Shown piece by piece: positions 1 through 45,733 of a stretch of 45,733 nt of DNA; within the stretch, counting starts at the first letter, position 1; the number at the start of each line of letters is the position of its first letter. The position numbers and the translations under genes are program-made. This DNA is from Halomarina oriensis (GTDB lineage: Archaea; Halobacteriota; Halobacteria; Halobacteriales; Haloarculaceae). The stretch spans positions 1 to 45,733 of the forward strand of contig NZ_WSZK01000027.1 of the NCBI RefSeq assembly GCF_009791395.1, read 5' to 3'. A model generated the notes under the pieces. The model ran no database searches, was not told the origin of the DNA, and worked only from the letters and a program-made list of their open reading frames with translations.

Positions 1-37
1 TCGTGAACTCGAAGCCGACACGCCGGCCGAGGAGTGA
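1..37 (+). CDS. C-terminal tail of an unidentified gene (partial)
   Basis: The frame starting at base 2 is open from the window edge and ends at TGA 35-37. It gives an acidic tail, RELEADTPAEE. This composition and the G/C-rich third positions fit the end of a haloarchaeal protein that converges on the cysteine synthase-like gene. Too little is present to assign a family, and the gene body lies outside the window. Confidence 0.3.
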   Translation, partial: RELEADTPAEE

Positions 38-71
38 GTCACGGCGACGGCGACCGGTTCCCGCTCCGGCC

Positions 72-162
72 TCAGCCCTGCCACTCCTCGAACGACCCGT
101 AGAGTCCCTTCGAGAGGTATCGCTCGGAGGATCGGGGAAGACGGTCACGACCGAGTCGTGCG
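72..162 (-). pseudogene. Out-of-frame C-terminus of the cysteine synthase-like gene
   Basis: Past the annotated frame, minus-strand bases 160-132 encode HDSVVTVFPD. After a further one-base shift, bases 131-72 encode SSERYLSKGLYGSFEEWQG and a TGA (72-74). Together these are the normal family ending. Two extra bases (or one missing) near 161-162 and one missing base near 132 would restore a single frame of about 335 residues. Both a decayed gene end and assembly indels are possible. Confidence 0.7.
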
Positions 163-1074
163 CGGAGCGGCGACGTCGCCGTCCCGAATCTCCTCGGCGA
201 CGGCACGGGCGGCGACGCTCGCCGCGCCGGCCGACGACGCGACCAACTGTCCCTCCTCGCGGGCGAGACGCTTGAGTTCCGCCTGTGCGCGGCGGTCGGG
301 GACGGTGACGAGTTCGTCTACCAGGTCGGGGTCGAACAGTTCGTTCGTGGCGATGTCCCCCGTCCCGATACCTTCGGTCTTGTACTCGCCGTGCGCGGCG
401 TCGTCCGAGTCCGAGCTAGCGGACTCGCTCTCGAAGAACCGGTGGTAGACGCTCCCCTCCGGTTGGACGGCGACGACGTGGGTGTCGGGGTGGTTCTCGC
501 GGAAGTACCGTGCCATCCCCATCAGCGTCCCCGCGGTGCCACACCCGGCGACGACGGCACCGACCTCGCCGTCCAACGCGTCGTCGATCTCCGGGGCGGT
601 CGTCGCGTAGTGCGCCTCGGCGTTCAACGGGTTCGAGAACTGCTGGGGGACGACGCCGTCACGCTCCGCGGCGAGTTCGTCGGCGCGCCGAATCGCCCCC
701 TGCATCCCCTCCTCGGTCGGCGTGTTGACGACCTCGGCACCGAGCGCCCGCATCAACTGCTGTTTCTCCTGGCTGAACCGCTCGGGGACGACGAACACCG
801 CGTTCACGTCGAGTTGGCCCGCCGCCAGCGCGAACCCGATACCGGTGTTGCCGGCGGTCGGTTCGACGACGGTGCCACCCGGTTCGAGCGTGCCGTCGTC
901 GAGCATCGATTCGAGCATGTAGACCCCGATGCGGTCCTTGATGCTCGCGCCGGGGTTGAACGACTCCAGTTTCGCGTAGACGGGTACCTCGTCGGGGGCG
1001 GCGTGGACGGCGACCAGCGGTGTCTCGCCGACGGTCTCCAGCACCGACGATAGTGGCTCGCGGTGGGTGGTCAT
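145..1074 (-). CDS. PLP-dependent cysteine synthase / cystathionine beta-synthase family
   Basis: Fold-type II PLP enzyme, expected to make cysteine from O-acetylserine (or a related activated serine) and sulfide, in the cytoplasm. The PLP lysine lies in the PGASIKDR motif near residue 46. The substrate loop PTAGNTGIG follows near residues 73-81, and the phosphate-binding loop GCGTAGTLMG lies near residue 177. A TATA-like element (minus strand CTTATTAG, about 1098-1106) sits roughly 28 bp before the ATG, so the start at 1074 fits a leaderless transcript. The frame stops after 309 residues in an atypical tail. The usual C-terminal motifs continue in two other frames downstream (72-162), so the 3' end looks frame-broken. 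Family assignment is secure. The exact substrate is not. Confidence 0.88.
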   Translation of the reverse strand: MTTHREPLSSVLETVGETPLVAVHAAPDEVPVYAKLESFNPGASIKDRIGVYMLESMLDDGTLEPGGTVVEPTAGNTGIGFALAAGQLDVNAVFVVPERFSQEKQQLMRALGAEVVNTPTEEGMQGAIRRADELAAERDGVVPQQFSNPLNAEAHYATTAPEIDDALDGEVGAVVAGCGTAGTLMGMARYFRENHPDTHVVAVQPEGSVYHRFFESESASSDSDDAAHGEYKTEGIGTGDIATNELFDPDLVDELVTVPDRRAQAELKRLAREEGQLVASSAGAASVAARAVAEEIRDGDVAAPRTTRS

Positions 1075-1337
1075 CTAGGCAAATATTGCACCGATGGGCC
1101 TAATAAGCGGGGCGGTTCGACGGGACGAGCGGACGGTCACACGAGACTCCCGAGGGGCGGACCGAGATGGTCACGCGGTCGTCCGAGGGCGACGGTGTAT
1201 TCCCCCATCCGGGTGCAGGCCCGCGAACTACGGACGGGAGTCGTCCGTGCCCACTCCACGTGCCAGTTCGTAGCTGACGGGGGCGGGGCGTAGCTTCGGG
1301 TCGACGACGGACAGCACGTCCGCTCCCGGCGTTCCGC

Positions 1338-2126
1338 TCAGTTCTCGACCGCGTTCATCAGGGCGCGGACGCGGTCCTCGTCGACCGGCCCGGCGGGGTC
1401 GTCGCCCGACTTGAGCGCCGTCCCGACGATGGCACCGTCGGCCACCGTGAGGATGCCCGGTGCGGTCTCCCTCGTCACGCCGCTCCCGACGAACGTCGGG
1501 ACGCCGTCCGCGGTGGCCTCGGCGACGGTCGACAGTTGGTCGGCGTGAATCGCTCGGCCGGTCCCGGCACCGGACACCACGACCGCATCCGCGAGGCCAC
1601 GGTCGACCACGTCGTGCGTCGCCGCGACGACGTCCTCCTCGCCCAGCGGCGTGCTGTGTTTGACCGCCACGTCGGCGAGCACCGCCACGTCGCAGTCGAG
1701 ACGCTCGCGGAGGCGCATCGTCTCGTGGGCGCGGGCCTCGACGACACCCTGGTCGGTGACGCGTGCGCCGGCGTGGACGTTCACCCGGATGGCCGACGCA
1801 CCCGTGGCGGCGGCGACCGACAGTGCGGCCTCCGCGTCGTTGCGGAGGACGTTGACGCCGACCGGGAGGTCGGTCACGTCGCGCACCGCCCCGACGAGCG
1901 CGGTCATCTCGGCGACGACGTGTTTGGGAACGTCGTCGGGATAGAACGGCGCGTCCCCGAAGTTCTCGACCAGCACCGCGTCGACGCCACCCGCCGACAG
2001 CGCCCGAGCGTCGGCCAGCGCTCGCTCTCGGACGGCCGCCCGGTCGCCGTCGTACCCGGGGGCACCGGGGAGCGCCGAGAGGTGGACCATGCCGACGACC
2101 GTCGCGTCGAGAAACGGGTTGTTCAT
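1338..2126 (-). CDS. BtpA/SgcQ family protein
   Basis: This 262-residue protein matches the BtpA/SgcQ TIM-barrel family. It opens with the family's VVGMVHLSALPGAPGY segment (residues 10-25), followed by VDAVLVENFGDAPFYPDDVP near residues 48-67. Later come VGVNVLRND, IRVNVHAGARVTDQG and VVSGAGTGRAI, which supply the barrel strands and probable phosphate-binding loops. BtpA was named from cyanobacteria for a role in photosystem I stability. In haloarchaea the biochemical role is unknown, so only the family is claimed. It lies 263 bp upstream of the cysteine synthase-like gene on the same strand, and that gap holds the latter's own promoter, so co-transcription is not required. Confidence 0.88.
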   Translation of the reverse strand: MNNPFLDATVVGMVHLSALPGAPGYDGDRAAVRERALADARALSAGGVDAVLVENFGDAPFYPDDVPKHVVAEMTALVGAVRDVTDLPVGVNVLRNDAEAALSVAAATGASAIRVNVHAGARVTDQGVVEARAHETMRLRERLDCDVAVLADVAVKHSTPLGEEDVVAATHDVVDRGLADAVVVSGAGTGRAIHADQLSTVAEATADGVPTFVGSGVTRETAPGILTVADGAIVGTALKSGDDPAGPVDEDRVRALMNAVEN

Positions 2127-2213
2127 GGCTCGCTCGGCGCGCCGTCGTCAAAAAAGGGCGTCGGTCGGCGCTTCGAGGAAGCGTTCGGTCGTCGGGGGCA
2201 CCCGACGGTTCCG

Positions 2214-2303
2214 TCACTCCCCGTCACAGCACTCGCAGGGACAGGGGTCGTCGCTACAGCAGTCACAGGCCGATTCGGTCGTGGTCACGTCGTCGGACAC
2301 CAT
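2214..2303 (-). CDS. 29-residue cysteine-rich micropeptide
   Basis: ATG at 2303 opens 29 codons and a TGA at 2214-2216. The peptide begins MVSDDVTTTESA and then packs seven cysteines into 14 residues (pattern CxCCx4CxCxCC), ending DGE. Codon third positions are almost all G or C, as in neighbouring genes. The density of Cys next to Asp/Glu suggests a metal-binding or zinc micropeptide of the kind common in haloarchaea; this role is inferred. It lies 87 bp upstream of the BtpA gene on the same strand and may share its transcript. No clear TATA element is adjacent. It is not a known family to me. Confidence 0.6.
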   Translation of the reverse strand: MVSDDVTTTESACDCCSDDPCPCECCDGE

Positions 2304-2430
2304 CACCCGAGTGGAGGCCCGCACCGACCGTGAACGTGGGTGACCCTCCGAGCGAACCGACAGTCCGGGTGGAGCGTCGCCGGACTCGGAGGGACCATAC
2401 GGTTAACCCGGTCGCACCCGCTCGGAGGGT

Positions 2431-2946
2431 ATGCCCGTTCGCACGTTCGACGGCCACGAACCGCAGCTTCACGAGAGCGCCCGCATCGACCCCGCCGCCA
2501 CCGTCATCGGTGACGTGACCATCGAGGCGGACGCGAGCGTCTGGCCCGGCGCGGTCCTCCGGGGTGACGACGGCCACATCCACGTCCGCGGGGGCGCGAA
2601 CGTCCAGGACGGCGCGGTCTGTCACGAGGGGGCGGACCTCGGCCCCTACGCCACGGTTGGTCACAACGCCATCGTCCACGGTGCGACGGTCGAGGAGCGC
2701 GCGATGGTCGGCATGGGTGCTATCGTCCTCGACGGGGCGACCGTCGGCGAACGTGCGCTCGTCGCCGCCGGCAGCGTCGTCACGGAGGACACCGACGTCC
2801 CGCCGGAGACGCTCGTCGCCGGGACACCGGCCAGCGTCGTCAAACAGGTCCCCGACTCGCCGTGGGCCGCCGCCGGCGACTACTACGTCGAACTAGCTCG
2901 ACGCCACGACGAGACGAGTGACCCCGTCGAGCAGGGAGAGGACTAA
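2431..2946 (+). CDS. Gamma carbonic anhydrase-like hexapeptide-repeat protein
   Basis: This 171-residue protein is a left-handed parallel beta-helix with repeated hexapeptides (ATVIGD, VTIEAD, ASVWPG, AVLRGD). Histidines in VCHEG, VGHNAI and IVHGAT match the three zinc ligands of the gamma class of carbonic anhydrase (Cam/CamH). The acidic loop that carries the catalytic glutamate in Cam is absent, so it is closer to CamH or YrdA. Activity is likely metal-dependent CO2 hydration but unproven. The AT-rich ggttaacc about 25 bp before the ATG serves as TATA box. The next gene starts 25 bp after its stop. Confidence 0.88.
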   Translation: MPVRTFDGHEPQLHESARIDPAATVIGDVTIEADASVWPGAVLRGDDGHIHVRGGANVQDGAVCHEGADLGPYATVGHNAIVHGATVEERAMVGMGAIVLDGATVGERALVAAGSVVTEDTDVPPETLVAGTPASVVKQVPDSPWAAAGDYYVELARRHDETSDPVEQGED

Positions 2947-2971
2947 CCCGTACGCGACCGTACCGACGACC

Positions 2972-3517
2972 GTGACAGACGACTCGACGCCCGTCGACGG
3001 CGACGCCGTCCGGACGTTCTCCTCGTTTCCCGACGGCGGTCTCACCGACGCCCAGTTCCGGGCGCTCGACCGCGACGACCGCCTCGCCCTCGACTCGGTG
3101 GCGGGCTTCCCCCAGCAGAACCGCCTGACGCACGTCTCGGTCACGGTCGACCGGGAGGACGGCGAGCGACTCTACGTCGTCGGCTGGAACCCGGACGCCG
3201 AGGAGTGGGAACAGCTACTCACCGCCCCGCTCGACGACGAGGGACGGTTCCGAGTCGACGAGGACGAGACCGGCGCGTACGTCGACATCGACGCCATCAC
3301 GGCCTACGACGAGTCGACGGGCGACCCGGTGGTCCGCTTCGTCCAAGGACCCGACGAACCGCCACGCGACGCCGTGGGCCGCTTTCTCCGTGCGTTCGTC
3401 GCCCACCGCTACGACCCCGCGACGGACGGCGACCCGGTGTTCTTCTACGCGAGCGGGCGCGAGGACGACACGCGTCTGGAGACCGTCCGTGGCGAGACCC
3501 CCGACTGGGCCGAGTGA
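2972..3517 (+). CDS. Conserved haloarchaeal protein of unknown function
   Basis: The product is 181 residues, acidic, without signal peptide or membrane segment. I choose the GTG at 2972 because a TATA-like ctaaccc lies about 26 bp upstream and it avoids the 29-bp overlap that an ATG at 2918 would create with the carbonic anhydrase-like gene. The protein has an N-terminal helical part (residues 20-45) and a strand-rich middle (THVSVTVDREDGERLYVVGW). A conserved-looking C-terminal segment, DAVGRFLRAFVAHRY, follows. I recognise no catalytic motif. Position suggests the same transcriptional neighbourhood as the carbonic anhydrase-like gene, but the TATA element allows independent transcription. 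Confidence 0.75.
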   Translation: MTDDSTPVDGDAVRTFSSFPDGGLTDAQFRALDRDDRLALDSVAGFPQQNRLTHVSVTVDREDGERLYVVGWNPDAEEWEQLLTAPLDDEGRFRVDEDETGAYVDIDAITAYDESTGDPVVRFVQGPDEPPRDAVGRFLRAFVAHRYDPATDGDPVFFYASGREDDTRLETVRGETPDWAE

Positions 3518-3618
3518 GTCGACCGACCGGGGCGTCGGCCGACGACCGACCACGAGCGCGAACCTGTCGGCAGGGGGTTATATCAGTAGTCACGTACTAC
3601 GACGCGGCAGACACGCTC

Positions 3619-4050
3619 ATGCTTCGACGACTCCGCACCGCCGTCACGGTGAATCCGTGGCGCTACGCCCTCCCTGCCGGTCTCCTCACCGGTCTCTACG
3701 TCCTCCTCGCCACGGAGCAGTTCGGAACGTACGACCACACCGTCGTCCTCCTCGCCGGGTTCGTCGGTGGCCTGCTCGTCGGACACGACTCCGGACAGGC
3801 CCGGCGCGTCGGCTTCCTGACCGGCGTCGTCAGTTCGTTCCCGACCCTGCTCTGGGCGCTCGACACCGTTCCGGCGTTCTTCCAGTGGCCACAGCCACAG
3901 TGGTTCGCCGGCGTCCAGACGCTGGTCCTCGTCGCCGTGGTCGTCCTCGCCGCACTGATCGTCGGTCTCGCGGGCGCAGTCGGCGGGGCCGTCGGTAGCT
4001 GGCTCTCGCGGAAGACCGGACCGAACGAACCGCGTCGAATCGGCGGCTGA
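3619..4050 (+). CDS. Small multi-pass membrane protein (DUF5518-like)
   Basis: This 143-residue protein has about four hydrophobic segments: residues 15-32, 40-58, 65-82 and 95-125. The glycine-rich segments (GLLTGLYVLL, AGFVGGLLVG) resemble the haloarchaeal DUF5518 membrane family. A good TATA box (gttatatc, about 3578-3586) precedes the ATG by roughly 36 bp, giving a short leader. The function is unknown. The C-terminus after the last helix is short and basic (SRKTGPNEPRR), so it probably faces the cytoplasm. Confidence 0.7.
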   Translation: MLRRLRTAVTVNPWRYALPAGLLTGLYVLLATEQFGTYDHTVVLLAGFVGGLLVGHDSGQARRVGFLTGVVSSFPTLLWALDTVPAFFQWPQPQWFAGVQTLVLVAVVVLAALIVGLAGAVGGAVGSWLSRKTGPNEPRRIGG

Positions 4051-4096
4051 CCGGAACCGACGACCACTCGGTGAGCGGCGGGAGAACACGGGGACT

Positions 4097-4146
4097 GAGG
4101 GGTTCGAACCGCGGTCGCTCTGCTCGTTCCCTGCTTCGAACCCCTC
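4097..4146. repeat. Inverted repeat resembling tRNA T-arm sequence
   Basis: GAGGGGTTCGAA at 4097-4108 is perfectly complementary to TTCGAACCCCTC at 4135-4146, separated by 26 bp. Both arms contain GGTTCGAA, the T-loop core of archaeal tRNA genes. The repeat lies about 50 bp past the 3' end of the minus-strand tRNA-Arg gene. It could be a processing or termination hairpin, or a footprint of integration at the tRNA. Confidence 0.5.
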
Positions 4147-4195
4147 GACGGTTCGTTCACCGACCGCTCGTCGTTCGACTCGCGGTCGGACGAAC

Positions 4196-4269
4196 GGGCG
4201 CTGAGGGATTCGAACCCCCGACAAACTGGTCCGAAGCCAGTCACTCTGTCCAGGCTGAGCTAAGCGCCC
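4196..4269 (-). tRNA. tRNA-Arg (anticodon UCG)
   Basis: The minus strand folds as a 74-nt cloverleaf. The acceptor stem is GGGCGCT/AGCGCCC, the D arm contains AGCTCAGCCTGGACAGAG, and the anticodon stem ACTGG/CCAGT carries the loop CTTCGGA, giving anticodon TCG for arginine CGA codons. The T arm has the loop TTCGAAT. CCA is not encoded. No intron is seen. A TATA-like GTTAAACC lies about 27 bp upstream of the 5' end (about 4294-4301). Confidence 0.96.
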
Positions 4270-4495
4270 TCAGGCGTATCGAGTGCCACGAGCGGTTTAA
4301 CTCTATTCATCCGGCGTGGACGGCGCGAGGTGACCACGCCCACGACCGTCCGTGGGTCAGTGGCCCCGCCCGTCCTCGAAACCACTGGTCCGGCGGTCCG
4401 GACCCACCACGGCCCTGGCCGAACCCACCACGATAGGTCCGGCGGGCCGCACACGCCCACGACGCTTTTGCCCGCAACGGCGCTACTCGGTGGAT

Positions 4496-4909
4496 ATGGC
4501 AGTCCAATCGAACGACCAGCTCCGCGACATCCTCGAATCGACCGAGACCATCGCCGTCGTCGGCTGTTCGACCACCGCGGGGAAGGCCGCACACGACATC
4601 CCGCAGTACATGCTCGACCGGGGGTACGACGTCGTCCCGGTCAACCCCCACGCCGACGAGGTGTTCGACCGAACGGCGTACGACTCGCTGGACGAGGTGA
4701 CCGAACGTGTCGACATGGTCGACGTGTTCCGGCCGAGCGAGGAGGTGTCGGGCATCGTCGACGCAGTCCTGGAACGCGACGACGTCGACACCGTCTGGTG
4801 TCAGCTCGGCATCACCGACGACGAGGCGGGCGAGCGCGTCGAGGAGTCGGGCCGACAGTTCGTCCAGGACCGGTGTCTGAAGGTCGAGCACGGACGGCTG
4901 CTCGACTGA
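4496..4909 (+). CDS. CoA-binding domain protein (YccU-like)
   Basis: The 137-residue product is a stand-alone Rossmann-like CoA_binding_2 domain. The N-terminal ETIAVVGCSTTAGKAAH segment (residues 18-34) is the nucleotide/CoA-binding loop. PVNPHADEVF (residues 48-57) and VDMVDVFRPSEEV (residues 73-85) follow, and TVWCQLGITDDEAGERV is the conserved C-terminal half. Family members bind CoA, but a reaction is not established. The ATG at 4496 follows the AT-rich gcttttgcc by about 25 bp, which supports this start over upstream in-frame options. It lies downstream of, and divergent from, tRNA-Arg. Confidence 0.85.
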   Translation: MAVQSNDQLRDILESTETIAVVGCSTTAGKAAHDIPQYMLDRGYDVVPVNPHADEVFDRTAYDSLDEVTERVDMVDVFRPSEEVSGIVDAVLERDDVDTVWCQLGITDDEAGERVEESGRQFVQDRCLKVEHGRLLD

Positions 4910-4939
4910 CCCGTCCCGAGGCCGGGTCGGCAGTCGTCG

Positions 4940-5314
4940 TCAGTTGCCGGTCCCGGAGGAGTCGTCGTCGTCCGCCGTCGACGCGGTCGAGTCCGTCGTC
5001 GTGTCGGAGGTCGACTCCTCGGCCGACCGTGTGGTCTCGTCGGCCGGTTCGGTCGCGTCCTCGCCGGCGGACGCGACCGCTTCGGTCTCTGCTTCCTCGA
5101 TGGCCGTCTCCGTGAGGACGGCGTCGACGTCGACGTCCTGCTCGGCGGCGAGCGCTTCGAGCAGCGCGCGGTTCTCCGCGGTCCGGCGGTCGACCCGCTC
5201 GACCGTCTCACGCATCGCCTGAATCTGGTCACGAAGCTCGTTGAGCTTCGCGTAGACGTCCTCGGCCATGCTGGCGACCTTCTGAAGCTTCTCGGTGGTC
5301 CCTCCGAATCCCAT
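4940..5314 (-). CDS. DUF5798-like haloarchaeal coiled-coil protein
   Basis: This 124-residue protein starts MGFGGTTEKLQKVASMAED, the signature I associate with DUF5798. Residues 15-65 form an amphipathic helix likely to make a coiled coil (KLNELRDQIQAMRETVERV). The last 50 residues are Asp/Glu/Ser/Thr-rich and probably disordered. No catalytic residues or membrane segment are visible. The function is unknown. It converges on the CoA-binding gene with a 30-bp gap. Confidence 0.78.
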   Translation of the reverse strand: MGFGGTTEKLQKVASMAEDVYAKLNELRDQIQAMRETVERVDRRTAENRALLEALAAEQDVDVDAVLTETAIEEAETEAVASAGEDATEPADETTRSAEESTSDTTTDSTASTADDDDSSGTGN

Positions 5315-5447
5315 GTTCGACAGAGTCGGCCCGAGCCACGAGTGTGTTGCGTTCTCGCTTCGAGGACACCGCGAGGAGCACCCGGTGTGGACGAGACGGG
5401 GCCGGAGAGCGGCGGGTTAAAGGCTCGTCCGGACGCGCGTTGTGCCA

Positions 5448-5894
5448 ATGGAGCGGACCCGCCTCGCGCCCACCGTCGGAATTGTCGCCTGCCTCGTACT
5501 CCTCGGCGTCCTCGTCGTCCCGTACCTCCTCATCCAGACGCCGGGAATCGCGGCGGCCTACTACGCAACGACCCTCATCAACCCCCTGTTCGCGGGGCTG
5601 TTCGCTCTGGTCACGCTGCTGGCGCTCGCGGCGGGCCGCCAGCGCCGGACCGACCCCGCTATCGCGGCCGCCGTCGGACTCGTCTTCGGTGCGTTCGCCG
5701 CGCTCATCTGTCTGGTCTGGACCCTGAGCGGTCCACAGGAGATCCTGCTGAACGTCGACCTCTCGCCGGGGTCGGGCAGCGGGGAGTCACCGTTCGTCCA
5801 GAGCCTCCAGTACCACCCGTATCTCGTCGTCGGCCTCTCGTTCGTGCCGCCGCTGAGCGCGGGGTGGTACGCGAGCGAACTCGGCCTGTTCTGA
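5448..5894 (+). CDS. Haloarchaeal four-helix membrane protein (DUF7548-like)
   Basis: The 148-residue product has hydrophobic segments at about residues 10-30, 40-62, 70-92 and 122-142. The loops are short, with one external-looking Gly/Ser stretch (SPGSGSGESPFVQS). The ATG at 5448 is preferred over a GTG two codons upstream because gggttaaagg (about 5411-5420) sits at TATA distance. It resembles the haloarchaeal DUF7548 group, but that name is from memory and uncertain. No transporter or enzyme motif is visible. It precedes the SRP RNA gene on the same strand with its own separate promoter. Confidence 0.7.
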   Translation: MERTRLAPTVGIVACLVLLGVLVVPYLLIQTPGIAAAYYATTLINPLFAGLFALVTLLALAAGRQRRTDPAIAAAVGLVFGAFAALICLVWTLSGPQEILLNVDLSPGSGSGESPFVQSLQYHPYLVVGLSFVPPLSAGWYASELGLF

Positions 5895-5996
5895 ACAGGA
5901 TCGGGCGACGAACGACGGCACGGGGAGGGCGAGAACCCCACCCACGCAGGTCGTGTGACCGAAACGGCTTTACGTCGAAGTGGACTACCGAGGTGA

Positions 5997-6300
5997 TGGA
6001 CTAGGTCGGGCAGTTAGGCCCTGCCCCTTCCCGCGATATGGTCTTCAGCGGGAGCCGAACCACGGGTGCGTCCGGACCGACCGGTGCGGGCCCTGCAAGC
6101 CAACGTAGAAGCCTCGTCCTTCGGGGGCGGCGGTCCGGGTCGGCCCATCTGCAGGGATGGTTCGACACCGGTTAGTCGTGGACAGTTCGCCAGGCGCGGA
6201 AGCGAGCAGCGAATCCGCGGACATCCGTCGCTCGAAGGGCCGCGGGGTGGAGACGGTGCGCAGGATTCCCCGTATCGGAACGACCGGGCAACCCCGTTCG
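5997..6300 (+). ncRNA. Signal recognition particle RNA (7S RNA)
   Basis: Archaeal SRP RNA scaffold for SRP19 and SRP54 in co-translational targeting. The Alu domain is at the 5' end: helix 3 GGGCAG/CTGCCC closes loop TTAGGC (6008-6026) and helix 4 CCCGC/GCGGG (6030-6052) follows. The universally conserved SRP54-binding helix 8 is at 6187-6215, with CAGG, the GGAA tetraloop and AGCAGC in the expected order. Helix 5 ends pair (CCGA, ACGGG near 6056-6067 with CCCGT, TCGG near 6278-6288). The TATA element ctttacg (5968-5974) with gaaac upstream predicts a start near 5997. The 3' end is approximate. No protein gene overlaps it. Confidence 0.88.
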
Positions 6301-6318
6301 TCCGTCTTTCAACACTCC

Positions 6319-6333
6319 CGAGCCGACGGCTCG
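6319..6333. terminator. Hairpin between convergent SRP RNA and lipoprotein genes
   Basis: CGAGCC and GGCTCG flank a three-base centre, giving a 15-bp palindrome. It lies between the end of the SRP RNA, with a CTTTC pyrimidine run just upstream at 6305-6310, and the stop of the converging lipoprotein gene. A bidirectional terminator is plausible. Confidence 0.4.
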
Positions 6334-6376
6334 TCTGCCGCGATATCGAGACGAATCGGACCACACAGCGACGCGG

Positions 6377-6985
6377 CTACTCCACGCAGGCGACGAGCGT
6401 TCCCTCCGCGGGAGGGACTGGCGAGGCGTTCGTATCCTCGGCGCGGCGTGCGAACCGCTCGGTGACGAGATACCGGGACCGGACCCGTCCGCTCGTCCCT
6501 GCCACCTCCGTCGGTTCTGCCGTCGGCGTACCCGACTGCGGTGTCGCCGTGTACGTGAACCCGACCGTCCCACTCGTCTCGACGACGAACCCCGTCCCCG
6601 ACTCGTGAGTGGTGACGCTGACCGTGGACACGTCGACGGTGATCCGGCCGACCTCCGGCCGGTCGTGGCGGACCTCGTTGTGCCACCACGCTCGCTCGAA
6701 CGCCGTCGCGAACGTCTTCGCACTCCCCTCCTCGAGGTCCGTGGGGAGGTCGGGGTACGGAAGCGGGTCGACGCCCGTGTCGGGCGCTCGTACCGTCGGC
6801 CGATAGCGGTCCGAACAGTCCTCGAGAGCCGGGAGGGAAGTCGCTGTCGCCGTGCCAGTGGCCTGCTCCGTCGGCGTCGACTGCGAGGACTGGTTCGGTT
6901 GCGAGCCGTCCGTGTCGAGACAGCCGGTGAGAACCGTCGCTGTCGTGCCGGCGATGGCTGTCAGGAGGGACCTGCGAGCGGGCAT
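6377..6985 (-). CDS. Tat-dependent lipoprotein of unknown function
   Basis: The 202-residue product starts MPARRSLLTAIAGTTATVL and reaches a lipobox LTGC, so it is probably exported by the twin-arginine route, lipidated on Cys24 and held on the outer face of the membrane. A Thr/Ser/Gln-rich linker (residues 28-50) leads to a folded domain. That domain holds two further Cys residues (DCSDRY and the C-terminal VACVE), which could form a disulfide. I recognise no enzyme family. It lies downstream of mscS on the same strand, separated by a 9-bp stem hairpin that may end the upstream transcript. Confidence 0.75.
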   Translation of the reverse strand: MPARRSLLTAIAGTTATVLTGCLDTDGSQPNQSSQSTPTEQATGTATATSLPALEDCSDRYRPTVRAPDTGVDPLPYPDLPTDLEEGSAKTFATAFERAWWHNEVRHDRPEVGRITVDVSTVSVTTHESGTGFVVETSGTVGFTYTATPQSGTPTAEPTEVAGTSGRVRSRYLVTERFARRAEDTNASPVPPAEGTLVACVE

Positions 6986-7002
6986 GGTTCGACGGGCGCG
7001 GC

Positions 7003-7029
7003 CTCCCGACAAGTGTCTTCTGTCGGGAG
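7003..7029 (-). terminator. Nine-bp stem hairpin after mscS
   Basis: CTCCCGACA (7003-7011) and TGTCGGGAG (7021-7029) form a perfect stem around a nine-base loop. On the minus strand it follows the mscS stop by about 43 bp and precedes the lipoprotein start by 18 bp. It could terminate the upstream operon or be a protein-binding dyad in the lipoprotein promoter. Confidence 0.45.
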
Positions 7030-7071
7030 CGTCGGACCGGCGAGCCGGTGCCGTCGGCCGGGGGCGGGAGT

Positions 7072-8031
7072 TCAGTCGTCCGACTCGGGAGCGACGGTCT
7101 GGCCGTCCGCGAGCCGGATGCCGCCGGAGAGGTCCATCTGTGGGAACGGGATGGAGATACCTTCGGCGTCGAAGCGCTGTTTGACGTTCGTCACGAAGTC
7201 GCCACGGATGCGCATGAAGTCGGCCCGCGAGGGGTTGGCGATCCAGATGCGCGACTGGAGACCGACGTAGGAGTCGGCGAGTTCCGTCAGGCGCACCGAC
7301 GGCGCGGGCTCGTCCATGATGTCGGGGTGGTCCTCCGCTTCGGTCATGATTATCTCCGTGGCCTGCTGGATGTCGTCGCTGTAGTCGATGCCGAAGGTGA
7401 ACTTCAGCCGGAGTTCGTCCTTCGCCACGGGGTTCTTGATGACGCCGTCGGTCAACTGACTGTTGGGAACCGTCAGCAGTTCGTTGTCGAAGGTTCGGAC
7501 CCGCGTGACGCGCAGCGAGATGTCCTCGACGATGCCCGAGTTCCCGTCCCACTCGATCCAGTCGCCGATGCGGAACGGCTTGTCCGTGTAGATGAACACG
7601 CCCGCGACGAAGTTCGCCAGCACGTCCTGCATCGCCAGTCCGATGGCGAGCGTCGCGGCGGCCGCGATGGTCGCCAGCGAGGTCAGGAAGTTGCCGAACC
7701 CGGCCAGTCCGAACGCCACCGAGACGGCGACGAACAGCATCACGAACGTGACGAGGCGGAGCAGCGGGGCCTTCGCGTGCTCGTCGAGTCCACGGGAGTC
7801 CATCACCCGTCTGACCAGCGGCGTCAGCAACGCCCGGCCGATAGCCCACAGCAGGACGAACGCGACGAGGAAGACGATGGCCTGACCGAGCGGCCCCGCC
7901 AACTGGTCGGGGACGCCGACGTCGGCCAGCAGTTCCGCGACCGGTTGGGAGGTGTCGGGGACTTCGGGAGTGGTGACACCGGTGTCGCCACCCGTCTCCG
8001 TCCCCTGTTGCAGGGGCGAGAGCGGCGTCAT
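7072..8031 (-). CDS. mscS: Small-conductance mechanosensitive channel, MscS family
   Basis: A 319-residue MscS-type channel that would release solutes on hypo-osmotic shock in the cytoplasmic membrane. Hydrophobic segments lie at about residues 48-68, 88-108 and 112-140. The third contains the pore-lining run of small residues (IAAAATLAIGLAMQD). It is followed by the family signature NFVAGVFIYTDKPFRIGDWIEW (residues 137-158) and the beta domain with VEDISLRVTRVRTFDNELL. The C-terminal alpha/beta domain is complete. The start overlaps the preceding CRM gene by 4 bp (ATGA), so the two are translationally coupled. Confidence 0.95.
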   Translation of the reverse strand: MTPLSPLQQGTETGGDTGVTTPEVPDTSQPVAELLADVGVPDQLAGPLGQAIVFLVAFVLLWAIGRALLTPLVRRVMDSRGLDEHAKAPLLRLVTFVMLFVAVSVAFGLAGFGNFLTSLATIAAAATLAIGLAMQDVLANFVAGVFIYTDKPFRIGDWIEWDGNSGIVEDISLRVTRVRTFDNELLTVPNSQLTDGVIKNPVAKDELRLKFTFGIDYSDDIQQATEIIMTEAEDHPDIMDEPAPSVRLTELADSYVGLQSRIWIANPSRADFMRIRGDFVTNVKQRFDAEGISIPFPQMDLSGGIRLADGQTVAPESDD

Positions 8032-8273
8032 CGATGGTAGACGGCGGTGTGTCCACGGACGTCCACCACGTCCGCGTTCACCCGCTCGGCGAGTTCCTCG
8101 GCCAGTTCTTCGGTCGTCGTCCCGCCACGCGAGGCGCGGAGGAACTTCGTCTTCACCACGGTTCGGTCCGCCAACTGGTCGTTCAACTCGGGAACGACCG
8201 CGTCGAGACCGCTCTTACCGACCCAGACGGTGACCTCCGCGTCGTGCGCGAGCGTCTTCAGATCGTCAGCCAT
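8028..8273 (-). CDS. YhbY-like CRM-domain RNA-binding protein
   Basis: The 81-residue protein is a single CRM (YhbY) domain. It carries the conserved VWVGKSGLDAVVPELNDQL segment with the GxxG-like loop (residues 17-35), then VVKTKFLRASRG and the terminal TAVYHR strand. YhbY associates with pre-50S ribosomal particles in bacteria; archaeal members are thought to act in RNA binding or ribosome assembly. It sits between rnp4 and mscS on one strand, and its stop overlaps the mscS start by 4 bp. Neighbourhood with RNase P protein 4 supports an RNA-related job. Confidence 0.9.
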   Translation of the reverse strand: MADDLKTLAHDAEVTVWVGKSGLDAVVPELNDQLADRTVVKTKFLRASRGGTTTEELAEELAERVNADVVDVRGHTAVYHR

Positions 8274-8377
8274 TGTTGTCCCGGCTTACGAAGCGGTGCG
8301 GTTCAACGTTTCCACTTCGAGGCGTCGGTCCGTGCGAGACTCCCGTCGGCGTGAACGCGACGGAGGGGCCGTCGTTC

Positions 8378-8665
8378 TCAGCCGCCGTCGCGGTACGGGT
8401 AGCGCTGGTGCGCACCGCAGTCGCAGGTCACCACGACGTGGCCCTCCTGCGTGCGGACGCGAGCGTTCCGCCCCGGTCGGAGGTAGACGTCACAGCGGTC
8501 GCAGGTGAAACGCTTGAACGGACGAGGCAGCCCACAGCGGTTGCGCTCGGCGATGCGTCGGGCGAGGCGGACGTACTCGCGCGAGCGTTCGTACTCGTCC
8601 TCGGCCGCCGCTCTCCGGGCGAGGGCGTGTAACCGGTCGATGCGCTCCTCCGCGATGGTGGCCAT
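8378..8665 (-). CDS. rnp4: Ribonuclease P protein component 4 (Rpp21/Rpr2 family)
   Basis: A 95-residue subunit of archaeal RNase P, which trims tRNA 5' leaders. The N-terminal two helices (residues 1-40) are rich in Arg and Ala. A zinc ribbon follows: one Cys in NRCGLP, the CDRC pair, and CDCG near the C-terminus, giving the four expected ligands. The loop between them has the typical basic PRPFKRF and RPGRNARVR stretches for RNA contact. A TATA-like CTATACG about 35 bp upstream (8699-8706) supports the ATG at 8665. It heads an rnp4, CRM domain, mscS gene order. Confidence 0.93.
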   Translation of the reverse strand: MATIAEERIDRLHALARRAAAEDEYERSREYVRLARRIAERNRCGLPRPFKRFTCDRCDVYLRPGRNARVRTQEGHVVVTCDCGAHQRYPYRDGG

Positions 8666-9040
8666 GCTGTGTTACGAGAGAGTGGTTGCTGGCAGTCGCG
8701 TATAGCGGTTGTCGTTCGTGATGGGGGAGTCCCGCGGGGAGCGAGTGGCTGTGAAGCAGCGACCTCGAAAGCCCTCGGCTGCTCGACTCGGGAGGCACAC
8801 CCTGTGCTCCTCAAGCTATCGCCCCGCGGTGCTTGGGGTGGCCGCCGTCACCGAACGTTCGGACGCGGTCGACGGAGTCGGGGCGGCGCGGTTGTGGCCC
8901 TGGCGGACCGAGAGGGCGCAGGTGTAGCGTTCGATGACTCTCGATGCCGTCGGACCCACAGGACACCGAGCGACGCAGGAGCCGAGTCCACACACTCGAT
9001 TCCGGCAGTCCTAACACCCGAACGGGACACTCGAAGACGA
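8666..9040. other. Intergenic region between divergent rnp4 and GT4 genes
   Basis: No supported gene. It holds the rnp4 TATA element (about 8700), a perfect 12-bp palindrome CCGAACGTTCGG at 8851-8862, and a weak TATA (gtcctaacac, about 9009-9018) 28 bp before the glycosyltransferase ATG. Several GC-rich complementary stretches (for instance CCCGCGGGG near 8731) could form RNA structure, but I match no known RNA family. Confidence 0.5.
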
Positions 9041-10099
9041 ATGCGGGTTCTGAACTACCTGGAACTGGAAGGGCCGCTCCGTCGCTCGGGGTGGGCCACC
9101 TCCGTCGCCGCCCAGCGCAAGGCGCTCGCCGACACCGACGTCGAACTCCTCACCTCGCCGTGGCGCGGTGGCTCGCTGTCGACGGCGGCCGTCCACACCC
9201 TCGTCGGTGACGGCCCGGTCGTCGACTTCGACGTGGCCCACACCAACGCCATCGGGCCGGGGTCGGTCGCCGTCGCCCAGCACGCGAGACACCACGGGAT
9301 GCCGCTCGTCGCCCACGCCCACATCACCCGCGAGGACTTCGCCGAGTCGTTCCGTGGCTCGGAGCAGGTCGGCCCCTACCTCGAACGCTACTTGCGGTGG
9401 TTCTACTCGCAGGCCGACCTGGTGGTCTGTCCGAGCGAGTACACGAAAGGCGTCCTCGAATCCTACCCCGTCGACGCCCCCATCCGCCCCATCACGAACG
9501 GCGTGGATATGGAGTCGCTGGCGGGGTACGAGGCGTTCCGCGAGGAGTACCGCGAGCGCTACGACCTGGAGGGGATGGTCCCGTTCGCCGTCGGCAACGT
9601 CTTCGAGCGCAAGGGGCTGACGACGTTCTGCGAACTCGCACGGGAGACGGAGTACGACTTCGCGTGGTTCGGCACCGTCGATGACGGACCCCAGGCCAGC
9701 GAGACGGTCAGGAAGTGGACGAGCGACCCGCCCGAGAACGTCACGTTCACCGGGTGGATAGACGACAAGCGCGGTGCGTTCGCCGCCGGGGACGTGTTCT
9801 GTTTCCCGGCGAAAGTCGAGAACCAGGGTATCGTCGTCCTCGAAGCGATGGCCTGTGGGAAGGCCGTCGTCCTCTCCGATATCCCCGTCTTCCGGGAGTT
9901 CTACACCGACGGCGAGGACTGTCTCATCTGCTCGTCGCGCGAGGAGTTCCGCGAGGCGCTGGACCGACTGGCCGAGAACCCCGACCTGCGCGAGCGACTG
10001 GGCGAGAACGCGAAGGAGACCGCTCGCGAGCACTCGCTGGACCGCGTCGGTGAGGGACTGAAGCAGGCCTACGAGGACGTGCTGTCGGGGCGCGTCTAA
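9041..10099 (+). CDS. GT4-family glycosyltransferase
   Basis: This 352-residue retaining GT-B glycosyltransferase would transfer a sugar from a nucleotide donor, probably to a lipid or surface glycan on the cytoplasmic face of the membrane. The N-terminal Rossmann half ends with LVVCPSEYTKGVLESY and the linker PIRPITNGVDMESL. The C-terminal half carries the donor-binding E-x7-E motif (ENQGIVVLEAMACGKAVVL, residues 262-280). A TATA-like cctaaca lies 28 bp before the ATG at 9041, which excludes the long upstream extension. Another GT4 gene lies 1.6 kb downstream on the same strand. The AT-rich insert between them suggests the two were once neighbours. Confidence 0.92.
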   Translation: MRVLNYLELEGPLRRSGWATSVAAQRKALADTDVELLTSPWRGGSLSTAAVHTLVGDGPVVDFDVAHTNAIGPGSVAVAQHARHHGMPLVAHAHITREDFAESFRGSEQVGPYLERYLRWFYSQADLVVCPSEYTKGVLESYPVDAPIRPITNGVDMESLAGYEAFREEYRERYDLEGMVPFAVGNVFERKGLTTFCELARETEYDFAWFGTVDDGPQASETVRKWTSDPPENVTFTGWIDDKRGAFAAGDVFCFPAKVENQGIVVLEAMACGKAVVLSDIPVFREFYTDGEDCLICSSREEFREALDRLAENPDLRERLGENAKETAREHSLDRVGEGLKQAYEDVLSGRV

Positions 10100-10183
10100 T
10101 CGACTGTACTGTGGGGAGAGAGGGGATGGGAACGATGCGACGTATAATAGAAACCACGTATTTTGATCGAGTGTCGAATAGCC

Positions 10184-10837
10184 TTACCCGACGGCGCACA
10201 CCTTGTAACGGTATTCGTAGTCCTCAGGTACGCACATGCGTCCGGTCACCTCACAATTGTTATAAAACCCATCATCACAAGGAAGATTAAGCGGTCCTCC
10301 TTGCCGGAGCAGTGATCCAACACAAGCCAGACAGCCGAAGGTCGCAGTACCCAGTGTTGCCGCACAGGCAGCACAACCGACCAAAAACGCGGGGATTTGG
10401 AGAGCCCAACCGATGATGTCGACGAAACAATTCCAGTTTTGGTCGAGAAACGGGCAGTCGGAGATAGGAACGGAGCAACAGCCCCCAGGCCCACCTCCTG
10501 TTGCAGCATCTGTACCAACACCCGGTTCGCGTACCAGTGTGGAGGTTTCTTGAGTGACATCACCACTCACCACGCGAGTGGTAGTGACACTACCGTCAGA
10601 AGAGCTGGAAAGTTGCAATGACGGTCCACCACTCACTTCCTCAAATCGATATCCGACCGCATGGAAATCAACTTCATCAGAGGGGTTTCCGAGCCAGAGG
10701 AGGTACGCTTCTTGATTGACGAGAGAACGCTTGTTGTCGAAAGTGATTACAGCGTACTCTCGCTCATCAACGGTTCGATATCTGCTCTGTTCGAATAGAG
10801 GAATCCAACCCTGTTCTTCCATCACGTTCAGAATCAT
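10184..10837 (-). CDS. Halocin C8-like cysteine-rich precursor (main part)
   Basis: This frame encodes 217 residues. Residues 1-80 form a soluble domain of the sort that precedes the toxin in halocin C8-type precursors. A Gly-rich linker (residues 113-120) leads to a C-terminal domain of about 100 residues with 12 cysteines. Its core is a hydrophobic Gly/Ala helix with a C-x2-C-x10-C-x2-C pattern (GCAACAATLGTATFGCLAC), reminiscent of mature halocin C8, which is also short, hydrophobic and Cys-rich. If functional, the peptide would be secreted and kill related archaea. The same frame continues upstream through a single TAA to a Tat signal at 11035, so the natural start is probably there. Similarity is by pattern, not by a database match. 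Confidence 0.65.
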   Translation of the reverse strand: MILNVMEEQGWIPLFEQSRYRTVDEREYAVITFDNKRSLVNQEAYLLWLGNPSDEVDFHAVGYRFEEVSGGPSLQLSSSSDGSVTTTRVVSGDVTQETSTLVREPGVGTDAATGGGPGGCCSVPISDCPFLDQNWNCFVDIIGWALQIPAFLVGCAACAATLGTATFGCLACVGSLLRQGGPLNLPCDDGFYNNCEVTGRMCVPEDYEYRYKVCAVG

Positions 10838-10885
10838 CTCAGCCTCAGGGTCCGACTTTATTTTGGAGACTATTTCGTCTTTTTT

Positions 10886-11035
10886 TTATCGCCTTGGTGT
10901 TTTTTTAACTTCAGGGAATTCGCGGACATCTACGTTTCGTTCAGCACTGGAGGTTCGTATCAGGCTTGTGCCTGTGGCCGTAGCAGCCCCTGCTGTACCA
11001 ATCGATTTAAGGAGTTTTCTTCTATTGACATCCAT
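10886..11035 (-). pseudogene. Tat signal peptide segment of the halocin-like gene, ended by TAA
   Basis: ATG at 11035 opens 49 codons starting MDVNRRKLLKSIGTAG, a classic twin-arginine signal, followed by an Ala/Thr-rich segment and SSAERNVDVREFPEV. The frame then meets TAA (10886-10888) inside an A-rich run. It reopens at once in the same frame into KKDEIVSKIKSDPEAE and the downstream halocin-like protein. A TATA box 28 bp upstream supports 11035 as the true start. As sequenced, the exported precursor could only be made by readthrough or if the base is wrong. Confidence 0.65.
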
Positions 11036-11059
11036 CAGTCAAATATCCGTAGTGCATGG

Positions 11060-11066
11060 TTTAAAT
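11060..11066 (-). promoter_or_regulatory. TATA box of the halocin-like gene
   Basis: Minus-strand ATTTAAA is centred about 28 bp upstream of the ATG at 11035, the spacing of leaderless haloarchaeal promoters. It fixes the start of the precursor upstream of the in-frame TAA and shows that the gene is transcribed separately from the membrane-protein gene. Confidence 0.6.
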
Positions 11067-11106
11067 CTTTGCATCCGTCGATGACAAAATTGGCAAGCTA
11101 AATTAT

Positions 11107-11373
11107 TCAAACTACTCCATTAATAGTTGAAAACCATACGATCACACCGATGCAAACTAGAGCCACGCCAATCATCCCATATTCCAGAGCTACAGGTATC
11201 GATTCGTAGCTAGAGTCGAAAAAATAGTATAGAGAGGCGAGCGTCAGTAGCAACACCAACGAAATATCTGAGTAAAGCACACCTGATTCGGCACCACCAG
11301 ACCAACCAGCGTAAGCACGTAGTGCGGTCCCCACGGCACCAAGCATGAAGACAATCGGGAGATATTTCTTCAT
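11107..11373 (-). CDS. Small three-helix membrane protein, possible halocin immunity
   Basis: From ATG 11373 the product is 88 residues: MKKYLPIVFMLGAVGTAL, then two further hydrophobic helices at about residues 32-50 and 63-83. A TATA-like TTTTATCAA (about 11397-11405) lies 28 bp upstream and supports this start. The frame is open further upstream to a TTG at 11484 and beyond, giving a 125-residue alternative. The gene precedes the halocin-like gene by 71 bp on the same strand and shares its AT-rich composition. Small membrane proteins beside bacteriocin genes often give immunity, but that role here is inferred from position only. Confidence 0.55.
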   Translation of the reverse strand: MKKYLPIVFMLGAVGTALRAYAGWSGGAESGVLYSDISLVLLLTLASLYYFFDSSYESIPVALEYGMIGVALVCIGVIVWFSTINGVV

Positions 11374-11558
11374 TAACTTAATTGTCGTAGCGAGGATTGA
11401 TAAAACTACTCGCCCAGGTGAAGAGACACCGTTAATAAAACCAGGAAATCTTACCGACGGAAGTTCATCAAGTGGGAGATTCAATATTTGAGTTTCGTTG
11501 TAAAACGTGCCGTATCACATGTTTATCTGCATTGAAATCGCGAGTATCTGGACAAACC

Positions 11559-11584
11559 GTCATCATACGCAAACGTAGGATGAC
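11559..11584 (+). terminator. Hairpin with T-rich tail in the islet
   Basis: GTCATC-a-TACG and CGTA-g-GATGAC pair around the loop CAAA, a 10-bp stem with one mismatch. On the plus strand it is followed by T-rich sequence (attttgtt, about 11597-11604), which looks like an intrinsic terminator. It lies upstream of the membrane-protein gene and before the second glycosyltransferase. Confidence 0.45.
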
Positions 11585-11742
11585 GAGAGATTTAGAATTT
11601 TGTTAGAAAATGTCCGACATCATCTGATTAGGCGAATCAACGCTCCGCGTTATGTGTCTGCTGTATTATCACCCTGAGCTCGATTCAGAGCCTGCAGTTC
11701 AGATAACAACGACTTAGGCGTTCGACCGTCCATCGGTTGAAA

Positions 11743-12888
11743 ATGCGACCCGACGTGGCCGTCTTCACCGACACGTATCTCCCGACGGTGAACGGCGTCA
11801 CCTACACCATCCAGGCGTGGCGCGACCGGTGGGTCGGGCGTGGCGGCCGGATGCCCGTGGTCTACCCCCGCAGTGCGCACGACCCCGCGGTCGACGAGTA
11901 CCCCGTGTTCAGCCTCCCGTTCCCGTTCTACGACGGCTTCCGCGTCGGCACACCCTGGATTCCGAAGGCGGTCCGCGATGTGGACCTCGTCCACTCACAC
12001 ACCCCGTTCGGAATCGGACTGGCGGGACTCGCACTCGCCAAGCGACGGGACCTCCCGTTCGTCGCCTCGTTCCACACGCCGACCTCCGAGTACGCCAACT
12101 ACCTCTCGAACTCCGCGCTCGCGTCGGTCATCTCCTCGGTGGCCGACGGCTACGAGACCCGCGTCCTCAGACGAGCGGACCGCGTCGTCACGCCGTCGCC
12201 GAGCGCGAAACGTCGTCTCCGTGAACGCGGCGTCGACGTCCCCATCACCGTCGTTCCGAACGGTATCGACGTCGAGCGGTTCTCTCCGGGTGACGGCGAG
12301 GCGTTTCGCGAGCGCCACGGTCTCGACCTCGACGGGACCGTCGTCGGCTACATCGGCCGCCACGGCTACGAGAAGCGCCTGCAAGACGTCGTGACGGCCT
12401 GCGAGCGACTCGACCGCGAGGTGACGGTCGTCTTCGCCGGCGACGGTCCGGCCAGAGCGTCGCTCGAAGCCCGTGCCGAGGAGTCACCGCTCGACGTGCG
12501 CTTCCTCGGGTTCCTGGAGCGAGCGGAGATGCCGGCGTTCTACACCGCGCTCGACGTGTTCGGACACCCCAGTCCCGTCGAGACGGAGGGACTGGTCGCT
12601 CTCGAAGCCAACGCCTGCGGGACGCCCGTCGTCGGCGTCGACGCGGGCGGCCTCGCCGACACGGTTCGGGACGGGGAGACGGGCGTCCACTACCAGCCGG
12701 GGGACCTCGACGGGTTCGCCGACGGTATCGAACGGGCGCTCGCCGACCGCGAACGACTCCACGAGGCGTGTCTCGTCCGTCGTGACGAGACGAGCGTCGA
12801 ACACGCCGTCGACCGCCTGGAGTCGGTCTACACCGAGGTGCTCGACGGAACGACCGACCGTCCGTCCGTCGAGACGCACCACGACTGA
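11743..12888 (+). CDS. GT4-family glycosyltransferase
   Basis: A 381-residue GT-B enzyme. The N-terminus VAVFTDTYLPTVNGVTYTIQ (residues 5-24) is the acceptor-side signature of the mannosyl- and glucosyl-transferase group that acts on lipids or glycerol-linked acceptors. HSHTPFGIG and SFHTPTSEY follow, then VVPNGIDVERF, GYIGRHGYEKR and VVFAGDGPARASLE. The E-x7-E motif ETEGLVALEANACGTPVV lies near residues 284-301. I choose ATG 11743 over a TTG two codons earlier. A weak TATA (acttaggc) lies about 28 bp upstream. It may work with the GT4 gene at 9041 in glycolipid or surface-glycan synthesis; the acceptor is not deducible. Confidence 0.92.
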   Translation: MRPDVAVFTDTYLPTVNGVTYTIQAWRDRWVGRGGRMPVVYPRSAHDPAVDEYPVFSLPFPFYDGFRVGTPWIPKAVRDVDLVHSHTPFGIGLAGLALAKRRDLPFVASFHTPTSEYANYLSNSALASVISSVADGYETRVLRRADRVVTPSPSAKRRLRERGVDVPITVVPNGIDVERFSPGDGEAFRERHGLDLDGTVVGYIGRHGYEKRLQDVVTACERLDREVTVVFAGDGPARASLEARAEESPLDVRFLGFLERAEMPAFYTALDVFGHPSPVETEGLVALEANACGTPVVGVDAGGLADTVRDGETGVHYQPGDLDGFADGIERALADRERLHEACLVRRDETSVEHAVDRLESVYTEVLDGTTDRPSVETHHD

Positions 12889-12994
12889 GCCTTCACGGCT
12901 GAACCCTCCGGCGTGTGGCGGCGCGTGTGAACCACACCCAGGGCTAGCATCGTTGAGTGAACGTCTTTTTGCCGAGAGTCCTTCGGCGTACGAT

Positions 12995-14251
12995 ATGAAA
13001 CTCAGGGGACTGCTGTTCGGCGGGAAGCTTCGAGTCGTCGCGGTCGTGTTCCTCCTCGTCGCCGCGAGCGTCGTCGGGGCGTACACGCTCGGCCTCGTCG
13101 GGCGGCCGGCGGTGACGGACGTCGAGAACCGCTTCGGTGACGTCGACCGGAACGAGACGACCATCCGGACGGACCTCGCGCTGTCGAACCCCAACCCGGT
13201 CGGGGTCCGGTTGGGCGGCGCGTCGGTCGACTACACCGTCTACATGAACGACGTCGAGATGGCCCAGGGCGGCCGCGACGGGGTGAACCTCCCACGAGGC
13301 GACTCCGAGTTGGGGTTCACCACGCAGATGGACAACGAACGCATCCCTGCGTGGTGGGTCAGCCACATCGAGAACGACGAGCGCACCGAGGTGACCATCG
13401 ACGCGAGCGTCCACTCCTCGACGCTCGGCCGGTCGTTCGACCTCCCGCAGCGACGCACCATCGAGACGGACATCATCGGGCAGTTCCGGTCGACGGAGGA
13501 CCGGCCGGTGAACGCGAACCAACCGCTCGTCTCGGACCCGGTGCTCGTCGTCCGGGAGACCGACGCCCAGTGGGGTGAGGTCACCGAAGCCCGGACGCCC
13601 ATCGACGCGTCGATGACCGTCTACAACCCGAAGTCGGTGCCGTACGTCGTCACCGAGATCGGCTACAACGTGACGATGAACGACGTCCCCGTCGGCAACG
13701 GGACGACCGACGAGGGGTACGTCATCCCCGCCGGGGCCGAGAAGACCGTCGGCACGACGATGGCCATCGACAACAGTCGCCTCGACGAGTGGTGGGTGAC
13801 CCACCTCCGGAACGACCAGGTGACCGAGATGCGCATCGACTTCCACGCGACCATCCGCCTGCCCAACGGCGAGACGGTTCGCGTCCCGCTGGACGCACTG
13901 ACCTACACGAAGACCATCGAGACGGACATCTTCGGGACGAAGAACGCCAGCACGAACGGGTCGGCGAGCGCGGGTGAGACGACGCCGGCGACGACGGCCG
14001 GCCCGACGTCGACACGAACGCAGCCGCCGACGACGAGCGACGACGGCGGACTGCTCGGCGGTGACGGGACGACGACGAGCACGCGACCGACCGAGACGGC
14101 GGCCGGGACGACGACCGACGACGGTGGACTGCTCGGCGCTGCCGACACCGAGACGGCGACGACGCCGGCACCCACGGCGACCCGGACCGAGAACGGGACG
14201 GGAGGACTGACCGGCGGCGGGACGGAGACCGACGACGGCGGCCTCCCCTGA
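12995..14251 (+). CDS. Membrane-anchored protein with two LEA14/WHy-like domains
   Basis: This 418-residue protein has an N-terminal signal anchor (residues 12-33). Two homologous beta-sandwich domains follow (about residues 35-165 and 185-310). Each has the WHy/LEA-2 pattern: LALSNPNPVGVRLGG in the first and MTVYNPKSVPYVVTEIGY in the second, then a xxWWVxHxxND segment and a closing TIETDI strand. LEA14-type domains are linked to dehydration tolerance, and archaeal versions are usually extracellular. The last 100 residues are a Thr/Ala/Asp-rich tail with recurring DDGGLLG units, probably disordered and possibly glycosylated. A T-rich element (cttttt, 12964-12969) lies at TATA distance before the ATG. 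Confidence 0.83.
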   Translation: MKLRGLLFGGKLRVVAVVFLLVAASVVGAYTLGLVGRPAVTDVENRFGDVDRNETTIRTDLALSNPNPVGVRLGGASVDYTVYMNDVEMAQGGRDGVNLPRGDSELGFTTQMDNERIPAWWVSHIENDERTEVTIDASVHSSTLGRSFDLPQRRTIETDIIGQFRSTEDRPVNANQPLVSDPVLVVRETDAQWGEVTEARTPIDASMTVYNPKSVPYVVTEIGYNVTMNDVPVGNGTTDEGYVIPAGAEKTVGTTMAIDNSRLDEWWVTHLRNDQVTEMRIDFHATIRLPNGETVRVPLDALTYTKTIETDIFGTKNASTNGSASAGETTPATTAGPTSTRTQPPTTSDDGGLLGGDGTTTSTRPTETAAGTTTDDGGLLGAADTETATTPAPTATRTENGTGGLTGGGTETDDGGLP

Positions 14252-14390
14252 CGAGGGTCGAGGCGAGTCGAGTGGGCGAACAGAGAGTCACGGAGCGGCG
14301 AGTGAGACGGGGACCGCCCGCGAGCAGCGCCGTGGGGCGTGCGGTCGGGGCTCACACTACGTTTATCCCGTCCGTCGCGTAGAGACGGGT

Positions 14391-14823
14391 ATGTCGCGGA
14401 GTCACCCCACTCCTGGTCGCGTTCTCCACTGACCGTACCGACGGTGTCGTCGAAGTCACCATCGACGGCGACACCTACTCCCTCTCGCCCGTCGCCGCCC
14501 GCGAACTGGCCGACGGTATCGCCGACGCGCTGACCGAGCGCCACGCGTTCGTCCACACCCGCTACGAGCGCCGCGGCGACGGTTCGGTCGTCGTCGCTCG
14601 CCGCCGCGCCGACTCGGCGGGCAACGAAGTCGTGTTCGACTCGTCCGAAGACCTGCGGGCGACGTTCGAGGCGTTGCCCGACCGCTTCGTCGCAGACGAC
14701 GTCACTCGTGTCTCCGGGTCGAGACGCCACCTGCTGGTTCGCTTCTTCGCCGAAGCGCCCGCGTTCGACTGCGTGTTGGTCTCGGAGAACCCGCTGTGTG
14801 CGAAGAAAGGCGAGAGCGGGTAG
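14391..14823 (+). pseudogene. Small DUF7528-like protein gene with an N-terminal frame break
   Basis: A TATA box (cgtttatcc, about 14360-14368) places a leaderless start at ATG 14391, but that frame stops after 13 codons. The plus-one frame, entered before about 14430, is coding to TAG 14821: DGVVEVTIDGDTYSLSPVAAREL, DALTERHAFVH, VVVARRRADSAGNEVVFDS and RRHLLVRFFAEAPAFDCVLVS. It resembles a haloarchaeal family I know as DUF7528. No ATG, GTG or TTG starts the second frame at a suitable place except a GTG at 14632, which would lose half of the domain. One inserted or missing base near 14400-14425 explains it. It may be real decay or an assembly indel. Confidence 0.65.
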
Positions 14824-14898
14824 CCACTGGGCAGGCCGTGACACACCGACGCACACGACCGGGCGATTGAAACCGGCCCTGTGAGAACCAGCGGTCGG

Positions 14899-15972
14899 AT
14901 GCATCCCCTCGACGCAGCGGATACGGCGGCAGTCTGCTCGGGCCGAAGCGGGTGGGCCGGCCCGGCGGTGGCCGAGGCGCTCGCTCACGCCCCGCTGGAC
15001 GCCATCGACACCGAATACCCCCACGACGTCCACGCGGTCGAGTCGCCGGACTCGGTGCCGGTCCCGAGCGAACAGCACCCGGTGTTTTTCGGCTGTTACG
15101 ACTGGCACTCGGCCGTCCACAGCCACTGGGCGCTGGTCCGACAGCTCCGACTGTTCGAGGACCACCCCGACGAGACGGCCATCGTGCGGAGCATCGACGA
15201 CCGACTCACCGACGCGACCGTCGCCCGAGAGGTCGCGTACTTCGACGAGCACGAGTCCTTCGAGAAGCCCTACGGCTGGGCGTGGCTCCTCCACCTCGCG
15301 GCGGAACTCCGGCGGTGGGACGACGAGCGCGCCGACCGGTGGTCCGGGACGCTGGAACCGCTCGAAGCGCGCGTCGTCGACCTGGTCGAGGGCGAGTTCC
15401 TGCCGCAGAACCGGGCGTTCCGGGTCGGTACCCACGGGAACACGGCCTTCGCCCTGCACTGCGTCCTCGACTACGCACGGAGCGTCGGGAACGGGTCGCT
15501 CGAATCGGCGGTCGTGGACACGTCGCTCCGACTGTTCGAGGACGACACCGACTACCCCGTCGAGTACGAGCCGCTGGGATGGGACTTCCTCTCGCCGGCA
15601 CTGACCGAGGCGGACCTGCTCCGGCGCATCCTCGACCGCGAGGCGTTCACGACGTGGGTCGAGCGGTTCTTCCCCGAGGTGACGGACGCGCCGTACAGCG
15701 ACCTGCTGTCGCCGGTCGGTCTCGACGACGACAGCGGTGGTGTCGCGCTCCACCTGGTCGGTCTGAACCTCTCGAAGGCGTGGGCCATGGCGGGCCTCGC
15801 CGACACGCTGGGGGACCACCGCTACGCCGGTCCGTTCGAGCGAGCGGCGCAGGACCACGCCGCCGCCGGTATCGACCACGCGTTCACCGACGACTACGCC
15901 GGGTCGCACTGGCTGTCGTCGTTCGTGCTCTACCTGCTCACGAGAAACGAGGGCGGCATCGCACCGGCGTGA
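14899..15972 (+). CDS. DUF2891 family protein
   Basis: The 357-residue product matches DUF2891, an alpha/alpha-toroid-like family of unknown activity. The signature HPVFFGCYDWHSAVHSHWAL is at about residues 56-75. EKPYGWAWLLHLAAELRRW, THGNTAFALH and a C-terminal GSHWLSSFVLYLLTR follow. The His, Trp and Asp-rich motifs would line the toroid cavity and suggest a carbohydrate-processing enzyme, but no reaction is known. I choose ATG 14899; an in-frame GTG six codons earlier is possible. A gattgaaac element lies about 33 bp upstream. It converges on phoU with a 15-bp gap. Confidence 0.88.
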   Translation: MHPLDAADTAAVCSGRSGWAGPAVAEALAHAPLDAIDTEYPHDVHAVESPDSVPVPSEQHPVFFGCYDWHSAVHSHWALVRQLRLFEDHPDETAIVRSIDDRLTDATVAREVAYFDEHESFEKPYGWAWLLHLAAELRRWDDERADRWSGTLEPLEARVVDLVEGEFLPQNRAFRVGTHGNTAFALHCVLDYARSVGNGSLESAVVDTSLRLFEDDTDYPVEYEPLGWDFLSPALTEADLLRRILDREAFTTWVERFFPEVTDAPYSDLLSPVGLDDDSGGVALHLVGLNLSKAWAMAGLADTLGDHRYAGPFERAAQDHAAAGIDHAFTDDYAGSHWLSSFVLYLLTRNEGGIAPA

Positions 15973-15987
15973 CGAGGACGGACCGAC

Positions 15988-17022
15988 TCAGTCGATGGTG
16001 ACGTGTTCGCTCTCGTCGTTGAGCGCGAGGTTCGTCGCTATCTCGGCGTTCCTGACGGCGTACTGGGCGGTCTGGGCGAGACTGACGAGCACCTCACGCA
16101 CTTCGAGGAGGTCCGCGTTCGACATCTCCGGGAGGTCGTCGAGCATCTCGCGCTCGCGGTCGTTGATCTCCGCGAACAGCCGTCGGACCTCGATGGCGAG
16201 GTCGTAGTCGCGCTCGACGGCCGCACGGACGCCCTTCTCCGTTATCTCGTTGACGCTGTCGGTGAACTCCCGAATCTTGCGCATCGTCGACTCGTCGACG
16301 TCGAGGGTGTGACCCTCCGCCGAGAGCGCGATGTCGGCGATGTCCTCGGCGTTGTCGGCGGTGAGTTCGAGGTTCTTGGCGATGGAGCGGTAGCCGATGA
16401 GCGCGAACCCGTCGTCGAGGCCCAGCGCGCTCGTGAGGTTGGGGTTCTGGTAGGCGGTGAAGATGAGGCGCAACAGCAACACGAATATCTTGTTGGCCTG
16501 GCGCTCGCGGTTGAGCGCCCGCTGGGCCAGGTCCGGGTTGCCGTGAGCGAGCGCCTTGATGGCCTCGTTGCGCATCGTCGACCCGGTCGATTCGAGTCGT
16601 TCGAGCAGGTTGTCGAGGGTGAAGTCCTCCGGGTCGACGCTACACCGGATGGCGATGCGTTCGGGCCGTTCCTCGATGACGCCGAGGCCCATCAACTGCG
16701 TCTCGGCGTTGTAGACGGCGTTGATGGTCGCACTGTCGAGCGTCTCACCCTCCGGCGCTTCGACGTGGATGACCCGCCGCCCGAGGACGTACTGGGCGAC
16801 GATAGCACGCTCGACGGCGTCCGAGTCGAGGCTGTCGGCGTGGATGGTCGCCTCCGACTCCTCCTGCTGGACGGACTCGGGCATCACCGTCAACATCCCC
16901 TTCTCACCGATACGAATCGACACCTCGTCGCCCTTCTCGACGTCGTAGGCTTTCGCCCACTCCGCCGGGAGCGTCATCGCCAGCGTCGACGGACCCAGGC
17001 GCTGGACCTTCCGCGTTTCCAT
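15988..17022 (-). CDS. phoU: AbrB-PhoU family phosphate uptake regulator
   Basis: A 344-residue cytoplasmic regulator. Residues 1-45 form a SpoVT/AbrB swapped-hairpin DNA-binding domain (METRKVQRLGPSTLAMTLP, then WAKAYDVEKGDEVSI). Residues 130-335 carry two PhoU three-helix bundles (for instance NEAIKALAHGNPDLAQRAL and EVRRLFAEINDREREML). This fusion is typical of archaeal PhoU proteins that respond to phosphate status. CTTAAG at 17047-17052, 28 bp before ATG 17022, marks a leaderless promoter. A purine-rich GGAGGA two bases before the ATG would then not be transcribed. No phosphate transporter genes adjoin it here. Confidence 0.9.
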   Translation of the reverse strand: METRKVQRLGPSTLAMTLPAEWAKAYDVEKGDEVSIRIGEKGMLTVMPESVQQEESEATIHADSLDSDAVERAIVAQYVLGRRVIHVEAPEGETLDSATINAVYNAETQLMGLGVIEERPERIAIRCSVDPEDFTLDNLLERLESTGSTMRNEAIKALAHGNPDLAQRALNRERQANKIFVLLLRLIFTAYQNPNLTSALGLDDGFALIGYRSIAKNLELTADNAEDIADIALSAEGHTLDVDESTMRKIREFTDSVNEITEKGVRAAVERDYDLAIEVRRLFAEINDREREMLDDLPEMSNADLLEVREVLVSLAQTAQYAVRNAEIATNLALNDESEHVTID

Positions 17023-17107
17023 GGTCCTCCTACTGCATCGATACCCCTTAAGGATGTTCCAAGACGCTCGGGAATCAGAACCGAATACCAGGGACAACAG
17101 TTACCAT

Positions 17108-17126
17108 ACGGCCGGCGACCGGCCGT
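17108..17126. terminator. Palindromic hairpin after the ATP-NAD kinase-like gene
   Basis: ACGGCCGG and CCGGCCGT surround a three-base centre, a perfect 8-bp stem. It lies 23 bp past the stop of the minus-strand kinase-like gene and before the phoU promoter, so it may separate the two transcripts. Confidence 0.4.
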
Positions 17127-17148
17127 CGTCTCGCTCGCCGCTCACCGC

Positions 17149-18252
17149 TCAGACCGTCTTCAGTAGTCGATGCTCGAAGCGACCGACGCGGACCTTCTGC
17201 CAGCCACGAAGCTCGTCGTCCAGGTCCGGGTCGCCCGTGTCGACGCGCAGCTCGCCGACGGTGTCGAGTTTCGACGGCGAGGCGACGACGACCACCGAAC
17301 ACCGGCGAATCACGGCCGGCGACAGCTGCTGGTTGCCCCGGCCGAAGACGAACCCCTGCCCACCGATGGGGGAGACGACGACGACGTTCGCCTCGCCGAG
17401 TGCGTCCAGAACCGCCTGCTCGGAGCCGTCACGGACGAGCAGTTCGCCACCGGCCTCCTCGCCGTCGTCGCCCGGTGCGTTCGCCCGCCACACGTCCACG
17501 CCGAGCGGTGACCCCTCGAACCCGAGTTCTCGCTTGATGGTCCCCACCGTACTGCCGGGACCCAGCACGTAGGTGACACCCGGTTCGACGTCCGCGGCGA
17601 CGCCCGCCGCCAGCGCCTCGACGCTCCCACCGCCCAACTGCTTCGAGGACTGGACCTCGCTGGCGACGGGAACCGAGACGATGGCCTTCAGTTCGGTCCG
17701 GACCTCGCCCTCGCGGTAGGCCGCCTCGTCGATGTCGTTGACCTCGCGCTCCTCGGTGCGGTCGAAGGTGGCGGCGATGCGACCCGCCGACCGGGGCGTC
17801 ACGCCGAACACCGACGAGTAGATTTTCACTCCCGCCGGGATACCGAGTATCGGTGTGTCGGTGCCCGACGCCGCGACGACCTCGGCCACGTCGACGGCCG
17901 TCCCGTCGCCGCCAGCGAACAGCAGCAGGTCGACACCGGCGTTGAGCAGCGCACGAACCGCCCTCCGAGTGTCGGCGGCGCTCGTCGCCTCGTCGTCGGG
18001 GTGGCCGAGCACTTCGAGGTCCAGACCGGCGGCCTCGGCTTCGACCGCCCCCATCTCGCCACCCCACGTCAGGAGTTCGACCGGTTCGGTCGCCGCGTTG
18101 GCGAGTGCGTCGAGCGCGTCACGGGCACGGCCGGGTGCTCGTGGCTCAGCGCCGCGCGCGCGGGCCTCCTCGACCATCCCGTCGGTCCCCTTCAGCCCGA
18201 CACGACCACCCATCCCGGCGACGGGGTTGACGACGAATCCGATGCGTCTCAC
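17149..18252 (-). CDS. ATP-NAD kinase-like family protein
   Basis: A 367-residue protein of the NAD kinase/diacylglycerol kinase superfamily (COG3199-like). It begins RRIGFVVNPVAGMGGRVGLKG. The diphosphate-binding GGDGT motif lies in LLLFAGGDGTAVDVAEVV (residues 107-124), with ILGIPAGVKIYSSVFG following. The GTG at 18252 starts directly at the family's N-terminus, so an upstream TTG is not needed. Members of this group are longer than true NAD kinases, and their substrate is not settled, so the physiological role is open. It lies upstream of phoU on the same strand, with a hairpin and a separate phoU promoter between them. Confidence 0.85.
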   Translation of the reverse strand: MRRIGFVVNPVAGMGGRVGLKGTDGMVEEARARGAEPRAPGRARDALDALANAATEPVELLTWGGEMGAVEAEAAGLDLEVLGHPDDEATSAADTRRAVRALLNAGVDLLLFAGGDGTAVDVAEVVAASGTDTPILGIPAGVKIYSSVFGVTPRSAGRIAATFDRTEEREVNDIDEAAYREGEVRTELKAIVSVPVASEVQSSKQLGGGSVEALAAGVAADVEPGVTYVLGPGSTVGTIKRELGFEGSPLGVDVWRANAPGDDGEEAGGELLVRDGSEQAVLDALGEANVVVVSPIGGQGFVFGRGNQQLSPAVIRRCSVVVVASPSKLDTVGELRVDTGDPDLDDELRGWQKVRVGRFEHRLLKTV

Positions 18253-18365
18253 GTCGGCGGCTTCTGTCGGCAGCCCCAAAGCGTCGCCGGTACGCGGCGG
18301 TTCGGCCTCCGACAGCCACCACGACGGGTATCAACGCTTATACGACCGCCAGCGGAAGTGAGGGC

Positions 18366-18482
18366 ATGAACGTGCTCCTGCAGGAAGGGGTCCAGACGGG
18401 CATCATCGACGCGTCGGGCTGGCTCATCGGCGTCGGCGGACTGGTACTGCTCGCCGTCTGGCTCGTCTACCTCACGCGCTGA
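18366..18482 (+). CDS. 38-residue single-span membrane peptide
   Basis: The ATG at 18366 opens 38 codons ending in TGA 18480-18482. The product starts MNVLLQEGVQTGIIDASGW. One hydrophobic helix (GWLIGVGGLVLLAVWLVYL) and a terminal TR follow. A strong TATA box (gcttatacg, about 18335-18343) lies 27 bp upstream, the leaderless spacing. Codon third positions are almost all G/C. The promoter, clean frame and membrane helix together make this a convincing small gene, although it has no recognisable family. It diverges from the kinase-like gene. Confidence 0.7.
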   Translation: MNVLLQEGVQTGIIDASGWLIGVGGLVLLAVWLVYLTR

Positions 18483-18627
18483 CCGCAGTCCACACCGCCA
18501 CTGGAACCGCACTACTCCTCACGGCACCCGGTGGTCGTCGTTCGCCCGTTCGATGCCTCCCGGCGGTCGACCCTACCCCTCGCGGATTCCGGTGGACACC
18601 GCTCGGATTTCGGGGATGCTCGCTGGC

Positions 18628-18645
18628 GCTCGAATCTCCCTACTC
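18628..18645 (+). repeat. Left arm of inverted repeat flanking cinA-like gene
   Basis: GCTCGAATCTCCCTACTC overlaps the stop codon of the cinA-like gene and is the exact reverse complement of 19455-19472 on the far side of the gene. Confidence 0.7.
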
Positions 18646-19332
18646 CTCGACGGTCTCCGACCGCTCGGCCAGCCAGGCGGCCGCCGCCCGAACCTCCTCG
18701 GGGTCCGCCCCCCGAAAGCGCACGCTGACGTTCTCGCCGGGGTAGCTCCCGAGTGTCACGTCGAACTCCTCACGGACCTGTGCGAAGCGCTCGACGAGCG
18801 CGCTCTCGGGTTCGGCGACGACGATGGACTCGACGTGGAGGACGGTCCCCTCGAACTCCGCTCGAATCGCGTCGAACATCGCTTTCATCTCCGCTGGCAC
18901 ACCGGGGAGGACGTACACCGACCCGACGACACAGCCCGGCGCGACGCCGACGTCGTTGTGCAGCGGCCGCCCACCCTTCGGCAGTTCGGCCGTGCCCTCG
19001 GCGAGGTCCTCGCGCGTGTAGCCCCCCTCGGCTTCGAGCCACGACAGCGCCTCCTCGTTGCGTTCGAGCGGGACGCCGAAGGCGGCGGCGATTCCCGCCA
19101 TCGTCAGGTCGTCGTGCGTCGGGCCGAGTCCACCGGTGACGACGACGGCGTCGTACTCCGCGCGGTACTCGTTGACGACACGGGCGATGTCGGCCTCCCG
19201 GTCCGGGAGCGTGACGACGCGCTCGACGGTCACCCCCCGTGCGGTCAGCTGTTCGCCCAGCCAACTCGCGTTCGTGTCCACCGTCTCCCCGGCGAGCAGT
19301 TCGTCACCCACAGTTACGACCGCGACACGCAT
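18640..19332 (-). CDS. CinA N-terminal (molybdopterin-binding MoCF) domain protein
   Basis: The 230-residue product is a stand-alone MoCF_biosynth/CinA N-domain. It begins MRVAVVTVGDELLAGETVDTN, followed by VVVTGGLGPTHDDLTMAGIA (residues 63-82) and the VYVLPGVPAEMKAMF segment (residues 140-154). In CinA this domain has ADP-ribose or nicotinamide-nucleotide pyrophosphatase activity; a molybdopterin role is also possible. The deamidase domain of bacterial CinA is absent, as is common in archaea. The ATG at 19332 is chosen because it starts exactly at the conserved MRVAVVTVGDE. An 18-bp inverted repeat flanks the gene. Confidence 0.88.
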   Translation of the reverse strand: MRVAVVTVGDELLAGETVDTNASWLGEQLTARGVTVERVVTLPDREADIARVVNEYRAEYDAVVVTGGLGPTHDDLTMAGIAAAFGVPLERNEEALSWLEAEGGYTREDLAEGTAELPKGGRPLHNDVGVAPGCVVGSVYVLPGVPAEMKAMFDAIRAEFEGTVLHVESIVVAEPESALVERFAQVREEFDVTLGSYPGENVSVRFRGADPEEVRAAAAWLAERSETVEE

Positions 19333-19377
19333 GGCTCTGCGTTGGCGTGGGGCGACCAAAACGGCGCGGGTAGCGGG

Positions 19378-19426
19378 TGCGCGGTTCTCGCTCGTTCGCT
19401 GGCGCTCACTCCCTCCGAACCGCGCA
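19378..19426. repeat. Intergenic hairpin in repeat-rich region
   Basis: TGCGCGGTTC (19378-19387) and GAACCGCGCA (19417-19426) form a perfect 10-bp stem around a 29-base loop containing CGCTCGTTCGCTGGCGCTCA. A similar but diverged unit lies at about 19557-19607 (gggttctcg to gtccgaaccg). Such gctcg-rich palindromic units recur in haloarchaeal intergenic DNA. No gene is seen in 19333-19607. Confidence 0.55.
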
Positions 19427-19454
19427 CATACGAACGGCGACCGTCGGGAGCCGT

Positions 19455-19472
19455 GAGTAGGGAGATTCGAGC
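19455..19472 (-). repeat. Right arm of inverted repeat flanking cinA-like gene
   Basis: GAGTAGGGAGATTCGAGC is the exact reverse complement of 18628-18645. The similarity continues for a few bases further out (gaagcgaacgag against the gctcgctggc side), with mismatches. Confidence 0.7.
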
Positions 19473-19607
19473 GAAGCGAACGAGAACGGCGTTTTCGAGA
19501 ACGACAGAGTCGCCGGTTTCCAGCGAAACCGTCGGTCTCACACGGCTCCCCGTTCGGGTTCTCGAAGATTCTCCTTCACTCGCTGCGCTCGTTCAGTCCG
19601 AACCGTG

Positions 19608-20348
19608 CTACTCCTCGCGGTTCACGTCGAGTGCGACCTCCTCGCGGCGACGCTCCAGGGCACGAATCTGCCGGAGGTAGTAGACCGCACCGGCGATGCC
19701 TGCGATGGTGAGCACCCCCGCTATCGACCCGAAGATGAGGAGGTCACGGTCGAGGTAGTAGCGCACCGAGACGTCCCGCGAGACGCTGTCCCAGCGGATG
19801 TGCGTGCGCCCGTCCTCCTCGAACGTCGCCGACGGACTCGGATTGACGTTCGAGAGCAGCGGGACGGCCGCGTCCGTCGCCGGCGGGAGTGCCGCCTCGT
19901 AGGAGACCCCCTCGATGAACGCCGGGACGGTGAACGACTTGCCGGGTTTCGGAGCCGAGAACGCCAGCGACCCGTTCGGTTCGGGCACGGTGATGTTCAA
20001 CTCCTCGCGGCCCTGGTCGACGGTGAAGTTCGAGCTGTTGGCGGGCGTGATGACGGTGCCGTTCTGGTAGCGATATCGGAGGCCGCTGATGTCGAGCGGC
20101 CGCTCCAGTCCGAACCCGGTCCGTCCGTAGACGTCCAGACTCGTCCGGTTCTCACCGAGGTCGTACACCGCCCGGTAGCTGTCGGTCCCCACGTCGATGT
20201 AGACTCCCGCCTCCTCCTCCCAGAGGTCGTCGTAGGTCGCGTTCTCGTTCAACTGCTGGTCGGGGACCTCGCCGGGGCCGAAGAGGCTGGTGCAGCCCGC
20301 GCTCACCGTCAGGAGGGCGAGCAGACAGAGCGCGAGCGCACGCCTCAT
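19608..20348 (-). CDS. DUF5803-like membrane-anchored lipoprotein
   Basis: The 246-residue product has a signal peptide with lipobox (MRRALALCLLALLTVSAGC, lipidation on Cys19). An extracellular beta-rich domain with several N-x-S/T sites follows. A C-terminal membrane helix (residues 210-230, IFGSIAGVLTIAGIAGAVYYL) and a basic cytoplasmic tail end the protein, so it would be anchored at both ends. It resembles the haloarchaeal DUF5803 family. The ATG at 20348 overlaps the DUF2110 stop by 4 bp, marking a translationally coupled operon tfe / DUF2110 / DUF5803. Its function is unknown. Confidence 0.8.
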   Translation of the reverse strand: MRRALALCLLALLTVSAGCTSLFGPGEVPDQQLNENATYDDLWEEEAGVYIDVGTDSYRAVYDLGENRTSLDVYGRTGFGLERPLDISGLRYRYQNGTVITPANSSNFTVDQGREELNITVPEPNGSLAFSAPKPGKSFTVPAFIEGVSYEAALPPATDAAVPLLSNVNPSPSATFEEDGRTHIRWDSVSRDVSVRYYLDRDLLIFGSIAGVLTIAGIAGAVYYLRQIRALERRREEVALDVNREE

Positions 20349-21016
20349 GGGACCACACAGAGCAGTTCGGCGGGCAGGTACTGCCCGACGCTGGCCAGGA
20401 GGCCCGGCGGGTCGGTGTCCGCTTTGCACACCACGGACTGTTCGAGCAGGCCGAGGCGCTCGACGGTGACGATGTCCTGTGCGTGGCCGGCGCGGTTGAC
20501 CGTCGCTCGGACCTCCGCCCGTGTGGCGCTGTTGACGTTCAGCCGACCGGTCTCGGCACGCGTCCAGTCGTAGAGTCGGTCACGCTCGCTGTCGGCGAGT
20601 CGTGGCGCGTCTTCGTCGTAGACGAACCGCAACGGGAGGTGCTGGACGAGACCGAACCGGTTGCGAATCTGCTCGGGAGTCCCCTGGCCGAGGCCGAGTT
20701 CGCTCGCGGGGACGCGAACGCGCTCGCCCGCATCGAGGATGAACCCATCGTCGTCCCACGATTCGAGCGTCCCGACGTACTCCTCGCCGTCCTCGAAGGC
20801 GGACGTGATAGCGCCCCACTCCTCGCGGAGCAGGTTGCGGGCGACCACCTCGTCGTCACCCTCGACGGTCACGGAGGGGAAGTCGTCGTCGCGCAACCCG
20901 AGCGTCCACTCGACGTCGAGGTCCGCGAGTTCGTTGCCGACCAGCGACCGGAGGCTGTCGAGTGCCCGGTCACGGGCGTCTCCTTCGACGTAGATTTTCG
21001 TCGCGAGGACGACCAT
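20345..21016 (-). CDS. DUF2110 family protein
   Basis: The 223-residue soluble protein matches archaeal DUF2110. It starts MVVLATKIYVEGDARDRAL and has ERVRVPASELGLGQGTPEQI (residues 98-117), then HLPLRFVYDED. A C-terminal helix-hairpin-helix-like part follows (GRLNVNSATRAEVRATVNRAG, residues 157-177), a pattern used for nucleic-acid contact. The start lies directly after the tfe stop (tfe ends 21017), with no gap, and the end overlaps the next gene by 4 bp. Conserved linkage to tfe suggests a role in transcription or RNA, but that is inferred. Confidence 0.87.
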   Translation of the reverse strand: MVVLATKIYVEGDARDRALDSLRSLVGNELADLDVEWTLGLRDDDFPSVTVEGDDEVVARNLLREEWGAITSAFEDGEEYVGTLESWDDDGFILDAGERVRVPASELGLGQGTPEQIRNRFGLVQHLPLRFVYDEDAPRLADSERDRLYDWTRAETGRLNVNSATRAEVRATVNRAGHAQDIVTVERLGLLEQSVVCKADTDPPGLLASVGQYLPAELLCVVP

Positions 21017-21553
21017 CTACGCCTGCGCCTCGTCGGCCGGTTCGACGTTGAGTTCGTCGCGCAGTTGCGCGATTCGCTCGTCCATCGCTCGGACCAACTG
21101 GTCGTTGCTCATCGACTCCAGGTCCGCACCGCAGGAGGGACACTCGAAGGTGAACTCCATCGCCTCGCCGAACTCGAAGCGGATGGACTCCTCGGGACAG
21201 AGGTAGAACTCGTTGTCGGCCTCGTACTGCTGGCGCTCTTCGAGCGCGTCCAGCAGGCGGTACATCTCGGACTCGAGCACCTCGGGGATCTGGTCGTACT
21301 CGAACGTCCAGAGGTACGTCAGCCATCCCGAGTCCTCGTCGCGCACCCGGCGGTACGACGCGAGGTCGTTCTCGTAGAGGATGAACAGCGCACGGCGAAC
21401 GTCGTTGAGTTCCAGCCCGAGGTCCTCGGCCAGTTCCTCGTCGGTCACCTCCCCATCGGGGGGCGCGGCGGCGACGGGCATCCCCGTCGGTCCAACCAGT
21501 TCGTGGAGATACTTCTGGATGACGGGGTCGTTCAGTAGCTCTTCGAAAGCCAT
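21017..21553 (-). CDS. tfe: Transcription initiation factor E subunit alpha
   Basis: A 178-residue general transcription factor that helps RNA polymerase open promoters. Residues 1-90 are the winged-helix domain (FEELLNDPVIQKYLHELVG, then EVTDEELAEDLGLELNDVRRALFILYENDLASYRR). A helical linker (residues 91-112) leads to the zinc-ribbon region with Cys119, Cys138 and Cys141. Only three of the four usual zinc cysteines are visible, so the ribbon is degenerate. A TATA-like CCTTTAGG about 28 bp upstream supports the ATG at 21553. It heads the DUF2110 and DUF5803 operon and diverges from a small protein gene. Confidence 0.95.
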   Translation of the reverse strand: MAFEELLNDPVIQKYLHELVGPTGMPVAAAPPDGEVTDEELAEDLGLELNDVRRALFILYENDLASYRRVRDEDSGWLTYLWTFEYDQIPEVLESEMYRLLDALEERQQYEADNEFYLCPEESIRFEFGEAMEFTFECPSCGADLESMSNDQLVRAMDERIAQLRDELNVEPADEAQA

Positions 21554-21685
21554 TACGGAAACGTGCGCGAGACTCGTGCCTAAAGGTTGCGCTCTCCGAG
21601 GACCGGACACGCCGGTCCAGAACCCGCTCCGTGGGCGTTCTCCGTCGAGCACACGGTTTAGCATCGTGCACCGACAACACCACTC

Positions 21686-22036
21686 ATGGACGAGCCAGCA
21701 CCGCCGGAGGACCTGCCAGCGGACGCCGCCGACGCCCTCCACGCTCTCGACGGTCACGACCTGCGAGAGGCCATCGTCTACGCACAGGAGTTGCTCCGGG
21801 CCCGCCAGGAGCCGTTTCCGTCGGTCGAACCGGCGGGCGACGAGGAGGTCGTCCGCGTCGACGAACACGAGGGGTATCTCGAAGTCCACAAACGTCACCG
21901 CGGCGCGGACGGGCGACTCGGTGGCCGGTACGTCTACCACGTCGCCAGCGAGCGCCACCCGGACGGGAGCGTGCGCCTCCGCTGGTCGCTCATCGGGAGG
22001 GCCGAAGAGAGAGACGACCACGCCGGGGACCGGTGA
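21686..22036 (+). CDS. Small haloarchaeal protein of unknown function
   Basis: The 116-residue acidic protein has an N-terminal helical part (ALDGHDLREAIVYAQELLRAR, residues 19-39). A compact beta-rich half follows (EEVVRVDEHEGYLEVHKRH, then GGRYVYHVASERHPDG and VRLRWSLIGRAEE). No signal peptide, membrane helix or Cys residue is present. A TATA-like ggtttagc lies about 28 bp upstream of the ATG, so the transcript is probably leaderless. It is divergent from tfe, with the two promoters sharing 132 bp. I recognise no characterised family. Confidence 0.78.
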   Translation: MDEPAPPEDLPADAADALHALDGHDLREAIVYAQELLRARQEPFPSVEPAGDEEVVRVDEHEGYLEVHKRHRGADGRLGGRYVYHVASERHPDGSVRLRWSLIGRAEERDDHAGDR

Positions 22037-22160
22037 CGTGTCGTCCGACTCGACGACGCGCCGCCGTCGAGACCCGACGCCGATGCACCGACGACCCCCC
22101 GAGACCCCTCGAACGTGGCTCTCGAACTGTGAGCGCACACGGCGAGTGCGGCACGCCCGA

Positions 22161-22204
22161 CGTTCGATATAGCACGATCCGGTTCATCGTGTGGGTGTCG
22201 AACG
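22161..22204. repeat. Nested inverted repeats before trm56 stop
   Basis: CGTTCGA (22161-22167) pairs with TCGAACG (22198-22204). Inside it, CACGAT (22173-22178) pairs with ATCGTG (22186-22191) around a seven-base loop. It sits 37 bp past the stop of the minus-strand trm56 gene and may end both converging transcripts. The rest of 22037-22241 shows no gene. Confidence 0.5.
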
Positions 22205-22241
22205 CTCGCCGCCACGGCGGGACGAGCGGTGAGAACGCGCA

Positions 22242-22784
22242 TCACTCCTCCGGGTCGACGGGGACCACCTTCTTCCCCGTCGCCATCGGGACGACGCGGC
22301 GGTCCGCGTCCGTCCACTCGCGGTCGAGTTCGCGGCCGTCGAACAGACGGTCGAGGAAGACGGCGAGGCCGGCGACCTCGGAGTGTGGCTGGTTCGTCAC
22401 ACCGACGTTGTAGTCCGCGGCCTCGTAGACGTCGAACGACACCTTCTCCGCACCGACGACGACGAGCACCGGCCCGTCGGCGTGGGCCGCCCGAATCTCG
22501 TCCTCCACGTTCTGGACCGGGAGGCCGTACATCGTGAGGTGGACGACCACCCCCGGAAACTCACGGATGATACGCTTGGGGTCGTCGGCCAGTTCCACGG
22601 AGAAGGGACCGCCGAAGCGGTCGGTGATGTCCGAAATCGTCTCCAGGGACGTCCTCGCGTCGCTGGCGAGGACGACCCGGTCGGCCCCGAGCGCCCGAGC
22701 CGTGAGGCCGACGTGGGTCGTCATGCGGTTGTCCCGGCCCGGTCGGTGGCCCAACCGGAGGACCGCGACCTCCTGTCCGTTCAT
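22242..22784 (-). CDS. trm56: tRNA (cytidine(56)-2'-O)-methyltransferase (aTrm56)
   Basis: This 180-residue SPOUT-class enzyme methylates the 2'-OH of C56 in the T loop of archaeal tRNAs, using S-adenosylmethionine. It opens with EVAVLRLGHRPGRDNRMTTHVGLTARALGA, where the family's RLGHRPxRDxRxTTH motif is complete (residues 9-24). LTMYGLPVQN, VLVVVGAEKVSFDVYE and YNVGVTNQPHSEVAGLAVFLDR form the knotted SAM site. The ATG at 22784 starts at the family's N-terminus. Trm56 beside tfe is a common archaeal neighbourhood. Confidence 0.95.
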   Translation of the reverse strand: MNGQEVAVLRLGHRPGRDNRMTTHVGLTARALGADRVVLASDARTSLETISDITDRFGGPFSVELADDPKRIIREFPGVVVHLTMYGLPVQNVEDEIRAAHADGPVLVVVGAEKVSFDVYEAADYNVGVTNQPHSEVAGLAVFLDRLFDGRELDREWTDADRRVVPMATGKKVVPVDPEE

Positions 22785-22879
22785 GGGGGGAGTTCGCCGC
22801 GTGGCGGGAAGGCGTTTCGACTCTTCGGCTCGCCGGACGCGAGCGGAAGGCACTTGCCGGATTGCCGACGAGCGCACGC

Positions 22880-23812
22880 ATGGACCTCACGGACAAGCGA
22901 ATCGTCGTCACCGGCGGCGCGGGCCTCATCGGGTCACAGCTGACCGCGGACCTCGTCGCCGACAACGACGTGGTCGTCGTCGACGACCTCTCGAACGGCC
23001 GACTGGAGACGGTTCCCGAGGCGGCGACGTTCGTCGACGGCGACCTGCAGGACGAACGTGACGTCGCGTCGGCCATCACCCACGACGTGGACGTCGTCTT
23101 CCACCTCGCGGCGGCCGACAAGTACGTCGACACCGACTCCCCGCGCCGGCAGTTCGAGGCGAACACACGGATGACCCACAACGTCCTCGAACGGATGGAG
23201 GAGGTCGGTGTGGACGCGTTCGCGTTCACCTCGTCGTGTACCGTCTACGGCGAGGCCGGTGAACCTACACCGGAGGACTACGGCCCGCTCGAACCCATCA
23301 GCAGCTACGGCGCGACCAAACTCGCCGAGGAGTCGGTCTGTTCGGTCTACGCGCACTCTCACGAGTTCAGCGTCTGGACGTTCCGCTTCGCCAACATCGT
23401 CGGTCCGCGCTTCGGGGCGGGTGTCGTCCCGGACTTCGTCGAGAAACTCGACGCCACCCCGGAGACGCTGGAGATTCTCGGCAACGGCGAGCAGCGCAAG
23501 TCGTACATGCACGTCACGGACTGCACCGCGGCGATGCGCCACGTCGTCGAACACACCGACGCGCCGCTCAACGTGTTCAACCTGGGCACCCGCGACACGA
23601 CGGACGTGACGGCCATCGCGGACATCGTCGCGGACGAGATGGGGCTGGACCCCGAGTACGCCTACACCGGTGGTGACCGGGGCTGGACCGGAGACATCCC
23701 GGTCGTCTACCTCCCCATCGACAGACTGCTCGCGACCGGTTTCGAACCGCAGTACGGGTCGGACCAGGCCGTCCGTCGCGTCACCTCACAGCTACTCGAC
23801 CGACTCGACTGA
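22880..23812 (+). CDS. NAD-dependent nucleotide-sugar epimerase/dehydratase
   Basis: A 310-residue extended short-chain dehydrogenase/reductase, probably a UDP-hexose 4-epimerase or related enzyme supplying sugars for glycans. The NAD-binding loop is TGGAGLIGS (residues 11-19). The catalytic Ser/Thr lies in FTSSCTVYG (residues 116-124), and the catalytic pair is YxxxK in SSYGATK (residues 139-145). The substrate loop includes FRFANIVGPRFGAGVVPDF, and the C-terminal RKSYMHVTDCTAAM is typical of this family. The exact sugar cannot be read from sequence. The gene converges with the BsuPI-domain gene and overlaps it by 21 bp at the 3' ends. Confidence 0.9.
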   Translation: MDLTDKRIVVTGGAGLIGSQLTADLVADNDVVVVDDLSNGRLETVPEAATFVDGDLQDERDVASAITHDVDVVFHLAAADKYVDTDSPRRQFEANTRMTHNVLERMEEVGVDAFAFTSSCTVYGEAGEPTPEDYGPLEPISSYGATKLAEESVCSVYAHSHEFSVWTFRFANIVGPRFGAGVVPDFVEKLDATPETLEILGNGEQRKSYMHVTDCTAAMRHVVEHTDAPLNVFNLGTRDTTDVTAIADIVADEMGLDPEYAYTGGDRGWTGDIPVVYLPIDRLLATGFEPQYGSDQAVRRVTSQLLDRLD

Positions 23813-24130
23813 AATCGTCCGTTCCGCTCGGCAGTCCTCCTCGTCCGCACGGAGCTCCCCGCGGACGGTGTACTCGCCGGTCGTCGACGGCGTCCACTCG
23901 AACTCGAAGGCGAGCGAGTCACCGGGAGCGACCGTCTCGTGACCCATCGCCATCGTGAACATCCGCCCCTCCGACCAGCGCCAGACCTCGCTGTCGCCGT
24001 CGAGGACGACGCAGTCGGCGTGACCGCCGTCACGGAACGTCAGTTCGACCGACTCCTCGCCGGTGTTCTCGACGGTGTACCGCACGTCGACGCTGCCGCC
24101 CGTCTCGACCGAGAGTTCGCCACTGAGCAT
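23792..24130 (-). CDS. BsuPI-related proteinase inhibitor domain protein
   Basis: The product is 112 residues from the ATG at 24130. It is a single Ig-like beta-sandwich of the BsuPI (intracellular proteinase inhibitor) family: VDVRYTVENTGEESVELTF, HADCVVL, VWRWSEGRMFTMAMGHETV and SLAFEFEW. The tail TTGEYTVRGEL closes the fold. Earlier ATGs at 24157 and 24181 are possible. A TATA-like TTTACA near 24172-24177 predicts a start near 24148, which favours 24130. No signal peptide is visible from this start. The target protease, if any, is unknown, although a subtilase is encoded nearby at 25433. Confidence 0.78.
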   Translation of the reverse strand: MLSGELSVETGGSVDVRYTVENTGEESVELTFRDGGHADCVVLDGDSEVWRWSEGRMFTMAMGHETVAPGDSLAFEFEWTPSTTGEYTVRGELRADEEDCRAERTISVESVE

Positions 24131-24304
24131 GCCGGCCCGTTCGGGAGCGGCGGGCATAGGCGTGCGGTGTGTAAACGGCATGTTGCGATAGGAAATCGGT
24201 GTCGGCCGTGTGCAGCGAGGCGGGTCGTCGGGTGGTGCCGAGCGAGGGGACGGGGCCGCGGTCGACCGAGTACGTATTTATTGCCGCCCGTTCGAGGTGG
24301 GACG

Positions 24305-25282
24305 ATGAGCGAGCGGACGATTCCGGTCGCCGACGAACCGGTCGCCGGTGCGATGCCTCAGACGGACGGACAGCGATGGCTCGTCCTCAACCCGACCAGC
24401 GGGAGCGCCGACCACACCGAACGGGTGCGGACGCTGGGCGAGGAGCGAGACTACCACATCGAGGAGACGACCGGTCCGGGGCACGCGATCGACCTCGCCG
24501 AACGGGCCGCCGAGGCGGGTGTGAACCTGCTCGCCGTCGCGGGCGGGGACGGGACGCTCCACGAAGTCGTGGGCGGACTGGTGCGAGCGGACGCGCTCGA
24601 CCGGACCACCGTCGCCGTCGTCCCGACCGGGACCGAGAACATCTTCGCACAGAACGTCGGCATCGAGACCCCAGAACAGGCGTTCGACGTGGTCGAGACC
24701 GGTGCACGCCGTCGGGTCGACCTCGGCGTCGCCGGCGGCGAACCGTTCACGATGTCGTGTATCGCGGGACTGGTCGCCAACGCGAGCGTCTCCACGTCCG
24801 ACGAGTTGAAAGAGCGCTTCGGGTCGCTGGCCTTCCTCGTCAACGGGTTGCAGGAGGCGGCGTCGTTCGACGGCCTCCACATCGACCTCACCGCCACCTC
24901 GAACGGCGAGGAGGTGACGTGGTCGGGCGACGCGCTCTGCGCACTGGTCGGCAACTCCCGGCGGTTCGTCGAGGAGGGAGGACAGGCGAACCTCGAAGAC
25001 GGCCTCCTCGAAGTCGTCGTCATCGAGCGGATGCCCGCCGGTGACATCGTCGCCGAGGCGTTCGCCCAGCGGGTCTTCGGGCGGACGGGCGACAACGTGT
25101 TCCACACCCAGGCGAGTCAACTGACCATCAGCGCGTTCGACGACCACGACGACCCCATCGACTTCAGCCTCGACGGCGAACCCCGGAGCCACGACGACCT
25201 GACCATCCACTGCCGCCCCCGGTCGCTCCGCGTCTGTGTCGGGCCGGAGTACGACGTCTCGCCGGCCGACGACGGCGACTGA
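24305..25282 (+). CDS. YegS/BmrU-like lipid kinase family protein
   Basis: The 325-residue protein belongs to the diacylglycerol-kinase catalytic family (YegS/BmrU). After an N-terminal extension it shows WLVLNPTSGSADHTERVR (residues 26-43). The ATP-binding GGDGTLHEVVGGL (residues 80-92) and the VVPTGTENIFAQN segment (residues 104-116) follow. The C-terminal beta-sandwich domain ends with DFSLDGEPR. It would phosphorylate a lipid or lipid-like alcohol at the membrane surface. The TATA box gtatttatt lies about 30 bp before the ATG. It has no close operon partner. Confidence 0.9.
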   Translation: MSERTIPVADEPVAGAMPQTDGQRWLVLNPTSGSADHTERVRTLGEERDYHIEETTGPGHAIDLAERAAEAGVNLLAVAGGDGTLHEVVGGLVRADALDRTTVAVVPTGTENIFAQNVGIETPEQAFDVVETGARRRVDLGVAGGEPFTMSCIAGLVANASVSTSDELKERFGSLAFLVNGLQEAASFDGLHIDLTATSNGEEVTWSGDALCALVGNSRRFVEEGGQANLEDGLLEVVVIERMPAGDIVAEAFAQRVFGRTGDNVFHTQASQLTISAFDDHDDPIDFSLDGEPRSHDDLTIHCRPRSLRVCVGPEYDVSPADDGD

Positions 25283-25432
25283 CGGGAGCGAGGACCACAC
25301 CCACGGTCGGGGGCGGGTCACGACACGCACCCGCCGAACACTGTCGGTGCGAATACTGTTGCCGACCGGACAGTACACCAATACGCACAGACAAGCCACG
25401 AGTTTAATCGTGCACAGTCCTGCGAATTCGCC

Positions 25433-26878
25433 GTGACGAATCACAGCAGACGAACGTTCATTCGACTGACCGGCGCGGCGGTCGGTGCCGCGACCCTCGG
25501 TGCTGGAACGGCGACGGCGAGCGAGTCGGACTCTCGCTTCTTCATCAACCTCCGCGACGTCGACCGGTCGGCGGTCCCCGACGACGTCGAGATCGTCCAC
25601 GACCTCTCGGAGGCGGACGTGCTGGTGGCTCGCGGCGACCAGGACCGTGTGGACGGCACGACGGTCCCCGACGTCACCATCGACCGGAGCGAGGACAACG
25701 CGGGTGCCGTCGTCGAGGCCGACGGTCCGCCCGCCTCGGGCGGGAGTGCGAGCCACAACCACGACGGGCCCGCGTCGAACACGGAACTCCAGTGGGACAA
25801 ACGTGTTCAGGACCTGAACAACGAACTGACCGACAAGCCCGGCGGCGGGAAGTCGATTCACGACACGACGACGGGCGCGGGCACACGCGTCGCCGTCGTC
25901 GACTCCGGCGTCTACGCCGAGCATCCCGACCTCGTCGACGTCGTCAACACGGAACTCTCCGAGAACCTCACGGGCGACGGGTTCGACTTCCGACCCAACG
26001 GTGCCGGCAGCCACGGGACACACGTCGCCGGTACCATCGCTGCGACCAACAGCAACGACGGAGCCGACGGCGGTGTCCTCGGGACCGCTCCGGACACCGA
26101 AATCGTCTCCTACCGGATGTTCTCCGGCAAGGAGGGCTTCCAGGGAGACGGCTACGCGGGCTGGATGAAGGCCGCCGAGGTCGGCTGTGACGTCATCAAC
26201 TACAGCGTCGGGTTCCCGTTCCCGTTCGTCTTCCCGGAGGAGCTTCCGGCCCTGCGCGAGGAGAAACGTATCGCCGAACAGGTCGCGGCGTACGTCCGCT
26301 CGCAGGGGACGGTCGTCGTCAACTCGGCGGGGAACGACAGTCTCGACATGGGTTCGAGCGACCCCGAACGTGGAGAGATACTCAGCCTGCCGACGGAGGC
26401 CGAGGGCGTCTTCGGTGTCGCCGCGACCGGTCCCATCGGCTACGGCTGGGGCGGAAAGCACAGCGACAACGAGGCGAAGTGGCTGACGGGCAACCGCCTC
26501 GAGGACCCGACGGACTCGCCGGCGTTCTACACGAACTACGGTGACGGCGTCGACGTGAGTGCCGCGGGCGGTGACGCCGACCTCGACGCCCTCAACGGCG
26601 GCGTCGAGGACGCCGGACAGGACCTCGTCTACTCGACCGTCAACACGGTCGGAGAGGACGGCACCGTCACCGCGGGGTACGGCTGGAAGGCTGGCACCTC
26701 GATGGCCGCCCCGCAGGTCTCGGGTGCCGTCGCGCTCGTCCGGTCGCTGCGCCCCGACGCGAGCGTCGAGGAGGTCGAGTCGCTCATCCAGGAGACGGCC
26801 AGCAGCGCCCCCGGTGGCGAGCAGTACCACGGCGCGGGTCACCTCGACCTCGAAGCGCTCGTCAAGGCCGCTCGGTAA
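25433..26878 (+). CDS. Tat-exported subtilisin-like serine protease (S8, halolysin type)
   Basis: A 481-residue secreted protease. The N-terminus SRRTFIRLTGAAVGAATLG is a twin-arginine signal, cleaved near residue 30. A propeptide of about 100 residues precedes the catalytic domain. The triad is complete: Asp157 in VVDSG, His197 in GSHGTHVAG, Ser423 in GTSMAAP, with oxyanion Asn301 in SAGN. No C-terminal extension is present, unlike classical halolysins. Translation starts at GTG 25433, 28 bp after a gtttaatc TATA element, as expected for a leaderless transcript. The catalytic domain is Asp/Glu-rich, which fits a salt-dependent enzyme. Confidence 0.93.
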   Translation: MTNHSRRTFIRLTGAAVGAATLGAGTATASESDSRFFINLRDVDRSAVPDDVEIVHDLSEADVLVARGDQDRVDGTTVPDVTIDRSEDNAGAVVEADGPPASGGSASHNHDGPASNTELQWDKRVQDLNNELTDKPGGGKSIHDTTTGAGTRVAVVDSGVYAEHPDLVDVVNTELSENLTGDGFDFRPNGAGSHGTHVAGTIAATNSNDGADGGVLGTAPDTEIVSYRMFSGKEGFQGDGYAGWMKAAEVGCDVINYSVGFPFPFVFPEELPALREEKRIAEQVAAYVRSQGTVVVNSAGNDSLDMGSSDPERGEILSLPTEAEGVFGVAATGPIGYGWGGKHSDNEAKWLTGNRLEDPTDSPAFYTNYGDGVDVSAAGGDADLDALNGGVEDAGQDLVYSTVNTVGEDGTVTAGYGWKAGTSMAAPQVSGAVALVRSLRPDASVEEVESLIQETASSAPGGEQYHGAGHLDLEALVKAAR

Positions 26879-27116
26879 CCGACGACGACACTCCGTCTTT
26901 CGTACGAGCGACGGCCGGCACTCGGTAGCGACGGGACGGGCCGGCGCGAGCGGTCGACGACGCCGGGCGGCTACGAGGCACGCTTCGACGAGGGAGACCC
27001 GATCGCTATCGAGCGGGCCTCCGGCCCGGAGACGGACGAGTAATGTCGAGAGCCGTGAACGAGCGTTCGAGAGACGAACCACAACTGTTTATTACGACAT
27101 TCCGTAACGAGACACA

Positions 27117-28214
27117 ATGAGACGCCGCCGTTTCCTCCGCGGGGCCATCGCCACGACGGGCGCACTCGCGCTCGCCGGATGTAGCGAGTCACAGGCCGAC
27201 GAGAACGGGACGACCGGTATCGACAGCGGAACCACGGACGGAGCGCCGGCAGCGAACGGGACGGCCGACGCTGACGCTCCCGACGGCATCTACGTCCAGT
27301 CGTTCGCCGAGTCGATGTCGATGCAGGGGATGGCGACGAGCGGCGACTACCAGTTCGGGCTCATGTTCACCGTCCCGCACACGTTCTGGAACGTCAACGG
27401 GAGTTCCGTCGAGGAGACGTCGAGGACCGACGACGACAGCCTCCACCTGATGGCGAGCGTCTGGGACCCGGAGACGAAGACCGTCCTGCCGGAGACGGGC
27501 CTGTCGGTCGAGTTGCGCCGCGAGGAGGAACTGGTCAGTCAGGAGGTCATCTACCCGATGCTCAGTCAGCCGATGGGCTTTCACTACGGCGGGAACTTCT
27601 CGCTGCCCGGGAACGGCGAGTACACCGCGACGCTCAGCGTCGGCGGCCTCTCGACCCGGCGGACCGGCACGTTCGAGGGCCGGTTCGGCGACCCGGCGAA
27701 CGTCGAGATACCGCTCTCGTTCACGGAGGAGACCCAGCGCGAGGTCGGTTCCCAACCCATCGAGAAGGCCGGCGACCGGGGGGCGCTCGCTCCGATGCAG
27801 ATGGGGATGCTCCCCCAGTCGGTCCTGCCGACCCCCGACGAGATGCCGGGAGCACTGCTGGGGACGCCACGAAGCGACGACGCCGACTTCGTCACGCTCG
27901 CACTCGACGCGCCGCCGGCGGGCGTCGACGGCGACGGCTACCTGGCGGTGTCCGCCCGGACGCGCTACAACCGTCTCGTCCTCCCCGCGATGGGGCTGGA
28001 GGCGACGGTGACGCGCGGCGACGAGACGGTGTTCGACGGGTCGCTGGAACGGACGCTCGACCCCGACCTCGGCTACCACTACGGGGCGGGCGTCGCCGTC
28101 GAATCCGGCGACGAGGTGACGCTGTCGGTGTCGACGCCGCCGCAGGTGGCCCGTCACGAGGGGTACGAACGAGCCTTCCTCCAGTTCGAGCCGATGGAGC
28201 TGACCGTCGAGTAG
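27117..28214 (+). CDS. P19/Tp34-like iron-binding lipoprotein (DUF7350-like)
   Basis: A 365-residue Tat lipoprotein (MRRRRFLRGAIATTGALAL to lipobox LAGC). Its first domain has features of P19/Tp34 periplasmic metal-binding proteins: a Met-rich QSFAESMSMQGMATSGDYQ, an HTFWNVNG segment and MGFHYGGNFSLPGNGEYT, with possible Met/His metal ligands. The second half (residues 200-360) is a separate beta domain with HYGAGVAVESGDEV. P19 proteins serve ferrous or cupric iron-uptake systems. The TATA box gtttatta lies about 27 bp before the ATG. The next gene starts 3 bp after its stop, and a paralog lies at 29295. Confidence 0.85.
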   Translation: MRRRRFLRGAIATTGALALAGCSESQADENGTTGIDSGTTDGAPAANGTADADAPDGIYVQSFAESMSMQGMATSGDYQFGLMFTVPHTFWNVNGSSVEETSRTDDDSLHLMASVWDPETKTVLPETGLSVELRREEELVSQEVIYPMLSQPMGFHYGGNFSLPGNGEYTATLSVGGLSTRRTGTFEGRFGDPANVEIPLSFTEETQREVGSQPIEKAGDRGALAPMQMGMLPQSVLPTPDEMPGALLGTPRSDDADFVTLALDAPPAGVDGDGYLAVSARTRYNRLVLPAMGLEATVTRGDETVFDGSLERTLDPDLGYHYGAGVAVESGDEVTLSVSTPPQVARHEGYERAFLQFEPMELTVE

Positions 28215-28217
28215 TCG

Positions 28218-29258
28218 ATGGCGGGAACCACACGACGCGTGCTCGCGGTCGCGCTCACCACCGTGCTCGTCCTCGCCAGCGTTCCGCTCCCGGTCAGCGC
28301 GCACGGCAACTCCGTCAGCGTCGACAGTCAGGTCGCGGCGGACGGCACCATCGTCGTCGAGAACAGCCTGTTCGTCTCGGACGGCTTCATCGTCGTCCAC
28401 GCGACGAACGAGACCGGCGGCGTCGGTCCGGCGCTCGGCGAGCGGTTCGTCCCCAACGGGCTCGGCCTCCAGCGCGGCGTCACGGTGAACGTCTCCGACG
28501 ACGCGTGGGCCGAGTGGGGCGACGAGCGGGAGGTCTGGGTGGTCGCCCACCACGACACGAACCGCAACGGCGAGTTCGACCCCGGCACCGACCGGGCGCT
28601 GAGTTCCTTCGGCCGTCTCGCCGGCGAACGCGTGACCGTCGGGAAGAGCGACGCGCCGGCGAACGTCGTCGTCGAAGGGTTCAGTCGGGTCGAGGCGGCC
28701 AACGGAACGATGACCCTCCACGGCGTCACGCTCCCCGAACCGGGCTACGTCGCGCTCGAACGGGCGTCCGAGAACGGGAGCGTCGAACTCGTCGGTGTGA
28801 CGCGACTGGACGCCGGCACCCACCGCGACGTGGCCGTGAACCTAACGGAGTCGTTTCTCGCCCGCACGCCCGGCGACGTGGAACTGCGCGCGAAACTCTA
28901 CCGGGAAGGGTCCGAACCGTTCGCCATCCGAGACCGCCCGAGCGCGCGAGCGAACGACCCGTTCACCGCGGGCGAGGAGAACGTCTCGACGCTGTTCCCG
29001 GCGACCGTCGCGGGAGACGGGGCGACGTCGTCCTCGGAGGTCCAGGTGAACACCCCCCGACCGACCACCGACGTGCCGGCGTCGGGGGCGTCGACCGACC
29101 GCGACACGGCGACGGCCGGTGGGGCGACGGCCGACGACGCCACGGACCCGAGGAGCGACGGCACGTCGAGCGGGACCGGCCCCGGATTCGGACTCGCAGT
29201 CGCGGCGCTCGCAGTCGTCGGGGCGCTCCTCGCACTCGCGCGACGGCCCCGGCCCTGA
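28218..29258 (+). CDS. Surface protein with two DUF7282-like domains and PGF-CTERM-like tail
   Basis: The 346-residue product has a cleavable signal peptide (residues 8-30, ending PVSAHG). Two similar domains follow (about residues 33-130 and 145-245), each running from VVVENSLFV- or VVVEGFSRV-type strands to a D-x-N-x-N-G-type or E-rich loop. This matches the DUF7282 pattern. DTNRNGEFDPGTD looks like a dockerin-style calcium loop. A Thr/Ala/Asp-rich linker leads to GPGFGLAVAALAVVGALLAL and a terminal basic RRPRP. That is a PGF-CTERM-like sorting signal, so the protein is probably processed and lipid-anchored by archaeosortase. It is co-transcribed with the upstream iron-binding lipoprotein. 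Confidence 0.83.
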   Translation: MAGTTRRVLAVALTTVLVLASVPLPVSAHGNSVSVDSQVAADGTIVVENSLFVSDGFIVVHATNETGGVGPALGERFVPNGLGLQRGVTVNVSDDAWAEWGDEREVWVVAHHDTNRNGEFDPGTDRALSSFGRLAGERVTVGKSDAPANVVVEGFSRVEAANGTMTLHGVTLPEPGYVALERASENGSVELVGVTRLDAGTHRDVAVNLTESFLARTPGDVELRAKLYREGSEPFAIRDRPSARANDPFTAGEENVSTLFPATVAGDGATSSSEVQVNTPRPTTDVPASGASTDRDTATAGGATADDATDPRSDGTSSGTGPGFGLAVAALAVVGALLALARRPRP

Positions 29259-29294
29259 GCCGAGAACGGAGCGGCGAAGGTCGGCGGTCGTCGC

Positions 29295-30371
29295 TCACTC
29301 GGCGGTGAACGTCACGTCGGGCATCCCGCCCATCAGGCCGCCGAACGCGGTCTCGTAGCCCTCGTGACGCGCGGTCTGTGGCTGGGTCGTGACCGACAGC
29401 GTCACGTCGTCGCCGGACTCGACGCCGTCCATGGCCGCCCCGTAGTGGTAGCCGAGGTCGGGGTCGAAGGTACGGACGAGTTCGCCGTCGAACACTCGCT
29501 CGCTCCCCCGTTCGACGGTGGCGGTCAGCCCCATCGCGGGGACGACCAGTCCGTTGTACGGCGTGCGGGCGGAGACGGCGAGATACTGTCCGTCACCCTC
29601 GACGCCCTCGGGTGGAGTATCGAGGGCCGTCGTGACGAGCACCGCGTCGTTGCTCTTGCCCTGCCCGACGACGCGGCCGGGGAGGTCCGCCGGTGTGGGA
29701 GCCATCGAGTCGGCGTCCATCATCGTCGTGTTGGCCTCCAGTGCCCCCGGTTCGCCGGCGTCGTCACGAACCTGGAACGAGAGTCCGTCCTTGCGCTGTC
29801 TGCTGTAGTCGAACTCGATGGTGGCGCTGGCGGGGTCGGTGAACCGCTCTTCGAACCCACCCGTCTTGCGGGTTGACATCCCGCCGACGCTCACCGTCAC
29901 GTCGTAGACGCCGTCGCCGTCCAACTCGAAGTTCGCGCCGTAGTGGAACCCCATCACCTGACTCAACATCGGGTAGATGGTCTCCTGGGTGACGACCTCA
30001 CCGTCGCGTTCGACGTCGACGCTCATCCCCGTCTCGGGGAGCGACAGTCCGGTCTCCGGGTCCCAGACGGCCGTCATCAGGTGGACGGCGTCCTGCCCGG
30101 CCGACTCCGTACCAGTCTTCTCCACCGAGTCGCCGTTGACGTTCCAGAACCGGTGGGCGAAACTGTACATCAGGCCGAACCGGTAGTCGCCCGCCGTGCC
30201 CATCCCGGCCATCGCCATCCCCTCCTCGTGGCTGGGGACGTAGACCGCGTCGGGGCGGTTCTCGGGAATCGGGGGGATACCGGCGGCACGGGTCTCGAAC
30301 ACGCCGAGACAGCCAGCGGTCGCGGCGATGCCGGCACCGACACCGGCCTGGAGGAACGTCCGTCGTCTCAT
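29295..30371 (-). CDS. Second P19/Tp34-like iron-binding lipoprotein
   Basis: The 358-residue product is a clear paralog of the protein at 27117. It has a Tat lipoprotein signal (MRRRTFLQAGVGAGIAATAGC). EEGMAMAGMGTAGDYRFGLMY, HRFWNVNGDSVEKTGT and MGFHYGANFELDGDGVYDV follow. The second domain has HYGAAMDGVESGDDV and ends FTAE. The same His and Met positions are kept, so both copies probably bind the same type of metal. It is on the opposite strand and converges on the DUF7282-like gene with a 36-bp gap. The 128-bp gap upstream separates it from the winged-helix gene on the same strand. Confidence 0.85.
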   Translation of the reverse strand: MRRRTFLQAGVGAGIAATAGCLGVFETRAAGIPPIPENRPDAVYVPSHEEGMAMAGMGTAGDYRFGLMYSFAHRFWNVNGDSVEKTGTESAGQDAVHLMTAVWDPETGLSLPETGMSVDVERDGEVVTQETIYPMLSQVMGFHYGANFELDGDGVYDVTVSVGGMSTRKTGGFEERFTDPASATIEFDYSRQRKDGLSFQVRDDAGEPGALEANTTMMDADSMAPTPADLPGRVVGQGKSNDAVLVTTALDTPPEGVEGDGQYLAVSARTPYNGLVVPAMGLTATVERGSERVFDGELVRTFDPDLGYHYGAAMDGVESGDDVTLSVTTQPQTARHEGYETAFGGLMGGMPDVTFTAE

Positions 30372-30499
30372 ACTGGTCACTCGGGGGGTCGGACGAAAGG
30401 GCGTTCTGGTGCGATGGTCGAACGGTCGTGTGGCGGCGAGAGAACGTGCGAGAGCCACACGCTCGACCGACGCGGGCACGGTGGGGGGTTAGCCCGCCG

Positions 30500-31012
30500 T
30501 CACTCCTCGAGCAGGTTGTCGACCAGTCGCGTGAACCGGTCGACGAGACGACCGGGGAGCGAGGGCGTCGCCCGGCGGAGCAGTCGAGCGGTCTCCTCGG
30601 GACACGTGAGTTCGAGGTGGACCCGGTTTCGCGCGTCGCGGCGTTTCCGGACGAGGTCCTGCTCGACGAGTCGGCCGAGGTGCCACTCCAGCGTACTCCG
30701 GGCGATACCGACCCGCTCGGCGACGGCCGAGGGTCGGGCGGTGCCCTCATCGAGGAGTACCGCGACCACGTCCGCGGCCGTCTCCCGCGAGAGCAACGCG
30801 AGCGCCCGACGCTCCCACTCGTCGTACGTCGGCGGGTAGTAGTGGGTCTGGCCGTAGAGTCGCTGTTCGGCCACCTCGTCGGTCGAGCGGAGTCGCCCGA
30901 GGTGGTACTGGACCTGTCCCGGTGCGAGGTCGAGCGTCCGGACGAGCGCGTTGAAGTGGATGCCGGGGGTGGCGTCGACCTGTGCGGCGACGCGCCGGCG
31001 AGTGTCGCTCAT
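30500..31012 (-). CDS. Two-module winged-helix transcription regulator
   Basis: A 170-residue protein with two helix-turn-helix modules in tandem. The first (residues 5-50) reads PGIHFNALVRTLDLAPGQVQYHLGRL. The second (residues 90-135) reads ARPSAVAERVGIARSTLEWHLGRLVEQDLVRKRR. Both keep the ArsR/MarR-like recognition helix followed by a wing. Such paired modules are common in haloarchaeal regulators. Its start overlaps the stop of the small membrane protein gene by 4 bp. The divergent or downstream metal-lipoprotein gene is a plausible target, but no operator was identified. Confidence 0.87.
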   Translation of the reverse strand: MSDTRRRVAAQVDATPGIHFNALVRTLDLAPGQVQYHLGRLRSTDEVAEQRLYGQTHYYPPTYDEWERRALALLSRETAADVVAVLLDEGTARPSAVAERVGIARSTLEWHLGRLVEQDLVRKRRDARNRVHLELTCPEETARLLRRATPSLPGRLVDRFTRLVDNLLEE

Positions 31013-31326
31013 CGACGCTCACCCGCGCCGGTCGCTCGTGCGCGGTCCGACCGAGCGGTGTAGACGGCGACCAGCAGGAACCCGACGAGTGCCACGTCCA
31101 GTGCGTGCTCCGCGGTGTGGTGGAGCGTCGCGTCGAGGACGCCGTTCATCGTGAGCGTCCCGGCAAGTGTCCGTAACAGGAGCGTGGCCAGTGCCAGCGT
31201 CACCAGCAGATACGACCGGGAGCGCCGCTGGACGAACGCCGCCGCCGCGAGGCCGACGAGCAACAGCGACCCGCCGCCCGCGAGAATCAGCGAGAGCGCG
31301 AGTCCGGAGTCGTGAACGCCACCCAT
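31009..31326 (-). CDS. Small membrane protein coupled to the regulator (DUF7471-like)
   Basis: The 105-residue protein has three hydrophobic segments (residues 8-28, 38-58 and 74-92) and a basic C-terminal tail (ARSDRARATGAGERR). HHTAEH before the third helix is conserved-looking and could bind metal or haem at the membrane surface. Translational coupling to the winged-helix gene (4-bp overlap) suggests a membrane sensor and regulator pair. It resembles the haloarchaeal DUF7471 group, a name recalled from memory. No function is known. Confidence 0.75.
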   Translation of the reverse strand: MGGVHDSGLALSLILAGGGSLLLVGLAAAAFVQRRSRSYLLVTLALATLLLRTLAGTLTMNGVLDATLHHTAEHALDVALVGFLLVAVYTARSDRARATGAGERR

Positions 31327-31398
31327 ACCCTCGCTAACCCGTCGAGGGCTATCGGCGTTCCGGTCGGCACGCCACCGACAGCGCCCGCACGGACCGCC

Positions 31399-32043
31399 TC
31401 AGAGGTTCGATACCATCTCGGTTGCGACCCGCACCTCCTCGTCGTTGACGCCGTGGCCCATCGCCTCGTAGATGCGCTCGTCTACCTCGGCGTCCATCCC
31501 CTCGAACACGTCGCGGGTCTCGTGGACCCGTTCGAGCGGGATGTGCGGGTCCCGGTCCGAACAGCCGAGGAACATCGGCGTCCCGTCGAACGACCCCTCG
31601 TAGTCGCGGGGCGTCCCCTCCGGGCCGTGCAGGCCACCCGAGAACGCGACGAACCCGCCGTACCGGCGTGCGTGCCGTGCGAGGTACTCGCTGGAGAGAC
31701 ACGCGCCCTGCGAGAAGCCCATCACCAGTACCTTCTCGGCGGGGATGCCGGCGTCGGTAGCCGTCTCGATGGCGGCTTCGAGCGCCCGGAACGCCGACCC
31801 GAGAGACGGCTGGTTCTCCGTCATCGGTTCGAGGAAGGAGTTCGGATACCAGGTGTTGCGGGCGGCCTGTGGCGCGAGCAGTGTGACGTCCTCACGCCCG
31901 TGGCTCACCTGCTGGGCCATCTGGAGGATGCTCCGGGCCGTCGCGCCGCGGCCGTGGACCGCGACGACGGCCGCGTTCGCCTCGGCCGGGTCGGCCCCGC
32001 CCGTGACGAGCGACTGGGACTGGTGGGGGCCGTCGTCGCTCAT
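31399..32043 (-). CDS. Phospholipase/carboxylesterase-family alpha/beta hydrolase
   Basis: A 214-residue hydrolase of the carboxylesterase 2 (YpfH/MhqD-like) family. It has NAAVVAVHGRGATARSIL (oxyanion region, residues 23-40) and APQAARNTWYP. The nucleophile elbow is GFSQG, with Ser116 flanked by VLVM and ACLSSEYLAR. The Asp of the triad lies near FLGCSDRDPHIP and the His in MGHGVN. It would hydrolyse esters or thioesters in the cytoplasm. In Bacillus the relative MhqD belongs to the quinone-response regulon. Here it is divergent from the HxlR gene, with a shared 153-bp control region, and near a VOC dioxygenase-like gene. Confidence 0.88.
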   Translation of the reverse strand: MSDDGPHQSQSLVTGGADPAEANAAVVAVHGRGATARSILQMAQQVSHGREDVTLLAPQAARNTWYPNSFLEPMTENQPSLGSAFRALEAAIETATDAGIPAEKVLVMGFSQGACLSSEYLARHARRYGGFVAFSGGLHGPEGTPRDYEGSFDGTPMFLGCSDRDPHIPLERVHETRDVFEGMDAEVDERIYEAMGHGVNDEEVRVATEMVSNL

Positions 32044-32134
32044 CGTGCGCTCACCCCGTCGGGGAGCGCTGCTGGTCGACGGTGAGCGATGCGAGCGGCG
32101 CTGGCGACGGGTCGGCTGTGTAGTTGCATCGATA

Positions 32135-32204
32135 CACCTGGTTACCAGCCGAACTGCTTTAACGGCTCGCGGACGAAGGGACACCAGGTGACATCGATGT
32201 CAGG
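32135..32204. promoter_or_regulatory. Candidate HxlR operator region
   Basis: A TATA-like ctttaac (32157-32163) drives the hxlR gene. The perfect 14-bp palindrome TGACATCGATGTCA (32189-32202) covers the expected transcription start and the ATG at 32197. A second dyad, CACCTGGT (32135-32142) and ACCAGGTG (32183-32190), flanks the TATA element. Binding there would block transcription, so autorepression is the simplest reading. Confidence 0.55.
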
Positions 32205-32574
32205 GGAACGGTACAGCGAGGAGGCGTGTGGCGTCATCGAATCCATCGAACAGATCGGCTCGCAGTGGCGACTCATCGTCCTCCACGACCTGCAGGAGGG
32301 TGAGAAGCGGTTCAACGAACTCAAACGCTCGACGGGGGCGTCCTCGCGGACGCTCTCTCGGGTGCTCGACGACCTCCAGGAGACGGGGTTCGTCGACCGG
32401 CGACTGGAGGAGGACGCGCCGGTGGCGACGTACTACTCGCTGACGGAGAAGGGCTGTTCGCTCCAGCCGGTGTTCGCCGAAATCGAGTGCTGGGCCAGCG
32501 AGTGGCTCGGCGAGAGCGTCGTCGACCCCGAGACGCCGCCGGCCGAACCGGAACTGAGCGAGTCGGTGGAGTGA
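32197..32574 (+). CDS. HxlR/DUF24-family redox-type transcription regulator
   Basis: A 125-residue winged-helix protein of the HxlR (MarR/DUF24) family. It has GVIESIEQIGSQWRLIVLHDL (residues 12-32), the recognition helix region RFNELKRSTGASSRTLSRVLDDLQ, and the wing VDRRLEEDAPVATYYSLTEKG. Cys11 lies 13 residues before Trp24. This is the position of the thiol used by bacterial family members such as YodB and CatR to sense quinones and electrophiles. Two more Cys residues lie near the C-terminus. A palindrome over its start codon and again upstream of the VOC gene suggests it represses itself and controls the neighbouring operon. Confidence 0.9.
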   Translation: MSGERYSEEACGVIESIEQIGSQWRLIVLHDLQEGEKRFNELKRSTGASSRTLSRVLDDLQETGFVDRRLEEDAPVATYYSLTEKGCSLQPVFAEIECWASEWLGESVVDPETPPAEPELSESVE

Positions 32575-32586
32575 GGGCGGGGCGAG

Positions 32587-33168
32587 CTACGGTCGTTCGA
32601 GCCTGAACCGGTCGTCGGTCGTCGCGTAGTAGTTGCCCGCGAGTCGACCGACCGCGTCGAGTTTCGTCACGTCCGGCTTCCCGTCGGTGACGACGCCGTC
32701 GTCGACGTGGGCGTAGACCACCTCGCCGAAGACGAGCGTCTGGTGGCCGACCTCCTGCGTGTCGTACAGTTCACACTCCAGGACGACCGGCGCGTCCGCG
32801 ATGCGGGGCGCGTGGACGTTCGTCGCGTCGACCCGTTCGAGGCCCGCGTGCTCGAACTCGTCTTCGTCGGGGTCGAGCGCCGCGCTCGTCGCGTTCATCG
32901 CCTCGGCGAACTCGCGGGTGACGACGTGGACGGTGAACGCCTCGCTCTCGATGGCGTTGTTCGCGCTGTCTTTCCGGTCCTCGCCCGTGCCACCCGGCGC
33001 GAAGTAGATGACCGGGGGCGCGGCCGAGACGACGTTGAAGAAGGAGTACGGCGCGAGGTTCGCGGTCCCGTCGGCGTCGTAGCTGCCGACCCACGCGATG
33101 GGCCGGGGGACGACGACGCTCGACAGCAGGCGATAGCCCGAACCGAACTCGTCGGGCGTCCCCTCCAT
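32587..33168 (-). CDS. Flavin reductase family protein
   Basis: The 193-residue protein has the FMN-binding split-barrel fold of flavin reductase-like proteins: SVVVPRPIAWVGSYDADGTANLAPYSFFNVVS (residues 17-48) and PPVIYFAPG. The middle is KDSANNAIESEAFTVHVVT and the end HQTLVFGEVVYAHVDDG. It could provide reduced flavin or directly reduce quinone-like compounds. Its ATG follows the stop of the VOC gene without a gap, so the two form one operon on the minus strand. Tight linkage to a ring-cleavage-type dioxygenase and an HxlR regulator fits aromatic or quinone detoxification. Confidence 0.9.
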   Translation of the reverse strand: MEGTPDEFGSGYRLLSSVVVPRPIAWVGSYDADGTANLAPYSFFNVVSAAPPVIYFAPGGTGEDRKDSANNAIESEAFTVHVVTREFAEAMNATSAALDPDEDEFEHAGLERVDATNVHAPRIADAPVVLECELYDTQEVGHQTLVFGEVVYAHVDDGVVTDGKPDVTKLDAVGRLAGNYYATTDDRFRLERP

Positions 33169-33792
33169 TCAGGCTCGCTCCACGGGCACGTCCGTCCCGG
33201 TTGGTGCGTCGGGCAGGTCGTGTTCCTCGACGGGGAGGCCGAGCGATTCGAGGGCGGCGGCGAGGTCCTCGCCGCGGACGAACTCCGCCCCGGCCTCGAC
33301 GCGATGGGCGTGCGCGGTGGCGAGAACCTCGGCCCGCCGGTCGTCGGGGACGACGAACTTGTCCGCGACGAGTTCGACGACGAGGCCGTTGTGGTCCTTC
33401 GTGTAGAGACTGTGGAACGCCCCGCGGTCGAACTCCGAGAAGCGTCGGCCCGATTCCTGCAGGTTCTCGCGGGTCTCGCGGAACTGCGCGGGGTCGAGAC
33501 GGAACGCGAGGTGGTGGACCGCGCCGACGCCGGGGGCCTGGTCCTCGGCGGACTCCCGGTCGGCCTCACAGAAGAACGTGACGAGCCGTCCGTCCCCGGC
33601 GTCGAAGAAGAGGTGTTCGACCTCCGAGCGGTCTAGATTGGGCTGACGCATCACGAGGCGCATCCCGAGCACGTCGCGGTAGAACGCGACGGTGTCCTCG
33701 GGGTTCGACCCGACGAGCGTCACGTGGTCGGTGCCCTCCACCGCGATGGTGCTGGCCGGTCGCTCCGCGCTGATGTCGATGTCGTCGGTCAC
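33169..33792 (-). CDS. VOC-family dioxygenase-like protein
   Basis: The 207-residue product is a vicinal-oxygen-chelate protein with an extradiol dioxygenase or glyoxalase architecture. The three expected metal ligands are His23 (GTDHVTL), His94 (AVHHLAF) and Glu140 (LVVELVAD), with SLYTKDHNGLVVEL the hallmark C-terminal strand. It lacks one of the two usual module pairs, so it is a short form. Likely substrates are catechol or hydroquinone-type compounds. The TATA element GCTATACG lies about 26 bp before the ATG, and a dyad matching the hxlR operator lies 37 bp further upstream. It is the first gene of a two-gene operon with the flavin reductase. Confidence 0.88.
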   Translation of the reverse strand: MTDDIDISAERPASTIAVEGTDHVTLVGSNPEDTVAFYRDVLGMRLVMRQPNLDRSEVEHLFFDAGDGRLVTFFCEADRESAEDQAPGVGAVHHLAFRLDPAQFRETRENLQESGRRFSEFDRGAFHSLYTKDHNGLVVELVADKFVVPDDRRAEVLATAHAHRVEAGAEFVRGEDLAAALESLGLPVEEHDLPDAPTGTDVPVERA

Positions 33793-33846
33793 GTGCCTGC
33801 CTACGCTCTTGGGACGTATAGCATCCCGCGGACGCGGCAGGAACCG

Positions 33847-33864
33847 GGTGACGTCGATGTCACC
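33847..33864. promoter_or_regulatory. Candidate HxlR site upstream of the VOC promoter
   Basis: GGTGACGTCGATGTCACC is a near-palindrome whose core differs by one base from the palindrome over the hxlR start codon. It lies about 37 bp upstream of the VOC TATA element and 55 bp before the start codon, a position suited to an activator or to a looped repressor. Confidence 0.55.
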
Positions 33865-33909
33865 TGCCGGTCCGGACGGGGCGGCGAGCGAGCGCGACGC
33901 CCCCTCGCG

Positions 33910-34755
33910 CTACCCGAGGTTCAGGACGGCGCGCGCCTCGTCGGGCGTGGCGATGGGCCGCCCGAGCGTCTCGGCGACGTCGACGACGCGTTCGACGAGT
34001 TGGGCGTTGCTCTCGGCGAGTTCCCCACGGCGGTAGTAGACGTTGTCCTCCAGGCCGACGCGGACGTGGCCGCCGAACAGCAGGCCCATCGTGGCGAACG
34101 GGAGCTGGTGGGGGCCGAACCCGAGCGTGTTGAACGTCGCCCCCTCGGGCAGGTCGTGAATCAGTGCGAGGAAGTTCTCGGGTGTCGGGCGTGTGAGGCT
34201 CCCGGACCCGAAGATGAGCGTCGTGTGGACCGGGTCGACGAGGTCACGGCGTTCGAGGAACTGGTACGTCTCGGTCACCTGCCCGCCGTTGAACAGTTCG
34301 AGTTCGGGTTTGATGCCCCGCTCGCGCATCTCGTCGTACAGCGTGTCGACCGTCCCGCGAGTGTTCTCGCTCGTGAGGTGGTGGTAGCGGTTGACCGGCC
34401 CCATGTCGAGACTCGCCATCTCGGGGGCGGGGTCGGTTCGAAGGGGTTGGAGGCGCTGTTCGTCGGGCGCACCGGTCGCCCCCGTCGAGTGTTGAATCAC
34501 GAGGTCCGGCGCTCGGGCGCGAATCTCGTCGTCGATCTCCTGGAAGCGCTCGGTCGAGAACGAGCGCTCGCCGTTGTCCTGCCGGGCGTGGACGTGAACG
34601 ATGCTCGCGCCCGCCTCGCGGCAGGCGGCGGCCGCCTCACCGATCTCTTCGGGCGTCTCGGGGAGGTTCGGGTTCGCCTCCTTGCCGTGGACGCCGCCGG
34701 TGAGCGCCGCGGTGACGACTGCTGGCTCGCCGTCGAGGAACGCCCGGTAGCTCAC
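33910..34755 (-). CDS. BKACE-family beta-keto acid cleavage enzyme (DUF849)
   Basis: A 281-residue TIM-barrel enzyme of the BKACE (3-keto-5-aminohexanoate cleavage enzyme) family. Such enzymes cleave a beta-keto acid with acetyl-CoA to give acetoacetate and a new acyl-CoA. It has VVTAALTGGVHGKEANPNLP (residues 13-32). The metal-binding SIVHVHAR (residues 51-58), IQHSTGATG, ASLDMGPVN and ELELFNGGQV follow. The end reads HVRVGLEDNVYYRRGELAESNAQLV. His residues in VHVHAR are the Zn ligands. Its start overlaps the stop of a 60-residue Cys protein gene by 4 bp, so the two are coupled. The physiological keto acid is not clear. Confidence 0.92.
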   Translation of the reverse strand: MSYRAFLDGEPAVVTAALTGGVHGKEANPNLPETPEEIGEAAAACREAGASIVHVHARQDNGERSFSTERFQEIDDEIRARAPDLVIQHSTGATGAPDEQRLQPLRTDPAPEMASLDMGPVNRYHHLTSENTRGTVDTLYDEMRERGIKPELELFNGGQVTETYQFLERRDLVDPVHTTLIFGSGSLTRPTPENFLALIHDLPEGATFNTLGFGPHQLPFATMGLLFGGHVRVGLEDNVYYRRGELAESNAQLVERVVDVAETLGRPIATPDEARAVLNLG

Positions 34756-34934
34756 AGCCCCTCGGCCTCGCGGTAGAACTCACAGTCCGTCTCGTGGTCG
34801 AGCGCGTACCGGTCGTTGCAGACGTCCGCTCGCATCGGCTGGACGAACGCGTCGACGGCCGTACAGTACGCTCGCTCGGTGTCGAACGACTGCTCGGCGG
34901 CCGCCGCGCGGTACTCCAGATAGGGACAGGCCAT
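34752..34934 (-). CDS. 60-residue cysteine-containing protein coupled to BKACE
   Basis: From the ATG at 34934 the product starts MACPYLEYRAAAAEQSFDTE. It carries four cysteines, at Cys3, Cys23, Cys39 and Cys47, and ends DHETDCEFYREAEGL. Four spaced Cys in a small acidic protein suggest metal or Fe-S binding, similar to a haloarchaeal family of small proteins with an N-terminal MACPYLEYR-type start. Its stop overlaps the BKACE ATG by 4 bp. The role is unknown; it may assist the enzyme or its metal supply. Confidence 0.75.
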   Translation of the reverse strand: MACPYLEYRAAAAEQSFDTERAYCTAVDAFVQPMRADVCNDRYALDHETDCEFYREAEGL

Positions 34935-35040
34935 GGGACACCGACGCACGACTCGGCCAAAAGCGTTCGCGGGCCGCGGTGAGACCGGATGACGTGAGGG
35001 TGACCGACCCGAACCGGTGGGGACGCCGACCGGCGGGGAC

Positions 35041-35850
35041 TCAGTCCCCGCGAGCGATGGGGTTGATTCGGTCGGGGTCGATACGCTGGCTGAACCAGTA
35101 GACACCGGTAGCGAGCACCGCCGCCGCCAGCGCGTCGGTCAGCCAGTGGATGCCGAGGTAGAGCGTCGACAGCACGATGACGAACGCGAGGACGCTCACC
35201 ACTCGTGCGTAGTTCTCGGTCGCGTTTCGAGCGTACAGCGCCGCGAGTACCGACAGGCCGGTGTGGAGGCTGGGGAACGCCTTGACGAGCGTGTCGGTGG
35301 CCAGCACGCCGGCACGGATGACCGGGTCGAACTCCAGCATGAGCGGGTCGACCACCGGGAGGTAGAGTCCCGGAATCCCGACGGGAAACAGCAGGAAGAA
35401 CGGCACCGCCGCGAGGACGAGCGCGACGTACGCCATCGCGTAGCGACGGGCCTGCGTCTCGTCGTGGGCCTTCAGCTTGAAGTACGTGAACAGCACGATG
35501 AACGGGAAGGCGACGAGGTACGCGACGGTGAAGAAGGCCGTCAGCGAGTAGGTGACCCACTCGGGGGCGACGCCGACGACGGACTGGAAACTAGCGACGG
35601 CCGACCCTTCGAGTTCGTAGACGTGGCTGGTGAACGTCCGGTCGGCGTGGAAGCGGTGTGCGAGTTCGTTGACGCAGAACGTGACGACCCAGGCGAGACC
35701 GATGTACCGCCAGTCCGTCCGGAGGAACTCGCGGGCGAACGCCAGTGGTCGAACGTCGGGGAGGAAGACGCGTGCGCCGAGGACGAACGCGGCCAGTGCG
35801 GCCGCGGTCATCCCGACGACGTACTGCGTCGCTGGTTGGAGGGGGACCAT
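35041..35850 (-). CDS. PAP2-family membrane phosphatase / phosphotransferase
   Basis: The 269-residue integral membrane protein has six hydrophobic segments. The PAP2 motifs are visible: a leading Lys near VKAFPSLHTG (residues 190-199, motif 2) and YLGIHWLTDALAA (residues 231-243, motif 3, with the His and Asp). These contain the catalytic His pair. The overall layout resembles the Aur1/inositol-phosphoceramide synthase group rather than soluble phosphatases. It may hydrolyse or transfer lipid phosphate on the outer side of the membrane. It is divergent from the DUF2797 gene, with a TATA-like ctatacc in the shared region. Confidence 0.9.
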   Translation of the reverse strand: MVPLQPATQYVVGMTAAALAAFVLGARVFLPDVRPLAFAREFLRTDWRYIGLAWVVTFCVNELAHRFHADRTFTSHVYELEGSAVASFQSVVGVAPEWVTYSLTAFFTVAYLVAFPFIVLFTYFKLKAHDETQARRYAMAYVALVLAAVPFFLLFPVGIPGLYLPVVDPLMLEFDPVIRAGVLATDTLVKAFPSLHTGLSVLAALYARNATENYARVVSVLAFVIVLSTLYLGIHWLTDALAAAVLATGVYWFSQRIDPDRINPIARGD

Positions 35851-35924
35851 GACTGTAGCCTCTACGTTCCGGTATAGCGGTGAAATATCTTATCGTCTCG
35901 CGGTACGTCACGTTCTGCGTCATC

Positions 35925-35941
35925 GTCGCACACGGTGCGAC
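35925..35941. promoter_or_regulatory. 17-bp dyad in the PAP2/DUF2797 divergent promoter
   Basis: GTCGCAC and GTGCGAC flank a three-base centre. The dyad lies about 18 bp upstream of the TATA-like gttttgcc (about 35955) of the DUF2797 gene and between the two divergent starts, so it may be an operator. Confidence 0.4.
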
Positions 35942-35984
35942 CCGTCGAGACAGCGTTTTGCCCACCGGAATCGAACGCCGGGAC

Positions 35985-36710
35985 GTGCAAGTCGTCGCGG
36001 CCGACCGGCGGGACCCCGCACTGCTCGTGGCGAGCGACGGCCACCTCGACCGACTCTCCCTGGCACCCGGAACCGACCTCTCGTACACGCTCGGCGAACG
36101 GCACTGCGTCGGGCAGGTCGACTACGACGCGGAGCGCCACGACGCCTGTCCGAACCCAGAGGCTCCGTACTGTCCGGTTCACAGCGTGCCGTGGTCGGTC
36201 CAGTCGAACGCCGACTCGCAGGAGGAACACGCCGTCTACCTCGCGGCGTTCGCCCCCGACGTGTTCAAGGTGGGCGTCACCCGCTCGTGGCGACTGGAGA
36301 CACGTCTCCGCGAGCAGGGCGCGGACCGGGCCGCCCACATCCACACCGTCTCCGACGGGCGGGTCGCCCGTGACCTCGAAGCCGACGTCGCCGAGACGGT
36401 CGGCGACCAGGTCCGGGTGGCGACGAAGATAGCCGGGCTCCACCGAAGCGTCGACGAGGACGCGTGGAACGCGCTGTTGGTCGACCACCGCGTCGTCGAG
36501 ACGTTCGAGTTCGACTACGGACTGGACCTCGACGCCCGCCCGGTGAGCGAGACGCTCCTGACGGGGACGGTCCGCGGGACGAAGGGACGAGTCCTCCTGC
36601 TCGACCGTGGCGGAACCACCTACGCCGTCGACCGCCGGGACCTGCTGGGCTACGAACTCGCCGAGCGTGCCGACGAGCGAGCGCTCCAGTCGAGTCTCGG
36701 GAGCTTCTGA
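35985..36710 (+). CDS. DUF2797 family protein
   Basis: The 241-residue product starts at GTG 35985, 28 bp after a TATA-like gttttgcc. It matches DUF2797. An N-terminal beta part (residues 1-45) leads to a Cys/His cluster (HCVGQVDYD, CPNPEAPYCPVH, residues 41-75), likely a zinc site. A segment HAVYLAAFAPDVFKVGVTRSWRLETRL (residues 88-114) resembles a GIY-YIG nuclease core. The rest is helical and ends YGLDLDARPVSETL and a beta domain. The family's function is not established. Divergent from the PAP2 gene. Confidence 0.87.
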   Translation: MQVVAADRRDPALLVASDGHLDRLSLAPGTDLSYTLGERHCVGQVDYDAERHDACPNPEAPYCPVHSVPWSVQSNADSQEEHAVYLAAFAPDVFKVGVTRSWRLETRLREQGADRAAHIHTVSDGRVARDLEADVAETVGDQVRVATKIAGLHRSVDEDAWNALLVDHRVVETFEFDYGLDLDARPVSETLLTGTVRGTKGRVLLLDRGGTTYAVDRRDLLGYELAERADERALQSSLGSF

Positions 36711-36807
36711 GTCGCCTCGTCGCCACACGGCGAGCGGTGGCGTCGCCACTCGGCGACGAGCGGAACGTGTGGTGAGAAATCGGCGTCGCAGTGGGCCGCC
36801 GTCGGAT

Positions 36808-37305
36808 TCAGTTGCGGTTCTCCAGCGCGTCGGCGATGCGCTGAATCTCGCGGCGCACGTCGTGAATCTCGTCGCGGACCTTCCGGACCTCGCGGACGAG
36901 TTCCTCGTTGGCGCGGGCGTTCTCGCCCTGTTCACGTGGGTCGGGGCCGCCGCCCATGCCGGGGGGGCCACCGCCCATTCCACCGGGGCCGCCACCGCCC
37001 CCACCCATCCCGCCGGGGCCACCGCCGCCGCCCATCATCCCGCCCATCATCTGGGCGAACGGGTTGCCACCGCCGCCCATCCCGCCGGGGCCGCCACCGC
37101 CACCGCCACCGAACGCCTCTTCGAGGCGCTCCTCGGGCGACTGCTCGCCCTCCCCGCTCTCGCGCTGTTCGGCTCGCTCCTGTCGAATCTCCTCGACGCG
37201 CTCGCGGAAGGACTTCTCCTCGTCGCTCTCCTCGTCGCCGCTGACGATGGGTTCCTCGTCGCTCGGTTCCTCGTCGGTGGGGTCGTCGGTCGGGTCGTCG
37301 CTCAT
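36808..37305 (-). CDS. Gly/Met-rich low-complexity protein with flanking coiled coils
   Basis: The 165-residue protein has three parts. Residues 1-30 are acidic and disordered (SDDPTDDPTDEEPSDEEP). Residues 31-65 form a charged helix (FRERVEEIRQERAEQRESG). Residues 66-125 are almost only Gly with periodic Met and Pro (repeats of GGGGPGGMGG type, one NPFAQMMGGMMGG). A C-terminal charged coiled coil (EELVREVRKVRDEIHDVRREIQRIADAL) closes it. No catalytic motif or membrane segment is present. It could be a multimerising scaffold with a flexible centre; no family is recognised. A TATA-like CTTTTG lies about 25 bp upstream of the ATG. Confidence 0.7.
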   Translation of the reverse strand: MSDDPTDDPTDEEPSDEEPIVSGDEESDEEKSFRERVEEIRQERAEQRESGEGEQSPEERLEEAFGGGGGGGPGGMGGGGNPFAQMMGGMMGGGGGPGGMGGGGGGPGGMGGGPPGMGGGPDPREQGENARANEELVREVRKVRDEIHDVRREIQRIADALENRN

Positions 37306-37591
37306 GGCATCGCCTTCTCGCGCCCGTCACAAAAGGGTGTATGACTAGCCGAGACGGACCGCTACGGTCGGCGGCCGAGTAGCGTGGGACCGACGCTCGC
37401 CAGCGACGGCCTCCCGAGGGCGACCGCGTCCCCGGTACAGCGGCCGGTACCGCTCGCTGACCCCGGCCGTCGATGGCTGTCGACGCCCCGTAGCGGGTCG
37501 CCCTCGTCACCGGCACGACGGGGCCGAGCGCCCACACGACGTGGTGTGACGAATCGACGGGGTTTATCCGGTCGCTCCACGAGCGAGGTGT

Positions 37592-37780
37592 ATGGAAGCG
37601 TCAGTCGGTTCCGACATGAGTCTGGGACTGGGTCTGTTGTTCGGTGCGCTCGGTGTCGGCGGTGCGCTGGTGATGCTCGTCGCCGCCTTCGACGGGATGA
37701 AGGTGCTCTCGGGGTGGGGGTTCGCCGCGGCGATGCTCGCCGCCGGCCTCCTCATCACCGTGTTGCATCTCGCCGAGTGA
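37592..37780 (+). CDS. Small two-helix membrane protein (DUF7525-like)
   Basis: The 62-residue protein has two hydrophobic helices (about residues 10-32 and 42-60) with a short loop. The ATG at 37592 is 27 bp after gtttatcc, a good leaderless promoter; a second ATG at residue 9 is possible. The upstream 286-bp gap (37306-37591) is GC-rich with no further gene. It resembles a small haloarchaeal membrane family (DUF7525 from memory). No function is known. Confidence 0.75.
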   Translation: MEASVGSDMSLGLGLLFGALGVGGALVMLVAAFDGMKVLSGWGFAAAMLAAGLLITVLHLAE

Positions 37781-37861
37781 GCGCGGCCGCCGCGCACGCG
37801 ACGGCGAGGCGGTCGGCCGCGGGCCGTAACCGTTAATCCATCGAGTCGCCTAGGCCGCGGC

Positions 37862-38089
37862 ATGGCAGAGTTGAGCGAGGAAGACCAGCGCATCCTCGAG
37901 TATCTTCGTGACAGTGTCTCGAAGGGCGATCAGTACTTCCGCGCCAAGCGCATCGCCAAGGGGGTCGGACTCACCGCCAAGCAGGTCGGTGCCCGCCTGC
38001 CCCGCCTCGCCGACAACACCGAAGACGTCGATATCGAGAAGTGGGGCCGCGCCAAGTCGACGACGTGGCGCGTAACCCCCGGTGCCTGA
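37862..38089 (+). CDS. Small winged-helix protein (DUF7123-like)
   Basis: The 75-residue protein begins MAELSEEDQRILEYLRDSV. It continues YFRAKRIAKGVGLTAKQVGARLPRLAD, which reads as a helix-turn-helix with a recognition helix near residues 38-48. The C-terminal IEKWGRAKSTTWRVTP would be the wing. It matches a haloarchaeal family I know as DUF7123. It is small and likely DNA-binding, with an unknown target. The ATG follows a TATA-like cgttaatc by about 28 bp. Confidence 0.82.
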   Translation: MAELSEEDQRILEYLRDSVSKGDQYFRAKRIAKGVGLTAKQVGARLPRLADNTEDVDIEKWGRAKSTTWRVTPGA

Positions 38090-38133
38090 CCGGAACCCCA
38101 CTGTAGTTTTTACCTGCGGTTCGTAGTACCTCC

Positions 38134-38553
38134 ATGACCGTACGTGTCGAGCGAACGTTCGACCTCGATGCCTCGCCCGAGTCGGTGTGGGCGTTCATCT
38201 CGGACCCTCGCAAACGCGCCGAACCCATCAGCGTCGTCGACGAGTTCGAGGTGACCGGCGAGGGGACCGCCACCTGGCACGTGAAACTCCCCATCCCGCT
38301 GGTCAACCGCACGACCACCATCGAGACGCGGGAAACCGACGTCGAACCGCCGGAGTACGTTCGGTTCGTCGGCCGCTCGAAGGTGATGCGCGTCGTCGGC
38401 GAACACGAACTCACGCCCCACGACGGCGGTACACGTCTCACCAACCGCTTCACCGTCGACGGGAAGCTACCGGGCGTCGAGAAGTACTTCGAGCGCAACC
38501 TCGACGGCGAACTCGACAACCTCGAACGGGCACTCCGACGGGAACTCGGGTAG
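38134..38553 (+). CDS. SRPBCC/CoxG-like lipid- or ligand-binding protein
   Basis: The 139-residue protein has a START/SRPBCC helix-grip fold. It opens VRVERTFDLDASPESVWAFISDPRKRAEP (residues 3-31), with strands WHVKLPI, TTIETRETDVEPPEYVRFVG and RLTNRFTVDGKLPG. The long C-terminal helix is EKYFERNLDGELDNLERAL. It probably binds a hydrophobic ligand; no catalytic residues are visible. The nitrilase-family gene begins in the base after its stop, indicating an operon. A tagttttta TATA element (about 38103-38111) lies roughly 26 bp before the ATG. Confidence 0.87.
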   Translation: MTVRVERTFDLDASPESVWAFISDPRKRAEPISVVDEFEVTGEGTATWHVKLPIPLVNRTTTIETRETDVEPPEYVRFVGRSKVMRVVGEHELTPHDGGTRLTNRFTVDGKLPGVEKYFERNLDGELDNLERALRRELG

Positions 38554-39351
38554 ATGCGTCTCGCACTCGCCCAACTCGACGTCGAACCGACCGACGTCGG
38601 CGGGAACGTCGACCGTGCGGTGGCCGCCGTCGCGGACGCCGCCGACCGGGACGCCGACCTCGTGGTCCTCCCCGAACTGTTCACGGTGGGGTACTTCGCG
38701 TTCGACAGCTACGCCCGGAGCGCCGAGTCCCTCGACGGCCCGACGCTGACCCGACTCGCCGAGGCCGCCCGCGACCACGAGGTCGGTATCGTCGCCGGGA
38801 GCATCGTCGAGGACCTGGCGACGACCGACGGCGGTCCCGCCGCGGAGGGACTGGCCAACACCTCGGTGTTCCTCGACCGGACGGGCGAGCGGCGGGCGGT
38901 GTACCGCAAGCACCACCTGTTCGGCTACGACTCCGCCGAATCGGACCTGCTCGTCGCCGGGGAGTCCCTGCCGACGGTCGACTTCGAGGGGTTCACCGTC
39001 GCCACGACGACCTGTTACGACCTGCGCTTCCCCGGACTCTACCGACGACTCGTCGACGCGGGCACGACGCTCGTCGCGGTGCCGAGCGCGTGGCCCTACC
39101 CGCGCGTCGAGCACTGGCGACTGCTCCCGCGAGCGCGGGCCGTCGAGAACCTGCTGTACGTCGGGGCGGCCAACGGCGTCGGGCAGTTCGAGGACGCCCG
39201 ACTCTGTGGCCGCTCGACCGTCTACGACCCGTGGGGGACCGCGCTCGCCGCCTCGGACGACCACCCGGCGCTCGTCGTCGCGGACTGTGACCCCGAGCGT
39301 GTCGCCGAGGTCCGTACGGAGTTCCCGGCGCTGCGTGACCGACGGCTGTAA
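38554..39351 (+). CDS. Carbon-nitrogen hydrolase (nitrilase superfamily)
   Basis: The 265-residue enzyme has the complete Glu-Lys-Cys triad: Glu41 in VVLPELF, Lys119 in YRKHHLFGY and Cys154 in TTCYDLRFPG. It would hydrolyse an amide or nitrile C-N bond in a small molecule. EHWRLLPRARAVENLLYVGAAN (residues 188-209) is typical for the amidase branch (omega-amidase or NIT2-like). The start follows the SRPBCC stop directly, so the genes share a transcript. Its substrate cannot be read from sequence, and deaminated glutathione or ketoglutaramate are candidates. Confidence 0.92.
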   Translation: MRLALAQLDVEPTDVGGNVDRAVAAVADAADRDADLVVLPELFTVGYFAFDSYARSAESLDGPTLTRLAEAARDHEVGIVAGSIVEDLATTDGGPAAEGLANTSVFLDRTGERRAVYRKHHLFGYDSAESDLLVAGESLPTVDFEGFTVATTTCYDLRFPGLYRRLVDAGTTLVAVPSAWPYPRVEHWRLLPRARAVENLLYVGAANGVGQFEDARLCGRSTVYDPWGTALAASDDHPALVVADCDPERVAEVRTEFPALRDRRL

Positions 39352-39385
39352 CGCCCTGCTCGGGCGGGCGGGCCGCCCGTCTCCA

Positions 39386-40480
39386 CTACAACTCGACGCG
39401 CTCGCCGGTCGCCACGGACTCGTAGACGGCCACCATCGTCCGCACGTCGGTGAGGCCGTCTTCGCCGTCCGGTTCGATACCCCCATCAGTGGCGACCTGG
39501 TGGGCGAAGTAGTCGAACTCCTCGCGTAGTTCGTCCGTCGCGGGGAGGGTGAGGTCGGCCGTCCCCGCGTCCGTCTCGACGGTGACCCGTCGCTCGTGGT
39601 CCGGTTGGAAGGCGTCCTCGATGCGGAGGCGGCCCTCGCTCCCGACCACGGAGAGCGTGGCGTTCGACTGCCCGGAGAAGTTGGCGGTGAACGACCCGGT
39701 GCAGTCGGGCCACTCGACGGTGAACGCGACGTGTTCGTCCGCGGCGCGGTACGCGCCGTCGTCGTCCCGGCGTGGGGTGCCGTCGAACGGGTCGTCGCCG
39801 CTCGTGAACCCCGAGACGGCGACGGGGTCCGTTCCGAGGAGGAACCGGGCGGTGTTGAGCGGGTAGACGCCGACGTCGAACAGCGCGCCGCCACCGGCGA
39901 GGGCCGGGTCGAGTCGCCACTGGTCCGGGCCCCGCGAGCCACCCATCACGTCGAAGGTGAAGTCGCCGTGGAACTGGACGACGTCGCCGACGAGGGGAGG
40001 GAGGTGCTCGCGCAGGCGGCGCATCGCCGGGTCGAGCTGCATCCGGTAGGCGACCATCAGCGGGACGCCGGCCGCGGCGCAGGCGTCGACGGTGGCCGCG
40101 GCGTTCGCCACGGTGTCGGCGATGGGCTTCTCGGTGCAGACGGCCTTCCCCAGGTCGGCGGCCGCGGCGACGTGCTCGCGGTGGAGGGCGTTGGGCGTGG
40201 CGACGTACACCGCGTCGTAGGCGTCGGCGGCCTCGCCGTCGGCGTAGGCGTCGTAGTCCACGACGTGCTCGACGCCGTGTTCGGCCGCGAGGTCGGTCAC
40301 GTCGTCGGGCGACCCGGTGACGAACACCGTCGGGTCGCAGTAGTCGGCGTCGGCGATGGCGGGGAGGGCAGCGTTGCGCGCGAACCCACCCATCCCGACG
40401 AGTGCGACGCGGAGTGTCGTCTCGACATCGGTATCCCAGTCACGTTCGCCGAACGCCTGCAGGTCGGCTCCGAGGTGCAT
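39386..40480 (-). CDS. Gfo/Idh/MocA oxidoreductase, D-xylose dehydrogenase-like
   Basis: The 364-residue NAD(P)-dependent oxidoreductase has a Rossmann domain opening RVALVGMGGFARNAALPAI (residues 24-42), VYVATPNALHREHVAAA and the conserved EKP motif in CTEKPIADTV. The middle FDVMGGSRGPDQWRLDPALAGGGALFDVGVYPLN carries the catalytic Lys-Asp/His region of this family. It resembles the haloarchaeal D-xylose 1-dehydrogenase in order of motifs and in its N-terminal extension, so xylose or a related sugar is a reasonable substrate guess. A TATA-like cctaaacc (minus strand, about 40503-40510) precedes the ATG by about 27 bp. Confidence 0.88.
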   Translation of the reverse strand: MHLGADLQAFGERDWDTDVETTLRVALVGMGGFARNAALPAIADADYCDPTVFVTGSPDDVTDLAAEHGVEHVVDYDAYADGEAADAYDAVYVATPNALHREHVAAAADLGKAVCTEKPIADTVANAAATVDACAAAGVPLMVAYRMQLDPAMRRLREHLPPLVGDVVQFHGDFTFDVMGGSRGPDQWRLDPALAGGGALFDVGVYPLNTARFLLGTDPVAVSGFTSGDDPFDGTPRRDDDGAYRAADEHVAFTVEWPDCTGSFTANFSGQSNATLSVVGSEGRLRIEDAFQPDHERRVTVETDAGTADLTLPATDELREEFDYFAHQVATDGGIEPDGEDGLTDVRTMVAVYESVATGERVEL

Positions 40481-40814
40481 GCCGACACCGAGGGCCAGGA
40501 GGGGTTTAGGTCGTTTCCCGACGCGAACCCCATCATGTTTATATGAGGACAGTCATACTGTCGTACGCCGGCAAACGACGCTTTTCTCGTCTACACCGGC
40601 AGAAAAATCGGCCGCCACCGCGATGCCGTCGGGTTTGGCCCGGAACCCGACGGCTATCCGCACTCGGGGAACGCTCCACTCGTCTCGCCGTCCGTCGCGT
40701 CTCGCTTCGCCACACGCCACCGAGCGGCCGCGCTGGGCCGTCAGGCCGACAGTCACCGAAGGTCCCGACGGCGCCGCCGCTCCGGCAGGCGTCCCGCCCG
40801 TCCGTGTGTGCCGT
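40481..40814. other. Intergenic region with palindrome and hairpin
   Basis: It holds the oxidoreductase promoter and a second AT-rich box (catgtttatatg, about 40534-40545). The 15-bp dyad GACAGT-cat-ACTGTC lies at 40548-40562. A perfect 11-bp stem (GCCGTCGGGTT at 40625-40635, AACCCGACGGC at 40644-40654) lies further on. Short open frames here have poor third-position G/C and are not supported as genes. Confidence 0.5.
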
Positions 40815-40946
40815 CTACTCCAGTTCCACCCCCGACCAGCGGTAGTGACACGTCTCGGGTCGCCGCCGGTTCCAGTAGACCGAGCGGACCGTCGGCGCGT
40901 CGTCGGGCACGTCCGCGCTCTTCTGGACCGACCTGTCGTCGGTCAC
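40815..40946 (-). CDS. Small 43-residue haloarchaeal protein (hypothetical)
   Basis: The GTG at 40946 opens 43 codons to TAG 40815-40817. The product starts VTDDRSVQKSADVPDDAPTV and ends RSVYWNRRRPETCHYRWSGV then ELE. Third codon positions are nearly all G or C, as in real genes here, and the frame stays open further upstream without an ATG, so the start is uncertain. The aromatic, Arg-rich C-terminal half looks like a small folded motif. No family recognised. It lies 101 bp past the aCPSF1 stop on the same strand. Confidence 0.45.
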   Translation of the reverse strand: MTDDRSVQKSADVPDDAPTVRSVYWNRRRPETCHYRWSGVELE

Positions 40947-41047
40947 CGCGAGGTCGCTCGTCGGTCGAACGAGTCCGGGCAGTCGATACGAGTCACAAGA
41001 GGAACGTCACGGTCACCGGGTTCCCGCCCGTCGGCCGCGTCGGCCTG

Positions 41048-42967
41048 TCAGCGGAACCGGAACGTCTCCAGGTTCTTCGGTGCGAACGTCCGCATGTTGA
41101 ACTCGTGGTAGAGCGCACTGGAGAGGTCCTGCACCGACGACTCGTCGCCGTGGACACAGAGCACCTTCTCGGGCCGGGGGTTCATCGTCCGGACGAAGTT
41201 CATCAGGCCCTGTCGGTCGGCGTGTCCGGAGAAGCCGTCGACGGTCTCGACGTCCATCTTCAACTGCAGCGTGTTCGAGCGCCCGCCGCGGCCGTTGATG
41301 GGAATCTCGTCCCAGCCGTTCTGGATTCGGCGGCCGAGCGTCCCCTGTGCCTGGTAGCCGACGAACACCATCCGCGATTTCTCGTCGGGGCCGATATGTT
41401 CGAGCCACGACATGATTGGGCCGCCGGTGACCATCCCGGACGTCGAGAGGATGATACACTGGTCGCCGTCGGCGACGTCCTGGCGTTCCTCCTCGCCGCC
41501 GTCGATGTGGTTGAACTGTTCGGAGAGGAACGGGTTGGCGTCCTCGTGGAAGATACGGTCACGCAGTTCGTCGCGGAGGTACTCGGGGTAGGTGGTGTGG
41601 ATGGCCGTCGCCTCCCAGATCATCCCGTCGAGGTGGACGGGCATCTCCGGAATCTTGCCCTTCCGCATCGCCTCCTCGAGGACGAGCATGATCTCCTGTG
41701 AGCGACCCACCGCGAACGCGGGGATGACGACCTTCCCGCCTTTGTCGTAGGTCTCGTTGATGACCTCGACGAGTTTGCGCTCGGAGTCCGCCTGGTCGGT
41801 CTGGAAGTCGTTGCGTCCGCCGTAGGTCGACTCCATCACGAGCGTCTCGACGCGCGGGAACTCGTTGACCGCGCCGTTGAACAGGCGCGTGTCGTCGTAG
41901 TGGATGTCACCGGAGAACGCGACGTTGTAGAGGCCGTCGCCGATGTGGAAGTGCGAGACGGCGCTCCCGAGGATGTGGCCCGCGTTGTGGAAGGTGAGTT
42001 TGATGTCCGGCGCGATGTCCGTGACGTCGCCGTACTCCAGCGGGATGGTGTGCTTGATGGCCTCGCGGACCATCTCGGACTCGTACGGTGGTGCGCGTCC
42101 CTCCTTGGCCGCGACGTCGAGGTAGTCGAGCGTCAGTAGCCCCATCAGGTCGCGTGTCGGCTCCGTACAGTAGATGGGGCCGTCGTAGCCGTACTTGAAC
42201 AGCAGCGGAATGAGCGCCGAGTGGTCGAGGTGGGCGTGCGTCAGGACGACGGCGTCGATGTTCTGTGCGCCGGCCCCGAGCGCCTCGGGCACTTGGAGGT
42301 ACGGCACCTCGCCCTCCGCGCCGGGCTTGTCCCCGCAGTCGATGAGGATGCGCGTCTCGGGCGTGTTGAGGACGAACGAGGCGCGACCGACCTCCCGGCA
42401 ACAGCCGAGGGTGGAGATGCGGACCCACTCGTCGTCGGACATCTCCTTGCGGTGGATCTGTCGCCCGACGCGTTCGAGGATGTCCCGGCGGTCCTCGCGT
42501 TCCTGCTTGAGGAAGTTGCGGACGTTCGACACCGTCGAGGACTCGATGGGCGGCGTGCGGACGACTTCGGGCGTCCAGCCGACCTTCTGGGTTATCTCCC
42601 GGAGGGTCGAGCCGTGACGGCCGATGACCATGCCGGGTTTCTGGGCCTCGATGACCACCTCGCCGGTGTCGGCGTGGAAGTCGAGGTCCGTGACGCCCGC
42701 CTCCTCGGGGATGACGCTCCGAATCTCCTTCTCGGCGTCGGTCGGTCGGGAGAGGACGTCCGGGTCGGGGCGGACGGTGATGCGCTTGCGGAGGCGGCCC
42801 GCGAGGGTCCGGATGAGGTCGCCGTTCTGCGCGAACTTCTTCGGGTCGCGCGTGTAGATGACCAGTTCCGGTCCCTCGTAACTCACGTCGGAGATGGAGA
42901 TGTCGTCGGGAACCTCGTCGGCTATCTGTGCTTTCAGGTCGTCGAGTTGCTTCTCTACCGTGCTCAT
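41048..42967 (-). CDS. Archaeal CPSF1-type transcription termination ribonuclease
   Basis: The 639-residue KH/metallo-beta-lactamase/beta-CASP ribonuclease aCPSF1 cuts RNA 3' ends and drives archaeal transcription termination. The N-terminal region (residues 1-140) carries two KH-type domains, the second with the VIGRHGSTLREI loop. The metallo-beta-lactamase motif 2 is THAHLDHSALIP, followed by GHILGSAVSHF and FSGDIHYDD. The beta-CASP motifs include ESTYGGRND, PAFAVGRSQE and VDGFSGHADRQGL. The C-terminal CVHGDESS holds the last His ligand. Length and motif order are standard, and no key residue is missing. Confidence 0.95.
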   Translation of the reverse strand: MSTVEKQLDDLKAQIADEVPDDISISDVSYEGPELVIYTRDPKKFAQNGDLIRTLAGRLRKRITVRPDPDVLSRPTDAEKEIRSVIPEEAGVTDLDFHADTGEVVIEAQKPGMVIGRHGSTLREITQKVGWTPEVVRTPPIESSTVSNVRNFLKQEREDRRDILERVGRQIHRKEMSDDEWVRISTLGCCREVGRASFVLNTPETRILIDCGDKPGAEGEVPYLQVPEALGAGAQNIDAVVLTHAHLDHSALIPLLFKYGYDGPIYCTEPTRDLMGLLTLDYLDVAAKEGRAPPYESEMVREAIKHTIPLEYGDVTDIAPDIKLTFHNAGHILGSAVSHFHIGDGLYNVAFSGDIHYDDTRLFNGAVNEFPRVETLVMESTYGGRNDFQTDQADSERKLVEVINETYDKGGKVVIPAFAVGRSQEIMLVLEEAMRKGKIPEMPVHLDGMIWEATAIHTTYPEYLRDELRDRIFHEDANPFLSEQFNHIDGGEEERQDVADGDQCIILSTSGMVTGGPIMSWLEHIGPDEKSRMVFVGYQAQGTLGRRIQNGWDEIPINGRGGRSNTLQLKMDVETVDGFSGHADRQGLMNFVRTMNPRPEKVLCVHGDESSVQDLSSALYHEFNMRTFAPKNLETFRFR

Positions 42968-43140
42968 AGCTGGCTCGGACGGGCGGGGTTCCGTGACGCG
43001 TGGCCGACAGACGAACCTCCGGAAGCCCGGAGCGTGGCCAGCGTCGGAACGAAGCAGTACGTCATGCTAGGGAGTCGTGACCGTGGAGACGGTCCGGAAA
43101 ACCCGCGTTATCTGGGGGTATACCTGCACGATTATAAAAG

Positions 43141-43178
43141 CCTTCGCAAAGCCGACGTGGTTCCGTCGCCTGCGAAGG
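43141..43178. promoter_or_regulatory. Dyad just upstream of a start codon
   Basis: CCTTCGCA (43141-43148) and TGCGAAGG (43171-43178) form a perfect 8-bp inverted repeat, ending two bases before the ATG at 43181. The TATA box attataaaa (43131-43139) predicts a transcription start near 43160, between the arms, so a protein-binding operator is more likely than an RNA hairpin. Confidence 0.5.
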
Positions 43179-43180
43179 GT

Positions 43181-43669
43181 ATGAACGTCACCCCCGAACG
43201 GGTCCGTGAGGAGTACGAATTCGTCCGTGACCGGCCGATAGCACCGCTCATCACCGAGGTCCGCGCCGAGTTGGGCGAGCTGTTCGGCACCGACGTCGCG
43301 GGCGTCTCGACCGAACGATACCGACAGGAAGTCGACGCCGTCTTCGCCGACGGGGACCGCGCGGTCAACGTCGCCGCGCTCGTCGCTATCCTCCGTGAGT
43401 TGGACGTGGAGGGCGACTATCCCGGCTTCGTCGTGGACGAGCAACTCGGACGGAAGCTCGCCGCGACCATCGCGGGCGGCGAACCGCTGACGACGCTCGC
43501 CGAGGCGACGTTCCACTACGCCGACGTCCACGTCCACGGTGACGAGTCGGAGGGTGCAGGCCTCGACGACCTGGACGCCGCGCTCGCGGCGGGGGTCCAG
43601 ACGCGCCTGCCGGGGTGGGAGTGGCAGGAGTCGGCGAGTCCGTTCGCGGTCGGACCGGACGCGGAGTGA
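43181..43669 (+). CDS. Haloarchaeal protein of unknown function
   Basis: The 162-residue acidic protein is largely helical (VREEYEFVRDRPIAPLITEVRAEL, residues 8-31). It then has VFADGDRAVNVAALVAILREL and a short C-terminal part rich in Glu, Trp and His (ADVHVHGDESEGAG). No membrane segment or catalytic motif is visible. An unusually strong TATA box (gattataaaag) lies about 45 bp upstream with a dyad between it and the start codon, so expression may be high and regulated. It is divergent from aCPSF1. Confidence 0.75.
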   Translation: MNVTPERVREEYEFVRDRPIAPLITEVRAELGELFGTDVAGVSTERYRQEVDAVFADGDRAVNVAALVAILRELDVEGDYPGFVVDEQLGRKLAATIAGGEPLTTLAEATFHYADVHVHGDESEGAGLDDLDAALAAGVQTRLPGWEWQESASPFAVGPDAE

Positions 43670-43733
43670 CGACGGCGGTGGTACGAAGTGCCGAAACCGA
43701 ACCGGGTTTCCCTCGGCGGGTCCCTCGCCCCGT

Positions 43734-44444
43734 ATGGACCGCCGTGCCTCCGTCGTCGCCGGGATACGCGACGTCGCCCCGTTCCTGTTGGGCATCGTCC
43801 CCTTCGGCCTCGTCGCCGGCGCGGCCGTCGTCGCGGCCGGCCTCCCGCCGGAGTTGGCCGTCGGTCTCTCGGTGCTCGTCTTCGCCGGTGCGTCGCAACT
43901 GGCGGCCATCGACCTGCTCGGGACGGGCGCGAACGCGGCCGTCGTCGTCCTCACCGTGCTGGTCATCAACCTGCGGATGATGATGTACTCGGCGTCGCTC
44001 GCACCGTACCTCGACGGCCTCTCGTTGCGCGAGCGCGTCCCGGTCGCCTACCTGCTGACCGACCAGGCGTTCGCGCTCTCGGTCACTCGCTTCGAGGCGG
44101 ACGACGTGGCTCGCCCGTGGTACTACCTCGGCGTCGCGGCCTCGGTGTGGGTCGTCTGGCAGACCTGTACCGTCGTCGGCGTCGTCGTCGGTGCGAGCGT
44201 CCCCGAGAGCGTCCCACTGGAGTTCGCCGTCCCGCTGACGTTCCTCGCGTTGCTCGTCCCCGCGACGAAGGGACGGGCGTCCGGCACGGCGGCACTGGTC
44301 GGCGGAACGGTGGCGCTCGTCCTCGCCACGGCCCCGTTCAACCTCGGGCTGGTCGTCGGGGCGCTGGCGGGCGTCCTCGCCGGTGTCGTCGCCGAGCACG
44401 TCGTCGGAACCGACCCGGAGACGAGAGGCGAGGACCGTGCGTGA
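43734..44444 (+). CDS. azlC: AzlC family branched-chain amino acid exporter, large subunit
   Basis: The 236-residue membrane protein matches AzlC (LivH-type branched-chain amino acid exporter family). It opens GIRDVAPFLLGIVPFGLVAGAAVVAAG (residues 10-36). The diagnostic LSVLVFAGASQLAAIDLLGTGA, NLRMMMYSASLAPYL and AYLLTDQAFALSV lie in the first half. About six or seven hydrophobic helices follow. It works with the AzlD subunit encoded directly downstream, whose start overlaps its stop by 8 bp. Export of leucine-type amino acids or analogues is the likely role. Confidence 0.93.
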   Translation: MDRRASVVAGIRDVAPFLLGIVPFGLVAGAAVVAAGLPPELAVGLSVLVFAGASQLAAIDLLGTGANAAVVVLTVLVINLRMMMYSASLAPYLDGLSLRERVPVAYLLTDQAFALSVTRFEADDVARPWYYLGVAASVWVVWQTCTVVGVVVGASVPESVPLEFAVPLTFLALLVPATKGRASGTAALVGGTVALVLATAPFNLGLVVGALAGVLAGVVAEHVVGTDPETRGEDRA

Positions 44445-44775
44445 GGCGTTGCTCTGGGCCGTCGTCCTCGTCGCCGGCGTCGGGACGTTCGCCGTCCGCT
44501 TCTCCTTCCTCGCGGTGTTCGAGCGCACGGGGAGCGTCCCGCCGCGACTCCAGCAGGCGCTGCGCTACGTCCCGCCCGCGGTGTTCGCCGCACTCGTCGT
44601 CCCGGCGCTCGTCTTCGGCGGCGAGGGGTCGGGGACGGCGGCGGTGACACCGTTGCGTATCGTCGCGGGAGCCGTCGCCGCGCTCGTCGCGTGGTACACC
44701 GAGTCGGTGCTGTGGACCATCTGCTCGGGTATCGTCGCGCTGGTCGTCCTCGAACTGCTGGTCGGCGTCGTCTGA
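44437..44775 (+). CDS. azlD: AzlD family small subunit of the amino acid exporter
   Basis: The 112-residue protein starts at GTG 44437, inside the end of azlC, giving translational coupling. It has four hydrophobic segments, opens VREALLWAVVLVAGVGTFAVRFSFL, and contains RLQQALRYVPPAVFAALVVPALVF, the AzlD signature. The short hydrophilic loops and length match the family. Together with AzlC it forms a two-component exporter in the membrane. Confidence 0.92.
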   Translation: MREALLWAVVLVAGVGTFAVRFSFLAVFERTGSVPPRLQQALRYVPPAVFAALVVPALVFGGEGSGTAAVTPLRIVAGAVAALVAWYTESVLWTICSGIVALVVLELLVGVV

Positions 44776-44780
44776 GGCGG

Positions 44781-45221
44781 TCAGTCGTCGTCCGGGCGCG
44801 AGTAGACGAGTCGATGGAGGTCCTCGCGGCCGCCTTCCGGGACGTCGACCGACTCCGGATACGCCTTGAAGCCACACGACTCGTAGAACGCGACGAGACC
44901 CTCCCGACAGAGCAGTGTGGGGTTCACGGCCGCGAGGTCGGGGTGCTCGACGACGCCGCGGAGCAACTGCTCGCCGTCGCCTTCGCCACGACGGTCCTCA
45001 GCGACAATCACGTCGAACACGTTCGCGTAGAACGTGTAGTCGGTGACGACCCGTGCGCTGGCGACGAGTTCGTCACCCTGGCGGACACCGACCGCGACCG
45101 GGGTGTTCGCCAGTGCGCGTTCGGTCTCCACGAGCGTGCGGTCGTCCCACCAGCCGTACTGCTGGTAGAGGGCGTGGACCGCCTCCGCGTCGTCCGCGGA
45201 GAGGTCGACGGTTTCGGGCAT
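44781..45221 (-). CDS. GNAT-family N-acetyltransferase
   Basis: The 146-residue protein has the GNAT fold. An N-terminal alpha/beta part (ADDAEAVHALYQQYGWWDDRTLVETERAL) is followed by strand VAVGVRQGDELVASARVVTDYTFYANVFDVIVAEDRRGEGDGEQLL. The acetyl-CoA-binding motif is RRGEGDG (R-x-x-G-x-G, residues 87-93 or close). The C-terminal CREGLVAFYESCGFKAYPESV is the usual substrate side. The acceptor is not known. The ATG at 45221 is used because it starts the domain. It converges on azlD with a 5-bp gap. Confidence 0.9.
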   Translation of the reverse strand: MPETVDLSADDAEAVHALYQQYGWWDDRTLVETERALANTPVAVGVRQGDELVASARVVTDYTFYANVFDVIVAEDRRGEGDGEQLLRGVVEHPDLAAVNPTLLCREGLVAFYESCGFKAYPESVDVPEGGREDLHRLVYSRPDDD

Positions 45222-45337
45222 GGCCCGAACGAGCGGCGAGTCGAACTTGGTGGTTCGGGTGGCGTGAGTCGTGGCCCCACGACGAACGTTCGCACCCCAC
45301 CGTCGAGTTTTTGTGAGCCTGCGTACTCCCACCGAGT

Positions 45338-45424
45338 ATGACCGACCGACACGCTCGGGTCGGCACGACGACCACCTCGCCGCCCTGTTCGGTCGCCCAG
45401 CCGCTCCCGCCGGGTGGCTCCTGA
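45338..45424 (+). CDS. Possible 28-residue microprotein
   Basis: The ATG at 45338 lies 28 bp after a T-rich box (gagtttttg, about 45304-45312), opens 28 codons with G/C-rich third positions, and ends with a TGA inside a hairpin. The peptide (MTDRHARVGTTTTSPP to PGGS) has no recognisable motif. It may equally be a short RNA. Confidence 0.3.
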   Translation: MTDRHARVGTTTTSPPCSVAQPLPPGGS

Positions 45425-45430
45425 GCCACC
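45413..45430. terminator. Palindromic hairpin with pyrimidine tail
   Basis: GGTGGCTC and GAGCCACC flank a two-base centre, followed by a C/T-rich stretch (ccccaccttctcaccc). It fits a terminator for a short transcript from 45335 or a boundary before proS. Confidence 0.45.
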
Positions 45431-45495
45431 GTTCCCCACCTTCTCACCCGACCGAAACGCACCGCGTTTAAGCGACCCGCAACAGACCACCACGT

Positions 45496-45733
45496 ATGAG
45501 CGACGAGACACAGGAACTCGGAATCACCGAGTCGAAGCAGCACAGCCCCGGCGAGTGGTACGCCGAAGTCGTCCGGAAGGCAGGCCTCGCCGACTACGCC
45601 CCGATGGGTGGGTTCATCGTGACTCGCCCCCGTGGGTACGCCCTCTGGGAGGGTCTCCAGGACCACCTCGACGGCTGGTTCAAGGAGACCGGCGTCCAGA
45701 ACGCCTACTTCCCCGTCCTCATCCCCGAGAGCT
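45496..45733 (+). CDS. proS: Proline--tRNA ligase (N-terminal part, truncated by the window)
   Basis: The first 79 codons of prolyl-tRNA synthetase, which charges tRNA-Pro. They read [45 protein letters not shown]. That is the start of the class II catalytic domain with motif-1-like [18 protein letters not shown] and [11 protein letters not shown]. The ATG at 45496 lies 27 bp after a gtttaag TATA element. The archaeal/eukaryotic-type arrangement (no editing insert in this part) fits the taxon. The rest lies beyond the window. Confidence 0.93.

Follow-up and report, generated by a model that had tools for sequence, protein, structure and literature searches.

Does the archaeal class Halobacteria possess a regulated defence against quinones and other electrophiles comparable to that of bacteria? 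The question arises from a window of 45,733 nucleotides of Halomarina oriensis (the whole stretch of DNA analysed), in which genes for a carboxylesterase, an HxlR/DUF24 regulator, a flavin reductase, and a protein of the VOC superfamily lie together. Bacteria place such enzymes under YodB, CatR, and MhqR (PMC6798810, PMC6212828), and the initial annotation proposed a DUF24-centred electrophile/quinone defence on that model. Comparison across the class supports the proposal on a wider scale than was claimed. The locus is best explained by a thiol-based HxlR repressor that controls a regulon for electrophile/quinone detoxification, an explanation in which we place reasonable though not full confidence.

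Pfam searches confirm the four genes with the domains first assigned to them (Table 1). The regulator gene starts with the ATG at 32197. Only the esterase gene is divergent from it, because the VOC and flavin reductase genes, which abut (33169/33168), are convergent with the regulator gene and preceded by a separate promoter region, where an operator-like site is also found. The gene for a beta-keto acid cleavage enzyme (BKACE) upstream of VOC is followed by a small unclassified ORF (34752-35105); this pair adjoins the regulator in a few other genomes (loci L062, L075, L093, and L127). Elsewhere in the window, G+C content is about 0.43 at 10100-11700, against about 0.68 for the window, between two glycosyltransferase-like genes. 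An ORF at 10184-10837 (- strand, 217 aa) encodes a Cys-rich end of ~75-80 residues after GGGPGG and has no match in Pfam or NCBIfam; its architecture resembles that of halocin C8 precursors.

Table 1. Genes and predicted control elements of the locus, with further genes of the source genome that have a predicted operator upstream
Feature	Position	Strand	Description
MhqD-like carboxylesterase gene	31399-32043	-	214 aa; PF02230 Abhydrolase_2, 4.9e-20
Operator site 1 (predicted), ATACACCTGGTTACC	32132-32146		Esterase side of shared promoter; 10.4 bits; class-wide palindrome
Promoter-like element, CCGAACTGCTTTAACGGC	32149-32166		Fits class consensus ccGAACcnnTATAnngGT
Operator site 2 (predicted), GGACACCAGGTGACA	32179-32193		Directly before regulator start; 14.0 bits
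HxlR/DUF24 regulator gene	32197-32574	+	125 aa; PF01638 HxlR, 1.1e-21
Flavin reductase gene, FMN split barrel	32587-33168	-	193 aa; PF01613 Flavin_Reduct, 7.3e-27
Single-domain VOC gene, ring-cleaving-dioxygenase-like	33169-33792	-	207 aa; PF00903 Glyoxalase, 2.4e-12
TATA-like element of VOC-flavin reductase unit, GCTATACG	33815-33822	-	Putative function, from sequence; also in H. rubra
Predicted operator upstream of VOC	33839-33864		9.5 bits; CGTCACCCGGTTCCT palindrome (33839-33853) plus everted GGTGACATCGACGTCACC (33847-33864)
BKACE gene	33910-34755	-	Upstream of VOC
DoxX gene	C14:34533		Predicted operator upstream
DoxX gene	G000:C4:102786-103189		Predicted operator upstream
MhqO homolog (the genome's true one)	G000:C14:22244		Predicted operator upstream

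The esterase has 4h0c, a Phospholipase/Carboxylesterase, as its nearest solved structure (6.9e-50), and its orthologs retain Ser111 of GFSQG, His197, and Asp165 in 52/52 cases and Asp163 in 50/52. Structural relatives of the flavin reductase are 3bpk (2.7e-31) and 4z85 (3.6e-26), the latter a 2-nitrobenzoate nitroreductase. The VOC protein matches Bacillus subtilis MhqO (3oaj) at 8.9e-12; His23, His94, and Glu140 are present in 67/67 orthologs, align with the metal-ligand segments of MhqO, and are presumably the 2-His-1-Glu metal ligands, as judged from PcpA/MhqO-type enzymes. Dioxygenase activity of this protein is plausible; it is not a two-domain MhqO, since it has a single domain in 207 aa whereas MhqO-type enzymes have two VOC domains in ~310-340 aa.

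The regulator was matched in 191 of 194 Halobacteria genomes, mostly at ~70-90% identity, and in a phylum-wide draw its best matches outside the class reached at most 43%; it therefore forms a haloarchaeal clade. Its surroundings were surveyed at 120 fetched loci plus the window (121 in all), counting a neighbour if it lay on the divergent strand within 2.6 kb of the regulator, with family identities checked by Pfam on representatives. At least one of DoxX, MhqO/VOC, flavin reductase, esterase, and MsrB was divergent at 75 of the 121 loci, against 5/121 for far flanks; a second, partly overlapping, named set of loci gave 42/67 against 0. By locus count these neighbours were DoxX (38), VOC/ring-cleaving dioxygenase (34), flavin reductase (24), esterase (22), and MsrB (8); 45 of the 121 loci had none of them beside the regulator. 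The initial annotation had raised the point that the genes might lie apart in most relatives. This holds for the exact four-gene cluster, which among the genomes compared occurs only in two Halomarina genomes, the source and Halomarina rubra (with the order esterase, regulator, flavin reductase, VOC, BKACE, as in the window), but not for the functional association, which recurs at the majority of loci given above.

In relatives, a two-domain dioxygenase divergent to the regulator matches B. subtilis MhqO (3oaj) at 6.5e-90, as well as a 2,6-dichloro-p-hydroquinone dioxygenase at 1.3e-47, and DoxX, MhqD-like esterase, and MsrB genes are likewise found head-to-head with the regulator. The MhqO-type dioxygenase gene adjoins that of an MhqD-like carboxylesterase at L071, L083, L338, and L350 and a DoxX gene at L358; esterase, MhqO, and DoxX genes lie together, divergent to the regulator, in Haladaptatus halobius, and esterase and MhqO genes are found at the regulator in Halomarina halobia. 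Neither an azoreductase nor a YodC-type nitroreductase was seen as a recurrent regulator neighbour at the 121 loci; the flavin reductase family that does recur has the nitroreductase relative 4z85.

Expectation-maximisation on the regions upstream of the regulator genes yielded the palindrome TGTNACCWGGTNACA, although symmetry was not imposed; the half-site of the predicted operator is GGTNACA. On cross-validation, 48-53 of 61 held-out loci scored at least 9 bits, compared with 0-5 of ~240 control windows, and among loci outside the training set 40/52 reached at least 10 bits, compared with 6/197 control windows. The operator also marks genes of these families that lie away from the regulator: for unlinked VOC orthologs, an everted site was found upstream in 24 of 66 genomes, against 0/66 inside genes and a shuffle expectation of 0.2. 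The broader idea that all unlinked enzymes carry the operator was rejected, as it was found upstream of only 1/20 unlinked flavin reductases and 3/20 unlinked esterases. Upstream of the regulator in L085, L092, and L087, operator copies occur every 18 bp (e.g., at -101, -83, and -65), a spacing that suggests arrays of bound dimers.

At the H. oriensis locus, predicted sites 1 and 2 flank the shared TATA region at a distance of 47 bp from each other, a spacing seen in many relatives; the promoter consensus in Table 1 was derived from 121 upstream regions. The everted half-sites of site 2 run on to 32202. The genome has just two exact matches to GGTNACANCGNTGTNA: GGTGACATCGATGTCA at 32187-32202 and a copy on contig C12, which was discarded because it lies inside a protease gene. 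With the TATA element and transcription starts placed by prediction, the two sites would cover both starts, an arrangement that points to repression and autoregulation. Upstream of VOC, the everted half-sites GGTGAC-N6-GTCACC (33847-33864) fit GGTNAC-N6-GTNACC exactly; the palindrome previously reported there is genuine and similar to the region at the start of the regulator gene. H. rubra keeps the half-sites of this operator and has a different spacer. The palindrome pattern has four matches in the window, where 0.31 would be expected, and none of 100 shuffles reached four.

In the 4.07-Mb source genome GGTNAC-N6-GTNACC occurs 14 times and the reversed pattern once. Most of the 14 copies are intragenic; among the few non-coding copies, four lie directly upstream of the VOC-flavin reductase unit, two DoxX genes, and the MhqO homolog. 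At 14 copies per genome, the chance of a hit in a given 160-bp upstream region is ~5.5e-4, and the DoxX genes took no part in deriving the half-site pattern; the joint chance of the four targets is not a clean probability, because the N6 spacing was settled after inspection of the MhqO site, one of the four target promoters. An operator of predicted inverted-repeat type shared by regulator and target promoters, and an MhqO-type dioxygenase that stands beside the regulator in relatives and has a homolog with a predicted operator in the source genome, are traits of a quinone-response regulon. A further intergenic copy (G000:C45:71088-71105; L334 1501-1518) is flanked by two - strand genes that do not look like detoxification genes. 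The DoxX gene on contig C4 (L312 ~1402-1780) reads in two frames; the frameshift reflects either an error of assembly or a gene that is broken. A looser genome scan, with GTNACCNGGTNAC and one mismatch, returned 148 sites where the reversed pattern gave 37, an enrichment too unspecific for a regulon list.

The regulator scores 76.9 bits against the winged-helix domain PF01638 (curated cut-off 20.8), and its nearest solved structures are YodB (5hs7, 1.6e-15) and then HypR (1.1e-12). Cys11 and Trp24, which had been placed correctly 13 residues apart, are invariant in 121/121 orthologs, and Cys11 sits in a variable N-terminus. Many members of the HxlR family have a cysteine at the equivalent place; because of this frequency, Cys11 alone is weak evidence and not diagnostic. 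Further cysteines of the window's regulator are Cys87 and Cys98. Of the 121 orthologs, 41 have Cys in column 98 and 51 in column 90, and no second cysteine is conserved across them. A YodB-like two-Cys disulfide was rejected for want of a conserved counterpart to the C-terminal Cys101 of YodB, and a HypR-like one because HypR Cys14 aligns with Cys11 whereas the second HypR cysteine (Cys49, in RRIC) aligns with Thr46, which is Thr in 121/121. In YodB, Cys6 lies at a helix N-terminus and forms quinone adducts (PMC8063818). A thiol switch is likely in the haloarchaeal regulator, with Cys11 as the probable sensor.

That the regulator controls these genes is the part of the proposal in which our confidence is high. 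The sequences show the genes themselves, their association across the class, the operator sites with their positions, and the constancy of Cys11, and a small detoxification regulon under a one-Cys DUF24 repressor would account for all of these. We infer that it binds the operators, that it represses rather than activates, that it is switched through cysteine, and that quinones or catechols are its main inducers. In its reduced form, a dimer would sit on the paired palindromic operators at its own start and at the divergent esterase promoter, and would also occupy the operators that precede the VOC-flavin reductase unit and the DoxX and MhqO-type dioxygenase genes located elsewhere. Once Cys11 was modified by quinones or by other electrophiles or oxidants, the regulator would be released, and the enzymes thereby induced would reduce, ring-open, and hydrolyse the compounds.

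The nature of the signal is less secure than the regulon itself, and quinones or catechols are only slightly favoured over general oxidants as the main one. The same regulon and thiol switch could serve a response to disulfide, reactive-chlorine, or peroxide stress, as in HypR of B. subtilis, with DoxX, MsrB, and flavin reductase as antioxidant effectors. HypR is the second-nearest solved structure and MsrB neighbours the regulator at 8/121 loci, as counted above. In Haloferax volcanii, peroxide causes a modest rise in a ring-cleaving dioxygenase that may or may not belong to the regulon (PMC12482152), an observation that fits either signal. It is not obvious, however, what the commonest specific enzymes, namely ring-cleaving-dioxygenase types and MhqD-like esterases, would do against hypochlorite or peroxide, and an oxidant signal of this kind is unlikely, though the likeliest of the alternatives.

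A catabolic role, in which the regulator would bind a ligand instead of sensing through Cys11 and would govern aromatic carbon use by ring cleavage, esterase action, and beta-keto acid cleavage, is improbable. The BKACE gene does adjoin the VOC unit in Halomarina and lies near the regulator in a few other genomes, but the recurrent neighbours of the regulator include no complete aromatic pathway, no transporter, and no ring-hydroxylating enzyme. DoxX and MsrB are out of keeping with a catabolic function, Cys11 stays constant within a variable N-terminus, and the regulator is near-universal in the class. Still less probable is accidental proximity, with the palindromes owned by another regulator: the exact cluster is restricted to Halomarina and ownership of the motif by this regulator is predicted, but the association is found again throughout the class, as is the operator at the promoter of the regulator itself, and the operator accompanies VOC at other loci. 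Least credible, and rejected, is a formaldehyde or aldehyde sensor like B. subtilis HxlR, with VOC and esterase acting on aldehyde adducts, for although the Pfam family and the Cys11 position are shared with that activator, no formaldehyde-fixing genes are linked and its Cys-Lys methylene crosslink, which needs Lys13 (PMC7835342), is excluded by Val (110) or Ile (11) at position 13 of all 121 orthologs.

The preferred reading, a thiol-based repressor of quinone and electrophile detoxification, has its closest counterparts in YodB, CatR, and QsrR, the MarR/DUF24 quinone sensors of Bacillus and Staphylococcus. They belong to the same helix-turn-helix family, have an N-terminal sensor-type cysteine and palindromic operators at promoters, and count ring-cleaving dioxygenases among their targets (PMC6798810, PMC6212828). 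The haloarchaeal regulator differs in forming a separate archaeal clade, in having no conserved second cysteine, and in its operator sequence and archaeal promoters; its predicted targets are DoxX, VOC, flavin reductase, esterase, and MsrB instead of azoreductases/nitroreductases. The MhqR regulon (mhqED, mhqNOP, and mhqA) resembles the haloarchaeal one in the MhqO-type dioxygenase beside MhqD-like carboxylesterase and DoxX genes; MhqR is a classical MarR repressor, whereas a DUF24/HxlR protein takes that place here. HypR, despite the aligned first cysteine, differs at the second, and its target is a different oxidoreductase.

The archaeal thiol-based regulators named in the papers searched (PMC9426492, PMC7278568) are MsvR and SurR of the ArsR family and OxsR of the TrmB family, the last of which functions in a haloarchaeon (PMC9426492). 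They likewise control transcription through thiols, but they belong to other families and have other targets, and in those papers none is of DUF24 type or linked to quinone-type enzymes. In the open-licence literature searched, no archaeal HxlR/DUF24 or quinone regulator was found, and the few thiol-based regulators known in archaea include none tied to quinone/electrophile detoxification. Haloarchaea probably have an archaeal version of a stress response so far described only in bacteria. The stronger statement, that throughout the Halobacteria an electrophile/quinone regulon is governed by a one-Cys DUF24 repressor and marked by a palindromic operator code peculiar to it, the first such in archaea, is favoured slightly over its negation.

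If this is true, the regulator would be the first DUF24 thiol regulator, and its targets the first quinone-type stress regulon, of the archaea; the regulon might protect the cell from menaquinone or catechol chemistry of its own. Because the regulator is near-universal in haloarchaea, the operator defined, and the target list short, archaeal electrophile stress can be put to a direct test in Haloferax, a model genus for genetics in which orthologs occur. The regulon would also offer a function for the vaguely annotated DoxX, single-domain VOC, and flavin reductase genes of haloarchaea.
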